Of a DNA stretch of 64,000 nt, positions 1 through 64,000 are shown in pieces. Under the pieces are notes generated by a model. The model was not told the DNA's origin and did not search any database. It was given only the letters and a program-made list of their open reading frames with translations. Position 1 is the stretch's first letter; every line of letters begins with the position of its first letter. The position numbers and the translations under genes are program-made. The DNA is from Owenia fusiformis (lineage: Eukaryota; Annelida; Polychaeta; Sabellida; Oweniidae). The stretch spans positions 9,199,555-9,263,554 of the forward strand of contig CAIIXF020000002.1 in assembly GCA_903813345.2 (NCBI GenBank). The letters are read 5' to 3'.

Positions 1-2128
1 TAGCTTAAGAATGTTAATAGAAATAGTTGCCAACCTATAGACGTTATGTTTACTATGTATATCTTGACGGAATGATTTGCCTGTGAGTGGATTTTTCGCA
101 TACTTTTCTAGGTCATCATTGAGTGTTTTCATTCCACGTTCTGCACCTATAGATACATTTGGAGTCTTAGATGGGGATTCTAATATGGAATGAACCTGTT
201 CATTGTATGCATTCCAAAGGGTTTCATCTCCTGTTATTAATTTTGAATTCATCAACACATCACCAAGACGGTAACCCTCTTTTAAAGCTGCATCAGTGAA
301 TTGGTATTTGGTCATTTCATCTATTGTCATTATAAGCTCTAGTGTAGGTGGTTTCTCAGGGTTCTTTCTTGATTTTCGTCCTATTGGTGTCTTACTAGCA
401 GATGGGTGTGTTCCATCAAATGAAACCCCACGTGTAGTCACTTTATCCCAAAAGTTCACGTCAGTCATATTAAGTGGCAGTCTGTCATTGAAATCGGTCA
501 ATACTGGTATGTCAAGATTGTTCAAAATGGTCTCACCTAAATTTAAAACTTGGAGATGCACATAATAGACAAGTATACGTAACTCTTCCTTTATCTGTTC
601 AACTGGCTGGCCCATTGGATCAAACAATATTGCCCACTCTATATCAGAGTAAGCAGTCACCTCCTTACGGGACAGTGATCCTAGTGCCATTATTGCAAAC
701 CTGTATTTACAATTTTGAATTCCTAGCACAGACATACAGTTTGTGATAATTGACCTATAAAATTCTAAAAGCTTTTCTGTGATCTCATTATAGAACACTT
801 TACTGTGTTCTATAGTGTTATCAATATCCTGTTCTTTCATTTCAGAAGTTTGTGGATGTACAATCATGTCATTGTTTATAATGGCATTCACAGTTTCTTC
901 AGAATAATTACGTATTTTCTCTAGGGCGTCTTTGTATTCTCTTGTCAATTCAGAAGTTGAAAATGTACTCTCTTTTGACAGTCTTTTGAGAAATTGTGCA
1001 TCAATCTTCTGAAGCTTTTGTTCAATATAGCTCTTGTCGTACTTAAATTTAGTATTCAGCAAACTCCATCTTCGCAACAGATCCTGTATATTTTTCAATG
1101 GCCGACTCTCTAATTTCTCGAGTCGACATTTTGCTGCGTTTAAAAGTGCTGAGGCCCAAACATAATGTTCATACCAGGTCGGAGATGTTTCAGCTGATCC
1201 TATAAACTCATCACCCAGTTCACACATTAGATCTGCCTGTTTCTTTAGTTCAGTTTCCTGGTCACAAGCTTTTATTTTACAACCAAGGTCATACATTTTC
1301 TGTGTGATCTCTGAAAGAGGATACAATGTAATAGATGATGAAGAAACAGGCATGTAGCCAGGGGGGTTCGCAGGGTTCGGGCGAATTCCCCCCCCCCCCC
1401 TGGGAAAATTATTTCAAAATCATGCAGTTTCTCACCATTTTGAGCACTTCTCAAGTGATTTTAGCCATATTTGGGCCAGAATTGTCAAATGTGAACCCCC
1501 CTTGGAAATTTTTGAAAACTGAGCCCCCCCCTTGGCAAATCCTGGCTACGGGCCTGAGAAACAACTGCGTTTCAAAGGATCAGATAAATGGTGACTTTTT
1601 ATTTTACAAAGGACCATATTGTAACTTCGGTTCTGTGGCACTATTTATATTTAGTAAGGACCAAATAAGCATACCTCTTGTATTTTCCCTTTGATCCTTG
1701 TATTGTGTTGATAAACATATGAGAGAAAGTTTATCTGACATATTTATTTAAACATTTGAACATAAATCAAAATGACCACTTGGTTCAAAATTCCTATTAT
1801 CTTTGCCTAAGCTTTGTATGGCAACTTGGGTCATGTTGGAAGGTAAAGATCAAAGATAAATTTTAAATGCTTACTAGATATTTATGACTGGTGAATTTGT
1901 TAAAAAGGCTCTAAAATTATTACCTGATTTTGATTGATTTGGCCCTGGATTCATTTCGATCCCTCCAATGACCAGCAACATTGTGATTATCACCAGCAAA
2001 GTTGTTGTTGTTTGCCCAGACTCGTCTGGGTCTGTTGAACATGCTGTACATCGTAACACAACAAATTTGAGTTGATTTCCACAAAAAGATCCAATCGCAG
2101 CTCTCCATTGGGTTAAACTGTTTCCCAT
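1..2128 (-). CDS. 2A-like leader plus nucleotidyltransferase-domain protein (partial, 3' end beyond window)
   Basis: Two coding exons read leftwards. Exon 1 (2128-1924) gives 68 codons plus one base, donor CAG|GTAATA; exon 2 (1310-1) starts after a CCTCTTTCAG acceptor, and the phases join exactly (G+AG = Glu69). Exon 2 then stays open for 436 codons to the window edge, so 505 residues are visible. Residues 1-43 contain WRAAIGSF; 44-56 are hydrophobic; 56-63 read GIEMNPGP, matching the 2A ribosome-skipping consensus D(V/I)ExNPGP except that Gly replaces Asp. Residues 109-132 look TPR-like. At 279-293, GS, ten residues, then D-I-E matches the nucleotidyltransferase pattern hG[GS]x(9-13)Dh[DE]h, most like GlnD/DUF294 domains; a conserved-looking VSFDGTHPSASKTPIGR follows at 364-380. 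2A leaders are known on sea urchin NLR proteins and on non-LTR retrotransposons. Catalytic activity, substrate and immune role are not shown. An out-of-frame ATG lies upstream at 2162. The gene structure is well supported; function is tentative. Confidence 0.78.
1347..1556 (+). mobile_element. C-rich TIR MITE, GGCCCGTAGCCAGG family, copy 1
   Basis: About 210 bp bounded by CAGGCATGTAGCCAGG on the left and CCTGGCTACGGGCCTG on the right, which are inverted repeats. It contains poly-C/poly-G runs and the family core (TTTCTCACCATTTTGAGCAC, then GTGATTTTAGCC). It lies in the single visible intron of the 2A-leader gene, with its left end about 35 bp from the exon 2 acceptor. The 119-residue ORF over it is spurious. 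Confidence 0.8.
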
Positions 2129-2249
2129 GTTGGCACCGATTTTTGTCTTTTTTGGTCCTCAATATGACAACTTCTCAATATGTTTGCTTCATGTTCATAT
2201 TGTTACATGTTCATGTTGTTTCATGTTCATGTTGTTTCGAGTTCATGTT

Positions 2250-2321
2250 CTATTTGTGTATCATCAGTACAGAGAAAAATGTTTTGATCGCAGCTCTCCA
2301 TTTTTCTAAATTGTTTTCCAT
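2250..2321 (-). pseudogene. decayed second copy of the 2A-leader exon start
   Basis: Reading leftwards from an ATG at 2321 gives MENNLEKWRAAIKTF and then a stop at 2250-2252 (24 codons with stop). The upstream bases also match those before the real leader: both have GACAAAAATC close before CCAACATGG. The intact leader at 2128 begins MGNSLTQWRAAIGSF. The hydrophobic and NPGP parts are absent, so this looks like a truncated duplicate. The ~60 bp between the copies is a simple repeat of TTCATGTTGTTTCATG type. Confidence 0.6.
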
Positions 2322-3271
2322 GTTGGCTGATTTTTGTCAAAGTGACGCCCTAGCTACAAGACCTAACAATACACAACAAATATTAAGCTGTTTGTTTGCA
2401 TTTGTTAATACATATGGCTAGGCACTGACTGCCAGTAGTGGTTAGGGTCAGAGATCATTCCATTTATGCAGTGTCTCTCTTCAAAAACTCTTCATAAACT
2501 GGTTTGAAATATTTGTTTTTTAAAGTACACAATGATGCTTTTATATAGACCTTAGCAACACCTCACTGAGTCAGTCATATTTAGGCTTTGAGACTTTACA
2601 TTTACAAAATTTTAAATTACCACTATGAAATAAAAGTCAGCTTATGCTGAAAGAAACGAAAAAATCACAAGTCCAAAGAACTTGAGACAAAATTTAGACA
2701 TCATACATTATTGACACTGTACTGTATCTTACCTAAGACAATCCCCTTTTCATTTTGGGAACTTGCTTTATATACCGTTGAAAAAGGGCACCATTGATTC
2801 TGAACAAATACTGATAGCATTCTCATTTGCAATTTAAGGGGAATCCCCTTTAATTGACAATGGTAATTTTCAAATGGCATTTTTATGACCAAAAAACTGC
2901 ATACTTTTAAACAACATGCATTTTATGTCACTAACAATAACTGTGACATATTGCTATAGCTATTATTTATTAGTGACCATTATTCAGTGTCTGTAACAAT
3001 TGTTACACATTTGTAATAATTTGCAATAACAAGAAATGTTCAGAACTTTTTATTGTCAACACATAAAGTTTTGGCAATGTATGTTACCATAGCAATGCAT
3101 GGGGGGGGGGGCTTTTTGTGAAATAAGATAAATGGTATTAGTGATGGGCTATAATATGAAGAAGTAAAGGTTTGATCCACTTGAAATACATATAATAAAT
3201 GCCACCTGTAGCAATATAATACTTCAGTGTGCTAGATTACTTTTTTTTGTAAAATTACTAGTTAATTCAGA

Positions 3272-3502
3272 TTTTGCATGTTTTCATCTAGTGCCTCCCC
3301 CATGCCTCCCTCCCTGTAAATAACATTGTGGCTATTCTGCCCTTCAGAGTGCAATATTTATCATTGTGTGTCTTGTTTTCTTTTGCATGTTTTCATCTAG
3401 TGCCTCCCTCATGCCCCCCCCCCCTCCCTCTAAATAATATTATGGCTATTCTGCCCTCCAGAGTGCAGTATTTATCATTGTGTGTCTTGTTTTCTTTTGC
3501 AG
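3272..3502. repeat. tandem duplication of ~110 bp ending at a splice acceptor
   Basis: Two consecutive copies (3272-3380 and 3381-3502) each run from TTTTGCATGTTTTCATCTAG through CCTCCC-rich sequence and a CATTGTGTGTCTTG segment to TTTTCTTTTGCA. The second copy ends in the functional-looking TTTTGCAG acceptor of the next exon. The equivalent place in the first copy reads TTTTGCATG and has lost the AG. The duplicated piece is therefore the 3' end of an intron. Confidence 0.85.
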
Positions 3503-3605
3503 GTACCTCTTGGCTGGTCTCGGTACAGGTTGTATCATAGTGTTTAACATAGACTTCAACAAGTGGCACCATGAATTCCAGGACAAATACAGAGGAGCCC
3601 AATAG
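3503..3605 (+). CDS. isolated terminal exon of a WD40-like protein (partial)
   Basis: After a strong pyrimidine-rich acceptor (TTTTCTTTTGCAG at 3490-3502), one base plus 33 codons encode [18 protein letters not shown] followed by [15 protein letters not shown] and a TAG stop at 3603-3605. The pattern of a Gly turn followed by a beta-strand ([13 protein letters not shown]) resembles the last blade of a WD40 propeller. I do not recognise the family with certainty. I found no earlier exons on the plus strand within the window, so they may lie left of position 1, with the minus-strand 2A-leader gene nested in an intron, or this may be a stranded duplicated exon. An AATAAA lies at 4397-4402. Confidence 0.55.
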
Positions 3606-4040
3606 TAAAACAAACATAGGTGGCACCACAAATTTCACAACATTACAGGGGTTTAATAGTAAAACAAACATAGGTGGCACCACAAATTCCACAACAAATA
3701 CAGGGGCCCAATAGTAGGACAAACATAACTGGCACCATAAATTCCAGGACAAATATATAGCACCATACACAAATTTAAGTGACAACATAATTTTAAGACA
3801 AATATAGTGGCTCAGTCGTACCCTAGGACAAATTTAAATGTAACAAATTCAAGGACAAGTATAAGGGGCCAAAGGTTTCTCTGGACAAACCTAGGAGGCA
3901 CAATAAAAGCTAGAACTGCTAAAGGGGACCAATTGTTAGGTACCACAAACTCCAGTCAAACATGTACCATAGGGTCAAATGAAATAAATTGCCAAATAGA
4001 AAGGCTGGATTGATTCCTTTGGACACACATAGGTGGCGCT
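3563..4040 (+). repeat. degenerate ~55-bp tandem array derived from the coding tail and stop codon
   Basis: The coding end GTGGCACCATGAATTCCAGG through CCCAATAG (from 3563) recurs at 3620, 3674 and 3729 as GTGGCACCACAAATTYCACA-type units with periods of 57, 54 and 55 bp. Increasingly decayed pieces (GACAAAYATAG, GGGGCCAA, GGCAC) continue to about 4040. The unit spans the end of the open reading frame, its stop and the first 3' UTR bases, so the array lies in the 3' UTR of the exon ending at 3605. Confidence 0.75.
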
Positions 4041-6272
4041 ATGGTATATAAATTAAAATTACAGTGAGAAGAAAATGTAAAAAATAATTCAATTTCCACC
4101 ACAAAAATGTTCAATTTGAAGGTTTACTTAAAAGTGTCATGCGTCAATATGATGTCAAGTGATGTCACTTGTTAGTGATGCCATGAATAGTCAACTCAAA
4201 TGAGTTAAACATGTGAATGAAAAATTACAAAATATGGACATTTTATAAATGTGCTGTTTAACAATATGGACATTTTATAAATGTGCTGTTTAGAATATGC
4301 CCATTTTCAAATGAAATGTGCTGTTTGGTTCAAATACTGATGTGAAACTTGAGGACATGTATCCTCTCTACATATTATGCACTATTCTATCATATCAATA
4401 AATATTCTTTAAGCTTTTACATATTGTTTATAGGTGTTAGTTTGTGGAATGACTGGGTTTAACATATCAGTATAAATTATATATTTGCATGTTGATCTTC
4501 AATGCAATGTTTTATCTGAATAATAATGTATTAGATGTACATATCATTGAATCATAATGAGTCACATTTACTTATGTACATGCTGATTTAAAGGTATGAT
4601 TTATCAATTTGTTAGTCAATATTTGAACTACAGTGAAACATGTTAAAGTGGAACATGCTTGATTCCACAAAAAAGGGTGTTTCACAATAGAGGTTTATTA
4701 ACATTAAGTTAATGAGCCATGTGACTTCAAAGCGTTCCACCTTCGCAGGTGTTCCACTTAAAGAAATGTTCCACCTGGCAAATATTTAAGTACATAAGTA
4801 GAAATGTGTGGAATTTGATCTTGTAGTTAAAATGAAATGAATTCTGATATTTTTAGTGCACTGTATATTTGAAGTTATTTATGTCTATCAGATTATTAGC
4901 ATTAATTAGCAAGGGAGGTGTTATGCTTTTTGTAAATTTTTCTGCAGGTTGCAAGTCTTACATAGTGGTGCTTTGCAAATTGTAGTACACATGAGATGGT
5001 ACCATACAGTAATGGCTGGTACTTTGCAAAACTAACTAAATAGTCTGTTATTGTAAACTGGATTGTATATATTACTTACATCGTGAAAATGTAAATGTAT
5101 ATATTTTGATAAAAATAATGATGTGAGAGGAGTGAAAAGGTTGTGTTCTGTACAGAAATTATGAGGGAGTTATTATTAGGGAATCATAAATAAAAACCTT
5201 TTTAAATTGAGAATTCTAAAAGCGCATTCTCCAACTATGATGTTGTTATCTCCATGGTTACAATTAATTAAGGATCTCTTGAACATTATGAAGTTAATGT
5301 AAATTCTAAAATTCTCAAAATCTATAAAAAATTGTTTAAGTTTATGCATATTCTGTGTAGAAAGCAAACCATTTGTTTGTAAAATGGTAAAAGTAAGTCA
5401 AATCATGTATTAATGTTGAATTTTTGTTGTTAATATTTGCTGGATAAATTGTAATTTATGATTGAATTTTATGTATACCTGTATATAGTTTAGTTAGCAT
5501 ATATATGATTTTTGTGATTGGGCATGCGGTGTGTGGTTTTGTTTGAATAAATAAAACAAAAAAGAAATGCAAAAATGTAAAAATTGGATGCTGGGATTGG
5601 GAGATTACTAAATTTTTAAATCATGGTTTTATTGATTGACATTTCAAAAATAGAGATGATTTTTTATGAAAATTTAGGTTGAAAATCTTCAATTAATAAA
5701 TTTCATCAATTAAAGTTGTTTCAAAGAACTATTATTCATTTTGTTGACAAGACAAAAATAGGACTCTAATTGAATTATGTAAATATTACCATTTAAAGGG
5801 TTAATAAACTGTAATTTTCACCTTAAATAACTGTAGAATATTTTTGATTGATAATATTACACAATTAATAATTATGTTCAAGTCTTTTAATTGTGTAATT
5901 TACATATCAATATGAATTAAAAAAATTCAGGGATATTAAGGATGATAAAATTTACAGCTATTGGCTCTTTAAGAGAAATGAAAATATATGCATATGATGC
6001 ATGGACAAGTTTATATTGAACATTTATGCATTTCAATAAATAATTAAATTATTTACACAAGTTATACTGGTTGTGGGATCATAGATAATTTATATATTAT
6101 ATACATATACTTTAGTAAAATTGTGTTACAAAGGGAGGAATACAATTTAGATTATAAAATTAGGACATTTGATTTGTGCAATAAAATCATATTCCATTTC
6201 TTTTAGATGAACTGCGATTATTATACCAAACCAATTATGTAAATCCATTATAATATTATTGACTCAGTCGCA

Positions 6273-6412
6273 TTTGATCTATGGCAACCGTACGGCGGCT
6301 GTAGTTTCCCAAAATCATGAGGACTGTGCAGCATAAGATATAGGGATAAACCGTATGATGTAGATTTTCTATAGCAATTTTGTGAAGCTACGGCTACCAT
6401 AGAGCAAATCAA
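6273..6412. repeat. imperfect short inverted repeat
   Basis: TTTGATCTATGGCAACCGTA near the left end is roughly the reverse complement of GGCTACCATAGAGCAAATCA near the right end, enclosing about 90 bp. This resembles a worn MITE. Target-site duplications are not clear. Confidence 0.4.
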
Positions 6413-6849
6413 GATACCATATTATTTGTGAAATGAGACATTTAAATTACCCAGTATTAGATCTTCATTTTAAACCATTCATTATTGTACTTTACAACTA
6501 GAAATTAAAACAAATAAATGTACATTTTATAGGAAATACTTTTTAAGAAGGTCATGGTTGTAAATGCATATAAAGGTAATAAACATCAGTCAGATGCACA
6601 GCTGCAAAAAATGAGATGATTAACATGGAATTGTTTCAAATTACATCTATTTTTTTGAAACTGTGCATCAGATTAAGTATCGAAAAATCATGTATTAAGA
6701 ATATTCACTTAACATCAATGAACAATTTTGTATATTTTCTTTATAGAACTAACACTTCTTTTTCGTGTTTGCCATATTTGGGGGTTGCTAGCATGATGCT
6801 ATGCTGCATATTTGAATAGGATGTTGTGATATGTAACATACTGTAATAT

Positions 6850-7130
6850 GTAACTGTATTATAGCATACTGTAATCTGTAACATGTTGTTACATTGTATG
6901 TTATGTGAAGCATATCACTACATGATCTATACTGTTATATGTAACTGTATTATAGCATACTGTAATCTGTGACATGCTGTTACATTGTATGTTATGTGAA
7001 GCATATCACTACATAATCTATACTGTTATATGTAACATGTTAAATGTAGCTGTTACATTGAATGTAAGCTGTTACATTGTATGTTAAGTGAAGCATATCA
7101 CTACATAATCTATACTGTTATATGTAACAT
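6850..7130. repeat. 91-bp tandem repeat, three copies
   Basis: Units begin at 6850, 6941 and 7032 with GTAACTGTATTATAGC or a variant, and each includes GAAGCATATCACTACATRAT and CTATACTGTTATAT. The third unit is rearranged, with an extra TGTTACATTGAATG segment. Looser TATGTAACATG repeats continue to about 7250. Confidence 0.8.
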
Positions 7131-10100
7131 GTTAAATGTAGCAGGGCATTCTATATTATATGTTACTATATGTAACATGTCACTATATGTAACATGTCAC
7201 TTCTATACGTAGCATATTTTAATATGTAGCATGTTGTTATGGTGGCATCTGATAATGTTACTATAGTAACAGAATTTTGTAACACATGATGCTATTTAAA
7301 TGGACAATAAATCTAATATGTATGTCCTTAATTTGCTATTTTGTTACATTTAAAGATGACTTTTAGGAGTTGAGTAGGTGAAAATGTGAGTTTTTTTACA
7401 GCTTGGGTGCAGATCAAAGTATGAGTTTGATGAATTGAGTTGATAAAAATTGAAGTTTAATCCAGTTTGGGAGTAAATAAAAATATGAGTTTTAAATATC
7501 CAGTAGATAGCTTATGAACATTCATGCATCTTTAATTTGTGGTCCAATTTTCAACTTTCAAAACATCACTCACTTCAAATTCCTCAACCTTTCTCAAAAT
7601 TTAAAATCAACAAACCATTTAGAGATTTTTTGCAAATTTTGACATTTTCCCTGACTATTGGCAACAAGAGGTATGAATATTGTAACTGAAGATTGACTTG
7701 AGAAACATATAATAAAAGCCAATAGGGGAGATGGTTCAAGAATGGTTAGCCTTTTTGGGCAATATCTGTTACAAAGTCTATAAAACAAATCACGATTCAA
7801 TAGTGATAACTTGAGTCAGATCAATTTGAAATACATGGTCATCATGTTAGTTGAATACAAAAAACTTTAGATTTTGGGCGATATCAATTACCATGGCAAT
7901 GGATGCTGGCCTTTCCTATTTAGGTTTGAAGTTTTTAGTCATTTGGAGATATGTGAACTTTAAGGTTTCTCTTATAATAAATTCAAACTCTGAGATGTAA
8001 TTTGGATTAATATAACAAAATATGTTTTCCTACTTGTACTATGACTTTATTTATTCATATTAGGTCCTTTAATCTGCGATAATCCTTCATACAGAGTGTT
8101 CAATATGTTTTTGTTCCATACATCTAATACTGCACCCTACATATAGGGTGATTTAACATGTTAACAGTGGATAACCATAACGCTCCAATTTTCACATTAT
8201 TGCTCTTAATTGTAATGTGGAGGAGAAATGGGAGGGTTTGATAAACCACCGTGGCAAATGTTGGTCTTTGTGGTAGGTGAAAGTAAACAATCATTGTTTA
8301 CAATCTCACCAATTTCATATCATTTCTAAAACAACCTCAAGAAAATAATCGATCCCCCAATATTTCATAGGTTTAAATGAAAGCTCCCCTTCCCCCCACC
8401 TGTTACCCCAGAGTGAGTTGGGAGAACAGGGAAGGGGGGTTACAAGGCAACTGGATGCAAAACTGGTGGTAGTATAATATTAGATTGGGACCGACAATTT
8501 CAGCCACAACAACAAAAACATCTCCAAACTTAGTGTAAATACTCATAATTAATAATTATCTTGACAAGGATTCAAAACAATAACAACAATTCAAAAATTG
8601 TAACTTAATACTCAGCTTTTAACTCTGGCATATTTCGTAACATTTTTGGCGAAAATCAGCCATTGATTTGTGCTTCACATGAAGCATGACGTGTGCTGTC
8701 AAGTGACGCTGAAATCATATGGTTGCCATAGCAACATATTTTACATCAATCGTATTATGATGTATCACTATGGAGAAGATGCTAGGACAGCAATGTTGCA
8801 CAAAATAAACTTAATTTCCATGATTCACAGAATGCAGACATATAAGACTAACTCTCGGAAATAAGTCAAAATCCAAATAAATTACCCTGAGGGTCCATAT
8901 TAATTTGAATTCTGAATTCTAAATTCAAATATATCTTATAACCTTTTGCATTCATTGTGTTTATTGAAGTGCTTAAATTCTGTGACCAAAGCATACAAAT
9001 TATCCTCACACCCCTCAAAATAGACTAATAAATATAATATAAACACAAAGAAGTGTTTAAATGGTGGTTAAAAGGGGTGTGAGATATAAGGTGGGATTCT
9101 ATTGATCTATAACATAAAACATCATAAAATAGCTCCAACCTGTCAAAATTGATTAAAAAAACAAAAATCAGATAACCCCTAATATACAAACACCATGTAT
9201 TGCACTAAAACCCCTTCCCTGAAGAGCCTCCTTAAATATTCTTCCCCCTATGAACTGAACCAAATCTCCTTTTTGAAGAGCTAGCCTGAGACCATTATTT
9301 ACATTTGAATGTGTATTATGCTCACTAGAGGGCACCCCGGAGTACTGTTAGCCAATCACTGCACTTTAACTTCTATTTACAAACATCACGTAGCATTAAT
9401 TTTATACCAATATGTACACCAACTTTTTCAATTCTGACAATTTGAAGCTATTTTACAAAAACGAATAATTCCCTAAGACGGGTTCATCTTCAAACACATA
9501 AAATGCGTGTAAGCTTGGCCTTCATTCTACAATAGTAACAACAAAAAACCTGTACAGACGAATGAATTAACATTTGAAATAAAATCTAAAATAGTTCTTG
9601 TGATCATTGTTATCGCTTATGTTCAGATGCCATAATTGTGTTAAATAAACAACAATGACAACAATGTTAATAAAAAAACTTCAGTTTGGAACTATAATAA
9701 TATATATTAATACTAACGCTAAATGAACATAAAATATTTTCAGGTTTGGAATATCTTAGGCATTTTAATGATAGAATCAAAACCAAAAGGGTTAAAACAA
9801 ACCCTACATTTGAGGATATTTAAAAGATATACAATATTGGAAATTATTGAGATAATCAATCCTTTTTCCAATATTCATATATTCCGACCAATCAACTTCA
9901 TGATTTTATTCACTTCGACTAGAATAATACAACCCTGCTGCCCTCTGTTGAATGCTTTTTGGACTATCAAAACCTCCCTTTTTATTCCTATCAGAAGAAT
10001 GCCTAAAAGACCTGCATCAAAATGCACCTTTTCATAAATTAAGAGTTTGTACATGTATTTATAGAAAAGGTGCATTTGTGTTAAAATAACTATTATACTC

Positions 10101-11254
10101 ATTTTTTGTATTTTGTAAGTTGAAATTAATAACACTACATCATGAATATAGATAAAAAAAACAGTGCGTTTTACATGATCACAAATCACTCATAATCTCA
10201 CATCAAGCTTTCAATTAAAACAGATTAGCGAATCCGCTATAATAGATATTTATCTATTTTATCTGTTCTATCTTACAGGGCTTAACCCAAGCTCTCAATT
10301 CTGGCAAATTATAAGCACTGGATCTAAAAACATAATACTTCTTTAACTATACATATAATACACACTGATGTGAATTTGTGACAGAGGTAAAATAGAAACT
10401 CAAAATTCCCTAATATAATATGAAAAAAGCATGGGAATAAAACTACCCCAAAATTCAAGCTAAATTCGGGAAAATAATGAGATTCTATTTTAGGTTCTAT
10501 CACAAATCATTTTATCATATATTTCTGTACAGAATACACTACACTTAACGTGTTTATGCTTTTTTGCATTTTGTAGTTTTTTTGATATTTTACAGTTTTG
10601 AATATTTTTACAGTTTTTTCCCTGAAGCTTATATATAAATACAACTAAAGGTGTCTCCACTGCATGGAGAACAACTCCATCTTTTTTACATGAATGGAAC
10701 TATTTACAATGATAGACTAATTCCTTGCTAAAATTCACATTTTCATGGCTAATTATATTAACCCTTGACCTACCAAGCACCTGTCTTAAAATTCAGGAGA
10801 TTGAATGGGAATTCAAGAGTTAATACCAGTTAAGACATGTCAAGACATTCATTTTTCAGATTGAGAATTTATTTGAAGATAATATCATAAATAAACGCTT
10901 TCTACATATTCTTCATAAAAATGCTCAAGACCGATTCAACGAACTCGATGACAAACTCAACTGAAGCCATCTGGAAATGTGTTTTTACACTGCCTTTTGA
11001 CCCTTAAAATGAATTTCTTACTTTACAATTATTCATGCTCGTATAGGCCAATATTTAGCACCTAAACACCTTAATAATAACAATGTTGTAATTGACATGA
11101 TGCTGATGTTATATGTAACAATGAGTAACAATTAAAAGCCCTAGATAATTATTTTTTGTTCGTCTATGACACCGCTGAAATTATAAATGCAGAAGCTACA
11201 TTTGCAGGATTTCTATTTATAACAGGGAAACCAAGACTTGACTAATCTTAAATA

Positions 11255-11260
11255 TTTATT
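11255..11260 (-). terminator. putative cyclin I polyadenylation signal
   Basis: AATAAA on the minus strand (TTTATT on the plus strand) about 370 bases after the cyclin I stop codon at 11630-11632. Other candidates lie further on, so the true 3' end is not settled. Confidence 0.35.
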
Positions 11261-11335
11261 CCCATGGCACAAATCCAATAAATCGAAATCTTAAATAAAC
11301 TTTTGCCACTCCTTTATCCAATCTAAATGAAATCA

Positions 11336-11631
11336 TTTGATTGGTCAATCAAACTGACTAAACTGTCCATTATGTTTTTTGATGCCTGACCAATGTGAAA
11401 GCATTATAATGTGATTGGTTCATTCCAATAAAACTTGGATTTAACTAAAACATTACATTAAAGCTCAGATTCAAATGAGGTCACTTTGGCATTGCTCTGC
11501 AATACCTGATTGGCTGAACTCTCCTTAGCTATAATCTGATTGGTCCATTGCTAAATACAAATGGCCAATCAAAAAAATGTACCTGTAACAGTCAATTTGA
11601 TTGGCTAATCAAATATGCAATTTGATTGGTT
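11336..11631. promoter_or_regulatory. cluster of CCAAT/ATTGG motifs
   Basis: Within 296 bp directly after the cyclin I stop codon, TGATTGG occurs at about 11338, 11410, 11508, 11538, 11600 and 11624, with CCAATCA at about 11563. Several are palindromic (TTTGATTGGTCAATCAAA, TTTGATTGGCTAATCAAA). NF-Y binds CCAAT in either orientation; the same bases would also form hairpins in the cyclin I 3' UTR. Function is inferred only from the density of the motif. Confidence 0.45.
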
Positions 11632-14600
11632 AACTGCCGGAGACAACAGTAATGACTGAAGAGGAGTTGTCATCTTCATTATAAAGTCGTTTTATGCTAT
11701 CATAAATGTCTTCATCATCATCGACTTCTATCTCCTCAACCTTGCGTTTGCTAGTTTTGTTATGGATGTATGCTACGTGAAGACGAGGGTACAAAGATAG
11801 ATGATGAGTCATTATCTCTCGACAGTGGATCAAATCATGATTATTAACCTGCAATAAAAAAGTTGCACTCTAAAAATCTGTGGATTCCATTTAAAATGCA
11901 AAAACATTGTTCCAAGGTAAACCTGCATTGAACGCCTTTAAATTTCAGAGACACATATAATTTATTTAATGTTTACTGAGAGGCATTGAATATGAGTTTT
12001 ATCCTCAGTTAATTTGATACTAGACCTTAGGTAATGTCATATTGACATTTAGCTTCCTCGATCAATATCATATTACATTTCAGTCAGCATCATATTTTCC
12101 CTTGGAAAAAGTCATATTCCATCCCTCCCAGTTAATAACCTATATTCACTATATTTAGGATATTCTTCATGAGAACAAATACTAATTATCTCTTAGATGA
12201 TTTTAAAACATGTACTTAAACAACTAACTAACCTGTATAGTTTTCTGAAGGGCTATCGTCATTCGGAACCATTCAGGTACGAATAGTTCCAGCTCAAGAC
12301 TCAGCAACGCCAGCGCCACCGTGGCGGGTCTGTAAGCTAGAATCTCGTGAAATGCGATGCATCGTTCCAACTTGCGAGTAAGTATACTGAGTTGGCGGGA
12401 TGCAGTCATATTTCGCATAGAATCTAACAAGTGGGGACACCTGGACATCAGCAGAGCATGGAACTAAAATGAATTAAAGAAAACCCATGAGACACCAATA
12501 AAAGGGTATGTCAGCAGAATATGGAACTAAAATATATAAAAGAAAATCTATGAGACACCAACAAAAGGGATATATACCTTTTAAAAAATAAAAGGACATA
12601 AAGTACACGTCAAATAAAAAAGAAATAATGTATACTCACAATGTGGAGGAAATCCAGAGATGTTATGCTCCGGAGATCCCAGGAGAGTTTGTCGAGGATA
12701 ATTCTCTCCATACGTAGTACGTCAACGACGCTGCACGCACATCCACTTTCCCGTACCAGCTCATCTGTTCCTGGTATAATCTGAATAAATCATATTTATA
12801 GCAATTACTCTTATAATAAAATTTTCATTCATTTGTGATCATACACAAGTATTTTCTTTTTGCTCTCATTTTATTTGAAAAATAAATTCATGAAGGGATG
12901 AATGTAAAATTGAGTAATAATTAAGGTTCATCCCCGATTAATTGTCAATTGACGTCATTGGAGTGCTAATCATCCCAGGGCCCTAAAGCTGGTCTCAATT
13001 AGGAGTCAATAAAAACATAATCATCTTGAATTATTTTGTACACGTACATGTGTACAAACACGTGATTGTATCTGCACTGGTGATCCACTCGATTACGCTG
13101 GTTACCAAAACGAACCGTTTTGGTAACAAAATGTCGGAACGTCGAAGGCACGATTTTTCTTTTTTCCTTATTTCACGCGTTGTAAGCAGAATCCCCACGA
13201 CGTTTTTTCTCACAACGTGCATCAGTATCATATGTTTTAGAAAATGTACATGTTTGCGATAAAATAGCTCAGAGAAGAACAGAATCGTCGATTTACTTTC
13301 TCACTTAAGTTACATAAACGGTTTTTCGAAAAACAGTTAAGATCTGCACTTTTAACCCAAACCGTTTATGTAACTTAAGTGAGGAAGTAAATCGACGATT
13401 CTGTTGTCTTCTGAACTATTTGTTCGCAAATATGTACACTTTCTTAAACATATGATACTGATACACGTTTGTGTTAAAAAATGTCGTGGGAATTCTGCCT
13501 ACAAGTGTAAAATAAGGAAACGAGAAAAATCGTACCTTCCGGATGTTCCGACATTTTGTTACCAAAACGGTTCGTTTTGGTAACCAGCGTAATCGAGTGG
13601 ATCACCAGTGATCTGGGGTTTTGGTTTGGTTATGAGTACATGTAAGGTTTTTCTATGATACAATATCCACAAAGAAAACAAAATTATACACAACAAATGT
13701 TGAATAAAATCTAACGAGCAATTTATAACTGGATTCCATTGTGTCAATCATTTCATTCAATTTCAGATCTTTTTAAATGAAAACAGAATTTTAATATCTC
13801 CAAATATGCCTTGAAGCATGCACCATGTGATGAATTACACATTTCTTGAAAATTATGCAAAAAATTATACATTATGCAAATTTATGCAAATAATATGCAA
13901 ATGATATGCAAATTAGCTTACTTCATCTTCTTCAGTGGATTTGGCTGCTAGGTAGAAGCATGTGAGAGTAATGCATCTAAGATACTTAGGACGTGCCTGA
14001 AAATATACAGAAAGAAAATATTATTATTCAAATATTCAGAAAGAAATGTAATGATAGTATTACTAATTCTATCATGATACGCATCTATTAACAAGAATTT
14101 GACTAGAAATTACTGTTAAACAAAGAAAGACCACAAGCCTTGGGCTCATTGCACTACCCTTAATTGCATCTTTTTTGTTAAGGGATTTGTTCAACATATG
14201 TTTGCCCTATGTGTCTCTCATAAGTTACCATTTATTTATTGGGAAGAAAAATTCAAAATATAAGTAAAACATGTCATTTTTAGATGAAAAGAATTAAACA
14301 CATGGCATGTCCTCCAAATTATTTATGATCAAGATGTTACATCTTTTATATTACTTGTTAAAAAGGCAATTAAAATTATTGTTACTCTTATATTGTCATC
14401 AATTATTTTAAGCATAATTTCTGTATTCATTGCTCTCCTTTCGAAAAGAAACTCATGAAATCTTTTATTTTATCAGATATTTAAAGGACAACTGAAATAG
14501 CTTTTCTCAACTTGCAGCTACGAAAATGCAGTTTTCTCCATTGTAAGCCAATCGTAGAGTTCTTGCAATAGCCATTATAAAATAAATGTTAGATAACTGC

Positions 14601-17600
14601 TAACGGTCATAGATAACGAAATAAAACTAACTGATAAATCAAATTGGCCCCCACGTGATTAGTAACGTCATATACAAAATATAGCTTTGGTTTATTGGTT
14701 CCAAGTAATCACAACGTCACTGCAACCATAGGATTGTTGTGTAAACAAATAACAAAACATTTTGGCATTATGACGTCATGATCAAACGGACCAAAACGGG
14801 CCACGTGGGAACCAGTGAGAGATCACGTGGGGGCCAATAACGTCACGACCAATTCGAATATTGCTTATTAAGCAGCTATAATGATCGTTAGAGTGAAATA
14901 GTTTTCCCACAACTAATGAGAAAACATGTCCAAATACATCTATCAAAAAATTATATTGATTCCTTTAGGTTAAAAATACCATTTCATATCTGCCAAACAA
15001 AACTCAGATCAAAAGATATTCTTTATTCATGTGTTTATTCTGGTTTATCTTATGCCCTGGAATTATTAACACACATGCCAACCCACATAATGCTACCATT
15101 AGTAGAATGTTGATTTATGCGATGGCTGCAATATCCCTGGTTAAAGGTCTCCTTGCAAAATGCAGTATAAAATTCTTGTATCCTTAAAAACAGGTTCCAG
15201 GGATATCTGTTTACAAGCAAAGTGCACGACTTTTTAAGATTTTTCACTAATGTTTACAACCAAGACTGTTATTTTTGTTTGGTATTTCATCAATGCATTG
15301 ACGCAATGTCCTTAAAGTAGGATGTTAAACTTTTCAAAATGGGTGTGTTTATATATTTTTGATTATTTATTAAATGCCTGTTTGTTGCTTGTCAAAATAT
15401 TGAATCATATAAAATTGCACTTTCATTGCAACCCAATTCTTAGCAACTAATCAATAACATTAACACGCGGTAGTATCTCTTCGGGACGTATCGAAACCAC
15501 TCCGTCCCGAATAACCGTTAATTTGAATTTAAAACCTACCCCAGTGTTTGAAAATCAAGGATTGTGAGTCTCACACTTCACCGTTTTTCTTCAAACTTGT
15601 TCCGTACAAAGCTTCACAGAAATACCTTTCAGTCGATACATTGTTTTCGCGTACAAAGTACCTCGTTTTAGCGGCGTTTTGGTCCCCAGCTGTGAGATAA
15701 AGCAAATTTTCATAACTTTCAACTGTGAGTCAAGTTATCTCGCCAGTCTTTTACCCATTCTCGCCCATAATTTCAGAATGGACTCCCATTACAACCTTCC
15801 ATCGCTACGTCTTGATTTTTGGGCATCAAACGCAGCAGTTTCTAAATCATCCACACATCTCTTCAAATTTGACCAATACGTCCCGTCATCTTCCACTACG
15901 CCCCGCCGAGTCTATCACTATACACGTAGAATTGCATTCTAAAACAATTTGTCCATCGATGTGTCCGTTTGTAGGTTGCCATTGTCGATTCTAAATACCA
16001 ATCGGATTGCGTTTTAAGATTTACCCATTCTTGTCCATTTTCATTATACCTATAATAGGGTGGTCCAAAATCGGCGGGGCGTAGTGGAAGGTGACGGGAC
16101 GTATTAGTCAAATTTTAAGAGATGTGTGGATGATTTAGAAACTGCTGCGTTTGATGCCCAAAAATCAAAACGTAGCGATGGAAGGTTGTAATGGGAGTCC
16201 ATTCTGAAATTATGAGCGAGAATGGGTAAAAGACTGGCGAGATAACTTGACTTACAGTTGCAAGTTATGAAAATTTGCTTTATCTCGCAGCTGGGGACCA
16301 AAACGCCGCTAAAACGAGGTACTTTGTACACGAAAACAATGTATCGACTGAAAGGTATTTCTGTGCAGCTTTGTACGGAACAAGTTTGAAGAAAAACTGT
16401 GAAGTGTGAGACTCACAATCCTTGATTTTCAAACACTGGGGTAGGTTTTAAATTCAAATTAACGGTTTTTTCGGGACGGAGTGGTTTCGATACGTCCCGA
16501 AGAGATACTACCGCGTGATTAATCAACCCTGGATATTTTAAGAGGGACATACTTATGAAAATCATAAACAAGTCAAAATATACAGGGTGAGCCAAAAAAA
16601 GGTAACCCAAACAAATCTATGTCATCCAGAATGGGGTTTATGTCACATTTTGGCACCAGAACATTGAGCAAGGTTTGATTGTGACAAACATGATTTTTAA
16701 CTCATACTTGATGAAAGCGTTAAGATTTGTATGGGTTCTTTTTTTTGGCTCACCCTGTAATGTGTATGTGAATAATTTTAGTGAACACCTCTATATATGA
16801 ACACTAATTTGAATCTAAAACCTCTAAATATAAACTGTCTTCAATTTGACTATCCCGTCAACTTGACATGTTATCAGAAACTCATAAAATAAACTTCATA
16901 AATGGAGCCATGTTATCAACAAAAAATGTAACCCGCTGACCTTTAGCTTATTTTGAGTTGTTATGTCCTGTCTCAGTTTACATTGCACAACTGACTAAGC
17001 ATTCTCAAAAGAGTTACACGGAACAAGTGCATGCAATGTTGACAGGCTGAAATATTTTATAAATACACTCTTTCTAATAGCCTGAGAAATTTTTTTTGCA
17101 TTGAGAGTAAAACTACGCCTTATTTAAGCGTTACAGTAAGAGGTATTCAGGGCGGTTCTCATGGTTCTCACGGAATACAAACGCTGTTAAAAAATATACA
17201 GTAGTATGTCAAAGACGTGTATTATACCTAGTGTTTAGGTTTTATTGAACCGTAGACTGAATAGAGTAGCATGACATTTTGTTGTATGAACAAAATTGAA
17301 TGTATGTATGCATTCACAGAATGTTATTTTTAACATGTGTGTAAAGAATGTGGTGATTCATAGATGTATGAGTGCTACAGAAAATCACATCTGACTCTCA
17401 TAGGGGGTATGTGAATAGAATATACAATACAATGTAATACAATAACTGTATTTTATACTAGGGTCTTGGTTAAGGGATGGGAAGGGGTGGAGTTTAGCAT
17501 CAAGGCACCTTTTCAAAATTGAACAAAAATTTAGATTCAGCTAGATTAGACCACAAGCATAACAAGGTATTAACCTGCAAAATGCCTCTACCTGCCACCT

Positions 17601-20600
17601 GTTGCAGAATGCTGAACACCAACCACCAAATGCTGACCACTTGGTGGTGACATAAAATGTAAAAAATGTAATTTCAACATTATAACAGTAGATTAGATTA
17701 GTTTCTATCTTAATAATTGAATGCATACAGTATAATATAGTCCTTATATAATTTCACCAACATCTGTTCATATCATTCTTGAATTCTTTGACGATTATAC
17801 TAATTCCAACATTTTAAGCTATGCAACTGGAGAACCCATGCTCTAATATACATTTCAGAGGTAAATTAACCCCTTACCTCCCCCCTCCCATGCCCAACTA
17901 TCAATTCCCTATGCACAACAATTGTTCCTAAATGCTCATGCACACCTCTTTAAACTGGAGACAAACCTTACACAAGGCGTTAACATGCCAACCATCAAAC
18001 ACAAATAAGTTGGAGATTATAACAATATGCCACTACTTTCATAAAACCCTCATCAAATATACTGTATACTGGTAAACACCTGTATTTCGTGAACACCACT
18101 TCAAGACACAGTTTAAATTGACTCCTGTATAAAATCCTCTCTGTAGTAAACACCTACAACACTGAACACTTTTTGTGGCTACATAGGTGTTCAGTTCACT
18201 ATATACAGGTTTTACTGTAGATACTAGGAAAGGGCGACACAGAAGTAGCCAAACATGTAAAACCACATATACAACAGGATGTTATCAAGCTAAATCAAGT
18301 CAAACTGACATGTTGGAAAGTCACATAAATACTGTACTTCTACTTAATTTGGCGGTCATTTTAATTTGGCAGATCCACCAATTTGGCAGATCCACCAAAT
18401 TGTTAAAGTCCATCAAAATAAGTAGCCACCAAATTCCCCCAGTAATTTTAGTATATTGTAATATAGTACCACTTGTACATTATAATATTGCAAGTCTGCC
18501 AAATTAATTAGCTACCAAACGTTCAAAATAGCAAATCCGCCAAAAACAGTAGCACCCAATTAAGTAGAAGTTCAGTATATCCTTACTAAGTCTATTTACT
18601 TTCAGAATATAAAACTGAAATCCAGCAAATTGATCAGAATATTTATTCAGTATTCTAATACCTGTCTAATCTGAAGGTCACAGTGACCTGCTAAAAGGGA
18701 GATGGTTTTATAATATTTCAAGTTGTAGGATAAAATGAAATAACAGGTGAACTTGGTTGCATGGTTTTCCCAATAAAAGACTTCCGCCATCAAATCCAAA
18801 ACCATGTTTGATTCCAATGATTTTCAACTGAAGCTCTATATTATAAAATACATAATTCAAAATCAAATTATTTGTGGAAATTATGTGGAAACTACATTTC
18901 TATAAGTTCTTTTTCCAATTTCTGAAAGTACAGAACAACAAAACTGAAACTGATACCAAAGAGTCAATAGATAATCTAGAGCCCTGGACTGAAGTGCTAT
19001 AACATAATATAAGCACATGTGATCACTTATGTTATGCCATAGCATTTACACGTGATCCCTAACAAGAATAGAATGCAGCTGACCAATGAAAGGCTTCTAT
19101 TAACCCAACAAGAATAGAACACAGCTGACCAATGAAGGCTTCTATTTATCCAATGCTTGACAAAAATCCAAGTTGATAAGTACCTTTTATGGCATTACAT
19201 GTAGTACATAAAAATAAAAATTATAAGCTGAAAAATGTTCAATAATCAAGAATTGTTTTGCCATATTGGCACAGATATTCGTAAAGGTGTTATGATAAAA
19301 ATACCGTGGAAGGTCAGGATAACCTATCAGATTTGATTTTCTGAAATGATTTGTTCAAGTAAAGTTCAGAATGAAAGATTTAAAGCTGGTTAAATCTAAG
19401 AATGTTTGACTAGTATAGAGTTATGTTGTGATTATGTAACAAAAGTCTAAACCCAAACAAAATTTTCTAAGCACAAGGCTTCTAGTTTTGACTGTGACAG
19501 ATTTTATAATAACAATCCCAAGTCAAACATTGTAGGAGGTGTCTGAGTTATTTTCTTACCTGACAGAACAGGTAGAATTGACTTTATAACACTTAATTCT
19601 AAAACATTGCCCTCTAAAAAAAGAAATCACGAATAAAATCGGAGAAAGTTGAGAAATAGTTCTTTTAGATTTTTGTGAAAACTGAAGTTTCCAGTCAAAA
19701 TTAGCATTTGATGAAAAAGTCAACATTAGCTAGTTCATATCATACAAATTTGCTGTGTTAGATGAAACAGAAAAATCCACGGCGTTACAAAAATATAAAA
19801 ATAATATACATGTACTTATTAATAGTAACCAAGCCTAAATGTAATCACAGCCCTTTCACTCCTGTTGATATTCATATTTATGAAAACAGATAGAGTTGAA
19901 AAGTTCATACATGTATGCTTGATTTAATAAATCCAATACATGTTTAAGGACAAATCTCAACCTTGCACGACACCAAGTTTTGGCAAGGAAGTTGCGTGGG
20001 TAAAATTGTTGAACGTAATCCAAAAGTTTAAAGTCCAACGGTTATATGACACATCGAAAAACCAGATTGAATAACCATAGATAATTTAATGAGATGATTT
20101 ATTGATTTATCGAAGGGCTAAATATATAGGTATGACATACATACTTCAAATGTGTATCTAAATATAAATTGAAGGATTCTATCTTGACTTATTGATCAAT
20201 GTACACATTGTATATATTTATTTTGAAAATGTGCAGGAAATTCTAGGATAATCTTAAAAACTTGTTCTGTAATAGCAAGGTGGGCCCTGGGGATGGAGGC
20301 AAGTAAAAAACTGGCATATATTTTGACACAAGAACTGTACATGTATTCCACTTTGTAATTAAAAGCAGCTGAGTTCGAGTTTTAGTTTAATTTATCATGA
20401 GTCTTATCTGGCAATGAAACCTAGATAGGGTTTACAAGTGCATGGACACTAAAACAACTTAAAAATAACATTTCTAATCATTTTATTTTGCTTCTTAAAA
20501 GAGAGATTCGTGTATAATATAAACTATGCTCTGAAACACAGGGTTTTTAAGTTTCAAAATGACATAAAATGTTACTTTCACATTTAGGTGAAGTGCTTTG

Positions 20601-23600
20601 TTATCATTTACATTGAATTTTGAAAATAAAAATTACTGTTCAAATAAATTGTTGGATTTCTGATACAGTATTTCAAAATCAAGGTGAATAGCTTTAGAAC
20701 TGGGTAAATAAAGTAGTATAAAATACAAAGACTGGTTTTAGCTTCATTTATCAATGGAACAGAACTAAAATGAAAACCTTTGACATAACGTCTAAAAGTC
20801 TTGCATTGTTTAACAACTTAGCACAGCCCTTTTCATTCTGTGTTTTCTTTAACTAAACACCTTTTTAATGTTCCTTTTTCTTTTGTCTCTCATGTAAATC
20901 TTCCTCCTTAAAGCTTTCAATCATTTGGATCATTTTAAGAAAAGGAGGGGGACGGAGGGTTGATTTACAAATACACCCTAATATTGAAATATATGATGCC
21001 TCCCGATGCTTTTAAGTACCCCAATTTTTTACAGATTTTTAAACGGACCAAAACTCTCTAAATGCGCATTTATGCTCTTTTCTCTCGAGAACGACTGTCT
21101 CATTTTCACGATAACTTTTATTTAGTACGATCTATTTTTCCCCATCAAGGTATGATGTAAATGACATGCTATTTACATATTGTGAGTTTCAATGACGCGC
21201 GTTTGATTTTATAAAAAATGCCAAACTTTGTGACAAAGAATTTCATCAGCTATTGCCCCGAACCGGTCCGTCTTCTCTCTGCAAGCAGATTGCCCCGAAC
21301 CGGTCCGTCTTCTCACTGCAAGCAGGATGAACTTCTTTGTCACAAAGTTTGGCATTTTTTATAAAATCAAACGCGCGTCATTGAAACTCACAAGATGTAA
21401 ATAGCATGTCATTTACATCATACCTTGATGGGGAAAAATAGATCTTATATGTTAGAAGTACTAAATAAAAGTTATCATGAAAATGAGACAGCCGTTCTCG
21501 AGAGAAAAGAGCATAAATGCGCATTTAGAGAGTTTTGGTCTGTTTAAAAATCTGTAAAAATTGGGGTACTTAAAAGCATCGGGAGGCATCATATATTTCA
21601 AATTAGACACGAGGAAGTCATTATTGAGCAAGTTATGGCTATTTTAAATTCAAATAAAACCGTTAACCCGTGCCGGTCCAGCTTTTGACCCATGCCGGTC
21701 AATTTTCGTTAGCTGCGTATACCAAGGGTGAAATATGTAATGGTGAATGAAGGCCTATTAAAATGTTGCCACTTGCGCTACCTAATGTTACATATCCACA
21801 TAGACAGTTTTTCTCACATATGTACCTCACTCAGTCTTATACTCTGAGACTCAGACAATAAAAGTAACAGCTACTACACTCTGAATAAAACAAAATATAC
21901 AGTTTTGAGGCTGGTATGATCTTTATGGCCTCACAAGTAGATTTTGCGGTCTTTAATGTGAGTTTGAATATAAAAATAATACAGGCTACTTTTGAAGACA
22001 TGACATTTTACAACTACAATCTTCACTGGTTAACTCAATTTGTGACCTAATCTAATTGGGTAAGGCTAGATGGAGGGATAATCTCTTATTCAAAAAATGT
22101 AGATGAAGCTCTCTTTTAAAGCACAATCAAACGACTGACATGCAACCTCTTTTAAAGAAGCGAAATTAAACCACTGAAAATGCTACCTATTAAAAGCATG
22201 TCATATGAATATTCCTCACTGATGTACCTCACTCGCCTTAAATAAACAGCCCCAACTGCTGTCTTCCATGTGAATCTAATTAGTGAGTGTCATTATAAAA
22301 GCCACAGTCACATAGGTTGTCATTTATAAATCTACGCTTCAGGTTTATTAGAATACAGCATGTTGCAAATCATGTATTTTTATTGCCTATTTCATAATTC
22401 AAAAACCCTTTTCAAATGTCAGATTTCATTCTGAGCTTCAGGAAGCTTCAAGAGTGTGGGCCCCTCCACTTTATCTACTTAAGAAACACATCGTGGGGAG
22501 GTGAGTAGAAGGGGCGGAAGGCTCCCAAGGGCTTGTAGCTAGAGGCTTACCCTTTGCATTCATTTGACTTCACTTCTTAAAAGAGAGCTTTGTCTTCAGT
22601 AGTTCAGTACTTTAAAACTAGACTCTGCACGCAGGGTACTAGACTCTGAGGCTTAGGGAAGATTTCCAAGAAAACCACTGTACAACTCAAATGGAATATT
22701 ATTTTGAGGCACAAAACGCGTTCCACTTACGCAGGTTTTACTGTGTATAGCACACTGATGGCGGATGTATAGTTGATGACATTTCTCAAATTAATTATTT
22801 AGATGCTTGTTGCTAAGGATACGTTGCTAAGTACTTTCACCATATTATCTTTCAATCATGGTGTGTACATGTATATTTTTATTTCATTTTGACGCAAATA
22901 TATTTCTTAATCACATTTATTAAGTCTGAACCTTATATTTTGCAGGTTATAGTTAAAAAAGAAGTGTGACACCATTATCTTAACAGTGTGACACCATCTA
23001 AAAGTGTGACACCATATAAACAGTGTGCCACCATCTAAAATATGTGACAGCACCTGAACAGTGTGACACCATCTAAAATATGTGACACCATCTAAAAAGT
23101 GTGATACCATCTAAACAGTGTGCCACCATCTAAGCAGTGTGACACCAGACTCACCTTTACTGAATGCAAGAACCTGTCGAGCACTGTGACCGCCAGGGCC
23201 ATTGTCTCTGGGTGCATGTGGAACTGTTCTGTTAACCTTCCAAGCCATCTAGTGGCCTCGTCTCGCTCCTCTGAGCCAATTTCCACATCCTGTAAGAGAT
23301 AAATATGTTATTCAAGGGAAGGGATTATATACAGGATTGTATTACATACCTAGCGAAGCATTTGTATGGAAGTCAATGGGAAAGTTAGCGAGCTATATCC
23401 ACCGATATTGCCCGATTACCCCGATATAGCCCGCTTACCTCGTTTTGATATTAGATTTCTTTAATAACCATGATAATATCATGACGTCACGTCATTGATA
23501 CAAAGTAACCATGGGAACAAAGGCATGTAATACATCAGTTATGTCACTATGACGTGAAATATGCCTTCGTTCTTGCCCAAATATAGAGCCTCCCAAGGTC

Positions 23601-25098
23601 GGCCTATATTGGGAGAACTCAGGCATATTTCACGTCATAGTGACATAACCTCTAAATATTGAGGGATGATATAACTTACTGAAGATAGTGGTAAACCCAT
23701 TATAAAATCTGAAGCCCATTTTTTATTTATTGTTCGACTAGTATACTGAGATGATATAAGATAGAAACTGACAGAAGAAATCTGTCTGATGTCACTAATT
23801 AATAACTACTGAATATGACGCGAGATTAAGATAGATGTCTAAAAATATAAATTAACATTTCAGGGTTGTTTATATATGCTAATGAGACGTCATGTTCATG
23901 TACAGATGTTTAAACCTGCCAGCTACAGGTGCTCTTAGGCAAGTCCTATCTACATGTACATGTACCTTTAATTAATATTTAACAGTTGACCAGGGTACTA
24001 TTTGTTTAACTCTTGAATGCCCAAGTGACATAAGAAAACTTGTCGTAAAAAATTTCATCAAAATGGTTCTAACTCTGATATTGTTCATTCAATTTAAGCA
24101 AATTGTTTTTAATGAGTATAATTGGTTTGTCTTTACTACTTACAATAGGTTTTAATTCAAAATATTGTATATTGAGGAAGTAAAATGATAAACAATGAAA
24201 TATTATCTCAAGTCAAAGAGGTTCAAATATAGATAAACAATTGAAGTGCTGTCAATTTATCTTGTGGACTTAGTTAAGATTTTGGCCTTATTATTTTGAT
24301 AAGTGAATAGTCAGAATATGATGTAATTTCCTAAAATATAAGTGGTAGATTGATTTTGATAAAATTGCGTAATGGTGGTTTTATACACAAATTATAACCA
24401 ATTTAGAATTAATATCACTTAAGACAAATATGTTAAAACATTGAACTTTACTACAAGTCTTTGAAAAATCTCCAATTTTATTAAAAGTGCTTTTTGATCC
24501 AAAAAGTCTATCAATGGAGGTTTTAGAAACATGCTACCACTATTCAGACAGACAGATAGACGGACAGAAAGACGATCTGACAAAGATTACCGGCATAAAA
24601 ATATATACATAAATGGTGGTAAGGGTTTATTGAGGACATTACAAAAGTTAGATATCCAATTTGGCATCTTCTTGTTTTATTACATGATTGAGGGTCAACT
24701 GCAGTTCAATTTTAGGACACAAACCTTGTCATATTTATATCTGGAATCAACGATACAAAATTCTTAACATGGTGTTATATAAAAAGGCAGGTCAGGCCAA
24801 TGACTCTTACCAATAAGGTACACGACAACCCCCCCCCCTCCACCCCCATTTGGTACAGATGCCAATGTTGAATCAAATATCTCAAATCCCCCTTATATTA
24901 CAGTATATCCAAGTTGTTCTATGTTGAAAAAGTGGGTGGGGGTAAAACAGGCTAAAATCTGGTTGTAAATGACTATATACTGACCTTATTCTTAACAGGT
25001 TCATACTGTAAAGGCTTCCATATTTGTGTCTCTTTCACTAAAGCATCTTGGAGCATCACCATCAACTGGGTGTTATCTACTCCACTGTGCAACCTCAT
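11630..25098 (-). CDS. CCNI: cyclin I (6 coding exons, 304 aa)
   Basis: Coding exons on the minus strand are 25098-24985, 23289-23155, 13996-13922, 12780-12640, 12463-12233 and 11848-11630. Together they make 915 nt, all junctions are phase 0 and use GT-AG. The cyclin box covers about residues 46-150: [40 protein letters not shown] and [15 protein letters not shown] line up closely with vertebrate cyclin I. The C-terminal tail (residues 265-292) has the cyclin I hallmark, [13 protein letters not shown] followed by [10 protein letters not shown], which cyclin G lacks. Vertebrate cyclin I is an atypical cyclin that acts with CDK5 in post-mitotic cells; the human protein is longer (377 aa), mainly in the tail. 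Intron 2 is 9.2 kb and full of foldback elements. The ATG at 25098 lies 46 bases inside an exon that begins at 25144 after a TTTTTTACCAG acceptor, so there is an upstream non-coding exon. Confidence 0.93.
13075..13610. mobile_element. foldback element, family A copy 1 (536 bp)
   Basis: Almost the whole element is two ~245-bp inverted arms beginning CACTGGTGATCCACTCGATT and ending with its reverse complement. It is flanked by a perfect 5-bp duplication ATCTG (13070-13074 and 13611-13615). The short central loop (13320-13362) holds AACAGTTAAGATCTGCAC. It carries no transposase. It lies in cyclin I intron 3; the 13026-13262 and 13031-13231 ORFs are products of the repeat. The second copy is at 44215-45456. 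Confidence 0.9.
14643..14838. mobile_element. MITE with E-box-containing TIRs
   Basis: ATTGGCCCCCACGTGAT at the left and ATCACGTGGGGGCCAAT at the right are perfect inverted repeats around about 160 bp. The TIRs carry CACGTG, and several ACGTCA-type sites lie inside (GTAACGTCAT, ATTATGACGTCATG). It is in cyclin I intron 2. Confidence 0.7.
15464..16517. mobile_element. long foldback element, 1054 bp, ATTAA target duplication
   Basis: Two arms of about 446 bp (15464-15909 and 16071-16517) are near-perfect reverse complements, starting CACGCGGTAGTATCTCTTCG. A 161-bp loop separates them. ATTAA flanks both ends (15459-15463 and 16518-16522). No transposase ORF is present, and the paired ORFs at 15679-15942 and 16104-16331 are the same arm read from both sides. 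It lies in cyclin I intron 2. Confidence 0.92.
16583..16757. mobile_element. mariner-like MITE, 175 bp
   Basis: CAGGGTGAGCCAAAAAAAGG at the left and TTTTTTTTGGCTCACCCTG at the right are inverted repeats, each flanked by TA (16581-16582 and 16758-16759). Ends of this form and a TA target are typical of Tc1/mariner/IS630 elements. There is no coding capacity. A solitary end of similar type (GGCACACCCTGTATA) is seen near 62911. Confidence 0.85.
16760..22965. other. remainder of cyclin I intron 2
   Basis: Apart from the foldback element at 20985-21600 I see no gene here. Pieces of old repeats occur, for example GTTCCACTTACGCAGGTTTT near 22717, which resembles text near 4730-4750. The short ORFs have no protein family features. 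Confidence 0.55.
20985..21600. mobile_element. long inverted repeat with a duplicated 37-bp loop motif
   Basis: Arms 20985-21240 and about 21333-21600 are reverse complements, beginning TGAAATATATGATGCCTCCC, with an ~11-bp indel near 21447. The 92-bp loop contains two tandem 37-bp units (21252-21288 and 21289-21325) starting ATTGCCCCGAACCGGTCCGT that differ at one position. Related CCGGTCC words occur just outside at 21673-21705. No coding capacity and no clear target duplication. Confidence 0.85.
22966..23147. repeat. 19-bp minisatellite touching a splice donor
   Basis: Units of the type CAGTGTGACACCATCTAAA, about nine with some truncated or varied, run up to 23147. On the transcribed strand the array starts about 7 bases after the GT of the cyclin I exon 2 donor (23154), so it is the first part of intron 2. 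Confidence 0.85.
23538..23649. mobile_element. small inverted-repeat element
   Basis: GTTATGTCACTATGACGTGA through ATGCCT is repeated in reverse complement at the right end, with arms of about 30 bp around 50 bp. It lies in cyclin I intron 1. Both arms contain TGACGTGA. Confidence 0.7.
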
Positions 25099-26487
25099 GG
25101 CTGTAGTTCTTTATACAAGCCAATCCACGAGTCCCCACTTGTCGCTGGTAAAAAAGAAAATTTTGTCAATAATTTTTTCTATCTTATTAATATTAGAGTG
25201 ATCTTGTTCTTTTAAAAAAAGCTCCATCCACTCGTTAGAGTCATCAAGACAATTTCTTCATTTTAAAAAACATCAACTGTATTTTGTAAAATGTTAGATA
25301 TTTTTTGTTCATATCATATTTGTAAACAAATTCCTTTTATAACTTATTATAAACATGTTTGTCTGATATGTGGAATGATTTAGTCGATGTTTCCTAAAAT
25401 TGGAACTTATTCAAGAATCAGGAATTTCTTAAGATTGCATGAGACAGAAGTAAACCGAAATGTCAAAAATTTACATAGTATTGCATGAGATATGAAACTG
25501 TACAATATTTCACAATAAATGAACAGAACATATGTAATAAAAACAGTACATATGATCATTTGTCAAGATCTTGCTTACATTTGCAATACTGTGAACTCAG
25601 TACATTAACAATCAATAATGTATTTCAACACAGGTTAAATTAATATGTAAATGTAAATGAATTAGCATTAAAAAACTTAAAATTTCAGTCATATTTCTTT
25701 AAATATTATAGTTTCATTTTTTTAGTTTGAATGAGCAATTCCTTATATATGACTCAAGGAATGATGACGACAAAACCCACAATAAATAGGAAATTCCCTA
25801 CATGCTAATTGTCGAGTTCCAATCTGTGGCGATGGATTTCACAACAATAATGTATTTCTTATTACGACAATTATGTACACGACTATAAACAAACACCTTG
25901 TTGCCTTTGAAAAATATGCGAATAGTTGTTGAGATCAATTAAGAAACAAAAATTCTTTCGACCAGCCAAATAAGGATATTCGGGACAAGGTTGATGATCC
26001 ATATTTAGGCCAATGTTTACGTCAAAAAATTTTGTATTTTATTTCCTTGTGAATTACATAGCCTAAATATAAGGTAATCAAGACATTATTTGATTAGATC
26101 TATCACTGAATTAGAATAGGTCCTACCAGAACTGCTGTGGTTTCGAAAAGGAAGAACTCATTGTATATTTGAACAATATTTTTGGCCCAGGCAAATCCAA
26201 TTCAAGGATTTACACTGATCAACTGGAATATTTTTACAACCCAAACGGAGTAGCCTAGTATTTTTGATCATAGATTATATACTAAATTTGGGTCATATAA
26301 TCATATATTTTTAAGCTCTTGATACTTCACATATAATGAACCATAGTATGTGACAAAATTGTGTTTCCTAAGTGATTTGATTTAGACAGAAACTGACACT
26401 AAAATGTTGATAAAATTTGTGAAATTGAAGGCCATGGAGATTGACCCACTTCTGAATACGATTTGACATTTTCATGTATCTCCTTAC

Positions 26488-26640
26488 CTCCCCGTTTACA
26501 CGGTCTAGACTGTTGCTGGAAGCCGTCTGGTGGCCCATAAACGTTCCCGAACGACTCCTTACTGTACCAATGTATCCATTTTGTGTGTTTGCTCAAACAA
26601 ATAGAAGAAAAAAGGAAAAAATAAGCAGGATTGCAGTGTT
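26488..26640 (-). other. CCNI: probable non-coding first exon of cyclin I
   Basis: The coding exon starting at 25144 has its own acceptor, so an upstream leader exon is needed. Reading leftwards, a good donor GGGGAG|GTAAGG occurs at 26488/26487, following a CpG-containing stretch that is unusual for this AT-rich area. The right boundary is a guess. The 65-residue ORF here runs through the donor and is not believable as protein. Confidence 0.4.
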
Positions 26641-27584
26641 TATTTTTGACACTGCGGTCACTATCTTTATGTTTTAAATTAATCCGCGTCCTTTAAAGGA
26701 CTATTTTTATAATAAACAATATTGTGTTTATCACTTTTATGTTGTTTTTTAATCATCTCTCATTGTTATTTGTGTGTCAATATTGACAATTCGTTACATT
26801 TTTAAATGACTGTGTTTTATTAAATCATATCAAAAATACAAATAGAACAAAATCAATAGAACTATTTTCTGGCAGGTGCGTGATTAGTTACCAAGGTTAA
26901 TTAGATGCATAACCATGTTGGGGGGAGACACTCTTACCAGATAATATACCTGAGTCCATGTACGAATGCCAGAACATTCCAGAATATAACAACTAAAAAA
27001 CCCTCCCGCGATCAAAATGCCCCAGATTTATTTGTTAAACAGAGTACACTCTGGATTGTACACTTCAGCACTGAATTTTGGGCCCTAGGCTTTGGACCCC
27101 TAGATTCTTCAATATCTACCCCATGGCAAATTAAAAATAGTGCCCAGCAATGCCAGTTTATCACCCTATTGCCGAATTTATGTGGGGAGAGGTAGATTGT
27201 AGTACAGTAGGGTCAAGTTCTTTTTGAGGGACACCCGGGGGGCAACCAAAGGGGGTGGAGTGAAGAAATCTGCAAGAAATTGACGATGCACGCTAATGGG
27301 TATAGAACAGCTTTACAGATTTTATTTAGCTTTATCCCAGTTTGTCTGCCTGTTTTGTTTTTATATTTTGTAATGTGGAATACTAAACCACAATTTTATG
27401 TGAGTTTATATCAAGTTTTGATATTTGCTGCCAAGATATTAAAAAAATATAACTTGAAAGGATCAATTACTGTAAATAAACCAAGCAAGAAAAACAATTA
27501 ATGTTGCCCTTTGTTTTTTTAAGTGCCAACTGTCAAATGAATGACCTAAATAGAGTAACTCCCCCGGTTCATTAATACATTCAA

Positions 27585-27665
27585 CCAATGAAGATACGCG
27601 TAGCAAATGACGTCATGATTTCTTGACCAATGAAAGCCATCGAAACATGAAAATTCTTGGCGCAA
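27585..27665 (+). promoter_or_regulatory. CCNG: cyclin G proximal promoter (CCAAT, CRE, CCAAT, E2F-like)
   Basis: CCAAT at 27585-27589, a full palindromic CRE TGACGTCA at 27608-27615, CCAAT at 27627-27631 and an E2F-like TTGGCGCAA at 27657-27665 fit in 81 bp, about 160 bases before the cyclin G start codon. There is no TATA box at the expected distance. The spacer to the presumed cyclin I leader exon is only about 1 kb, so the site could serve both genes. Confidence 0.6.
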
Positions 27666-27826
27666 TGTATGAACTGTCAGTTCAGTGTTTGTATACAAAG
27701 AAGCGTCAGCTGGTTGGATTTTTAGCTCTGTCCTAATACTTCTGAAAATGGCACTTATCTAGATTATTTCGAAGGAATGTATGTGCAGGTGGAAGTTGGA
27801 TCTCCAAGGCAGAGTTTGCAGAGGGA

Positions 27827-30800
27827 ATGGAGTGCAAAAGTGTGCAAGCGGAGCCAGAATATGCCTCTATTTTGGTGAGATATTTTTACAAATAAACTTG
27901 GCCATTTTGAATTTGGGCGGTGGCTTGTCAAAATTTTTCTACAAAAATTATTTCGAAATACTACTCACACTTCCCATCGAGCATTAAAAATCAAAGTAGA
28001 ATGTTAATATTTTCATTCTCTACTCATATATATGTTTATTATGGATAGAGATTGTGTGATGGCAGAGAAAATTGATTCTAATGATATTGATTTCCTTGAC
28101 CTGGATTCCTTTTGTCTGCAGAACTGAACTTCTGCCATTTTCAGAATTTCATATTTTCTCATTGTTCTTATTTTATTCTCCATTGTTGCATTCAAGTTTT
28201 ATATTCTATTTAACAGTCTGATATTAATTTTTCTAGGCACATCTGAACAAGTCCAACAAAGTGTGGAATCTGTTGAATGAGGCGCTTGAAAAATGGCCAA
28301 AATTCCACCCGAAACTTTCAGCCCTTTTGCCACTTTCTCAGGGGAAAGGACAAACTATGGTAAGAAGATAATAATATTTTTCAAACTTGGGCAGATTTTG
28401 ATCCCATATAGATCATGATGAAAATATTTCTTGAGGGTAGAGTGGGCTGGCCTGGCTCTGTTGAGTTCTGTCGGAGTTTGGAGTCGTACCAGAGCCTAAA
28501 GCCTTGAAGGTCTACTGGCAAGTCTGCCTAAACTTACCTTCTTCTAAGGCCACTGTATCGTGGCCTTCCAGTACAGATATATTCCTGCATGAACAACTGG
28601 TCATGTCGTAATCATAAAATTTGAAATCATATGTCCGCCATTTTTCCACATCACAATTTGAATTGCGAGTTTTGGTCTTATTACCTCACCAAAAATTCCA
28701 AAACACACACAAAGTGATCAGTGTATTAGTTCACATCTTCTGGATCGCTAACTTAGAATTTACAGCCAGTTACTAATGTCAGACGTAACGACATTTCGTC
28801 CAGTTTTCGAACATCGCCATTTTTCTTGGAGCCATTTTGTTTTAATTTTACACGAAATCCTGATGAAATCATGTCATATCTCATCAAGGAGCCGAGCTGG
28901 GTCCGGTTTGATAAATGATTTATTTATCTGGCGATTTTTAAAATATTCAATAAATTTATGACACCCCGGCAGCTTTTTTCAAATAGAGTTCACAGTATTC
29001 CAGATGAATCCCCTCTAGCCAAGTATTGGCTAGAGACTCGAGTAAGCCTAAACTGAGAGTCCATTTTGTCGATTGCCTACACCCTTCTCCTTAATTCTAA
29101 TCTGATATTTATTTATATTTGTAACAGGACCCTGCAAAGATCTGCAGCAAGCATCGTGATGCGGTCGTTAGCAACCTCAGATTCCTACACGTGTATTATG
29201 GCTTTGGAGCGCACACATTTGCAATGGCAGTTAACATCTTGGACCGATTCCTCTGCAAAATTAAGGTATTTACCACTTTGTAAGGTAATGAAAGGGTTAT
29301 AAAAATCGTAGTAGAACTTCAGAAACGCTCATTTTTTAGTTTTTACCATTTTGATTCAAAAGTGGCCTTGAGTTCTGGGTGAAGGTGTCAGCATTTGTTG
29401 TTTCTACATTTATCATATTTGCCATTTTCCAACCAGCAATTCACCTAAAAACAACAATTTTCATCTTAAGATTCTCTGAAGCTGAGTGATAGCTTTTATG
29501 GTTTGTACATTCAGTTTATTAAGCATCCCCCCCCCCCTTCGCCTGTTTTACTTTCCCAATGGAGGATGATGGGTCTAAACATAAAATCTCTGTATACCCT
29601 TCTCTTATATGTTAAATCTACTTGAAGTACTTATGTGCTGGGAGGTAACAACGTGTTAAAGTTAGACTTTAGCAAATTAAAGTCTTGCTTCAAGACCCCC
29701 CCCCATATCTACTTCAACAATAGGGAGATTGTGTGTATGGATGGAGGGGGTTAAAAGGGCTTGTAGATAGAGTAGCAAATGTAGCATAAGGCTGATTGGC
29801 TTTGAATTTCTTGTTAGAATTCTAATTGGAATCCATATATGACCCCAGGTGTCCCGTTGTGTATGCTGGTATGCAGGACAATTTGTTTCCAACCTTATCT
29901 ATTATATTAACATCATATTGGTACATTAAATACCATATTGCTCATGCTCTTCTGATTTTATCAGTGATATAAATGATTAACAACTGAGCAACTCTAACCT
30001 TTGAGCTGTTGAAGGACATTTTGGTCCATTAAGACTGGTTTTCATTGAGTTTTTAGACTGAAGAAATGTCTTTGAAATTAGCTGTATTATTGCTTGAAGA
30101 AGTTGTGTTTAACAGTAAAAAATTGTTAGAAGGGGTTATTTTGAATCATTTTTAGCCTTAGAAAACCATTTTCAGGTCAAAGTTAAAAAACATTTGCTCT
30201 GTTTTTTGAGGCATATTAATGTTTAATACAGGGGTGGTATCAAAAGTTGAGAACCCCTGAAAAGTACCAACATTGAGTGTAGTATCCACGTGACCTCCCA
30301 CTATAACCCCAAACAGTTAATACATTTATTAGGTGAATTCGTCAATACATTCAGAGATGGATTTAATCAAGAATATATAGCAAAACTGTACATCCAAATT
30401 AACTTTTTCTTGAGATGCCCCCTGGTTGCCATGGTCATACCAGGACAACATCCTAACCTGGTAACAGCTGAGTCCAATGTGTAACTGTTTCACCCTTGAA
30501 ATCAGCAGGGATATACATTTTGTAGTTTATGGTTGGTAATGCCCAAATATAATAGATTCTAAACTCAAGGTAACCCTCAATTCATTGCATAGGTATGATT
30601 TTACAATTGCCAATGTCAGCTTTCATGAGGGTGGATTTCAATTTTTTAGGCTCTAAATTTTGAAAAATTGCTTGAAATCTTTAGTTTTTCATGAATATCA
30701 ATTTTGAAGGGGGGGGGGGGCAACAAAAATTACGAAAATCAGTGATGAGGTAGAATAAGAAATAAATATCTGTGACTTGGCTTCATCCTGACCTCATGTA

Positions 30801-33800
30801 CATTATGATGTTAAAGTTGTTAATTAATCTCAAAGATTGAAGCAGAAAGTAATTAAAAATTAACAAATAATATCTAAATATTACTTTGTGATTAATCAGA
30901 AAGGCATGCCTTAACTTTAAGCCCTATCACCTGCTTCCATTGATTACAAATTCACATTCCAAATCAACCTAATTATTAAATATTTACAATCATAAGTGAG
31001 AAAATTAGAAATCCAATTTACTAAATGTGAAATGTAAATATTAGAATACAAGCCTGGAAATGGTGATATTTTCTTTCTTGATTACAACTTTTCATTTTGT
31101 TTCATAAAACCTAATTAGAATCACAGTTTGATATGATGTTATAATCTGATACACTAAAACGTACTTAACATAATTACATAATATATGTACATGTATTTGC
31201 TATTAATACCTACTGAGATAGGAGACTGGTGAAGGGAGAGGGGGGGGGGCATATTTAATTCTAGTATTTTTCTACTTTTGTTTTGGATGCTTTCCCTGGG
31301 AGGCTTTCTCTTTCTTTCGTTTCAAATGTAAGGCTTTCTCTTTCTTTTGTTTCATATTTAAGGCTTTCTCTTTCTTTGTTTTGCTTGTATTTACATTATG
31401 CATAATATGGATGTTATACATACTAAACGCACAAATATATGATTTACATTTTGACTTCCTCATTTGACCAGCTGACTGACAGCGGGTCAGAGTGTTGACC
31501 CTTAGTTTAAAAACATTATTTTATCAATTTTTCTTAAAAAAGAGAAGTCCAGTTAAAATGATTTAAAATTACAGTATATGATTGTAAGTTTTGCAAAATT
31601 GTGTTTGGATTTTAAAACACTTTTATATATATTGAAAAAAGCCAAAAAGTCTATCAAGAAAATCTGCAAGGGTAGCAGATTTACCTGTGGTGATTTGAAG
31701 TATTTACTTGCTATATTAAGCTACAGCTGTCAAATGGAGTTATATACTAAACTGGATTAACTCTCTGCACTGATAAGATGGGCAAAAGTGAATCATGTAA
31801 TGACCACACAATTTATTCATGTAAATAAAAGTACATTGTTATGTATTGTATTGATTTGAGGCAGGCGAGGTCATTGCCTCACCTTAATTTGATTTTTTTG
31901 AAAATGACGAGTAAAAAATTGGAAATATTGTTGCAATTATTCAATTTTGGTAAAACAACTTAAGAAAATTTCCTGCTTTTTCAGGTACCTATAGAATCTC
32001 TGAGGTTAAATATAATCTATCAAATCACTTTAAGTGCCATTCTGTATCTCATAAGTCAAGGCCATTTATATTAGAGTGCTATTACATAACATCATGTAAA
32101 CATTGAACAAGGTCCAAGTAAAATATTGTTTATAAAATCTCAACCTTCTCACAAAACATACAACATATTTTTCCATTGTATCAACATGATAGAAAAACCA
32201 ATTTGATTATGCAAATGAAACTTTGTAAGTATTGAAAAAGTTTTTAAAGATACTTAAAAATATGTATTATATACTTGCAGGCACATGTGAAGTATCTACC
32301 ATGTATCGCAACTACCTGTTACTACATTGCCGTGAAAACAATGGAAGAAAGTGAGGTAAGACAAGATCATCAAAGTCCACTATTCTTGTCCACTCTTCTT
32401 GTTCTAACCCTCCGTTTTCCCTCTCTTACTAAACCATATTTATTTAGATGGTCAAATTGTTTTTAGAGATTCTGAAAAATCTGACTACCTCGATTATATG
32501 TAGTATAGTGCTTGACCCGAGTTCATTTGTTTCAATTGCAGTTTTTCACCGTTTCAAGTGATTTTGGCTACTTTTGGGCCAAAGTTGTCAAAAGCAAACT
32601 CCCCCCCTCCCTCCTTTTTAAAAAGTGAAACTCCCTCTTGGCAAATCCTGGCTATGGGCCTGCTAATAATAACTTAAAGGATGGCATAGTTGATTTAAGT
32701 ATCAAGTGGCTTTGACAGTTTGACTCTTCTTGGAGATTATTTCCTCTTTGAAAAATTACATTTTTATGAAGACAAACGGCTAATCCAGTAACTACATGAC
32801 ACAAAGTGAGCACATTATGGCTAGTAAGAAAATAGGTTTATGATATTCATGGTGGTGTAGTAATAACTCCATGAATACTTTCTCTAACTGTGAGTTAACA
32901 GTTTGCCTTCCTATCCAGGTGAGAATCCTAATTAACATGTTGTGTAAGTGTATATATTTAGAATTCAGGTATCCAGTAAGATATACACATTCTAGACATT
33001 AGTACAGTATGATGTACAGTGTATGCATATTAGCCTTTGAATTTGTAATACTCACTCTACCCTACCACGTTACCATGTTTAAAAGGGATACAGGCTACAG
33101 TTAAGTTTCAAATGGAAGACGTTTGTTTCAATATTTCTGAAGGTAAACTAGATTTCACATATCTTCCTAGTGTTATGCTATCCATATTATTCATTCATCG
33201 AGTAGTTTGCAGTGTATTATTACCAGAAGAGCTCTATTGTCAAAAATAGAGAATACCCCTTCATTTGCAACTTCACTGTAGCCCAGGCCCATAGCCAGGG
33301 GGGGGGGGATTCAATGGGTTTGAGCCAACCCCCCCTCCCCTTGGCCAATAAATCTTTAAAAAACATGCAGTTTTTCACCATTCTTAGCACTTTTAAGTGA
33401 TTTTGGCCATTTTTGGACCAAAATTGTCACAAGTGAACCCCCCTGGAAATTTTCAAAAAGAGAACCCCCCTTGGCAAATCCTAGCTACGGGCCTGTTGTA
33501 GCCTGTATCCCTTTGTAATGTGGTCACGAGATAGGGAAGAGTGATAATGTGTATTTAGCAACTTGGGAGACCAATAGTTGAAAAAGGTTGTTATCACCTC
33601 CTATTTATTATCACCCTCCATTTAGCATATTGCATTCTGATTCATCAGTAATATCCCAGTCAGTGATCTCCCCAGCATAAAAGCAAGTGGGTGCAGCACC
33701 AACCTTAGGTTTTGATAATAGGCTTGCACCCACCTGAGAATCCATCTGCACCCACTTGAAAATTTAAAAATGGGCATATTTTGCACCCACTTGAGAAAAA

Positions 33801-36800
33801 CCCTGTGGAAATGGATAGTACAGGCTTGGGATCCCACAATAGCAATTGTACAATGTACCAAAGCACCACTGAAGATTATCTTAAACCTTATTATTATCTT
33901 TTTGGACATATGTAATTCAGGGCCTTAGCCAGCTTTCGCCAAAGGGGGTTCAGTTTTGAATTTGACAATCTTAGTCCAAATTCACTTGAAAAGTGCTCAA
34001 AACGGTTTAACACTGCATGGTTTTTAAAGAAATTTTGGTCAGGGGGTTCTCTGGCTACAGGCTTGCTATTTGGTCTGCTAATCCCGATGGTAGCTTACTT
34101 GAATAAACCTAACAGACAATTCAGATTATTTATAGCATTAACCTTCATAATTTACACAAAGTGCAATCTTATTTTTGGAGAAAATTCATGATCCAATATA
34201 TCATGTCGCATATTCTATGAATCCCTTTTAACCATTTCTTTGCTTTTCAGGATATTCCTTGTATTTCGGAACTCCTAATGTACAACCAGTGTAACTGCAC
34301 AGTGTCCGACCTTGTCCGTATGGAACGCCTCATTCTGAACAAACTAAACTGGGACCTGTGTTCCGTCACTGCGACACACTTCCTCGAATATTTCTGTGCA
34401 ATACTACAGCGACAATTTCCTAATATGGAAGTCCTCAATATTGAGAAGCTAACCATTCAAATGGATATTTTAATGTGCCACATGACCTTCTCAGAATTCT
34501 CGGTAAGCTGCAAATAATGAATAATTTTTTTATTTTTTATTTTTATATTGATAGACTCGATTTTAAGGCGCTAAATTTAACAGTTTTGCTACATTCAGTT
34601 TTTAATTTTCAAACCTGTAATTGAACCACAAATATTTTTACACTAATTCTGTGAAATATCATTCTCAATTTGTAAAACACACCAAGCATAAGGAGGTGCT
34701 GCCCTCTTTCAATTAATGTCTTTGGAATTACCATTTTAAATACAAAATGTAAAATTGCTCTGATAGCTTGATTTATAACATATCCAGATAACATGACAGT
34801 GCTTTAATTAAGTAAAATTACATCTAGTATTTGAGTTGTCATTACTAATTTTTCTTTTTTCTCTTCAGCCTGCTGGACTTGCCCTCGCCCTGTTAGCTCA
34901 TGCCCTCCAAGAGAGTATGCCTAAAGATGTGATGGACGTAATTAACTTTATTTTTGATCTACAGACACATTGCAAGGTAATTATAAATAATGGTATTCAT
35001 TCTCATCCTCCGATCGCAGGGCTTGAAGATACAGTTCTGTAGACCTGTGCCTGGAGGATGATTCCCAGGGGTTTTTATTCGAATTTCTGACAAAGGGCGA
35101 ATGGAAAAAACAACCAGCAAAAATACAGTATAAATTAAAATAGCTGCAAAAAGTTCATTTTCCTATTGATATTTACAGTGAACTAGTCTCGTAAAAGTAA
35201 TGTTAAGAAATATCTGACATCTATATAATAGGTTGGAAATGAAAAATGGATGTTCACTGGGAATTGATCAATGTTTACTTTAAACTATTTCACTGTCAAG
35301 AAATTGAGACTGGCATTTGATGTCAGTCTCAAAAATGGTTATACAGTATAAGGTGTCTAAGTAGAACACTGTTGGTACCTCTAAAATGTGTTTCAATTAT
35401 AGAGGTTCATAACATTAACAGTCAGTGGCAAGGGTTGTTTTATGTCCTCTCTTAAAAAGGATTAAAAACTACTAACAGGGGTGTTCCACTCTGGAGTTTC
35501 ACTGACTGTACTTTTGTAAGTACAGCCAGTAAGACAATTTGTCACATCAATGTTTTACATGTATTATCTTATTTCAGGTAACAGACTGTGAGTTTGTGCA
35601 GTGTCGTGATATGATTCTAGAATATTCCGTCCTCCATTACACGCAGTCAAAGCAGCAGCCACGTCCGCAGCTAATCTGGACCGTGTCCCGCAAAATGTTA
35701 ATGCTGCTGAATCCGAGTAAGAAAGTCTATACAGTGCTGTCACCTATTGAGGAGTCAGATGACAGTGCAGATGATGCAGATGTCTCGGACTCAGAATCTT
35801 CAGAGTAAGAATTTTGTCATGATGTTTTTTCTCAACACCACTTTTGGAATTAGAAACTAAATATAAAATAAAACCAGTAGTAGATGTCTCTTAAATCAAT
35901 AAAATCTGAAAATATCTGTCTTCCAACTTTTTTCAACAAATAAAAACAAAATGTGTTTCGAATTTGCGATGTTTACATCATTTTGAAAACTGGCTGTTAT
36001 GCAGCAGATAATCACAAAATAGGAAATGAAAACAAACAACAAAACTCTGAATCAAAACAAATAACGAAATAAAGATTTTTATTCCACATCTGTTTTATGA
36101 TGATGAATGTGTAGCAGCCATGCAGGAATGCAAATAATGTTAATATTGAAATTGAGTTTTTGTGTTGTTTCATGAACGAAGGTCCTCAATTTTTCAAATG
36201 ATTGTGACAGTTATGCAAATTGTAACATTATGATTTTGGTCAAAGGACGATTCTCGGTTTGGAGAAGAAGTTCATCAATCTAAATGAGCATTATCCCTGC
36301 TTCGGTCAAATTTGATTTTCTTACATAATATAGATTTGAATGTCTTCTTTTGAAAAATCATAATTTAATTTGGGTAATAGTTCTTGATTTTTCGCAAAAA
36401 AATATTAGCGCAGTACACTGATGAACTTCTTTCCCCAAATCGAGACTTGTATTTTATTGAATCAGTCTAATTGAGCATTATCCCTGCTTCAGACCAATTT
36501 GTTATTTTTACATCTTGTAGATTTAAATGTCCTCTTTTGAATATTCATAGTTTAATTTGGGTAATATTTCTATATTTTTCATGAAAAAAATATTAGCCCA
36601 GGAGACTGTTCTCCAAACCGAGAATAGTCCTTTCAATATTTATTATTTTATTTTCAGTGATAACTGCAGCAATTCCCTAGAAGGTTCACCGAACGATCCC
36701 AACCTTTCGTCAGGAAAATTCTATTTCTACACTACACCAGTGAAACACTCAGGAAATAGTGACAGTCCGACCACAGTGCCATCTGTGCCAGTCCGTTCCA

Positions 36801-36925
36801 CAAATTCTTGCATGCCCATAATTGAATGTGGAAGTGCCACCGATCAGTGTCCAATAATTGACAAGTGCCTGGAGACGAATCTGAATTTTAAAAATCTCAA
36901 AATCTGCTCACATGGTACCAGCTAG
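27827..36925 (+). CDS. CCNG: cyclin G (8 exons, 412 aa)
   Basis: Exons 27827-27874, 28237-28359, 29128-29265, 32281-32355, 34251-34502, 34869-34976, 35578-35804 and 36658-36925 give 1239 nt; the last junction splits an Asp codon (GA|T). The start is the first in-frame ATG after a stop at 27743; upstream ATGs at 27748 and 27777 open short other-frame ORFs. The cyclin box covers about 60-210: FAMAVNILDRFLCKIK, KYLPCIATTCYYIAVKTMEE and LVRMERLILNKLNWDL. QLIWTVSRK followed by a Ser/Asp-rich stretch matches vertebrate cyclin G1/G2. In vertebrates these are p53- or FOXO-linked atypical cyclins that bind PP2A and restrain the cell cycle. Exon 4 is 75 nt like its cyclin I counterpart, a shared ancestral structure. 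If the last intron is retained, the protein stops at the splice site (GAG TAA). Confidence 0.93.
31301..31380. repeat. 30-bp tandem repeat
   Basis: AGGCTTTCTCTTTCTTTYGT starts at 31301, 31331 and 31361 in a 30-bp period. It is inside cyclin G intron 3. The Lys-rich ORF over it on the minus strand (ten-residue period) is an artefact. Confidence 0.8.
32511..32662 (+). mobile_element. C-rich TIR MITE, copy 2 (left end lost)
   Basis: Matches the inner and right parts of the family: GCAGTTTTTCACCGTTTC, GTGATTTTGGCTACTTTTGG, then CTTGGCAAATCCTGGCTATG GGCCTG. The left TIR is not recognisable. It lies in cyclin G intron 4. Confidence 0.7.
33284..33495 (+). mobile_element. C-rich TIR MITE, copy 3
   Basis: Starts CAGGCCCATAGCCAGG with a G9 run and ends CCTAGCTACGGGCCTG. 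The inner sequence matches copy 1. It lies in cyclin G intron 4. Confidence 0.85.
33918..34065 (-). mobile_element. C-rich TIR MITE, copy 4 (reverse orientation, worn)
   Basis: CAGGGCCTTAGCCAG at the left and CTGGCTACAGGCTTG at the right, with the family core in reverse complement (AAGTGCTCAAAACGG, GGGGGTTC). It lies in cyclin G intron 4, about 430 bp after copy 3 and in opposite orientation. Confidence 0.75.
36242..36633. mobile_element. 392-bp MITE, family B copy 1, next to the cyclin G last exon
   Basis: AAAGGACGATTCTCGGTTTG at the left and CAAACCGAGAATAGTCCTTT at the right are inverted repeats. Inside, a ~27-bp phrase TGAGCATTATCCCTGCTTC occurs twice in direct orientation. A near-identical copy lies at 52391-52783. 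The right end is 24 bases before the acceptor of cyclin G exon 8. Confidence 0.9.
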
Positions 36926-36987
36926 TACAATTTTACAAATATTTTAGTTCAGTTTTTAATATGTGAAGGGCAGGTATTATTGTTTTT

Positions 36988-36993
36988 AATAAA
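36988..36993 (+). terminator. CCNG: putative cyclin G polyadenylation signal
   Basis: AATAAA 62 bases after the TAG stop at 36923-36925. More AATAAA copies lie downstream (for example near 38698), so longer 3' ends are possible. Confidence 0.45.
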
Positions 36994-38029
36994 AGAGTGA
37001 GAATTTGTGCATATAGTGTTAAGGTAGCTAAAGTGTTTTCGCTCTAATGGCACCTGGCTGCACTTCAATACCGATAACTGCAGTTCACGTAATTGCAATG
37101 GTGGTGTGAATTCAATGACCTAACCTGGACTGCAGTTAACGATCTTGATTGTGTGAAAAAGCACAAATTTCAATGTTTATCCAATAACTGAATTTATGTA
37201 TGCAGTGATCGTATGATATTAAAATATTTGAATTTTATATTGTGAATGTGAAGAGATACCAGTACTACGCTGATTATAGGCTTATGAAATCCAGAAATCG
37301 TAGGATGACAACACTGAGCTGAACGCTTGGAACAGCAGTGCATCATCGATTTCGTCTAGACAAACGTGAGCTCAGGGACCGTATTTCTGGAGTGAATGTG
37401 ATACAAGTGTTTTAGAAGATTATTTAAAATATTTATCATAGCATAGAGGTGTATCTCTTGAAAATATCATAAATCACACTACACTTATTTGTTTCGATGT
37501 TGCTATAGTAATAGTTACATAGGCAGATCATAGAATACAATTGAAATTGTGGTTTACAATATTTTCAAGATATAATCTTAAGATTGTTCAATTTTACATG
37601 TATTGTATATATTTCATTCATACATATAACCCAAATAGTGACAGTATTTTATTGGTGCGTTTTAGTCAAATCAAATACAGTATTTGCATTTATTTATTTT
37701 ATGAAGCCAAATTCTGGCATTGATTCCAGGCGGTGAAACAAGATTCTATTTTGTGGCCTAATTTTATGAAATAATACAGCTACCTATTGCCCAAGACTCA
37801 TTGACTTATCCATCTCTGTCAGTTTTGGCCAGTACAGAGAGCATTCCGTAGAATGCACGTTTTACTGTACTATCTAGTATATTATGTTGTACTAGAGTAT
37901 TGGACAGTTCTTTGCAGAATTAGGCCACACATATATCAATGTAGATTCTTATAGCATGATTTCTTAAAAGTTAGCCATAGGCCCAACCTCCTAAAATGTA
38001 TAGGTTAAAGTTAAGTGTTAAAAACAAAA

Positions 38030-38157
38030 CAAAATGTTGAGATTTACGAATTTTCGATATATTCATACATTCATTCATCCATTACATTACCATTACCATC
38101 ATTTACCTGATGAAGATGTATGAATACATCGAAAATTCGTTAATTTCAACATTTTGT
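38030..38157. repeat. short palindromic element
   Basis: CAAAATGTTGAGATTTACGA through TTCGATATATTCATACAT is mirrored by ATGTATGAATACATCGAAAA through TTTCAACATTTTG, with arms of about 40 bp around 45 bp of CATTAC-rich simple sequence. Confidence 0.7.
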
Positions 38158-39055
38158 TGAGGTTAAAGTTGATATGTGTACTTTTAAATATAGATGCAAT
38201 TCTACTAGTTATTGTTACAAAGTGTTTTGGTGCTACAATGACATTTTATGCAATTAACTTGTGTTCCAATCGTTGCTATGGTGCTATTTGTACAATGGCA
38301 ATTGCATTGCAGTTTATGTACTTCATCTATAAAGAGTAAAGACCATGGTCTAATATGAAGAGTATGCTAACTATAAGACCATATGCAGACTTTAATCTGG
38401 AAGGTACATAAATATTAAGAAGAATTTGTGACAGGCATTAAGTCAAAAACTCTATGTTACTCAAAAATTGCAGTTGTAATAAAATTTATAAGGCGTAAGT
38501 TATAAACATTCTCCAAGTGCAAGACTTTTGGGTTCCATCAACACTTTTCTGTGGATCAGATTTGGTATTCTGGGTTTGGAGAGTGCATAGTTTAACTTCT
38601 CCAGGTGCATGGATTCTAAATTTCATCACCACTATGTTATATCTTAGAAGTCCTTGACTTGGAGAATGAAGTTTTTTTGATATTTGATATAATTGAATAA
38701 TAAAGTCATTTTTTAATATATTGTTTATAATATCTTAATATCTACAATGGCCTTACAATTCAGGGAAAACTGTAATTCATCAGGTAAAATTGTAGATTTT
38801 ATTTATTTGTGCTATTGGAATGCCCAACTGGAGCCTAAGAGCAAAAAGTTAACTTGAGAATGTTGCAAAAAATGTAGATTGTATATTAAAAACTTTACAT
38901 GATCAAATAGTGTATTATATTAGAAGAGGTGTACATAATTTTAGTGTTGTATATTTGAACATAGCTTATAGAAAGTGTAAATTAATGTAAAGTATATTTA
39001 ACAATTATAAGGACAAATAATTATGATATATCTATCTTGTATTATATAAATTATA

Positions 39056-40109
39056 CAAGGGGCGATCCATATATTCTGATAAAAATGCTCTCATTTTGTG
39101 ATTTTTTCACATATCCTTTTCATTTTTTCAGAACATGTAGATTATGTAATTACACATACGATGCTAAAATATTTTAGCTGTATCTTAAATTAATTTTGAA
39201 ATAAGGTTGCCATGGTAACCTGTATTTAGGGTAGGCAGGTCAGTTAAATTATAACGTCTAAAATAGATAAATATGTTAATTTAATCATTCCTCGGTACCT
39301 ATTTTAAGCAGATCAAACGCATCTTCCAGTCATTGTCAACTATTCGTTGATCTGTTCCATACCCCTGTTGCCCTTGTTTGATAATTTATACAGTGGGATA
39401 GCTATCTTTTCATAAGTAACTTCTCAATTTATCGTAGTGTTATTCTCTGTCCGCAAGCTCCTCTTGCAACCAGATTGCGGATGATCTTCAACAGTGACCA
39501 TGCTTTCCTCTTTACAATACTACCTATATATTCTTTATGCAGATATAACACCTTGCCCATGCACTTTATGAGTCCATGTATGTCTCTGACAGTGTCCTCT
39601 TACTTATTCTTGAAAGAAAATCAAATCTAATGGTATTCCCTAATGTATCCGTTAATGTGACACTTTGCATCAGCCACATTAACCTAATCTGACAATTTGA
39701 TTTTTGGTGTGTCTCATAACATGTAATGTCAATTGGCTCATTCTGTCCTATAATGCTATTGTGATTTGTTGTGATGTTATAGTGAGCACATATAAACATT
39801 TGTTTAGCAACAAACAACAAGTAACAATACCAAACCTTTTTAGAAAAAAATGCATGATTTCCGCATGCTTTAAAATAATTAAAATGACAAGTTATTTTGA
39901 TATTTATATGTTATAATTAAATTGACCTGCCTACCCTTAATCCAGGTTACCATGACAGCCTTATCTCATTGATAATTTAAGATATAGCTATAATATTTTA
40001 GCATTGTATGTGTAATTACATAATCTACATTTTCTGAAAAAATGAGAGGGATATGTGAAAAAATCACAAAATGAGAGCTTTTTTATCAGAATATATGGAT
40101 CGCCCCTTG
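39056..40109. mobile_element. TA-flanked long-TIR element, 1054 bp
   Basis: CAAGGGGCGATCCATATATT at the left is mirrored by AATATATGGATCGCCCCTTG at the right; the inverted arms extend about 205 bp (39056-39262 and about 39905-40109) with scattered differences. TA lies on both sides. No transposase ORF is visible in the centre. Confidence 0.85.
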
Positions 40110-41060
40110 TATGTCCTATTTATTCAAATGAAAATAAAAAATACAAAGAAATGTGATAGAACTTATAATCCAATGACTTCTATTTATTTTTAATATTTTT
40201 TTGTTGCCTCACCTCTATCATAAAGCCTAACATAAAACCAATAGGGCAAGGTCTGAAGGTAGGACCTCCATAGAGTTAGGCCCCATATACACAAATGGCA
40301 CACAGGATGGGACCTCCATAGGCTAACGCCCCCGTGCAAAGTTTAAAAATAATTATAATCATTCATTATTTACTTTTCATGACTATTTTCAAAATGTGAC
40401 TTTTGAAAATAAATTGTTAATATCCCGTCATTTTTGAAAGAAACATTTACATTTTTAGATCATCCTTAACACTAGGGTAAAACACATTCTTTTTACAACC
40501 CACTGAAAAGATCAGGTAAAAGTTATATTAATCATTCAATCTATGATTTTGTGTATACACAAACTTTTAAAACAATTAAAAAATTGTGATGTCACATAGG
40601 TATGGTCATATGATGTGATGTCCTTCAGGAGGCAAAATTCAGATACCATATTTTGATAACAATCTATAAATAATAGAGGTGGGGGCAATCAATCTGTTTA
40701 TTTAAACTTCTCTTAACTACAATGTACCTTGCACATGTCTATGAATAGCATATATTTTGGGTCAATTTAAGATGGCAGCAGTGTTGAATCTATTAATCTA
40801 TCTCCTGATACGTATCCATTTCGGTAACTATTTAGAAAAGTGCAGTACCAGAGACAACGTACATACAGTTGCCGTTGGTATAATACTTTTTGGCACAGGC
40901 CCAGGAAGAAGATTTAAATCTTCCCCACTATTTCAAATAGGCACCTAAAATGTACCTTTCATGGTATTTTATGAGAGTTTAAATGAATATTAGGTACTTG
41001 AAGGCTGAAGCCATAATGTTATGCTTTTCATATTGCCTATTCTGATTGGATGTATGGCTA

Positions 41061-41870
41061 CACTCCCCTCCATAAGTTTGGCAACCTTTTTTCCCCCATT
41101 GAAATACGTGTTAAAGCCTCTTTACCTTTGAATTTTTTATTTACTTAACCTGCTATGAAAATACTTATACTATTGATGGAAACGTAATTTGACTTTAATT
41201 CCAATAGCTCCAAATTTTCTCAATTTTTTTCCTCAATTACAATAGGTCGAAAATTGATGATAAATTTGATGAATTTTTGAAAATCGACATTCCCATGTTA
41301 ACCAATGGGAAATGGTAGGTTTGCTGCAAGTCATATGACAGAATATCCATCCATTTGAGTCCTTGCAAAAAATACGAGTTAGGCAGGCAATTGAATTTGC
41401 TAACTTTATTTAACAAAAAATTGATATGTTTCTTCAGGTTCAACAAAGTTATAGGGCTTTAAAGTCAAAATTGTTTTTAAAAAAACCTCTCCCATTGAAA
41501 TAACACAGGAGGCGAAAAATTACTTTCAAAAATGACAATTCAATTTTCTATATAAAAATATTTTTTGCTGAATCTTTTACTGAAAAGATATCCTGATTTC
41601 TGATTTGCCCCGAACCCTTCATTTCCCATTGGATTACATGGGAATTATGATTTTCAAAAATTCATCAAATTTATCATCAATTTTCGACCTATTGTAATTG
41701 AGGAAAAAATTGAGAAAATTTGGAGGTATTGGAAATAAAGTCAAGTTAAGTTTCCATCAATATTATAAGTTATTTCATCGCCGGTTAAGTAAATAAAAAT
41801 TCAAACGTAAAGAGGCTTTAACACGTAGTTCAATGGGGGAAAAAGGTTGCCAAACTTATGGAGGGGAGTG
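41061..41870. mobile_element. TA-flanked long-TIR element, 810 bp
   Basis: CACTCCCCTCCATAAGTTTG at the left is mirrored by CAAACTTATGGAGGGGAGTG at the right, with arms of about 250 bp and TA on both sides (41059-41060 and 41871-41872). The two ends and the TA target suggest a non-autonomous Tc1/mariner-type element. No coding capacity. Confidence 0.85.
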
Positions 41871-42239
41871 TATATCAACAAATCATGTCATTTGAAGAGT
41901 GAATGAATTTCTTGTCAAGGGTGACATCAATGTTGTACAAGTTATCACTTGATTAATTATAAACATTCATGACTTATAGATAAATAAATTACTCAGCTGC
42001 ATATCCTGGCCCTTTACATAAATAAAATTTCCTACATAATAAGCATCAATTGAACAGTTGAATACAAGCCTCCATAACTCATACCAAAATAAAGGAACAC
42101 AGTGAATGATATCTAGAGCTATGCTCCTCCACCCCCCCCCCCGAGGATGGTAATTATTCAACATTTTGGGCCAAATAAGCGTGAAGTGGGCCTTTTTGGC
42201 CATTGTTGGGCCTTTCATGGCCATATCTTTTAATATAAG

Positions 42240-43010
42240 CCAAATTTTGAAAGAATAGGCCTCAAATTTTCAAAAGGTCCAACATTTTAGTTATAGGGGT
42301 CCAAAAAATTTGTTCATGGTTTTATAACACCTGAAATTTGCCCCCCCCCCTTGTTGTTTCCCAGATCCGCCCCTGCTACATATACCATGAGTGTAACATG
42401 AGGCAGGCGAGGCAAATGCCCCAAAACATTAATATAACCTCATTTGCCTCAGTTGACCTCACCATATTTTTACTAACTACACCTTATCTTACCTTCTAAA
42501 AATTTATCTTATGTGTTAAGAGTGTAGTAACAGTTTAGCCCTCTTAAAAAGGGTATTGACAGTTTTGAACTTGTACCAATTATCAGTCAATCAATTAGTG
42601 GATTCCAGTGTTAAGACTAGAAGTAAATAAACAAAATAACTCACATTTGTTTCCCAGATTTCCAGTATGCCATACATTGGAACTTGAAAATATTGTTTTA
42701 GGTGTAAAGTGCATGGGGTGCTGGCAGGGGCATATCTGGAAATTAAAAAGGGGAGGGGGGCGAATTTCAAGCCCTTTTGAAAGTTTAAGGTCCATTTTAA
42801 AAAAATTTGGCCCATTAATTGAGGCACTAGAATCTATAAGGCATATCTGAAAATTAAAAAGGACAGGGGGGGGGGAATTTCAAGCCCTTTTGAAAATTTA
42901 AGGTCCATTTTTTTAAAAATTTGGGCCAAAATTTAAAAAATAAGGCCCAGTAATGCCCACTAATTGAGGTACTTATTCTTGGCCTATCTTAGGGGGGGCC
43001 TAATCTACCA
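42240..43010. repeat. worn C/G-rich repeat remnants, partly tandem
   Basis: GGCATATCTGRAAATTAAAA followed by GGGG, TTTCAAGCCCTTTTGAAA and GGTCCATTTT occurs twice in tandem (about 42728-42840 and 42841-42990). An inverse relative with CCCAGATCCGCCCCTG lies at about 42240-42375. They look like decayed relatives of the GGCGGATC-type element at 62621. Confidence 0.55.
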
Positions 43011-43445
43011 GTGGGGCATTCACAAAAATACGCCCTGATACTATCTGAGTGTGCCTCATTTATTTTGGCATTAATTAAAAAATTATTCGTTCAAAATTAC
43101 AAAAAGAGAATGCATGTACTGGTAAATCATAATAATTTTATGCATTATCATATGGAATTTTAATCAAGATGGTGGTTTGGAAACAGAAGGATCTGCCAAG
43201 TATTAGAGCCTTGTTATTCCAGACTTCTTGTCTGCCACTGTTTTCTATATGTTCTAGTGCTGTATCTAAGGAAATTAGAATTATAAAGAAATGATGAAAA
43301 TATATACCTTTCTTTTCCCAGTATACAGTTCCCATATTGGTTTACAAGATCAATATTTCATGAATTTCTTTTTTTTGTGGGGATTAAGTGCTTTTAGGAA
43401 CAAAGTTCGAGACTGGATAACTAAAATTCGCAAGCTGGGCTTCTA

Positions 43446-44088
43446 ATGGCCTAGTCACATAGCCCGGCCGATGAGGTTACGATGAGCCAGCGATGCAATT
43501 TTCACCGAACTCGGCCGGACATCCGTGGCATTTGTTGCTTAAAACCACATCGGTGGTAGCTCGGTGAAATTTTAACTTCGGAGTTAAATTTCACCAGGCT
43601 CTCACCGAGCTCCCTCATCATGTCATCGCAGCCCCATCGTAACCACATCGCAAAACACGTCGGCCGGAGTATCGGCCGGTGTCCCGTGCATCTGAGACAA
43701 CCAGAGGACGAGGTTTTTTAACGGACAGCGGCCGAGCTCCGGCCGATGTGGGACAGAGCATCGGCCAGTCACTGTTCAAAGCCCGTTAACAACCCGGCCG
43801 GCGATCGCACGGTGTCCTGTTACCTGCTCGGGTACCGGCCGTATTCCTTCCGATGTCCGGCCGACCTCCGGCCGGTAGTTGCTACCACATCGGCAGAAAA
43901 AAACTACCATTTTGAGACAGACTCCGTACGGTCACCGGCCGGTGTTCGGTCGGTCGCCTGAAGATGTCCGGACGGAGTCCGTTCACGTCACCGAGCTCTG
44001 CTTCCGATGAGGAGAGCTCGGTGGCACCAAAAAAATCCACCGAGCTCTACCGATGCCGGACATCGGCCGGGCTATGTGACTAGGCCAT
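43446..44088. mobile_element. GC-rich TIR element, 643 bp
   Basis: ATGGCCTAGTCACATAGCCC at the left is mirrored by GGGCTATGTGACTAGGCCAT at the right, about 28 bp in all. The inside is rich in CpG and in CGGCCG and CCGAGCTC words, in contrast to its AT-rich surroundings. The one ORF (43746-43961) has no family features. No clear target duplication. Confidence 0.85.
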
Positions 44089-44214
44089 ATAGCAAATATG
44101 TGTATAATTGAGCTAAAATTTTAAATTCTCCAAAGTTATTAAATAGATGTGAGAAAATGAAATCAACACTACAGTGTATCCACTACAAGCTATATCATCT
44201 TTTACACTGGTGAT

Positions 44215-45456
44215 CCACTCAATTATGCTGGTTACCGAAACGGTTCGTTTTGGTAACAAAATTTCGGAACGTCGAAGGTACGATTTTTCTTTTTTCCTTA
44301 TTTCACGCGTTGTAGGCAGAATCCCTAAGACGTTTTTTCTCACAAACCTGTATCAGTATCATATGTTTTAGAAAATGTTCATGTTTGCGAAAAAATAGCT
44401 CAGAAGACAACAGAATCGTCGATTTAATTCCTCACTTAAGTTACATAAACAGTTTCGGTTAAAAGTGCAGATCTTAACTGTTTTTCGAAAAACCGTTTAT
44501 GTAACTTAAAGATTCTCGCAATCTTTATCCAATCAGCGTTTGCGAGTGTGTCGGCTCACGTATAAAAGGCGAATCCAACTCAAATCCATGCAGGGGTGTA
44601 TGAGGTACTCGAATAGGAAGGAGCTCGTGAAATCTGAATTTATATGCACATGGTCAATGTTTACCCATGTTTGGAGTTATTGAAGAAAATGTAATATTGG
44701 TGTGGTTCCGAATTTGAAGTCATTGCTGGAAAATATGATTTTAATACGTGAAATTATATCTATAAATATAGCACTAAAAATAACAGTACAAATGAAGTAC
44801 ATGTATGATTGTGTTTAGAAATGTTTGAAACCCTTACGGAAAATTCTGTCTGCATTTTGTCACCATTGCTCTTTCTTCCCGCATTCTAGTGCTGTTTGAA
44901 TGAATATATTAATTAATGTATTTCTAACTAAAACATATCACTTTTTTTTATAAACCACAAACATTTAGATCATAAAAAAATTATTCAATACTTGAGTGAG
45001 CACGATATGCAAGGGTTACTAAGTTGACACAGTAAATGACCACTGATATTGTGTTAGTCCATGCACACAGCGTACACCCCTCACTTTCATAGTGAAGTGA
45101 CTAATTGGTTTATGTTTACGTTTCAATGTGTTTTGGGTTCCTTGTTATAGCAATGGGGGCCAGTAAAGTAGACTAACATGTTTGCATGGCAAATTTTGAT
45201 CGAATATGTGAGACACTTTAAGTGAAGAATTAAATCGACGATTCTGTTGTCTTCTGAACTATTTGTTCGCACATATGTACATTTTCTTAAACATATGATA
45301 CTGATACACGTTTGTGTTAAAAAATGTCGTGGGAATTCTGCCTATAACGTGTGAAATAAGGAAAAGAGAAAAATCGTACCTTTGATGTTCCAACATTTTG
45401 TTACCAAAACGAACCATTTCGGTAACCAGCGTAATCGATCGAGTGGATCACCAGTG
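44215..45456. mobile_element. foldback element, family A copy 2, interrupted by an insert
   Basis: Ends CACTGGTGATCCACTCAATT and the mirrored CGAGTGGATCACCAGTG match the copy at 13075-13610, as do both arms. The right arm is interrupted at CTTAA by 708 bp (44510-45217). The central loop (44451-44494) is inverted relative to the loop of copy 1. Flanks TTTTA and TATTA are at best a worn target duplication. Confidence 0.9.
44510..45217. mobile_element. 708-bp insert flanked by TTAA, with promoter-like motifs
   Basis: The uninterrupted copy has one TTAA at this point; here TTAA occurs at both junctions (44506-44509 and 45218-45221), as expected for a TTAA-targeting (piggyBac-like) transposon. 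The ends AGATTCTCGCA and TGTGAGACACT are only weakly inverted. Near the left end CCAATCAG (44529) and TATAAAAGG (44561) are spaced like a core promoter. No ORF over about 30 codons follows. Confidence 0.65.
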
Positions 45457-45707
45457 TATTAATTATAGCCCAAATTAAATGATGACTACTTTACTCAGAT
45501 GATAAATGCTGATTTAATATGGCAATTTTGGTAAGCATTATCATTATTAGTATATAATAGAAATCTATGTAGCAATCATGATCAAGCGGTTGCTATAACC
45601 TAAATTGTTTATATGAGTAATTCATCATAGACTCGACTCCATGTTTTTCCATTGTTGGTTCCACTTCCACAGCATTTACTTTCTCTGTAAGAGAACTACA
45701 GTAGATA

Positions 45708-45889
45708 CAGGCTGTAGCCAGGGGGAACCCCATTCCCCTGGCCAAAAATTCTTTCGAAATCAGTTTTTCACCATTCCAAGCACCTTTTAAATGATTTTGG
45801 CCATTTTTGGACCAAAATTGTCAAAAGTGAACCCCCCTGGAATTTTTCAAAAAGTGAAACCCCCTTGGCAAATCCTGGCTACGGGCCTG
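45708..45889 (+). mobile_element. C-rich TIR MITE, copy 5
   Basis: CAGGCTGTAGCCAGGGGG at the left, CCTGGCTACGGGCCTG at the right, and the family core (GTTTTTCACCATTCCAAGCA, GATTTTGGCCATTTTTGGAC). It lies between the foldback copy and the growth factor gene. Confidence 0.85.
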
Positions 45890-46498
45890 AGATATCTCAC
45901 AAGTGTTAGGTATAGAGGGCTCTGATAATTCTGCATGTAGTTTCCCCATTCCAAGCTGTTTTTCCAATGCAGCAGATTTGAAAATTTACATAAAAACTTG
46001 GCATGCTGGTGCATTTTATTCTTGAAGTACAGTAGGATATATTCTCACTTGGTAGGGACTGATAAATAGGGCTTATTTCAGAAAAGAGGCAGAATATGAA
46101 GTTTATTCTTGGGGGATAACATGATTTTGACTAGGGAAAATAGCATACTGATTGAGCTCTGTAGGCGAGTGTTATTTTGATATTAATCTGAGATCAGTAT
46201 CACATTGTATCATGAATTTAAGAAATAAAGCAGCCACAAAAAATAAAATAATATTGTTGAATCATCTTTATTTGTGTATAAAATATAACTCATTTTATTT
46301 AAAATGAAAAATAATACTAAAAAATGTTCAGTATTGTATACAAGACATCTTGACATACATATATTTTTTAAACATGAATATGGCAAATGTTAAATCAATC
46401 CCTAATATCCCAAAAGAAGAAAATTAATTAATATCTCACACTACAGACATACACAATGTAACAATTAATCATTGTAAGACCAGGGGGTTGTCCTATGG

Positions 46499-46675
46499 CA
46501 TTAATCCTAGGGCCAGGGGTTAATCATAGGGCCAGGAGTTAATCAAAGGGCCTGGAGTTAATCCTAGAGCCAGGAGTTAATTCTAGAGCCAGGAGTTAAT
46601 CCCAGGGCCAGGAGTTAATCCTAGAGCCAGGAGTTAATCCTAGAGCCAGGAGTTAATCATAAAGCCGGGAGTTTA
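46499..46675. repeat. 19-bp minisatellite GGAGTTAATCCTAGAGCCA
   Basis: About nine units, with CATAGGGCCA and CAAAGGGCCT variants. On the minus strand it lies 0.8 to 1 kb after the growth factor stop codon, so it is in its 3' UTR if the AATAAA complement at 46267 is used; nearer signals (about 47202 and 47221) would exclude it. Confidence 0.8.
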
Positions 46676-47471
46676 TTCAAGGAACCATCCAACTACTCTT
46701 ACATAATAATTATATATGGGAATTTTGTTTCAGAAAATCCGTAATTTGTAAATACCCAATCCTCTCATCCTTTTCCATGAACTCAACCAAAATCATTCAG
46801 TCAAATGAATCCAATCCATATTTTGAACATTACCATAAAGTTGTATATCATTGTTTAAATTTTTGTATTTACCGGTAATTATGTCAAATACTTGTAGCAT
46901 TCAGTAATAACATTTAGTATAACGGTCACAAATTATACCATATCTATTGCGTATAGAGATATCAATTCATCAGGCACAGATAATTTTATAATTGTATATT
47001 AAGCAATAAACCATCCAGTTGTAATTAAAGAAATTCAAGATTAGGATAAAGGGTATAAAATGTTGAAAGCAAATCTCTTCAAAACTCCTGCCAATGTTTC
47101 ACTAACAATCCCATTTTTATTCACTTTTATTCAATTTTATAACTGTAATTTTTGATAAAGGTTTTTAAATGCAGAAAGAATATTGTAAAATTGTGTCAGT
47201 TTATTGTAAAATTTTGTCAGTTTATTGTAGAATTTGTCAATATCTTTGAAACTTACTCTTATCTCCTCTCTATCCCTTGTATTTCCTTTAACATAATATG
47301 ACCATCATAATGTTTTAAATCAAAAATGTTTGAAATGTTCATTCAGTAATGCTCTTGGGAGGGACTTTCCAACAGGTTTGCACTTAATTCCATATGTAAT
47401 CCAAAATGTATAAATTCAATAATTTCAAGTCCTAGTCTATCTGTCTGAACAAACATTATATACTTTGAGAG

Positions 47472-50400
47472 TTATTTTCCGGAGGGCAGTCTGTAGTTGG
47501 GATAAGATCCATATGGATTACGTCGTTGCGTGACACGGCAAGAACATTGGTTTCCAGATCGTACTGGTGAAAATCCAGCCCCACATCTCACTCTGTTACA
47601 TGGGTTTACGCGACAGGCACATGAGGGACCTTCTCGCATTGCCACAAATCCTACAGGACAACGGATGTAAGCGCATGGATCGTGGATAGGGAGATTCGTA
47701 TTTGGGGCACGGGCGTCAAAGCCACCTCTGCCTCTCACTGGTTGAAGCTGGCACCTGAAGTAAATATCAAATATGGATTATGTTTAGGATTATGTTTAGG
47801 CAGAGCAGAGGGAGTAAGTCACCCCTCCCTCTTATATACTGTAGCCTATATTAGAAATTTTTGAGGCTGCTCAACTACATTTTCATGAGCCCTTAACTCA
47901 GTTTTCATGAGGCTCAACTTCATTTTCATGAGGCTTAACTCAGTTTTCATGATGCTTAACTCAATTTTCATGAGGCTTAATTCAATTTTCATGAGGCTTA
48001 ACTCAGTTTTCATGAGGCTTAACTCAATTTTCATGAGGTTTAACTCAGTTTTCATAAGGCTCAGCCCCATGTGTTGCCAACATTCATCAAGAAAATCAGA
48101 GATCAACAACAACAACAATTCAACTAACCTGCAGACTTCAGCATTGAAGAAAAATCCTTCGTCGCACGTTTCCTTTGATCGGCATTCACACGCACATTTC
48201 TTTTCGTTCCAAATCTTAATGGTGCTACACCTTGAGCCTTGGTCTTCATTGGGACATTTGCATCTGCATTCATCCTCAACATATACCTAAGAATGTTAAG
48301 TTCATATTTTATTGAACAACCCTCGAATTTTGAAAGTCTTAAAGTCCCCGATAAATCGGGCTACGTATACCGCCGTGTTTACATTAGGGGATTAGAAGAG
48401 TTTTTTTTATTTAGGTATGCAAGCTACGTATATCAATATTAGGCCTTCATTCATGTACTCGTGTGCATGTAATAAGCATGCCCTTCAATATTATGTAAAC
48501 CAGGCTATTCAAGTACTGTATAATGTACACTATTTATGTGTGTACTACATACAATACAATTCCCTGGGAAACAAAACACAAAAATGAGCCATTTGATTGA
48601 TGCAAACACTAAATAGCTTCATAAATAACATCTACAAAGTATATCTAATAGTAATTTTCAATTTCAATGGTGAAACTTCCCTGGTTACGATTATATGGGA
48701 AATCATCACGAGACGAAGATCGTTCGCCTTCCTGGCTTACCTCTGAATCGTGTACCTGGTAATCTCTTTATATAGTTTAGCGAGAGCGGTGCGCCTGCGC
48801 AGTTTTAAACTTTGGCGCACACTTTAAGTTCACATTTTATTGAACAACCCTCGAATTTTGAAAATCTCCAGGAATTACAATAGAATTCCTTCATGATTTT
48901 TTTAGCATATTTCTGGAGAATGTTCAAATTCAAATTGAGCATTTTTGGGATTGTAAATGGATGAAATCTTCCAGGAAACTAGAATTCACTTCTACATGAA
49001 TATTATATTATTTAACATAATCAATATAAAATAAAAATAGAAACAAACTACTTATTCAAAATATGCTACTACTGAATACATTTAATCCATAACAACATTT
49101 TGATTAATTAAATCAAAAGACACAAATGATGCATGCATGAAATAATTGTCAAAAGCAACATTGTGTTATATCACTCTGGGAGAAGCAATATTACAAAAAA
49201 TATACTGTGAATTTTATAGATAAAACTTGTCTCTTGTACAGATTATTATGAGATTATGTGCAAGAATATGAACTTTGCAAAAAAAAAACTGTGAGGAAAA
49301 AAATCATAAAAACAAATGCAAAAACGACAAAAATATAAACAATTTCAATAATCCTGCATCAAGTCTGGGGAACTCATTAATCCTCTATTACATACACTTA
49401 ATAATGCCTTATGAGGAATTGCTAATCTCTACCTGAGACAGGGGGGGGGGGGTGTACTCGATGCAAGACTATCTCCAGTTGAAGGCATGCATTAAATCTA
49501 TACCTGGACAGCTGTGCAATGAGCAGGCTGGGTTATGCAGCGGCACTCACATTGCATATGGCGGTGAACCTGTTTCATGACAACCCCGTGAAAATCAAAA
49601 TATTCAGCGCCAGGGAAAGGATACTTGGCGAGCATGACCTATCGGAGAGCAAAAGCAGAAGCATAGTATCAGTGATTTATTTGTAAAAATTTTGTAAGAT
49701 CATTGTGGCAGGTTTTGTTCAAGTTGCCATAGTGATGGATGTTGTTACTATGGTTGTCAATCTGATACATTTAAATTGGTTACTATGGTACCATTGCCAA
49801 ATGTGAACATGCAATTTTAGCATTATATGTATATTAAATATTTCTAGCTCTTCTGTTCAGGTCAGAACCAGTTGTTATGACAATCTTCATTTTCCAAAAC
49901 ATCATATGTTACTATGGCAACTGATTTGGGGTATCAAGTATTCGTCTCCTAAAATCATGCTTCTTTTCAGTAGAGAATAAAGAAGACTGAACACTTCATT
50001 TAGAGGTTTGAAGAAACGCAGCGCATAATAGCAAATGCAAGCCAGGATATTGGTCACATGACTTCATCATAGATCTCCGCAACTCATCAGCAAGGCGCCC
50101 CTGCAAAAAATAATGCAAGTTCTTCGATTTTATAAAAAAAAGAAGCATAAAAAATGTTGTAAGCGAAGCGAGTCATCCATAGCCCCTGGTTCCAAGTTGT
50201 ACTGCCTGGCCCTAACCATGTATTACCTGCTGTGCTGTACAATGCTCAGCCTGGACTTTACACCTGCATTCACAGGTAAGATGGCGCTCTACATTCACGG
50301 GAACAGTACCCATGAAAACAAACTGTTCTGCTCCGGCCTCCGGGTACTTAGCTTGCATGCACTACAGAGAGAAAATCCAACATGTTGTGTAAACAAAATA

Positions 50401-53400
50401 TACGTTGTACCATTCAAAAAGTTTGTGCGGGATCCCCAATGGAGGGAGGGTTGGCAATTTCACATTCAGTATTGCCCCAGGCAAGGGGTGGGATTTTGAC
50501 ATAGCATTTTGTTCTATGAGTTGGGACTTTTGAAAAGCATATTCCAGGAAATAGTATTTTAAAACGTAGCCTGCTATTATTGGTCCATGCGTGCGGAAAT
50601 TGACTCACTAGAATACTCTCTGGGTAAGGAATTTCACAGCCCAATTTTTATTTTGTCAAAATCCCCACCCCTTCCCTAATGGAAGTCTAACTGCAGATAT
50701 GAAATGCACATCATTTTCAGGTTGTTTGAATACAATTTCAACCTTTTGAACTTTAATCTTTGTTAGCCAAACTGAAATATATTCAATCAACATACAATCA
50801 AATAAAATTCATGGTACATAATTTCTGATGTCATAATTAAGCTCTAATGTCTCAGAGGTTGGATATATTTTCGAAATACATCTGTGTGATATCTACCATA
50901 ATCTGGTACATTTAACTTTCATTATATCTCATTTAATTCAAACCACTGTTTTTATTTTTACCTTTTTAATTGACATTACCTTAACTTAGCAAAATTGAAA
51001 TGGTCCACATAGATTTAAAGTAGACCCATATGGTTCAAAATCAGACATAAAGTAAACCTCATATATTATCAACAAAATATCTAGAAGTAAATTGTACTTC
51101 TATAAGTTGATGTTTGGCATTATGAATAATTTCAATAAAAGCACTGTTTGGTGCAATCTAAACATATTGACAAAAATACTTGCAGTTGCAAAGCTATGTC
51201 AATCAAGTGGCAAATTATCATCATGTTCATATACTTGGTGTAAACTATCTGTTTTAAATGTTGTAACGTATTGTGTACAGAAAGTTATTTGAACTTTGAA
51301 AGAAATTCAGCTGAATATGACATCTTTTAATGGGAAATGATGATGAGGTAGAAGAGACGGGCAAAAATGCCCCAAAAGAGTTGCTACAAAGAATATAGAC
51401 AGACAGTGTATAAAACAATAAAAAATGTACCTGTATCTGAACAGCCTCACTGGTTGTTGGGACACACTCCAGCTTTTCATGGGAACAGCACCCCCCACAC
51501 TGTTCAATCTTTGTACATTGGGGCCACATTACTATAGCGGGGTCCTCGTGCTTGTCGAGACCCACCTGTTTAAGTTTTGGGACGCATCCATCAGGTGTCG
51601 CCACTGCAGAGGCAGCAAAATCAAGATTGCTGTCTATGACTTTTCCTATAGTTCAAAGGAAAATGTTATGAATGACAACTTTTTGCGGTGAAAAATTCAA
51701 TCTAGCATCTCATCAGACTACTGAAATGACTCAATTGCGAGTAGGTAGTTACCAGTTTCACCAACAGGTGGCTCATTTGGGTCAGATAGCATGGCGGGTA
51801 TAGTAGAAAGCTCTCTTTAACTTAAATTACATCTATTTTAGTGTTTCAATTTTCATATCACCCTTATTTATCAAATAGTTATGCAAATTGATATATGTCC
51901 AGAAAAAGAAAAGAAAATGTTATCTGTCCAATACAAGTAATGATATTTCACTTTTTGTGATTTATAACATAGGGTCTATTGAGATTCTCCCTGAACTAGA
52001 AGTCACATTTTCAAAAAAAATTCAAAGTTGATTTACAATTTTCGAAACCATATTCCTACTTTTACATCTGACTTCAAATATTATATCACTTTGGCTGAAT
52101 TTTGAATATTTAATGACGTAAATCAAGATTATTTCTATTCTCATCTAGTCTATTACAATGATAAAAACTATATTAAATTCCCATTTCAAAGTGAGACTTT
52201 ATTTCTTTGAAAAACACCATTACTTTCAAAATAGAGGCCCTTTTGGATTTTGTTATATGCAAAAAACGTTTACTATTTACACATTTCTGATACTTATTGC
52301 ATTTCTTGCAAACAGATATAAATGAAATATACATGCGAATCTATATAAATAATCATTGGAAAGCCTAATCATGTCATTCAGTTCTCCTATAAAGGACGAT
52401 TCTCGGTTTGGAGAACGAAGTTCATCAATCTAAATGAGCATTATCCCTGCTTCGGACAAATTTGATATTTTTACATAATATAGATTTGAATGTCTTCTTT
52501 TGAATAGCCATAATTTAATTTGGGTAATATTTCTAGATTTTTCGCAAAAAAAATATTAGCGCAGTACACTGATGAACTTCTTTCCCCAAATCGAGACTTG
52601 TATTTTAGTGAATCGGTCTAACTGAGCGTTATCCCTGCTTCAGACCAATTTGTTATTTTTACATCTTGTAGATTTAAATGTCCCCTTTTGAATATTCATA
52701 GTTTAATTTGGGTAATATTTCTATATTTTTCATGAAAAAAATATTAGCCCAGGAGACTGTTCTCCAAACCGAGAATCGTCCTTTTCTAATAGTTTTGAAA
52801 ATGTAACTCATTAAACATAAATAAGAAAATAACTGATAACTTCCAATTTTATGTATGTATTACATTGACCAGTCAAAAGTGTCCAGATTGTTAGATGTTC
52901 CCATTTCCAGGTTTTGAACATGAAACTTTCATTAACATGCAAAATGTCACCACCTGTCATTTGTTACAGATGCCAAACATCATCAACTACCAAACACTGA
53001 AAACACAACACCATCCACAAAAAATTGGGGACTATAACAATATGTCACCCCTTCTAAAAATGGGATAGAACATTGAAAGGTGTTCAGATGAGAGAAGGTT
53101 TTCAGATAGACCATATGCTCTCTAATGATATAGAGAGAATACGGTACAAGCTTTTGGTGTCGTTAGTTAGGTGAAAAGTTTTGTAAACTCACCAGTAGAA
53201 GTGTCAAATATGAGGCTGGAGTTAAGAACATTGCTTCCGGGAGTTTCAATTGTATCTCCTTTCTTCAAGAAGTTCTTTATAAAGTCCTGCGTTGTCTTCA
53301 CATCTTTCAATTTGTAGAACATCTTAATTGGAATTGGTGCCCCATCCTGAAGTGTATTAATTTTATAACAATTAGTTACCATTGAAAAGGGGAATGGGGA

Positions 53401-56400
53401 TGTAGGGGGTGGGGGAATACTCTTTTAAATGTTTCATATTTGATTTACCTTTCTTTAAAGAGAGCATAATTATTCTCTTTAAAAAGGTTAATATCAGTTC
53501 TTTTTAAGGCAGAGGGTACAGGAGAAGCATTGCCCCATAGCCAGGGGTGGGGGGGGGGGGGTGTGAGAATTTGAGTTCAATAATCTTTCAAAGTCATGCA
53601 CCATTTTCACCATTCTGAACACTTTTCAAGTGATTTTGAGCCAAAGTTATCAAATGTGAACCCCCCTGGAATTTTTTCAGAAAGTGAACACCCCTTGGCA
53701 AAAGCTGGCTACAGGCCTGGATTTATGAATGGCACAATCTGTGGAATCTCCAAACTGCAAGAAAAAGAAGCTATACAGACAAATATTTGCAATAGACTCC
53801 AATGTAAATATTTATATAATATTGCAATTTTGCTTGGAGGTGCCACCCAGAAGATTTATGAGTTTGTCTACAGGTTGATTCCAAGAATCAGAAAGTATCT
53901 TATTAGTGGTCCCCAACTTATATAAAAGGCGTGTACTCTGGTTCTGTCTTAAGTGAAAATATGTAAATAATGGACTATACAACCAATGAGGTATTTATAT
54001 TATCACGAAATAAATAAAGTATTGCTCGCCAAAAATAATTTGATTGCAAATCTGAAATCCTGTTCTGCTACCAATCTGCTGGTTCAAGTCAAACTTGAAA
54101 TGAGTTTGCAAGATCTGTTTGTTGATGTACTGCCTGTCAGCAGCTACCCTCTGGCTCAAAAGCTAGCAATAATTCCTATCCTCTGACTAGGAATAAACAA
54201 TTTCATAATTTTGGTCCTGATAACATATCTTAATGATTCTGAAAGTAGCTGTCAGGATTTCCCAAAAGACTTTCAATATGATGCTTCATGATGTTTTTAC
54301 AATGCACATTTTCTCATCATGAATATGTGATTTCTCATAAAAACAATGTTTTCTCCAAGGAAAGCCCCCAGGATAAAAAAGCTTTGGAAAACTATAAATT
54401 AGGAACCCATCTTAACTCTGTTTTCAAAGTTGGACTGATTTTCTAAAAAGAGGACTTTTTCCTCCTCATTGAAGTACTGCCATATTACAGTTTTGATGGC
54501 AATAAGATCGTTAACTCTCAGTGGGTTTTTGAAATGCAGTCAAACTTTTGATAAAGAGTAAAGACACATGTGTTATCACAGATGTAAGCCAGTAACAAAA
54601 CCTGTCCAATTAGATCTCCTCAATAAAAAACATTCATGTAAACCAAAACATATTTTCATACTAGATATAAACAGGAGTTTAAACTTATTGACTTTAGCAA
54701 AATATTTTTTGGGGATAAATAATAAATCTGATAATTTTTGTTAAATCATACCCTTTTTGATATTTTTGAGAATATGTACTTAGTTTTTAATCCAGGCCCA
54801 AACTTAAAAACTGAAGTCCTCAGATAGCCCCTCCCCTCCCCCACTCCCCATGAGTCAAGCATGTGGCGAAAGGGAAAGGGTGGGATTTCAAGGTCAATGA
54901 CTGGGAGACATCAGGATCCCAGATCTGCAGAGGTCAACAGAGGTGCACTGGAATGTGTGCATGTATTCATTAGTTGATATATAGAAGTCTAGGATTTCAA
55001 GGTCAGTCACAATGGGGGGAAACCAGACCACATTCAGCTGGGGAAGCTGTTAGAGTTACAAGATTAGGAAACAAACAAAGCATCATGTTTCAATTTATGG
55101 AGCTGGATGTGCCCTGCTAAAGGGGTCTGCTCAAAGTGCTGGTAAATTCAGATGGGGATCAAAAGTGATCTAAAAATGGGCAACATATTTTTTTGAAGAC
55201 CTTCCCATTTTGAAGACTGCCTATTTTGACATATTGTTTTAAAATTGGGCTCACTTTGGCTAATTTTTTCAGAAACTGAAAAATGAGGCCTACTATATAT
55301 GGATAATTTTTGAAAATGAAACTTGTTTTTTTCATTAGGCTTTAAAAGCAGAGGACAAATAATAAAGCTAATGACAAACTCGGAGACTCATCTTTTGATA
55401 TACATGAAAAAACAGAGTTGACCATTCATTTGTTTATATGGTTAACCGTTTACCAAGTTTTCCATATTTTTTGTGGAAGGATGTTGATACCACTGGTTTA
55501 TATACTAGGACACCCATTGAAATATAGGTCAATGTGGTTCACTAAAAGACGTCATAGACCTAGCTAACTGTGGTTTATATAAAGCCTGGGGCACAGTGTT
55601 CCTGTCAACATGTTTCCATATTTCTCTTGCGCATTTCAGTTGGCTAATTGCATAATTGTCAATATTTTCGTGGAAAGAATGTTGATATGGCTGGTTTACA
55701 CACAAGTACATTATTCAAATTTACACACATGTACATTATTCAAGTTTACACACAAGTACATCATTCAAGTTTACACACAAGTACATTATTCAAGTTTACA
55801 CACAAGTACATTATTCAAGTTTACACACAAGTACATTATTCAAGTTTACACACAAGTACATTATACAAGTTTACACACAAGTACATTATTCAAGTTTACA
55901 CACAAGTACATTATTCAAGTTTACACACAAGTACATTATTCAAGTTTACACACAAGTACATTATTCAAGTTTACACACAAGTACATTATTCAAGTTTACA
56001 CACAAGTACATTATTCAAGTTTACACACAAGTATATTATTCAAGTTTACTCACAAGTGCATGTACATTATTCTAGTTTACACACAAGTACATTATTCAAG
56101 TTTACACACAAGCATATTATTCAAGTTTACCCACAAGTACATGTACATTATTCTAGTTTACACACAAGTACATTATTCAAGTTTACACACAAGTACATTA
56201 TTCAAGTTTACACACAAGTATATTATTCAAGTTTACTCACAAGTGCATGTACATTATTCTAGTTTACACACAAGTACATTATTCAAGTTTACACACAAGT
56301 ATATTATTCAAGTTTAACCACAAGTACATGTACATTATTCTAGTTTACACACAAGTACATTATTCAAGTCAGCATGATTCAGTACAAAGACGTCACTGAA

Positions 56401-57977
56401 GGGTGTAGAAACACTGTGGTTAATAGGTGTGAGGCCCAGGATGTTTAGGTCAACATGTCTTGATGTTTATTTAGATAAGGGTGTTTGGGTCAGCTATGAC
56501 GTGCTGGTTTCAAATGACAGGAACTGGTTGGGTCATCTGTTACCCTGATGTCCAATAGATAGATGTAATGATAAGTATCCTCTGAGCAGGACTGATAATT
56601 TTACAGATTTTATGCTAATCTCAAAGCTAATCTAAAATGTAGCTGGCATTTTCCTTTATGAGAGTTGAATATTTTGAATCTGTAAGGCTAGATCAAAAGA
56701 TATCAATTGTTTTTGTTCAAAGAGTGTCTCTTTAAAGGGTGCAAAATTAAACTTTTGAAAAGGGTGGGTCTACTATTAGTGATGATTTCTAACACATAAC
56801 CACAAGATATGCCATATGAACTGGTTGGGTCACCAGACACTTGTGATCTTCATTGAAATTTAAAATTGTGAATTATAAAGGGTTCTAATAGCATTTTCTA
56901 GTGTCATGTATCCACATCAATAACATTCTGGTTGAGAAATCTTTTGCAGAATTGATCATTCAAAGATGTGAGATTGTTCTACTCTCATTTTGTAAACCAA
57001 TCATCATACAATGACAGGATGCATTCAGAGCAAAAATTAAAATGTAAAACAAACCAGTTGAGCTCATGAGGATTATGCATCAAACACATTGTTAATAGTG
57101 CAATTGATATATTGTTGATTGTGCATCAAACAATTTGTGGATTGTGCCAACACAATATCAATTGAACATCAAACACAATATCTTTTAAAACTTAAAAATC
57201 GTTCACATATTTTTCTTGCTACAGGAATAACGTGTTTATACTCATGTTCAACTAGGATGACCTGTTAATATAATGACTCCATTAAACATATATTTGTATA
57301 AATATCTAATTGTTTGCCTATTATGTTGTAATCCAATTGTAATTCTTAAAACCCCATGTTTTCCCTCTAAAACCCCATGTTTTGCCTACACATATCACAC
57401 CAAAGACAGGAATTCTACAAGACAGTGGATTAATGTCTGGAACATGATTTATAGGGCTTTGTTCATGCCTTTTCAATTATTATATAAAGAGGTCTAAAGT
57501 TTAGTAGAGACTGATTGTTCTACAAAATAATTGTTCTTATTTGATATAGGACATAACAGGCATCGAAAATCTCAAAAAACAAAGATAAAAAACAAGCACT
57601 TTAAAAAAAACTTTAAATAAAACTGGTTAAAGCAGGAATTTCTGACCACAGGCAAAAGTAATTAGTGTAAATATATCCTTTGATGTTGAAAATTCACAGC
57701 ATTGAAACAAGATTTCGAAAAATAGGCTGAATCATTTTGCACACATTTGAAAATAACTCGTCCTATGTTTGAACTAGTTTTGGAAAGAAATATAACCTGA
57801 GAGAAACTTTCAAAATATTAACAAATTAAATATTGCTACAAGATAGTTGTACATTTAATAACAATTGTTGTGTTATTGAAGAGTTTATATGAATAAATGA
57901 ACAATACTTACATTTGCATCTCCGAGGCTGACTGTTAAACACAGCCCTAAAAGGAAAAATAAAAACTTAGTTAACAT
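47472..57977 (-). CDS. PDGF/VEGF-family growth factor (6 exons, 336 aa)
   Basis: Minus-strand exons 57977-57912, 53346-53193, 51645-51431, 49638-49504, 48286-48129 and 47754-47472 total 1011 nt with matching phases. Residues 1-20 are a signal peptide (MLTKFLFFLLGLCLTVSLGD). Residues 23-53 (DGAPIPIKMFYKLKDV, then DFIKNFL) resemble the N-terminal region of PDGF-A/B (Pfam PDGF_N). Residues 94-179 are the cystine-knot domain: C94, WPQC at 114-117, then C123 and GGCC with C126/C127, C134, and CECRC at 175-179. A second Cys-rich part (residues 197-242) carries CRCKC and CACEC. Residues 266-315 hold two ~25-residue repeats of the form PC..(I/V)RC..GF..(M/V)R.G..C.CRV, followed by a basic end. It should be secreted, dimeric and bind a PDGFR/VEGFR-type tyrosine kinase receptor. 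The tail repeats are not a standard vertebrate PDGF feature. PDGF versus VEGF orthology is undecided. Confidence 0.9.
47880..48062. repeat. 21-bp minisatellite in growth factor intron 5
   Basis: TTCATGAGGCTTAACTCAGTT recurs about eight times with small changes, 67 bp below exon 5 of the growth factor gene. The 21-bp period keeps reading frames open and creates the false repeat ORFs (MRLNSVF and MKTELSL types) on both strands. Confidence 0.88.
48296..48866. repeat. 43-bp direct repeats flanking ~485 bp
   Basis: TTAAGTTCATATTTTATTGA plus ACAACCCTCGAATTTTGAAA at 48296-48339 recurs at 48824-48866 with about three changes. The left copy contains the polypyrimidine region of the growth factor exon 5 acceptor (48287-48288). 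Inside the flanks, CTTAAAGT and ACTTTAAG are a possible 8-bp inverted end pair. The origin may be a segmental duplication or an insertion. Confidence 0.6.
52391..52783. mobile_element. 393-bp MITE, family B copy 2
   Basis: AAAGGACGATTCTCGGTTTG at the left and CAAACCGAGAATCGTCCTTT at the right. It is nearly identical throughout to 36242-36633, including the duplicated TGAGCRTTATCCCTGCTTC phrase. It lies in growth factor intron 2. Confidence 0.92.
53532..53719 (+). mobile_element. C-rich TIR MITE, copy 6
   Basis: GCCCCATAGCCAGGGGTGG at the left, GCTGGCTACAGGCCTG at the right, with the core CACCATTTTCACCATTC and GTGATTTTGAGCCAAAG. It lies in growth factor intron 1, about 190 bp from exon 2. Confidence 0.8.
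55690..56372. repeat. 25-bp minisatellite, about 26 units, with a higher-order pattern
   Basis: The unit ACACACAAGTACATTATTCA plus AGTTT (25 bp) is tandemly repeated in growth factor intron 1. Because 25 is not a multiple of 3 and no frame has a stop, the array is open in several frames, producing repeat ORFs of 204 and 235 codons. From 56040 on, 31-bp variants with an extra ATGTAC recur among runs of 25-bp units. Confidence 0.93.
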
Positions 57978-58076
57978 TTTGATTCGACTTTTAATCCTCT
58001 TCTATAAACTTGCTCTTCTATCTGTGTCTGTGTCTGTTTCACTTTTGGTTCTGGTTTTGAAGCCAAACAATGCAAG

Positions 58077-58083
58077 CCATATA
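58077..58083 (-). promoter_or_regulatory. TATA-like element upstream of the growth factor gene
   Basis: Reading leftwards, GCAGTATATGG lies about 100 bases before the start codon at 57977. It is the only TATA-like word close by. No CpG enrichment is seen. Confidence 0.25.
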
Positions 58084-58857
58084 CTGCATAACAGCAGGGA
58101 GTATTCTTGCATCTGATTGGTCAATTTGAAGCAATTAAATTACTTCCCAATTCCCACACACTTGATCCTCCCAAGGCCCACTCTGTTAATTAACAACACA
58201 AGGATATTACCCTGATTCCCACCAGCTAATAATTTTATCCTCTGATTAATACTGAGGAAATCTTCATAATCTCGAATGCAGTTTTCTTTGGAGTTTGATC
58301 ATGGAACAAATGCTAGCTACATGCATATAGGTAGAAAATGCAGTGAACTGAGTTGATGACTATAGACTACATGAGACTGCAGAAAAGATCAAAGCATATC
58401 TTTCATTTTAAGAGTACAGATGGGGTCAAACTATTGCAAAGAGTACAAGGAAGTTACATCTTTGAGAGGTTTACATACAAGTGTTTCTCGGAAGAGATTA
58501 TCTATTTTCAAACATCCATAATTAATTATCTGTTTGATAGCAACCCACTTGAAAACATTCTGACCTCTCCAAAATTTTGCAGACATGATTTTCCTTCCTT
58601 GTACACAGATGCGGGGGGGGGGGGGAGGTGCTGAAGGGGAGGGCTAGATGGGAGGGGGCTGGAGAAAAGGGGGGTAAGATAAATTAGGCCCATTAAAACA
58701 TTGACAAAAAGCACTAATTCGTAGGAAAAAAGTCCAAGTTTCGTTGGTTTCAAACAGATTTTGTAAAAGGATCATCTTACAATATTGATATGACCTTTTC
58801 TATATAAAACATTCAAATCAACTTCATTTTCAGTCATATCCGAAATTTGACAAGATA

Positions 58858-59063
58858 CAGGCCCGTAGCCAGGATTTGCCAAGGGGGGGTTCATTTTTCA
58901 AATATTTCCAGGGGGGGGGTTCACATTTGACAATTTTGGCCCAAATATGGCTAAAATCACTTGAGAAGTGCTCAAATTGGTGGAAAACTGCATGATTTTG
59001 AAAGAATTTTTGGCCAGGGGGGGTTCGCCCGAACCCTGCGAACCCCCCCTGGCTACGGGCCTG
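58858..59063 (-). mobile_element. C-rich TIR MITE, copy 7 (reverse orientation)
   Basis: CAGGCCCGTAGCCAGGATTT at the left and CCCTGGCTACGGGCCTG at the right are perfect family ends. The inside is the reverse complement of copy 1 and very similar to it. It lies in the ~2.4-kb spacer between the growth factor gene and MED16. Confidence 0.88.
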
Positions 59064-60277
59064 AGATACTGACTTTGCGTTTCAAATAAATTAAATAAGA
59101 AACGCAATGGGGAATATAAGAGAAATGCACAATGATTGAACTGAATGCTTTCATTATCAAATAACATCGCCTCATTCTACAATTGAAGCATTCAAATACG
59201 AGTTAAATAACGCATTAAAATCGCAAAAATGTAATTTAAAAAGCACATGTAAAACATATAACAGACGACATTTACTATGTAAATATGTAAATATCCTAAT
59301 TGAATTTTGCACCAGTGAGAGAGATCTATTTCTCGAATTATTAATCATTAAGCCGCACGCTGACATATATTGACCAAGAGTAAATATGATCAAGTCTGAT
59401 CAATTACTATTTTCTTCAAAATATATTCAAAATACTACATACACTTTTTGACATAATAAACCCATCCATGACAATGAGCTAAATTTTATGAGCTAAGTTT
59501 TATGGCTCAAACCAGCCCAAACAGTCTAAAAATAATTACCGATCACTCTAAGTAGCACAATAAATGAATCCATTGCTTCACACTACAAATGATGGATAAA
59601 TTACTAAAAAATATTTTGAAAGCAAATATGTGACATATACAAAAATTTCGAAGCAAATGTGTGACATTTACGGAATTTATGTGAAAGTCAGAATGCGATC
59701 GTTTTTTTGGAGGTTCATTTTTTTACTGTATCGTCGTGTTATAAAAAGCAGATTTTTTAAACATCAACATAATGCGTGATTTAATTGGGTGACATTCAAG
59801 CATACACACTAAATTGATGGGTGATTAATATTTTTCTAGAAAATGTGTGACAATAACGCCTAATGCGTGAGGATTGACAGGGCAGTGTATCTGCAGGACA
59901 AGCCCCCCCCCCCCCATACACATAGGCCTAGGTCTGTAGGTTGATCTGTGAAGAATTTATTAGATCTAATGAGCATTCTTACCACTGGTTCTATTTCAAA
60001 CACCCATCACTTGTAATGAAAACCATACATATGCTACTAGACTTATAACTATCAAAAATCTGGTATTTTCATTCAAATCAAAGTTTTGAAAACTTTTATA
60101 AGTTGGTGTCGCAATTGGTTACAATTGGTTTAGAAATTTCCAATTTCTAATTTTCCAATTTCTTTACTGAATATTGAAGATGATGTAACTTTATATGATT
60201 TTGAGGATTGTAAAATCGAAGTTTAAAAAGCTGTTGTCATAGTTTTAAGGCTGGATCTCTTCGAATAGCACTAATTC

Positions 60278-60343
60278 CCGGAAATAAAATGTTTATTTAG
60301 GTGTCTCAATAAAATGGCGGCGCCCATGAAAATGGAAATTTAA
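60278..60343 (+). promoter_or_regulatory. MED16: MED16 promoter-proximal motifs and upstream ORF
   Basis: CCGGAA (ETS core, within TTCCCGGAA) at 60278-60283 is followed by AAAATGGCGGC at 60311-60321, the YY1 consensus often found at start sites of TATA-less housekeeping genes. The ATG inside that motif (60314) opens a ten-codon upstream ORF ending with TAA at 60341-60343, 33 bases before the MED16 ATG. Whether it is in the mRNA depends on the start site; an acceptor-like TTTTTTGTCCAG at 60344-60355 could remove it. Confidence 0.5.
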
Positions 60344-60376
60344 TTTTTTGTCCAGATTATTGGGAAATACGAAGAT

Positions 60377-63300
60377 ATGGAGACTATTTATACAGTGTCA
60401 AGATCATCAGATGAAAAGAATACATGGAATCGACCTTACCATGCTGTGATATCACTTTCCAAGAGAAACATTATTGCATTTTCGAGTGCGGAAAAGTTGG
60501 ATTCTAAAAAATCTGAGTGAGTTTTCAGTGAGATTGTTCTTGTTTGAATCATAGGCTTTCAACATCTCTTGAAAGCCCGTGTTTGAATCAAGAAACTAAA
60601 TCTGTGCTTTATTGAGCAGAATTAGGAGTATTGTATGATAAAATACATAGTGTAATTTTCTCTAGTCCCAATCATGGGCTTTCAATTAGATTTCTGGTCT
60701 TGCGAGCCTGATAGAACCTCACATTCAGGATTTCAAAATGTCCACCAATCGCCATCTGAGCTTCGTCTAGCATACCTTTTTACATCTTTTCAATCCCGGA
60801 AACATTATCCTTAAAAGCTTGAGAAATTATCAATCTGCTCAACAAATACGGAATCAAGTCAAGCAACATTACATATCTTATAGGATATTTGAATGATTTC
60901 ACTAATATTGCACCATTCAAAATTTTGCGTGAGAGAGACCCCCCCCCATACGGGGAGGGTAAGGAGTTTGATTTGCAATATTGCCCCCAGGGGTAGGAAT
61001 TTTACAGAGACTTTCGTCCCGCGAGTGAGAAATTTGATTTGCATTTGCCCGGGAGTAGGGATTTTTGACTGGATTTGTTTCGTCCACTCACCTACATGTG
61101 GGAACAGTTACAGGGATGAAATTGCTGAGAATAACCCCTGGAAAGAGGAATTTAGAATGATACTGAGCGGTATTTGCTTGTCGAGATTAATTTCACCCTC
61201 TCTCCAAAAAAAGTTGCTATTTTGTTGCGTCATTTCAAGCATTTCAATCAATTTGCCTTTGAAATGAATTTAAAATTTCGCTGTTTGTGCATGTTTCGCA
61301 CTTGAAGAAAAGAAAACGAACGTGCATGTTTTTCGATTCAAGCATTTTGCCGGAGCTTTTCAACTGTTTCAACCATTTCAATCGATTCGTCTTGAAAAAT
61401 GAAATTACTGTGTCGCTGCTTGCGCCTGTTTCGCCATTTCAATCAATTTACCTAAGCTGTTTTCACATTCTCTTTCATTTGAACCATTTCAAGTATTTCG
61501 GCCTTTTCGCCCCCATTTCAAGCATTTCACCTGTCAGCGTATACACCCCTTTAGATTCCTTTTCATCAATTTAATTCTGTAAATACATTTTCACTTTCTA
61601 TTCAAACATGTCAAATGGGAAAGTGCTGTAATAATGAAAGTGAAAGTGTTCGGCTGTTGTTAGGAATTCCCGAAAACAAATGTCACAATGAATGTCTCCC
61701 TACCCTCTAATGCATATTGATGACGTAATACTCATAGTCCAATCTTGTGGAAATCAAATGTAATGTGAGGTTGTTTCTGTTACAACAATAGCTTTGGAGA
61801 AACCTCCCAACTCTTGGTGGATTCCCCCAAATTATTCCACATATAAATTGATTCTTACTAGGGTATAATAAGTATTCTATCACATCATCATATTGCAATC
61901 AATTCTTCATATTAATCAAAATATGTGATAATAACGTATAATGCTTTCAAGAAATATGCCCAAAACGGCAATATTATTGTTAATTGAATTAAGCAGTCCC
62001 TCATTATGGAACATTTCTGAAAATTGTTAAAAGTAGCGGTTTATTGTAACAGCTCCCACTCCGTCAATATATGTTATCAATTTCTGTTTTCTTTACATGG
62101 AATTAAAGATGAGTATTCACTTCAAATGGGTAAATAAAAATCAGTATTATATACACAGCAAAATGCTGTATTGAAGCTTTGAAAAGGAGTGAAAAACACT
62201 TTAATGGTTGTCATACAAACTAAAGATCCATTGATTTGGCCACATTCACAAAACTCAGTAGGCCTACTTGCACGAGCCCCATGAACCCTCCTGCCAAGCC
62301 CATGTATTAAGTACTTCCCTTTCAGAGACAAAACATGAAAAGAAGCTTTGGCAATGGCAAACCGGAGAACTTTGCTATGGAGTAATTCTTGAAAAGTGTT
62401 TTCACATTCACATTTATTTATAGGATCGACGAAATCAGTAACCAGTACTACGTCTACGTTTGTGATGCTGAGCAGCCATGGTCTCCCCACCAGGTGGCAG
62501 CATGTGACATTAAGGTCACCAAGTTAATCTGGGATTCAAGCGGAACGAGGCTTCTTGTGGTGGATCAATCGGGATTGATGAAACTATGGAGTATGAAGGT
62601 GAGAATCTAGTCTCGTATCCACTGGCGGATCCTTGGGTGAGCTTCAAATATTTGTAGGGCCTCAATTAGTGGGCATCCTTGGCCTTTTTTGGCCCAAATT
62701 TTTTTTCGCACATATGGCTGAAATTTTTTTCTGATTGAAATATCCCCCCCTTGTTAGCTTCTTGATCCGCCAGTTGTATCAATCAGTCCCCATTTGATTC
62801 TGCAAACTATAGCTAATACAGCTATATAGAGCAGTAGGCCTTGTTTACCTTGTCTTCCCAATGCTCTGTGGGTTGTTAAATAGGAAGGAGTGAGGGGTTG
62901 CTAAATTTTTGGCACACCCTGTATATAGAGCAGTAGGCCTTTTATGAATTAAGGCCTTGTTTACCTTAGCTTTTCTTCTCAGTTCTCTGCAGCTTGTTAA
63001 ATAGGAGGGAATGAGTGACAACTTGAGGTAGGACAATAAAGGATTGATTCTATTGTGTCAAGCCATGTTCTTTCTGGCATTAGTACTAGTATTGTACCAT
63101 CCTTTAATTATCGTACCTTGACATTTTCTAGTCTTTGCTGTCCCTTTAACCCGAGCCTTTGGTTGTTTTTATTTTTCCAGGAATTCCTTCTCAATGACTG
63201 GGAATGTGTTGCAGAGACAAATTGTTGTGAAGGGGAGGAAATTGTAACAGCCACGTGGCTCCACACAGGTCTCATGGTGAGTGTACTCCCTTTTGCCGTT

Positions 63301-63827
63301 TTCACTATTTTTCTCCAAAAGGGGCCTTAATTTATTGGAAATTTATATTAATGTCTTCACAAGAGCAGCTGTTTCAACCATTATAAGCTTGGATTTTCAG
63401 ATTTAGACTATTGCTTATGTACATAGGCAAAGACCGATAGGAATAATTTTTAAATAAAGATGGCATGGTAATCGATCTGTGAGAGAAAAATATAATACTG
63501 GATTCTGTTGGTGCTGCCATCTTTATATCGGCCCAGAACCTATGCTTATGTATGTACATGTATACAGAAATTAAAATAATGAATCATTGCACCTTTGGCT
63601 GTCATTACACACAAAATTGGTTTCTTGTAATGTATGATTCAGTATGAAACATTGAAAACTATTCCTATTTTCATACACTTTGGAATTTTCAGATCAACCT
63701 TCATTCAGAGAAGCGAGACAGTGCTCTATACTCTGATAAGTACATAAGAGCAAAGTTCAACCCTTCCTTGAGAAGTTTTGGAAGTACACCGATGGAAGGC
63801 TGGGTGGCGGTGTCTTCTACTAATATG
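60377..63827 (+). CDS. MED16: Mediator subunit 16, first four coding exons (partial)
   Basis: Exons 60377-60516, 62424-62598, 63181-63276 and 63693-63827 encode the first 182 residues; the remainder lies beyond the window. The exon 1/2 junction splits a Glu codon (GA|G) and the others are phase 0. NIIAFSSAEKLDSKKSE, then YVYVCDAEQPWSPHQVA, KLIWDSSGTRLLVVDQSG, then MKLWSM, and FNPSLRSFG followed by TPMEGWVAVSS align with the N-terminal WD40 part of vertebrate MED16 (for example WDQSGSRLLSAD and KPMEGWIAV). MED16 is a Mediator tail subunit that links transcription activators to RNA polymerase II in the nucleus. The start at 60377 gives an N-terminus similar in length to the vertebrate protein. 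It diverges from the growth factor gene across about 2.4 kb. Confidence 0.92.
62621..62774. mobile_element. 154-bp TIR element in MED16 intron 2
   Basis: ACTGGCGGATCC at the left and TGATCCGCCAGT at the right are inverted repeats. The inside has TTTTTTGGCCCAAATTTTTT and a C8 tract. It starts 22 bases after the exon 2 donor (62598/62599). Related but decayed text lies near 42360 and 42728. Confidence 0.75.
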
Positions 63828-64000
63828 GTATTGTATTATTTTGAACAAATGAAAATTGATGTTTGTCTAAACTAAATGTTCATTTCATGAGGGTCCTTGT
63901 TCCTATCTGATTTTTTGAGAAACCAGCTTATTGTGGTTTGTAATACTGCATTGCAAAGCTGCAACATGTACTAATCATATTTTACTATCGAAATAAATCA

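Follow-up and report, generated by a model that had tools for sequence, protein, structure and literature searches.

Sequences of the StopGo (2A) type are described as rare in cellular genes in PMC12846837. The cellular case cited in the literature is that of the NLRs of Strongylocentrotus purpuratus, in which 26-aa leaders with D[V/I]ExNPGP precede NACHT/LRR proteins (Roulston et al. 2016, PMC4981915), and 2A leaders on gene families are thus already known. That paper also reports 2A-like sequences in LINEs of this sea urchin, and 2A sequences in non-LTR retrotransposons have reportedly been described by Odon et al. (2013). For RNA viruses, PMC12846837 reports G at position 12 (p12) in 1,207 of 1,557 near-matches, lists L-rich G-type 2A sequences as a known active class, and gives (A/G/S)G at p12 as the end of the L-rich motif 5. 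It further states that an H14 variant kept more than 95% activity and that D12A and N16A abolish the activity of FMDV 2A, with G at p12 lying outside those FMDV tests.

Here we describe a putative 2A leader in the annelid Owenia fusiformis, found in a window of 64,000 nt (the whole stretch of DNA analysed). On the minus strand, a frame opens with an ATG at 2128, and its peptide starts MGNSLTQWRAAIGSF and ends TTTTLLVIITMLLVIGGIEMNPGPNQSKS at 1924, where a phase-1 donor (CAG|GTAATA, 1924/1923) follows. The acceptor ctctttcag|AGATCACACAG lies at 1311/1310, and the 205 nt of the leader together with the 1310 nt of exon 2 give 505 codons open to the window edge. Such a phase-fitting leader exon had been proposed in the first-pass annotation, and its coordinates, phase and frame came out the same when re-read. 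We treat the leader exon as part of one predicted gene with the exon that starts at 1310 and encodes a nucleotidyltransferase (NT), the splice being deduced from the sequence. The window leader contains a StopGo core, [D/G/C/N][V/I]ExNPGP, in the form GIEMNPGP, and the L-rich upstream context described for such elements in PMC12846837 was recognised by eye as LLVIITMLLVIG in the window and as other L-rich forms in paralogues. No known Pfam domain was matched by the window leader at the cut-offs.

Table 1 Features of the predicted gene in the window, with positions counted from the first letter of the window.
Feature	Position	Strand	Remarks
Leader exon	1924..2128	minus	68 codons + 1 nt, encodes MGNSLTQWRAAIGSFCGNQLKFVVLRCTACSTDPDESGQTTTTLLVIITMLLVIGGIEMNPGPNQSKS; 56 homologous leaders in genome
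Intron 1	1311..1923	minus	613 nt, phase 1; homologous phase-matched sites in 25/25 pairs
Exon 2 up to window edge	1..1310	minus	Helical region + NT domain; TPR array beyond window
Conserved leader N-terminus MGNSLTQWRAAIGSF	2084..2128	minus	dN/dS 0.25 in first 16 codons; motif also in LINE ORFs
Hydrophobic stretch LLVIITMLLVIG, before 2A core	1964..1999	minus	19-aa hydropathy 2.02
2A/StopGo core GIEMNPGP, p12-p19	1940..1963	minus	Predicted skip between last G and P
NT active-site motif GSLSRKEVTAYSDIE (GSx10DxE)	637..681	minus	Kept in paralogues and 7 bacterial segments
Degenerate second leader start MENNLEKWRAAIKTF	2277..2321	minus	~190 nt upstream of leader ATG; profile scan

A genome search with the leader peptide gave 63 matches, all free of internal stops. 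Six of these were LINE places and one leader was listed as two pieces, which left 56 leaders. The NT region gave 80 genome pieces that merged into 75 genes, comprising 65 core genes (at least 41% identity) and 10 distant ones (26-38%). Of the 56 leaders, 52 were followed on their own strand by an NT gene no more than 60 kb away, each by a different one; the distance was within 10 kb for 40 leaders and within 3 kb for 28, against chance expectations of 0.21 (60 kb), 0.04 (10 kb) and 0.013 (3 kb) from 200,000 random positions on 12 large contigs. Leaders and NT genes were separated by a median of 2.5 kb (242 nt to 59 kb), and because this implies introns of up to 59 kb, confidence is lower for the widely spaced pairs. 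Within 60 kb, the closest NT gene was the downstream one for 49 of the 56 leaders and a same-strand upstream one for 3, and the remaining 4 had none. Conversely, a leader was found within 60 kb upstream of 53 of the 65 core NT genes and of none of the 10 distant ones. For three of the 12 core genes without a leader in that range (L082-L084), inspection by eye of the upstream 3.0-3.7 kb revealed no NPGP ORF of at least 45 aa. It should be noted that the paralogues are related and do not represent independent evidence.

Splice sites followed the same arrangement. A phase-matched acceptor occurred at the homologous place in all leader/NT pairs read at both ends, and by a simple pyrimidine score it was the top candidate in 24 of the 25. 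Among 53 leaders, 50 had a phase-1 site as their top-scoring donor; a phase-1 GT was also present in the other three (weak in L034) and in three off-pattern leaders. The 53 leaders, on which all motif and hydropathy counts are based, were selected by a pattern that included MG, QWR, V/I at p13 and [N/D]PGP; L041, L058 and L060 fell outside it and were read by eye, and L048 had been dropped before counting as a repeat of L007.

The leaders share an MG..QWR.AIG.F start and a G[I/V]ExNPGP end, and in the 53 the stretch from the start through NPGP is 54-215 aa long. In these, p11 was G or A and p12 was always G, and p14 was E in 46, Q in 6 and H in 1; p16, which the pattern restricted to N or D, was N in 52 and D in 1. 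Over all 56 fetched leaders, N16 was present in 55 and PGP at p17-p19 in every one, and G[I/V]ExNPGP was intact in 47, the other nine differing at p13, p14 or p16. Off the pattern, L041 has HWR, L060 has QYR with L at p13, and L058 has lost its start codon and is probably dead. Back-translated GIExNPGP had 20 sites in the 498 Mb searched compared with 1 for the reversed pattern, and GVExNPGP had 33 compared with 0. Of these 53 sites, 47 were in the 56 leaders, three in LINEs (L096-L098) and three on C11 (two in L027, one in L095).

Substitution rates were estimated by the Nei-Gojobori method (custom script) from 26 hand-chosen pairs, of which 17 were pooled with each leader used once. The pooled dN/dS was 0.39 overall, 0.59 in the linker and 0.10 in the last 23 codons, with the first 16 codons in between (Table 1). 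All 26 pairs, which overlap, had dN/dS below 1, and the window leader gave 0.14-0.26 with two close paralogues. The linkage, the phase-matched splice sites, the shared motif and the dN/dS of 0.10 together indicate a genuine exon that is both translated and conserved.

Beyond the window, the frame of exon 2 (L009) extends to 1147 codons including the stop, with an NT region of ~560 aa followed by a TPR array; the end of the frame resembles read-through into an intron. The repeats are KLC/NPHP3-like, and TPR_12 was matched with 373 bits. Also outside the window, near-identical 42-residue TPR units recur across several exons (L009, 980-7600), a sign of recent array turnover. In an alignment of the NT domains of 21 of the 75 genes, G210, E216, S221, D222, E224, E259 and T260 were identical in all 21 and S211 was present in at least 90%; G210, S211, S221, D222 and E224 were all present in 7 bacterial segments as well. 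With G210, S211, D222 and E224, the domains fit the catalytic motif GSx10-11[D/E]x[D/E] of GlnE/DrrA/DUF294 nucleotidyltransferases. DUF294 was matched by the window protein with 20.2 bits, below the Pfam cut-off of 21, and by all 21 aligned paralogues at E <= 0.1 (best 5.1e-11), and SidM_N, the DrrA domain, was matched by 10 of the 21 (best 1.2e-6). A profile search of PDB sequences placed DrrA first (E 5.4e-4 and 1e-3). An AlphaFold2 model of the 436 residues in the window, built with the 7 bacterial segments, had a pLDDT of 70.8 and a pTM of 0.75. A fold search with it retrieved DrrA (E 5.8e-4) and E. coli GlnE (E 1.7e-3) with probability 1.0, at low TM-scores (0.28-0.32 of the query) and 11-14% identity.

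A GlnD/DUF294-like NT had been suggested in the first-pass annotation, with TPR among the domains to be looked for. NT and TPR are both present, and the label can be refined, since the nearest relatives of known structure are protein adenylyltransferases of the GlnE/DrrA type. PMC3710099 places GlnD/GlnE, DUF294_C and DrrA in one group. The DUF294 and SidM_N profiles and the DrrA and GlnE folds favour an adenylyltransferase, and on the model and profiles the NT domain is probably a protein adenylyltransferase of this type. The family thus has in common with GlnE and DrrA (SidM) the GSx10DxE motif, the two profiles and the top fold matches; it differs in that a TPR array follows the NT domain and in being known from sequence and a model. 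Membership of the NLR family was rejected for the exon 2 and NT domains scanned, as NACHT and LRR were absent among the 22 families matched by exon 2 and among those of the NT domains.

The same NT-then-TPR order, with KLC-like TPRs, was found in five bacterial loci (L087, L089, L091, L092 and L093; Chlamydiae MAGs and an alphaproteobacterial MAG) at 23-28% identity. Unlike the family here, the bacterial ORFs examined showed no noticeable NPGP leader. The proteins of L087, L089 and L091 end in a Cys-rich tail that resembles a CAAX prenylation box, and that of L092 also carries ankyrin repeats. In a tree built from 21 NT domains together with 4 from chlamydiae, which has four long branches, 15 of the 16 leader-labelled rows formed one clade (99/98); one label, that of L077, refers to a leader that sits behind another NT gene. 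The sixteenth row (C4:607759) fell at the unresolved base beside the leaderless L084. The tree requires two changes, so that either one gain and one loss of the leader, or two gains, would account for it.

An exon for an OTU protease lies between leader and NT in 14 of the 52 genes. There were 18 OTU-exon matches, of which 15 were inside these 14 intervals, one stood behind a C11 leader that lacks an NT gene, and two had no leader; two OTU exons joined by hand reached 32.6 bits (cut-off 23.3). Three loci (L026, L050 and L052) have more than one copy each of a helical unit of ~110 residues in exons between OTU and NT, and the three units scanned matched no Pfam family above the cut-off. On C11, a phase-1 exon with GVELNPGP (L095, C11:27966453) stands 2.9 kb before a TPR-coiled coil-MATH exon, a single case, and 16 kb from it is a leader with two tandem GIEKNPGP cores (L027, C11:27982685-27982749). 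Both have a phase-1 GT and are possible 2A leaders on a TRAF-like gene.

Related leaders also open non-LTR ORFs of the same genome, and LINEs and host genes therefore have a leader module in common, which may have passed in either direction. In L014 and L015 the ORF starts MGDSLTQWRSAIGRF, reaches NDVHPNPGP and continues into an endonuclease, and in L016 and L017 (the latter fetched over 1.2 kb only) ORF1 starts MGISVEQWRACIGVG and reaches GDVEMNPGP; L013, L097 and L098 carry more diverged leaders. Pfam was run on L015 and on L016 ORF1 only, with endonuclease domains in L015, and the other LINEs were recognised by eye. Between the ORF1 leader and a host leader there was a match at E 2.2e-4. 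Profiles built from 13 host leaders and 4 LINE leaders aligned over 24 N-terminal columns with a probability of 98.6%, and each of the 4 LINE starts outscored 200,000 shuffles on a host-only profile. The LINE leader as query hit at least 99 places in the genome. None of the 73 GD[V/I/M]ExNPGP sites was in a host leader, and the 13 that were checked were all LINE-like, four as fetched loci (L016, L017, L099 and L100) and nine by overlap with LINE-leader matches. Judging from the site counts, p12 separates the two sets well but imperfectly: all host leaders have G and most of the LINE sites examined D, but L096-L098 have G.

This arrangement, with an own ATG and an N-terminal NPGP leader on a cellular protein of an expanded family, resembles that of the sea-urchin NLRs (PMC4981915). 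The leaders here differ in their length, in the MG..QWR.AIG.F start, in G at p12, in occupying an exon of their own and in the NT-TPR body. The presence of 2A in LINEs of both animals is a further likeness. As reported for the retrotransposons of Odon et al. (2013), LINEs of this genome have an NPGP leader before an endonuclease or ORF1 body, whereas the host leaders are predicted separate exons spliced to NT or OTU. The host leaders also resemble motif 5 of PMC12846837 in the L-rich stretch, G/A then G at p12, and [I/V]ExNPGP; that motif is described there for RNA viruses, whereas here it occurs in animal genes, including Q14 variants. Our literature search found no 2A leader on NT-TPR or OTU proteins, and an earlier report (Rao et al. 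2025, Cell Rep) is possible.

The DNA itself shows an exon with phase-1 splice sites that stands before 52 genes, selection on the 2A end of this exon, and intact enzyme motifs. Taking these with the data in PMC12846837 and PMC4981915, StopGo skipping is the likeliest function of the leader, and we consider it probable that the leader is both the first coding exon of a large NT-TPR family and a StopGo (2A) element. That the leader is no more than a relic of a retrotransposon next to the gene, or a small gene in its own right, is extremely improbable: LINE ORFs of this genome do begin with a related leader, but the co-linearity of 52 leaders with NT genes, the agreement of splice phases, the selection on the 2A end and the distribution of the GD-type sites argue against it, and the LINE ORFs examined run into coiled-coil or endonuclease with no leader exon end. 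Behind the window leader there is a splice donor and then the NT exon, with no endonuclease or reverse transcriptase, and exon 2 holds NT and TPR only. The first-pass annotation had assigned the leader to the NT gene and not to a stray retrotransposon, an assignment borne out by the linkage in 52 genes and the strong purifying selection on the 2A end. Its alternative, a leader confined to a retrotransposon ORF, did not hold, and the sharp opposition of retrotransposon and host gene has to be softened, as related leaders occur in both.

The same annotation supposed that the leader decides between a secreted and a cytosolic protein. As a main purpose, such dual targeting, with incomplete skipping splitting the product into a secreted or membrane form that keeps the leader and a cytosolic one, is a real possibility, if on the whole doubtful. 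Judged by hydropathy, 35 of the 53 leaders reach 1.6 over 19 residues, including that of the window, in which the 18 residues before p12 are all uncharged, and the sea-urchin NLR leaders offer a precedent (PMC4981915). However, 18 of the 53 stay below 1.6 (down to 0.38) and 11 have at least four charged residues in the 18 before p12, and yet NPGP is near-invariant; separation is therefore the more general function and dual targeting at most a trait of a subgroup. The hydrophobic part of the window leader also lies at least 40 residues from the start codon, compared with whole sea-urchin leaders of 26 residues, and the NT-TPR body has no evident extracellular role. An ordinary signal-anchor or membrane leader, in which NPGP would be inactive in translation, would fit the hydrophobic stretch in about two-thirds of the leaders, but it is the 2A end and not the hydrophobicity that is best conserved, and G-type ExNPGP occurs far above the reversed-pattern control; we regard it as improbable. 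The leader peptide could instead be a product of its own, so that one mRNA yields a small conserved peptide together with an equal number of NT-TPR molecules, with MG..QWR.AIG.F as a functional part. This is plausible in outline and unlikely on the evidence: the first 16 codons are constrained despite their distance from the 2A core and the motif is retained at LINE ORF starts, but the window leader lacks a Pfam match and the motif may serve only skipping or initiation. N-myristoylation was not supported as a general leader trait, because 46 of the 53 carry Q, E or D at position 6.

If the leader is a StopGo element, a ribosome at ...GIEMNPG would fail to join Gly to the next Pro, the 62-residue leader peptide would be released, and the ribosome would continue. 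Most NT-TPR protein would then begin with Pro and be cytosolic, and an unseparated share would retain the leader and, where this is hydrophobic as in the window, may enter the ER/membrane route. The body is probably a protein nucleotidylyltransferase of the adenylyltransferase type whose TPR part serves as sensor or scaffold, and the family an expanded one of immune type. The leader and the starts of the local non-LTR ORFs probably have a common origin. An innate-immunity role of the family is proposed by analogy. Residue p14 is Q or H in seven leaders and p16 is D in one, and N16A and D12A inactivate FMDV 2A (PMC12846837), so that some copies may skip poorly or not at all; the Q14 and D16 leaders may be the weaker ones. 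A wider scenario is speculative, with some plausibility: a LINE-shared StopGo module was fixed early on AMPylase-like NT-TPR receptors and kept through about fifty duplications, with E14Q/H and N16D tuning skipping. Each mRNA would give a leader peptide and a cytosolic NT sensor, the translation state under stress or infection would set the amount or form of the sensor, and OTU members, perhaps with the TPR-MATH gene, would use the same device.

If correct, this would be a second expanded family with 2A leaders, with another enzyme core, a longer leader in its own exon, a G-type motif and a LINE-shared start, and ribosome skipping would be more widely used by animals. The 56 natural variants offer material for learning what sets skipping efficiency, and the animals would possess a GlnE/DrrA-like enzyme family whose NT-TPR order is shared with intracellular bacteria.

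Elsewhere in the window, long open frames on the plus strand (55583-56317) are built of a short tandem repeat and are probably not a gene. The degenerate second leader start (Table 1) is a single copy with no function implied, compared with the tandem arrays on C8, where partial leader starts precede the full leader at 34412054-34413725, 34263716-34264465 and 34589502-34589781. Upstream of C8:34413775, the copies are spaced at 163 nt.
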